10,603 nt of DNA from Sphingobacteriales bacterium (GTDB taxonomy: Bacteria > Bacteroidota > Bacteroidia > Chitinophagales > Chitinophagaceae), in assembly GCA_024640385.1 (NCBI GenBank), contig JAHEFC010000045.1, positions 1-10,603 on the forward strand, written 5' to 3'. Position numbers and translations under genes: made by a program. The notes below the pieces were generated by a model, which was given only the letters and a program-made list of their open reading frames with translations, was not told the DNA's origin and did no database searches. Numbering within the stretch: position 1 is the first letter of the stretch; each line of letters starts with the position of its first letter. This document shows positions 1 to 10,603 of the stretch, piece by piece.

Positions 1-207
1 CGGATGGATAAACTGGTGGAGCGGATGAAAGAAATGCATATACCGACCGATGAGCTCTGGTGGTACCTGGATACGCGCCGGTTTGGAACGGTGCCGCATA
101 GTGGCTTTGGGCTTGGGTTTGAGCGGATGGTCCAGTTTGTAACCGGAATGGGAAATATCAGGGATGTGATACCTTTTCCAAGAACGCCGAAGACAGCGGA
201 ATTTTAA
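1..207 (+). CDS. asnS: Asparaginyl-tRNA synthetase, C-terminal end (partial)
   Basis: This is the last 68 codons of a class II aminoacyl-tRNA synthetase, open at the left edge of the window. The enzyme charges tRNA-Asn with asparagine in the cytoplasm. The visible part holds class II motif 3 ([10 protein letters not shown]), whose arginine contacts ATP, followed by the C-terminal signature [17 protein letters not shown] and a terminal AEF. The FPRTP ending separates AsnRS from AspRS, which usually ends in PRD-type sequences. The ATG at position 4 is internal, not a start, because the frame is open through position 1. A GA/CT-rich hairpin begins at the stop codon and fills the gap to the convergent stress-protein gene. 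The identification rests on strong recall of the family C-terminus; nothing looks damaged. Confidence 0.95.
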
Positions 208-283
208 GAGAGGTAGAATGACGGAGAGGCAGAGAGAAAAAGTCTTTTCTTACTCTCAGTCTCTCTTACTCACTGGGTCTCTT
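206..283. terminator. Imperfect GA/CT-rich hairpin between convergent genes
   Basis: The arms are 206-236 (GA-rich on the plus strand) and 253-283 (CT-rich), separated by a 16-nt spacer. About 20 of 31 positions are complementary, and G-U pairs would add more in RNA. It occupies nearly the whole gap between the asnS stop (205-207) and the stress-protein stop (285-287), so a bidirectional terminator is the natural reading. It belongs to the same sequence family as the hairpins at 8811-8895 and 10222-10297. Terminator function is inferred from position. Confidence 0.6.
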
Positions 284-284
284 A

Positions 285-1109
285 TTATTCGTGTATCGCC
301 AGTATCGGCACATGGGCATGCATAGCCAGTGTGCGTGTATGGCTGCGTTGAAATATTTTACCGAGCAGTTTATGTTTTTTAGGGATCGTGATCAGCAGTT
401 CGATCCCATGGGTTTCTGCAAATGCATTGATCCCCTCTTCGATATCGGGGTCGTCAATAAAATGAAAATCTGGATTTAGTGGTGCCAGCAGTTCATGCAC
501 CTTGGTAAGTGACATGGGAACGTTTGGATTGAACTGCCTGTTGTTATAATCGACGTTGAGAACTTTCAGCCTGGCATCGAAGAGCCTGATCCATTTTGAT
601 ATTTCCTGGATAGGTGTTGATTCAGCAACCTGCGAGTAATCGCATGCGAAGCCAATCCTGTGTATGCGTTTGTATGTTGCACCCGGAGGTATGATCATAA
701 CGGGAACGTGTAATCGATTTAATGCGGACAGGGTGGTACTGCCGAGAAACAGGGTCTCGATGGCGCCGGCACCGTGGGTGCCCATGATGATGCCAAATGG
801 TTTTTCCGTCTGGCAAAGATTTTCAAGTTCTTCGATGGTGTCACCGAGCACGTTATGTATCCTGACGTCTACCTCTCCCGATGTGATATGCTCCACGCTG
901 TGTTTCAACTCGAGCATTTTTTCATCAGACTGCTTTTTCATTTCGTCCAGGCTGATGGTAACTACCGGCACCTCGCTGAATGCAACAGGAACCTGGTAAG
1001 CATGAAACAAGATCACGCTGGCGTGAATATCCTTGGCCATATTAATGGCATAATTCATGGCATTAACTGAGACCGGGGAGAAATCGGTTGGAACAACAAA
1101 GGTTTTCAT
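285..1109 (-). CDS. Universal stress protein, tandem UspA domains
   Basis: A 274-residue cytoplasmic protein made of two Usp domains, roughly residues 1-142 and 147-274. The N-terminus MKTFVVPTDFSPVS is typical. The first domain carries an intact nucleotide-binding motif G-x2-G-x9-G-S (G110, G113, G123, S124), so it probably binds ATP. The second domain ends in HVPILAIHE, like a Usp C-terminus, but has KKHKLLGKIFQRSHTRT where the glycine motif should be, so that half probably does not bind nucleotide. This active-plus-degenerate arrangement is common in tandem Usp proteins. It may assist survival under starvation or redox stress, but its client is unknown. It converges on asnS. Upstream lies a repeat-filled gap without a clear TAnnTTTG promoter. 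No Shine-Dalgarno sequence precedes the ATG. Confidence 0.9.
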   Translation of the reverse strand: MKTFVVPTDFSPVSVNAMNYAINMAKDIHASVILFHAYQVPVAFSEVPVVTISLDEMKKQSDEKMLELKHSVEHITSGEVDVRIHNVLGDTIEELENLCQTEKPFGIIMGTHGAGAIETLFLGSTTLSALNRLHVPVMIIPPGATYKRIHRIGFACDYSQVAESTPIQEISKWIRLFDARLKVLNVDYNNRQFNPNVPMSLTKVHELLAPLNPDFHFIDDPDIEEGINAFAETHGIELLITIPKKHKLLGKIFQRSHTRTLAMHAHVPILAIHE

Positions 1110-1178
1110 GGCATTAAGGTAAACATTGCGATGGAGACTGAATATGCTGATGGTCAGTGTAAAGGATAGCTTTAGTCA

Positions 1179-1354
1179 GCAGGTTGCAGGTAGCAGGTAG
1201 CAGGTTGCAGAAGGCGGAGCGCGTTTTGGCAGATTATAGAACTGGCTAGCTGGTTTCCGCCTTTAGCCGGAACCCTCCACTTGCAACTTGCAACCTGCGA
1301 TCCTTACCCCGCAACCTGCAACCTGCAACCTGGAACCTGCATCCTGCATCCTGC
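1179..1354. repeat. Heptanucleotide repeat pair in inverted orientation
   Basis: The 261-bp gap 1110-1370 holds no gene. On the left, 1179-1210 is four and a half 7-mers: GCAGGTT, GCAGGTA, GCAGGTA, GCAGGTT, GCAG. On the right, 1283-1354 is the complementary heptad kept in register for about ten units: GCAACTT, GCAACCT, two degenerate units, three GCAACCT, GGAACCT, two GCATCCT. Between them AAGGCGGA (1211-1218) pairs with TCCGCCTT (1255-1262 region), so the whole block can fold into a large imperfect stem. The same heptad recurs at 5784-5840. It lies upstream of the stress-protein gene and downstream of the DUF3089 gene, and could terminate the latter. The rest of the gap, 1110-1178, shows nothing I can name. 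Confidence 0.8.
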
Positions 1355-1370
1355 GGTTTTCCTCAGCTAT

Positions 1371-2390
1371 TTACTTCCAAAAAAGCCCGATCCTCCGTTT
1401 CACATCTTCGCGGATATTGGTATAGAAAAGGTTCAGGTCGCCGATATGGTAGTTTTTTGACCTGTAAAACATAGCGCCAGGAAATTTCGGCTTACTTACC
1501 CATAGGATATTGCCGTGGACCTGGGCGTCGTTGGTTGTTTTGAAGATTTTGTTGAATTTGTAAAGAATTGCCCCCTTATGCAGGGTTTTTGGCGCATAAC
1601 TGGTGTCTGTTTTCCAGTTCAGGGGGTTCGTTACGGCGGTATTGTTTTCCAGGGACAGATATTTTGGTCCTTCGTAGTCCTTGCGGAATGTTCTCCAGGT
1701 TACGAAACAACCGGTTTGCAGCGAGTCTTTGCAGGGAGCTATAGTTTTGAATTCGTCTGCCTTGACAGGCATCCCGACCAGGTAGGCCGCTACAAGTCTG
1801 TTTTTCAGCACCTGGCCATCAAAGAACTCTTTGAGCAGCCTTTTTGCATGCTGTGTCCCCTGGCTATGGCCAGCAATGATTATCGGCCTTCCCTGGAAAT
1901 GATCGAGATAATACATGAAGGCGCTTCTGATATCGCTATAGGCTGTGTCAAATGCTTTTCTGGCTACCGAGGTATCCGCAAAGTTGTACATATCATAATG
2001 AGCCTGCCTGTAGCGGGGGGCAAAGATCCTCGACTGTTGATTGAAAATAGTTGCCTGGTACAGGATGCTGGAATAGTCTGTCTTGGCATTGAGGGTATCA
2101 TTGGTGATGTCGGCATTAATTTGCCAGGCCCTGGAATGATCTGTGAAAGTGGTAGGGTGAATAAAGAATACATCCACAACGGAATCCCGCCAGTCTTGTT
2201 GAAAAGGAATTGGCAGACTGTCTGATGGATCTTTCTTGTAGGGATGTGCAGCCCACATGTTTAAATCACCATAGTCTGGAACACCAGGATTGAAGGCAGG
2301 TTTAGGCGTTTGAGCGATCTTCTTATAGTAGGATGGTGAACATGAGATAATAGCCGAAAAGAGCAGCAACACTAAAAGAAATTTTGCCAT
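1371..2390 (-). CDS. DUF3089 alpha/beta-hydrolase-like lipoprotein
   Basis: A 339-residue predicted lipoprotein. The N-terminus is a short charged start, a hydrophobic stretch (residues 4-15) and a lipobox ending at Cys17 (AIISC), so signal peptidase II should process it. Ser18 after the cysteine and no acidic cluster give no sign of the Bacteroidota surface-export signal. The body matches DUF3089: VDVFFIHPTTF (72-82), FAPRYRQA (123-130), and a nucleophile elbow GHSQG (174-178) with Ser176 as presumed catalytic serine. The C-terminal YHIGDLNLFYTNIREDV (314-330) supplies His315, a candidate catalytic histidine. The fold suggests an esterase or lipase, but the substrate is not known. It diverges from the chromate transporter gene across 81 bp; shared regulation is possible but unproven. 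Confidence 0.88.
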   Translation of the reverse strand: MAKFLLVLLLFSAIISCSPSYYKKIAQTPKPAFNPGVPDYGDLNMWAAHPYKKDPSDSLPIPFQQDWRDSVVDVFFIHPTTFTDHSRAWQINADITNDTLNAKTDYSSILYQATIFNQQSRIFAPRYRQAHYDMYNFADTSVARKAFDTAYSDIRSAFMYYLDHFQGRPIIIAGHSQGTQHAKRLLKEFFDGQVLKNRLVAAYLVGMPVKADEFKTIAPCKDSLQTGCFVTWRTFRKDYEGPKYLSLENNTAVTNPLNWKTDTSYAPKTLHKGAILYKFNKIFKTTNDAQVHGNILWVSKPKFPGAMFYRSKNYHIGDLNLFYTNIREDVKRRIGLFWK

Positions 2391-2471
2391 GGTGTATTAT
2401 CTGCTGCAATTTAGTCTTTGGAATTGGCACAGTGAACAGAGTTATTTAAATTCAGAGAACAAAGGATCATA

Positions 2472-3731
2472 TTGCAGCTTCTACGCCATATACCATTTTT
2501 GCGGGCGGTTTTTTTTCATTCTATTACTGCTTTCGGTGGCCCACAGGGGCATTTTGGTATGATGCTTAAAACTTTTGTACATCAGCGGAAAGACATTACA
2601 GAAGAAGAATTGTTGGAGTACAATGCATTCTGCCAGTTGCTTCCTGGAGCCTCTTCAACACAAACGCTGACGTTGATAGGCTATAAACGGGGAAGGCTTC
2701 CTTTGGCGGTGCTTACTTTGTTGATCTGGATACTTCCGGCAAGCATTCTGATGGGAGCATTGAGCTTTCTGTTGAGTTTTATTGAGCGAAATAATATTGC
2801 TACGGATGTATTCAAGTTCATTCAGCCGATGGCAGTGGGTTTTTTGGCCTTCGCCAGTTTAAGGGCCTTTACGTTGGTGGTCCGTAACCGGACTGCGAGG
2901 CTGATCATGGTGTTTTCCATGATCGTTACGTACTATTTTTTCAAAACACCCTGGATCTTTCCAATTGTTATTGTGCTGGGAGGACTGATCACGTCGTTTA
3001 CCGGCCGGGAGCCTGGCCGGCAGCAGACCATACCATACAGGCCTATCAAATGGGGAAACCTGGTCATCTTTTTTTCCATTTTTCTGATCAGTGGTATACT
3101 TTCTGAAGTTTCCCGCAAACAGGAGTGGGAGAACCGGAAGGCGTTCAACCTTTTTGAAAACCAATATCGTTTTGGGAGCATTGTATTCGGCGGCGGAGAT
3201 GTTTTGATCCCGATGATGTATGAGCAGTATGTAGTTCGACCTACTTCGGCCAAGATACAGCGACAGAATCAGAATGTGATCAGGATGGACCAGGAGGAAT
3301 TTCTTACAGGCGCAGGGGTTGTCAGGGCAATACCGGGTCCGGTTTTTTCCATAGCGTCTTTTGTTGGTGGTGTGGCATTGAAAAATTCGGGCGACAGGAT
3401 GCAATTCATCGGGTGTATTATTGGCGCAATTGGAATATTTCTGCCAAGTGCATTGCTGGTTTTATTTTTCTATCCCGTGTGGCAAAACCTGCAAAGATAT
3501 AAAGGCATCTACCGCTCGTTGAAAGGGATCAATGCTGCAGTGGTAGGCATTATGGCTGCGTCAACGGTTTTTCTTACCCGTGATATTTCGCTGATCGATG
3601 CCATGGACGGGAGGGTGTTGAGCATGTTGCAGATCTCAGTTATCATCATTACATTTCTGATGTTGATGTTCACACGTATACCTGCTCCCATTATAGCATT
3701 AGGCTGTTTACTGCTGGGTTGGATCTTGTAG
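2472..3731 (+). CDS. chrA: Chromate transporter (CHR) family membrane protein
   Basis: A 419-residue polytopic inner-membrane protein of the long, two-domain CHR family, whose characterised members export chromate by coupling to the membrane potential. The first domain has [11 protein letters not shown] (21-31) and the LPGA motif (57-60); the second repeats the pattern with [11 protein letters not shown] (239-249) and IPGP (287-290). About ten hydrophobic segments are visible. A hydrophilic stretch (about 211-280) separates the halves. The start is TTG: AAAGGA at 2461-2466 lies 5 nt upstream, no ATG or GTG is available in the open frame, and the next ATG (residue 30) would cut off the first signature. 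Many CHR homologues are found without proven chromate activity, so the substrate is inferred. In the 67-bp gap to nadD only small stems are visible. Confidence 0.88.
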
Positions 3732-3798
3732 CGGATCTCTGTATCCGGGTTGATATCGTATCACCTATTCTCCAGACCAATATCAAAAAAGCGGGCCA

Positions 3799-4368
3799 TT
3801 ATTTATAATAGTGGTTACGCTCAATTTCTTCCTTTACGGCATCAGGCACAAGATACCGGATCGATTTACCTTCTTTGATCAACTTACGTATATGGGTAGA
3901 CGAAATTTGCAACAGGGGGGCATTGAGTATTGTTTTCCTGATAGGAAGATCTTCCCGGATGTCAAACCCTGCGCGTTTATATACATAGACAGGATATCGG
4001 CTCATGATCACTTCAGCGTTTTTCCATTTATCCAGGTTCTGCAAGCTATCGCTGCCCATGATTATTGCGAATTCGTGTTCCGGATATTTCTCTTCCAGGT
4101 ATTGGAGGGTGGTGACGGAATAAGATGGTTTAGGAAGACGGAATTCTATATCGGTGGCTTTCAGGGTTTTTTCATCCTCTATGGCCAGCTTTACGAGATG
4201 CAGCCGGTGATATTCGTTGAGCAGAGAATGATTGGTTTTGAATGGATTTTGTGGGGAAACCACGAACCAAACCTGTTGGAGGTCAGTTTCCTGAACCACG
4301 TGGCTGGCTATGATCAGGTGGCCATTATGAATGGGATTGAACGAGCCGAAATAAAGCCCAATTTTCAT
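3799..4368 (-). CDS. nadD: Nicotinate-nucleotide adenylyltransferase
   Basis: A 189-residue cytoplasmic enzyme that joins ATP and nicotinate mononucleotide to make deamido-NAD, the penultimate step of NAD synthesis. The nucleotidyltransferase signature GSFNPIHNGH (8-17) supplies the two catalytic histidines H14 and H17. SPQNPFK (38-44) matches the substrate-binding loop, MGSDS (104-108) the second binding segment, and SSTHIR (156-161) the C-terminal ATP motif. Length is usual for bacterial NadD and nothing is missing. It lies 37 nt downstream of feoA on the same strand, with no terminator between them, so co-transcription from the feoA promoter is likely. It converges on the CHR-family gene. 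Confidence 0.97.
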   Translation of the reverse strand: MKIGLYFGSFNPIHNGHLIIASHVVQETDLQQVWFVVSPQNPFKTNHSLLNEYHRLHLVKLAIEDEKTLKATDIEFRLPKPSYSVTTLQYLEEKYPEHEFAIIMGSDSLQNLDKWKNAEVIMSRYPVYVYKRAGFDIREDLPIRKTILNAPLLQISSTHIRKLIKEGKSIRYLVPDAVKEEIERNHYYK

Positions 4369-4405
4369 AAAAAATTGATAATCAACTAGTTAAGAGAGGT
4401 TCTGC

Positions 4406-4636
4406 CTAAATCTCCTCAACAAATACCTTGGAGGCCTCGTTCAAACGAAGACTTAAATGATATCCTGCCACTTCAATCGAAATGGGATCTCCCAACGGCG
4501 CAACTTGTTGAACTACCACACGTTCTCCCGGAATGAAGCCCATTTCCATCAATTTGAGGAAGATATCGTCTTGCTCAAAATCTTTGATCACAACGGGTAC
4601 TCCAACGGCAATTTCCGATAATCTTTTTGCTGGCAT
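4406..4636 (-). CDS. feoA: FeoA family protein
   Basis: A 76-residue SH3-like FeoA protein. Visible signatures are LMEMGFIPGERV (29-40) and the strand pair APLGDPISIEVAGYHLSLR (46-64). In ferrous iron uptake FeoA is a small cytosolic partner of the FeoB permease. No feoB lies beside it; the next gene on this strand is nadD. It may serve a FeoB encoded elsewhere, or be one of the stand-alone FeoA-domain proteins of unknown role. The ATG at 4636 is only 8 nt beyond a TACCTTTG promoter element, which fixes the start well. It is divergent from ybeY, with 45 bp between the two start codons. Confidence 0.88.
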   Translation of the reverse strand: MPAKRLSEIAVGVPVVIKDFEQDDIFLKLMEMGFIPGERVVVQQVAPLGDPISIEVAGYHLSLRLNEASKVFVEEI

Positions 4637-4644
4637 AATCGCTG

Positions 4645-4652
4645 CAAAGGTA
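4645..4652 (-). promoter_or_regulatory. Bacteroidota -7 element (TACCTTTG) of feoA-nadD
   Basis: Read on the minus strand, TACCTTTG is an exact match to the Bacteroidota -7 consensus TAnnTTTG, with 8 nt between it and the feoA ATG. No clear -33 TTTG is seen at the expected spacing. Transcription would start within a few bases of the start codon. Confidence 0.6.
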
Positions 4653-4670
4653 CGTCTGCTTCTCTATTAT

Positions 4671-4678
4671 TATTTTTG
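4671..4678 (+). promoter_or_regulatory. Bacteroidota -7 element (TATTTTTG) of ybeY
   Basis: TATTTTTG matches TAnnTTTG exactly and ends 3 nt before the ybeY ATG, implying a leaderless or nearly leaderless transcript. It points away from the feoA element 18 bp to its left, so each promoter's upstream region overlaps the other's core. The local AT-richness means a chance match is possible. Confidence 0.5.
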
Positions 4679-4681
4679 AAT

Positions 4682-5131
4682 ATGGCAACTATAACATTTC
4701 ATGAATTGACACCTGTTCGCTGGTTTGGTAAACGTCGATTGATGAAAGAGCTGCTGATCGATCTATTCAGGAAAGAAAGAACGCCCCTGGCAGAGATCAG
4801 ATATATATTCTGTACGGATGAATACCTATTGGAGATCAACCGGCAGTTTCTCCAGCACGATGATTATACTGATATCATCACCTTTGATCTGACAGATGCA
4901 TTTACTGGCCAATCCCCGGTTCCAAAGCAAGGCGAGATCTATATTAGTGTAGAGCGGGTTGTAGATAATGCCCGGCAGCTCAATACGTCACGGGAAGAAG
5001 AATTGAGGAGAGTAATGATACATGGTTGCCTCCACTTATGCGGCTATAAGGATAAGTTAAATGAGCAGAAGAGGATAATGCGGAAAAAAGAAGACCAGTA
5101 CCTTAGTCTTTATAAGCGACGTTCCACGTGA
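4682..5131 (+). CDS. ybeY: Endoribonuclease YbeY (16S rRNA maturation)
   Basis: A 149-residue metalloprotein that takes part in 16S rRNA 3'-end processing and ribosome quality control. The conserved DDYTDIITFDL (60-70) and GEIYISVERV (84-93) are present. The metal site reads HGCLHLCGYKD: H114 and H118 are kept, but the third ligand, His in the E. coli HGxLHLxGYDH motif, is Asp124 here. I recall this KDK form as common in Bacteroidota, so it is probably a lineage trait, not damage. The ATG at 4682 is preferred over a TTG two codons earlier because the protein starts MATITF and the TTG lies inside the -7 element. Its stop overlaps the next gene's GTG start by 4 nt (GTGA), indicating an operon with translational coupling. 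Confidence 0.95.
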   Translation: MATITFHELTPVRWFGKRRLMKELLIDLFRKERTPLAEIRYIFCTDEYLLEINRQFLQHDDYTDIITFDLTDAFTGQSPVPKQGEIYISVERVVDNARQLNTSREEELRRVMIHGCLHLCGYKDKLNEQKRIMRKKEDQYLSLYKRRST

Positions 5132-5135
5132 AACA
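5120..5135. promoter_or_regulatory. parS: Candidate parS centromere site 1
   Basis: The 16-mer CGTTCCACGTGAAACA matches the classic parS TGTTTCACGTGAAACA at 14 of 16 positions, and fits GTTYCACGTGRAAC exactly. ParB would nucleate here and spread, recruiting SMC and ParA for origin segregation. The site contains both the ybeY stop and the GTG start of the next gene. ParB binding is inferred from sequence only. Confidence 0.7.
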
Positions 5136-5784
5136 TATTGTTTTAGGTTTATTTCTGCTCATGTCGGCCCATGGGTTTACCCAGGGATCGATGGTTTTAA
5201 ATAGTAAATCCTTTCTTACCCAGCGTAAGATGGACAGCTCTGTTTCCCTTGCGCTGCAAAATCAGTCTTTATACAACTTATTGAGCCGTAGTGGCCAGGA
5301 ATTGGCCTATTGGGTGAATCTAATGCGAAAAGACCCAAAGGCTTTTGGAGACCAATATGTAGCTCGATTCCTCGAGCAGTTCCCGGAAGCGATTTCCCCG
5401 GAATCCAGGGAATTAACAGCACGCCTGGCAAGTACTCCGCCACTGCCCCAGTTAATCATTTCTTCAGTACTTGTAGGAACTGCCCAGGACCACGCCAATT
5501 ATCTGGCCGAAAAGGGGAGGATCAGCCATACCGGGAGAGGTGGTAAGAGTTTTGTCCGCCGGATGAATGAGGCAGGTATTACCGAATGTGCCGGGGAGAA
5601 CATATTTGATGGGCAAGATGATGCCCTGATGGTGCTGATTCTATTATTAATTGACAAAGGTGTGCCCGGTGCAGGCCACCGCGAAGCGCTATTAAATCCC
5701 ACATTCAACTCCATCGGGATCGGCGTGGCCTCGATGGATTCCCCAAGAATGGTTTTTGTGCAACAGTTCGGATGTCAGCTATAG
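5128..5784 (+). CDS. Secreted CAP-domain (SCP/PR-1-like) protein
   Basis: A 218-residue protein with a Sec signal peptide (residues 1 to about 19, MKHIVLGLFLLMSAHGFTQ) and one CAP domain (about 50-218). The CAP cavity residues are visible: H122 (QDHANYLA), H134 (ISHTG), E157 (AGENI) and H184 in GHREALLNP (183-191), with a closing FVQQFG. Bacterial CAP proteins are exported and of mostly unknown biochemical role; some are linked to lipid or peptide binding. The start is GTG, inside parS site 1 and overlapping the ybeY stop by 4 nt. The next in-frame ATG (residue 12) would destroy the signal peptide. The stop codon is followed at once by the heptad-repeat hairpin. A secreted protein between two RNA-modification genes is unlikely to share their function. 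Confidence 0.88.
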   Translation: MKHIVLGLFLLMSAHGFTQGSMVLNSKSFLTQRKMDSSVSLALQNQSLYNLLSRSGQELAYWVNLMRKDPKAFGDQYVARFLEQFPEAISPESRELTARLASTPPLPQLIISSVLVGTAQDHANYLAEKGRISHTGRGGKSFVRRMNEAGITECAGENIFDGQDDALMVLILLLIDKGVPGAGHREALLNPTFNSIGIGVASMDSPRMVFVQQFGCQL

Positions 5785-5840
5785 CAGGTGGCAGGTTGCC
5801 ACCTGCGACCCGCCATCTGCAACCTGCAACCTGCAACCTG
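5784..5840 (+). repeat. Heptad repeat array with a perfect 10-bp hairpin
   Basis: Eight 7-mers in register: GCAGGTG, GCAGGTT, GCCACCT, GCGACCC, GCCATCT and three GCAACCT, ending in G. The first part folds perfectly: GCAGGTGGCA (5784-5793), loop GGT, TGCCACCTGC (5797-5806). It begins on the last base of the CAP stop codon and runs into parS site 2. It is the same repeat family as 1179-1354. It probably serves as a terminator, though there is no U-tract. Confidence 0.8.
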
Positions 5841-5854
5841 TTTCACGTGGAACA
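5839..5854. promoter_or_regulatory. parS: Candidate parS centromere site 2
   Basis: TGTTTCACGTGGAACA differs from the Bacillus-type parS TGTTTCACGTGAAACA at one base, and from the Pseudomonas-type TGTTCCACGTGGAACA at one base. It starts inside the last heptad of the repeat array and ends 2 bp before the mnmG -7 element, so bound ParB would cover the promoter's upstream region. Translated in the mnmG frame it would read FHVEH, a string I recall from over-extended MnmG annotations in several phyla. Confidence 0.8.
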
Positions 5855-5856
5855 TG

Positions 5857-5864
5857 TAATTTTG
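5857..5864 (+). promoter_or_regulatory. Bacteroidota -7 element (TAATTTTG) of mnmG
   Basis: An exact TAnnTTTG match 6 nt before the mnmG ATG. No -33 TTTG is found at 19-20 nt upstream; that stretch is occupied by parS site 2. The transcript would be almost leaderless. Confidence 0.6.
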
Positions 5865-5870
5865 CAGGCT

Positions 5871-7739
5871 ATGTTCTCAAATTATGATGTGATTGTTGTT
5901 GGAGCCGGCCATGCTGGTTGTGAAGCCGCCGCTGCGGCAGCCAATATGGGTAGTCGTGTGTTGCTGGTGACGATGAACTTGCAGACTATTGCCCAAATGA
6001 GCTGCAATCCTGCCATGGGTGGCATTGCGAAGGGCCAGATCGTGAGGGAGATCGACGCTATGGGCGGGTATTCCGGGATTGTGACCGACCAGACCATGAT
6101 CCAATTCAGGATGTTGAACAGGTCGAAAGGTCCTGCCATGTGGAGCCCCAGGGCGCAAAGCGACAGGATGCTATTCTCCCAAAGATGGCGGGAAATGCTG
6201 GAGGCGACCCCAAATATCGACTTTTACCAGGACATGGTGAAGGGTTTGTTGGTGAAGGATGGCCGATGTACCGGAGTGATCACGGGATTGGGACATCATA
6301 TTGAAGCCAAGGCAGTTATATTGACCAATGGGACTTTCCTGAATGGGCTTATCCATATCGGGGAGAAACAATTTGGAGGGGGCCGGATGGCCGAAAAGGC
6401 CGCTACTGGCATAACTGAGCAATTGGTGGAACTTGGATTTGAAAGCGACCGCCTTAAAACGGGCACTCCTCCCAGGATCGACGGCAGATCCCTGGACTAC
6501 TCTAAAATGGAAGAACAGAAAGGGGATCAGGAGGTCACCGGCTTTTCTTATTTGGATCTGCCCCGGATCAACGGATCCAATCAGAAAAGCTGCTGGATTA
6601 CGTATACCGACCAATCCGTGCATGATATCTTAAAAACCGGCTTTGACAGGAGCCCCATGTATGCCGGCAGAATTGAAGGCGTAGGCCCCAGGTATTGCCC
6701 CAGCATAGAAGATAAGATCAACCGATTCGCAGAGAGGGAAAGACATCAACTGTTCGTGGAACCAGAAGGATGGAATACAATAGAGATCTATGTCAATGGT
6801 TTTTCTACCTCCTTACCTGAGGAAGTCCAGTTTGCCGCCTTGAGAAAAGTTCCCGGTTTTGAAAATTGTAGGATGTTCAGGCCGGGCTATGCCATTGAAT
6901 ACGACTATTTCCCGCCCACTCAGCTTCATTACTCGTTGGAAACCAAGCAGTTAGAAAATCTGTTCTTTGCCGGGCAGATCAATGGGACCACAGGTTACGA
7001 GGAAGCCGCCTGCCAGGGCCTGATGGCCGGAATGAATGCACACCTTAAAGTGCAGGGTGAAGAGCCCCTGATCCTTAAAAGAAGCGAGGCATATATTGGG
7101 GTACTGATCGACGACCTTATCAGCAAGGGCACCGAAGAGCCTTATCGCATGTTTACCAGCCGGGCAGAGTTTAGAACACTTCTGCGGCAGGATAATGCCG
7201 ATTTAAGGTTGACGGAAAAGTCTAATATGTTGGGATTGGCAAGCCGTGAGAGGCTGGAGGCCGTAAAATCCAAGCAGGAAGCAGTGGAGCGGATCAAACG
7301 GGTTATGAATGAGCTGACTATTGAGCCTGCTGAAATTAATGCCTTTTTACAGCAAAAAGATTCCGCTTCACTTACTCAAAAACAGAAACTAGGGCAGATC
7401 ATCCTAAGGCCAAATATTTCCCTGGAAGAGTTAACGACTGAAATTCCATCGATAAAGGCGGTTTTTGAAAGAGAAAACAAGGAACACTTGCAACAAGCCG
7501 AGATCCAGGTGAAATACGACGTATATATAGGCAAGGAGAAAGAACTCGTATCACGCATGAACCAAATGGAGGAACTGGAGATCCCCACCACCTTCGATTA
7601 TAAAAAAGTCCAGGCCATCAGTGCGGAAGCGCGTGAAAAACTCAACCGCATCAAGCCACGTACACTGGGGCAGGCATCCAGGATATCGGGCATCAATCCC
7701 AGTGATGTCCAGATTCTTATGGTTTACATGGGTCGATGA
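5871..7739 (+). CDS. mnmG: tRNA uridine-5-carboxymethylaminomethyl(34) synthesis enzyme MnmG (GidA)
   Basis: A 622-residue FAD enzyme that, with the GTPase MnmE, installs the carboxymethylaminomethyl group on U34 of certain tRNAs, using methylene-THF. The N-terminal Rossmann motif GAGHAG (11-16) binds FAD. CNPAMGG (45-51) includes the conserved active-site cysteine, KTGTPPRI (196-203) and GPRYCPSIEDK (272-282, second key cysteine C276) are intact, and GQINGTTGYEEAACQG (368-383) closes the flavin site. A helical C-terminal domain for MnmE and tRNA binding follows. I chose the ATG at 5871: the 33 extra codons back to 5772 translate the repeat array, parS and the promoter, and the next residues (YDVIVVGAGHAG) are the usual start of the family. 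Length matches E. coli MnmG (629). The gene often sits near the replication origin. Confidence 0.97.
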   Translation: MFSNYDVIVVGAGHAGCEAAAAAANMGSRVLLVTMNLQTIAQMSCNPAMGGIAKGQIVREIDAMGGYSGIVTDQTMIQFRMLNRSKGPAMWSPRAQSDRMLFSQRWREMLEATPNIDFYQDMVKGLLVKDGRCTGVITGLGHHIEAKAVILTNGTFLNGLIHIGEKQFGGGRMAEKAATGITEQLVELGFESDRLKTGTPPRIDGRSLDYSKMEEQKGDQEVTGFSYLDLPRINGSNQKSCWITYTDQSVHDILKTGFDRSPMYAGRIEGVGPRYCPSIEDKINRFAERERHQLFVEPEGWNTIEIYVNGFSTSLPEEVQFAALRKVPGFENCRMFRPGYAIEYDYFPPTQLHYSLETKQLENLFFAGQINGTTGYEEAACQGLMAGMNAHLKVQGEEPLILKRSEAYIGVLIDDLISKGTEEPYRMFTSRAEFRTLLRQDNADLRLTEKSNMLGLASRERLEAVKSKQEAVERIKRVMNELTIEPAEINAFLQQKDSASLTQKQKLGQIILRPNISLEELTTEIPSIKAVFERENKEHLQQAEIQVKYDVYIGKEKELVSRMNQMEELEIPTTFDYKKVQAISAEAREKLNRIKPRTLGQASRISGINPSDVQILMVYMGR

Positions 7740-7847
7740 TAAATTGCGGTCAACCAGAAAATGTTTAAGTTTTTATTGCACATTTGCAAAAACCGCTATA
7801 CATTATAAAGCTATATTGTCCTAGCTAACCTTTACCCAGCCGCTGCC

Positions 7848-8810
7848 ATGAAAAAACTTTTACTGCTTTTCAGTACTGTGGTCATCAGTATATTCTTTTT
7901 TTATTCATGTGATCACTCTTCGCGCTCCGCCAGAACAAGCCTTGCAGGCATAGGGAGTTTCAGGCCTAAAGAAACAGCCTCAGTAGAGCGGGGGAAGTAT
8001 TTGGCCTGGCAGGTGATGGCTTGCATGGATTGCCATAGTAAACGGGATTTTTCTAAATTTTCAGGTCCTGTTGTTCCCGGCACTGAAGGAATGGGTGGGG
8101 AAAAATTCGGTCCTGAACTGGGTTTGCCGGGAACGGTTTATGGGAGAAATATTACCCCTGCCGGAATTGGTAACTGGACCGATGATGAACTGATCAGGGC
8201 CATCACCATGGGGATCAGTAAAAATGGTGATACGCTATTTCCGTTGATGCCTTACCTCGCTTATTCAAAAATGAACAGGCAGGATCTGACTGATATCATC
8301 AAATACATCCGAACGCTGAAACCGATAGAAAATAAAGTTCCCGCGCGCGAGTTATTCATGCCCATAGCCATGGCGGTCCCCACTCAGCAGCCCAACCCTT
8401 ATCTGGATAAGAATCAGAAACCGGATATAAAAGACAAAATAAAATATGGGGAGTATTTATTTTCCATGGCATCATGCAGCGACTGTCATACTCCAAGAAA
8501 CCGTGGAGTGCCTGATTTTACAAGGTTTGCAGGAGGAGGTAATATTTTCAAACATGAAAAATTCACAGTACATATTCCGAACATAACTCCTGATACATCA
8601 GGTATCGGACTGTGGACGGAGAAAATGTTTTTACAAAAATTCAGGGCGAATGCTGCTGATGATTATGTGAATAGGGACCCTGCGACATTCAATTCTTATA
8701 TGCCCTGGTCGCTGTTCGGTAAAATGAAAGAGGAAGATCTCAAAGCAATATATGCATACCTGAGAACCATTAAGCCTTTGCAGGGACGGGTGTATCCGTG
8801 GGGCAGTTAA
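7848..8810 (+). CDS. Diheme cytochrome c lipoprotein
   Basis: A 320-residue predicted lipoprotein with two c-type heme domains. The signal peptide (about 1-20) ends in a lipobox-like FFYSC, giving Cys21 as the lipidated residue. Heme sites are CMDCH (59-63) and CSDCH (210-214). Probable axial methionines are M134 (FPLMPY) and M285 (NSYMPW), and each domain carries NITP (101-104; 246-249) and a glycine-rich W(T)xxE/D segment typical of cytochromes that partner dehydrogenases. It should sit in the periplasm on a membrane and shuttle electrons, but no dehydrogenase or oxidase gene is adjacent, so the partner is unknown. The stop is followed directly by a perfect 33-bp hairpin. The 108-bp upstream gap shows TTTG at 7783-7786 but no convincing -7 box. 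Confidence 0.9.
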   Translation: MKKLLLLFSTVVISIFFFYSCDHSSRSARTSLAGIGSFRPKETASVERGKYLAWQVMACMDCHSKRDFSKFSGPVVPGTEGMGGEKFGPELGLPGTVYGRNITPAGIGNWTDDELIRAITMGISKNGDTLFPLMPYLAYSKMNRQDLTDIIKYIRTLKPIENKVPARELFMPIAMAVPTQQPNPYLDKNQKPDIKDKIKYGEYLFSMASCSDCHTPRNRGVPDFTRFAGGGNIFKHEKFTVHIPNITPDTSGIGLWTEKMFLQKFRANAADDYVNRDPATFNSYMPWSLFGKMKEEDLKAIYAYLRTIKPLQGRVYPWGS

Positions 8811-8895
8811 ATTAGAGAGGAAGAGAGGCGGACAGTCAGAGAGAAAAAATTGGAAACTCTTCCTCTCTGACTGTCCGCCTCTCTTCCTCTCTAAT
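8811..8895. terminator. Perfect 33-bp-arm hairpin between convergent genes
   Basis: The arms 8811-8843 and 8863-8895 are perfectly complementary, with a 19-nt spacer (8844-8862). The element begins on the base after the cytochrome stop codon and ends one base before the stop of the opposing gene, filling 85 of 86 bp. It is GA-rich on the plus strand left arm and belongs with the imperfect hairpins at 206-283 and 10222-10297. Role as bidirectional terminator is inferred from position and fold. Confidence 0.85.
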
Positions 8896-8896
8896 A

Positions 8897-9361
8897 TTAT
8901 GCAGCTTCTACTACAAGGAATTTTTCTGACACCTCTGTATTTTCGTCTGCCTGTATCATTTGCCGTTTGTTGAGGTAGAGCATCACATTGGCCATCCATT
9001 CATTATATCCAAACCGGATCAACTGAATCTGGCGTTGTTTTTCCCTGGTTGAAAGGCTGTTTTCCCATTGTTCGATGCTGATGCAGAGTTTTTCACCGAT
9101 TTCATGCATCCGTTCCTGCTCCTGTTCGAACAGGCTGACCATAAATGGGGCTGAGATGGCAAGCGATGGAAATAATAATTTTTCCTCCTCTACTGTAGTC
9201 AGTTTGGCAAATCCTATCAATTCGCAGATCCCGTCTAAGGTTTCTTTTACCTGTTCATGGTTGCCAGCATCCAAAACCTGTATCCGCAACCCCGTTTCAT
9301 ACAACCTCGATCTAAGTTCTTTCTGCAAACCTCCGATCCTTTTTTCTTCTGTCGTTCTCAT
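8897..9361 (-). CDS. Hemerythrin-like four-helix protein lacking most iron ligands (tentative)
   Basis: A 154-residue, mainly helical cytoplasmic protein. Its layout resembles Bacteroidota hemerythrin (HHE) domains: a helix leading to EEEKLLFPSL (58-67), a segment LFEQEQERMHEIGEKL (77-92), and a last helix FGYNEWMANVMLYLNKRQMI (117-136). In canonical members these positions read HxxEE-FPxL, EHExxH and QHMNKEE; here T/V, Q and Y replace several histidines and RQ replaces the EE pair. Only H86 and some glutamates remain, so di-iron binding seems unlikely. It could be a structural or regulatory descendant, or an unrelated helical protein. It has its own promoter (TAGCTTTG, 9432-9439), and GGAAGG directly precedes the ATG. 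It is divergent from the Crp/Fnr regulator gene. Confidence 0.5.
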   Translation of the reverse strand: MRTTEEKRIGGLQKELRSRLYETGLRIQVLDAGNHEQVKETLDGICELIGFAKLTTVEEEKLLFPSLAISAPFMVSLFEQEQERMHEIGEKLCISIEQWENSLSTREKQRQIQLIRFGYNEWMANVMLYLNKRQMIQADENTEVSEKFLVVEAA

Positions 9362-9431
9362 CCTTCCTGTTTTTTCTGTTAATCATCTGTTGTTTCCTTA
9401 CCGTCCTTAATTCTTCCTTAGTTTGACGATA

Positions 9432-9462
9432 CAAAGCTAAGTTTTGTTACATCCAATGTCAA
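9432..9462 (-). promoter_or_regulatory. Promoter of the hemerythrin-like gene
   Basis: On the minus strand TTG (9460-9462) is followed after 20 nt by TAGCTTTG (9432-9439), an exact TAnnTTTG box at the usual spacing. The leader would be about 65-70 nt. Confidence 0.6.
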
Positions 9463-9532
9463 TAACATAATGATGTGAACTTCAATAATGACAAGGCTTC
9501 TGTACGGATGTTGCACGGGATGAGCGGCGCTC

Positions 9533-9563
9533 TTTGTTAACTAACCTTAAAAGCCTAATTTTA
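9533..9563 (+). promoter_or_regulatory. Probable promoter of the Crp/Fnr regulator gene
   Basis: TTTG (9533-9536), a 19-nt spacer, then TAATTTTA (9556-9563), which departs from TAnnTTTG only in the last base. The leader would be about 30 nt. It is back-to-back with the opposing promoter in the 236-bp gap 9362-9597, which holds no other gene. Confidence 0.5.
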
Positions 9564-9597
9564 TCAGATTCAAGAAATTGGCTAAAACCCTTGCTAA

Positions 9598-10224
9598 ATG
9601 TACACTCCAGAGGAACTGATGAAATTATTTCCGATGTTCGATACCGAGCTTGCCCGTTATATTTCCACGATCGGTGAAAGCAAAACTTTTGAAGAAGGGT
9701 CGATAATGATGAAGACTGGTCAGTACTTCCGGGCCACCATGCTCATTATCAGCGGGAAAGTTAAATTGTACAGGGAGGGGGAGGATGGGGGTGAATTCTT
9801 TATGTACTTTCTTGAAAGGGGAAATGCCTGCGCATTAAGTATGATCTGTGCTACCCGTAACCAGGCAAGTGAGATCATGGCCGTGGCCGTGGAAGAAACG
9901 GAAGTGCTGATGATCCCGATAAGTTACATGGACGAACTGATGACCAAGTATAAGGGCTGGTATTATTTCGTGCTGGAAACCTACCGCTCAAGGTTTGAAG
10001 AGCTGCTGGTAGTGATCGACAATATCGCATTCAAGAACATGGATGAAAGACTGGACTGGTACCTGAAAAGACAATCTGAAAAGATCGGCAAGCACATCAA
10101 TCTAACCCACCAGCAAATTGCAAACGACCTGAATTCTTCCCGGGAGGTGATCTCCAGGCTGCTGAAGAAAATGGAAATTAATAAGATGGTCATCCTGCAT
10201 AGAAACTCTATTGAGCTGGTATAA
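9598..10224 (+). CDS. Crp/Fnr family transcriptional regulator
   Basis: A 208-residue dimeric DNA-binding regulator. The N-terminal cyclic-nucleotide-binding-type beta roll spans about 15-115, a dimer helix about 118-145, and a winged helix-turn-helix about 150-208. The HTH reads THQQIANDLNSSREVISRLLKKME (170-193); R182, E183 and R187 align with CRP R180, E181 and R185, which read GTGA half-sites. The region where cAMP-binding CRP has its GE...R-S signature is instead GNACALSMICATRNQASE (75-92), so cAMP is probably not the signal. Cys78 and Cys84 sit there and could make it thiol- or redox-responsive; no Fnr-type N-terminal cysteine cluster exists. Downstream lie a hairpin, a CRP-like operator and a TauE/SafE transporter gene, which is the likely target. 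Confidence 0.92.
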   Translation: MYTPEELMKLFPMFDTELARYISTIGESKTFEEGSIMMKTGQYFRATMLIISGKVKLYREGEDGGEFFMYFLERGNACALSMICATRNQASEIMAVAVEETEVLMIPISYMDELMTKYKGWYYFVLETYRSRFEELLVVIDNIAFKNMDERLDWYLKRQSEKIGKHINLTHQQIANDLNSSREVISRLLKKMEINKMVILHRNSIELV

Positions 10225-10297
10225 GAGAGTCAAAAAGCCGGAACGTCAGAGAGTAAGAATTCTCACTCTCTACCTCTCTTTCTCTCTGCCTCTCTAA
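10222..10297 (+). terminator. Imperfect GA/CT-rich hairpin after the regulator gene
   Basis: The arms 10222-10257 and 10262-10297 pair at 24 of 36 positions around an AATT loop. The stem starts with the regulator's stop codon. It is the third member of the family seen at 206-283 and 8811-8895, here between two genes on the same strand, so it probably separates their transcripts. Confidence 0.6.
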
Positions 10298-10300
10298 CTA

Positions 10301-10316
10301 GGTGATTTTGGTCACC
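10301..10316. promoter_or_regulatory. CRP-like operator GGTGA-N6-TCACC
   Basis: GGTGATTTTGGTCACC is a palindrome whose core GTGA-N6-TCAC equals the E. coli CRP site (TGTGA-N6-TCACA). Its centre, 10308.5, lies about 40 bp before the transcription start predicted from the -7 box at 10338-10345, the class II activator position. The Crp-family gene ending 77 bp upstream is the obvious candidate to bind it. Binding is inferred. Confidence 0.6.
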
Positions 10317-10337
10317 ATTCAGGCAGCATCGGCATTT

Positions 10338-10345
10338 TACTTTTG
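10338..10345 (+). promoter_or_regulatory. Bacteroidota -7 element (TACTTTTG) of the TauE/SafE gene
   Basis: An exact TAnnTTTG match 4 nt before the ATG at 10350. The nearest upstream TTTG (10307-10310) lies 27 nt away, too far for a normal -33 element and inside the CRP-like palindrome, which fits an activator-dependent promoter. Confidence 0.6.
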
Positions 10346-10349
10346 CGCC

Positions 10350-10603
10350 ATGGAAATAATGGAAATTCTCGGCTATTTCGCATCGTTACTGATCGGCATA
10401 TCATTAGGACTTATCGGCGGCGGCGGTTCAATTCTTACCGTTCCGGTGCTGGTTTACCTGTTCAGTGTAAACCCGGTACTGGCTACAGCTTATTCCCTTT
10501 TCATCGTGGGCAGTACCAGCCTGGTGGGTGTTCTCCCCAAGTACAAGGATGGCCTCGTAAATATGAAAACCGCGATTATTTTTGGAATTCCCTCTATTGC
10601 AGC
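10350..10603 (+). CDS. TauE/SafE family transporter, N-terminal part
   Basis: An open frame of 84 codons running off the right edge. The predicted protein begins MEIMEILGYFASLLIGISLG, a first membrane helix, and continues LIGGGGSILTVPVLVYL (about residues 21-37), the glycine-rich signature of TauE/SafE permeases, then VLATAYSLFIVGSTSLVG, a second hydrophobic segment. Characterised relatives export sulfite, sulfoacetate or take part in related sulfur-compound traffic; the substrate here cannot be told from the N-terminus. The ATG at 10350 lies 4 nt after a -7 box; the ATG three codons later is a possible alternative start. Position next to a Crp/Fnr gene and a CRP-like palindrome suggests regulation by that protein. 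I recall such pairs in Bacteroidota with persulfide or rhodanese genes, which would lie outside this window. Confidence 0.88.
   Translation, partial: MEIMEILGYFASLLIGISLGLIGGGGSILTVPVLVYLFSVNPVLATAYSLFIVGSTSLVGVLPKYKDGLVNMKTAIIFGIPSIA

Follow-up and report, generated by a model that had tools for sequence, protein, structure and literature searches.

Two parS sites between ybeY and mnmG as the probable chromosomal centromere of a Chitinophagaceae bacterium, and a candidate replacement in relatives without parS

Two palindromes were found at positions 5120-5135 and 5839-5854 of the window, i.e. the whole stretch of 10,603 nucleotides analysed here, and very probably represent the chromosomal parS centromere of a Chitinophagaceae bacterium, of the ordinary ParABS type. 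This reading is supported by the uniqueness of the two sites, the presence of a ParB gene, the conservation of the ybeY-mnmG location and the switch of the GC skew observed at or near it in relatives. We infer binding, clamp loading, segregation and an own origin close by from the known family: ParB dimers would load as CTP clamps onto both parS sites and then spread across the ybeY-mnmG region, while ParA would move the origin-proximal complex, so that sister origins part first.

The two parS sites and their surroundings

Both cores were found where the sequence-only reading had placed them, at a spacing of 719 bp. Site 1 (5120-5135, no strand, CGTTCCACGTGAAACA) contains the 14-mer core GTTCCACGTGAAAC at 5121-5134, and site 2 (5839-5854, no strand, TGTTTCACGTGGAACA) the core GTTTCACGTGGAAC at 5840-5853; read from the sequence, the core of site 1 equals that of site 2 in opposite orientation. 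When the outer bases were included, site 2 fitted the 16-mer TGTTYCACGTGRAACA at 16/16 and site 1 at 15/16 positions (first base C), and no other place in the genome came within one mismatch of this 16-mer. The pattern GTTYCACGTGRAAC was scanned for in the whole draft assembly (4,084,565 bases, i.e. 4.08 Mb, in 585 contigs, 94.17% complete). Only 2 matches were obtained, both in the window; the sites are adjacent and not scattered, as had been anticipated. The reversed pattern, used as a control, gave 0 matches in the whole assembly. From base composition, 0.00015 exact matches were expected in the window, in agreement with the earlier estimate of about 0.00016, and 0.0585 in the genome. Beyond the two sites no core match at up to 2 mismatches was found in the window, and 200 dinucleotide shuffles of the window yielded a mean of 0.11 matches at this threshold and never reached two. 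The idea of a hybrid between Bacillus-type and Pseudomonas-type parS turned out not to be needed, as different Y/R forms of parS were found side by side in relatives.

Site 1 is located on the end of ybeY (endoribonuclease YbeY, 4676-5131, + strand, Pfam PF02130, E 2.5e-26), the left border of the conserved interval. Site 2 was placed between a CAGGTTGC-type repeat and the start of mnmG (gidA, 5871-7739, + strand, Pfam PF01134, E 4.9e-165), the right border, with the ATG 16 bp further on. The earlier statement that the sites bracket one gene holds in so far as a gene for a CAP-domain protein (PF00188, 5128-5784, + strand, Pfam E 3.3e-12) lies between them, but the bracketing is not a clean one, since site 1 overlaps both the GTG start of this gene (5128) and the ybeY stop codon (TGA, 5129-5131). 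CAP homologues were found in the ybeY-mnmG interval of several relatives (L024, L091, L177, L179), and the gene is probably a passenger. A nadD-like cytidylyltransferase gene (3799-4368, - strand, Pfam PF01467) recurs left of ybeY, with homologues in L024-L028 and other loci. Clusters of a GCAGGTT/AACCTGC repeat were observed in the window at about 1179-1340 and 5785-5838, the latter leading straight into parS site 2. Long intergenic inverted repeats rich in GAGAGG/CCTCTC were noted by eye at about 8815-8895 and 10222-10300; these are perhaps terminators or repeat elements.

A parB gene, presupposed by the sequence-only reading, is present. The genome encodes one ParB_N protein (E 1.1e-33), and most relatives likewise encode a single one. 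It is a 305-residue ORF on another contig than the parS sites. At this locus the contig end cuts off the upstream neighbour and no ParA-like ORF was seen, which places it among the 5/30 examined ParB loci of this kind; in the other 25/30, a ParA-like ORF with deviant Walker motif adjoins ParB.

Conservation of the locus and position of the origin

The parS pattern was detected in 225 of 298 genomes of the host's order, mostly in two copies, and in 363 of 395 genomes of the phylum, while the reversed pattern reached at most one copy per genome in the order. Thirty order loci were viewed, taken from the families first in the list, with family f18 not among them; mnmG was found at most 1.5 kb away in 29 of these and ybeY in the 30th. 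Of 28 loci that the phylum scan was the first to supply, and among which order genomes recur, 22 hold mnmG, the six without it being five of f18 and one of f29. In f18, a family of the order, exact parS is present, yet apart from mnmG in 5/5 loci viewed (L180-L184). The location of parS at ybeY-mnmG is widespread, not universal. The mnmG region of one f18 genome (G173, region L094) was also seen, with exact parS not beside mnmG.

Among the order genomes, 73 have no exact site; for 53 of these the region upstream of mnmG was retrieved. One-mismatch parS sites were present there in 31/53, often paired and often altered symmetrically or in step (TGTTCCACATGGAACA twice, TGTTCCACGGGGAACA three times), as expected for a site co-evolving with its protein. 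One further genome without exact site carries TGCTCCACGTAGAGCA four times at three mismatches upstream of mnmG. The remaining 22/53 comprise G289, 13 genomes with the new element described below, and 8 in which no clear site was seen. Lineage-specific drift of parS inside the same interval was observed in L067-L089 (genus code g63 and others), with the forms TGTTCCACATGGAACA, TGTGCCACGTGGCACA, TGTTCCACGGGGAACA in three and TGCTCCACGTAGAGCA in four copies, which suggests co-evolution with ParB. In L034, L035 and L036 an additional exact parS lies within the mnmG coding sequence, 381 bp past the mnmG match start.

The assembly of the bacterium itself is in too many pieces to be plotted for skew. 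Evidence for the origin was taken from relatives, and 20-kb stretches were sampled in four single-contig genomes (G107 and G297 with n=20, G293 and G287 with n=10). In G107, stretches to the left, as far as 0.63 Mb, have negative skew and those from 0.633 Mb onwards positive skew, and parS is at 0.631 Mb; a second switch at 2.15-2.31 Mb is about antipodal, and 1/20 stretches ran against the trend. In G297, the sign turns within 2.22-2.227 Mb, an interval that contains mnmG (2.224 Mb); two stretches are of opposite sign, both weak. For G293 the limits of the switch are 2.92 and 3.21 Mb, and parS is at 3.231 Mb; for G287 they are 4.03 and 0.10 Mb on the 4.10-Mb contig, and parS is at 4.042 Mb, the second switch of G287 (0.92-1.30 Mb) not being antipodal. 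Windows of 5 kb beside the locus showed mixed skew sign in the three relatives viewed that finely. The proposal of a centromere region of the chromosome gained support from parS at ybeY-mnmG together with the skew switch at or near this interval in four relatives. The use of dnaA as a guide to the origin had to be given up: in 12 single-contig family members the distance between dnaA and parS or mnmG amounts to 0.43-1.94 Mb, corresponding to 12-43% of the contig if circular (three lengths rounded). Judged by skew, it is mnmG-parS, not dnaA, that marks the origin in the relatives sampled. For G107, dnaA was located at 2.54 Mb of 3.34 Mb (L097-L116), 0.2-0.4 Mb from the skew-defined terminus. 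Inside the window there is neither a sign change of the skew (left +0.104, right +0.055) nor a strict DnaA box TTWTNCACA, which speaks against the origin reading. In the accessible part of a Hi-C study on 12 gut species including Bacteroides caecimuris, most parS sites group at the origin; skew and parS had been used jointly to call that origin (PMC10197239). For many Bacteroidota chromosomes in which dnaA cannot serve this purpose, the arrangement ybeY-parS-mnmG is an origin landmark that helps to orient drafts and to choose sites to label or pull down.

Other explanations of the two palindromes were considered. They might be operators of a CACGTG-reading transcription factor controlling the CAP gene and mnmG, each overlapping a gene start or standing immediately ahead of one; this is very improbable, as no further copies exist in the genome, the sites stay in ybeY-mnmG where the intervening gene is missing (e.g. 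L025, L028), and the parS consensus is widely conserved together with ParB. Noc sites are numerous and scattered, while only two adjacent sites were found here, and a single ParB_N protein is encoded in the genome and in most relatives; it is therefore very improbable that the palindromes belong to a Noc-like ParB paralogue acting in nucleoid occlusion instead of the segregation ParB. In favour of it, Noc is a ParB paralogue with a site two bases off parS, according to the accessible text of one report (PMC7333895). Chance palindromes, or relics which ParB no longer binds, are just as hard to credit: with 0.06 expected in the genome a single match would not be very strange, but two were found within 719 bp and none elsewhere, in a place conserved across the order.

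Relatives without parS

In 14 no-site genomes of the family, no parS at up to 1 mismatch was found in the fetched interval upstream of mnmG. The 12-mer GTTCCACGAATC recurs in 7/14 of these intervals (12 copies in total), and 13/14 of the genomes have an ORF of about 205 residues between ybeY and mnmG. Leaving aside the genome of the window, 84 family genomes had been sampled; a profile search in 80 of them found this ORF in the 13 just named and nowhere else. The carriers form a patchy subset of the family. Whole-genome matches to canonical parS were detected in 0/13 genomes with the gene versus 54/67 without it (Fisher p 3.3e-8). When sites with one mismatch at the locus were added, the figures are 0/13 versus 66/67 (p 4e-14); for the 54 exact-site genomes this count relies on the genome scan, and not every one of them was inspected at the locus. 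In a ParB tree with 29 proteins, the state changes nine times by parsimony. In six independent pairs on well-supported branches, absence of parS tracks the gene (5.9/6 over random pairings; sign test on six pairs, p 0.031-0.0625). G289 has neither parS nor the gene and carries a three-mismatch form of the element.

A second scan was directed at named genomes, and the best 80 of 100 matching loci with the gene were used, overlapping in part with the genomes above. They come from Ferruginibacter, Sediminibacterium, Flavisolibacter, Foetidibacter, Pseudobacter and records labelled only Chitinophagaceae, Chitinophagales or Bacteroidetes. Loci classed as having the element and the HNH-like gene, without parS, are L194-L273 as well as L037, L040, L042, L043, L047-L052, L055, L056 and L061. 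In the 80 named loci mnmG was found in 80, ybeY in 74, exact parS in 0 and one-mismatch parS in 2, the parS scan of this set covering the loci only and not whole genomes. The element was detected at up to 4 mismatches in 78/80, with at least 2 units in 71; the two loci without it start at the gene, the upstream part missing. Across the same 490,569 bases it gave 155 matches versus 5 for the reversed element. The consensus from 150 units is GTTCCACGAATCACAGTTTC-N5-GAAACAT, roughly 30 bp long, and starts with a half-parS heptamer, followed after a spacer by a parS-like palindrome whose centre measures 5 bp where that of parS has 4 bp. Units are arranged in direct tandem or head to head, and in L219, L224 and L255 the gene is inverted, with elements then at both its ends. 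Genome-wide, at up to 1 mismatch, the element is confined to the ybeY-mnmG locus, where 11/13 carriers have it; the other 2/13 have it at the locus with two or three mismatches, and 0/17 non-carriers searched have it at up to 1 mismatch. A ParA-like ORF adjoins ParB in 12/13 carriers, and no carrier-specific change was seen in the helix-turn-helix stretch of their ParB. P. aeruginosa ParB binds the half-parS heptamers GTTCCAC and GTTTCAC, as described in the accessible part of that study (PMC10419367), which makes loading of ParB on the composite element of the relatives plausible.

For the encoded protein, the first member of the alignment had no Pfam or NCBIfam match, and the 62 members gave scattered weak family matches only (HNH_4 in 2/62, best E 0.0033; HNH in 1/62, E 0.019). 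No match to PDB sequences was obtained. A single-sequence search returned 1503 homologues, and the names given among the 120 listed read "hypothetical protein". The AlphaFold model (pLDDT 86.5) resembles viral and phage HNH proteins, with an intron-encoded endonuclease on top (E 3.1e-8), while no solved structure matched it at E <= 0.001. From this model, an HNH fold is predicted for the gene product of the parS-less relatives. The presumed catalytic residues (H-N-N/H), whose assignment is by eye, for N110 above all, are H78 in 60/62, N101 in 62/62 and N110 in 33/62 members; as the third residue occurs in just 33/62, some members may bind DNA without cutting.

That the centromere function has been replaced in some form in the parS-less relatives is a tentative conclusion, a little short of an even call. 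With similar caution, and giving it slightly less than even weight, we suggest that in part of the Chitinophagaceae parS was replaced repeatedly at this origin locus by a composite-element centromere (half-parS plus GTTTC-N5-GAAAC, ~30 bp, usually two units, tandem or inverted) together with the gene for an HNH-like DNA-binding protein; retained ParA/ParB would load there, and the protein might be a co-factor or the agent that drove parS out. Several versions are possible. ParB could have its new loading site in the element and its partner in the HNH-like protein. The gene could also be a selfish endonuclease homing into parS, with the element as a cut-resistant scar; with regard to homing, mnmG was found in 80/80 gene-bearing loci and nine parsimony state changes were counted. 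Alternatively, the HNH-like protein might itself be a new centromere-binding protein in its own right. Few bacterial DNA sites are conserved as strongly as parS. From a lineage that keeps ParA and ParB but has no parS one could learn how centromeres are exchanged, and test whether a partner protein or split half-sites can re-target the loading of ParB.

Comparison with known systems

The window resembles the ParABS systems with origin-proximal parS of P. aeruginosa, B. subtilis and Caulobacter in the 16-bp palindrome, the clustered copies and the one ParB; the ParA-like neighbour of ParB, seen in most relatives examined, and the origin-proximal position by skew in relatives extend this likeness. 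Unlike in these systems, the sites lie between ybeY and mnmG, with parB and dnaA elsewhere, and the window genome has two sites, not many. The half-parS heptamer of P. aeruginosa also opens the putative replacement element of the relatives; in the accessible part of that work, however, half-parS are scattered heptamers (PMC10419367), whereas at the origin locus of the relatives there is a composite of ~30 bp, mostly as a pair. For a ParB-family site shifting through few changes, Noc and its NBS provide a precedent, as far as the accessible text goes (PMC7333895). The relatives differ from it in having a composite element, not a two-base shift, and a ParB helix-turn-helix without carrier-specific change. 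WhiA belongs to another endonuclease family, LAGLIDADG, whereas the gene of the relatives resembles those of HNH proteins and is linked to the centromere locus. As a regulator related to homing endonucleases, WhiA is, according to the accessible part of one report, a precedent for a homing-endonuclease fold controlling division and segregation genes (PMC3781837).
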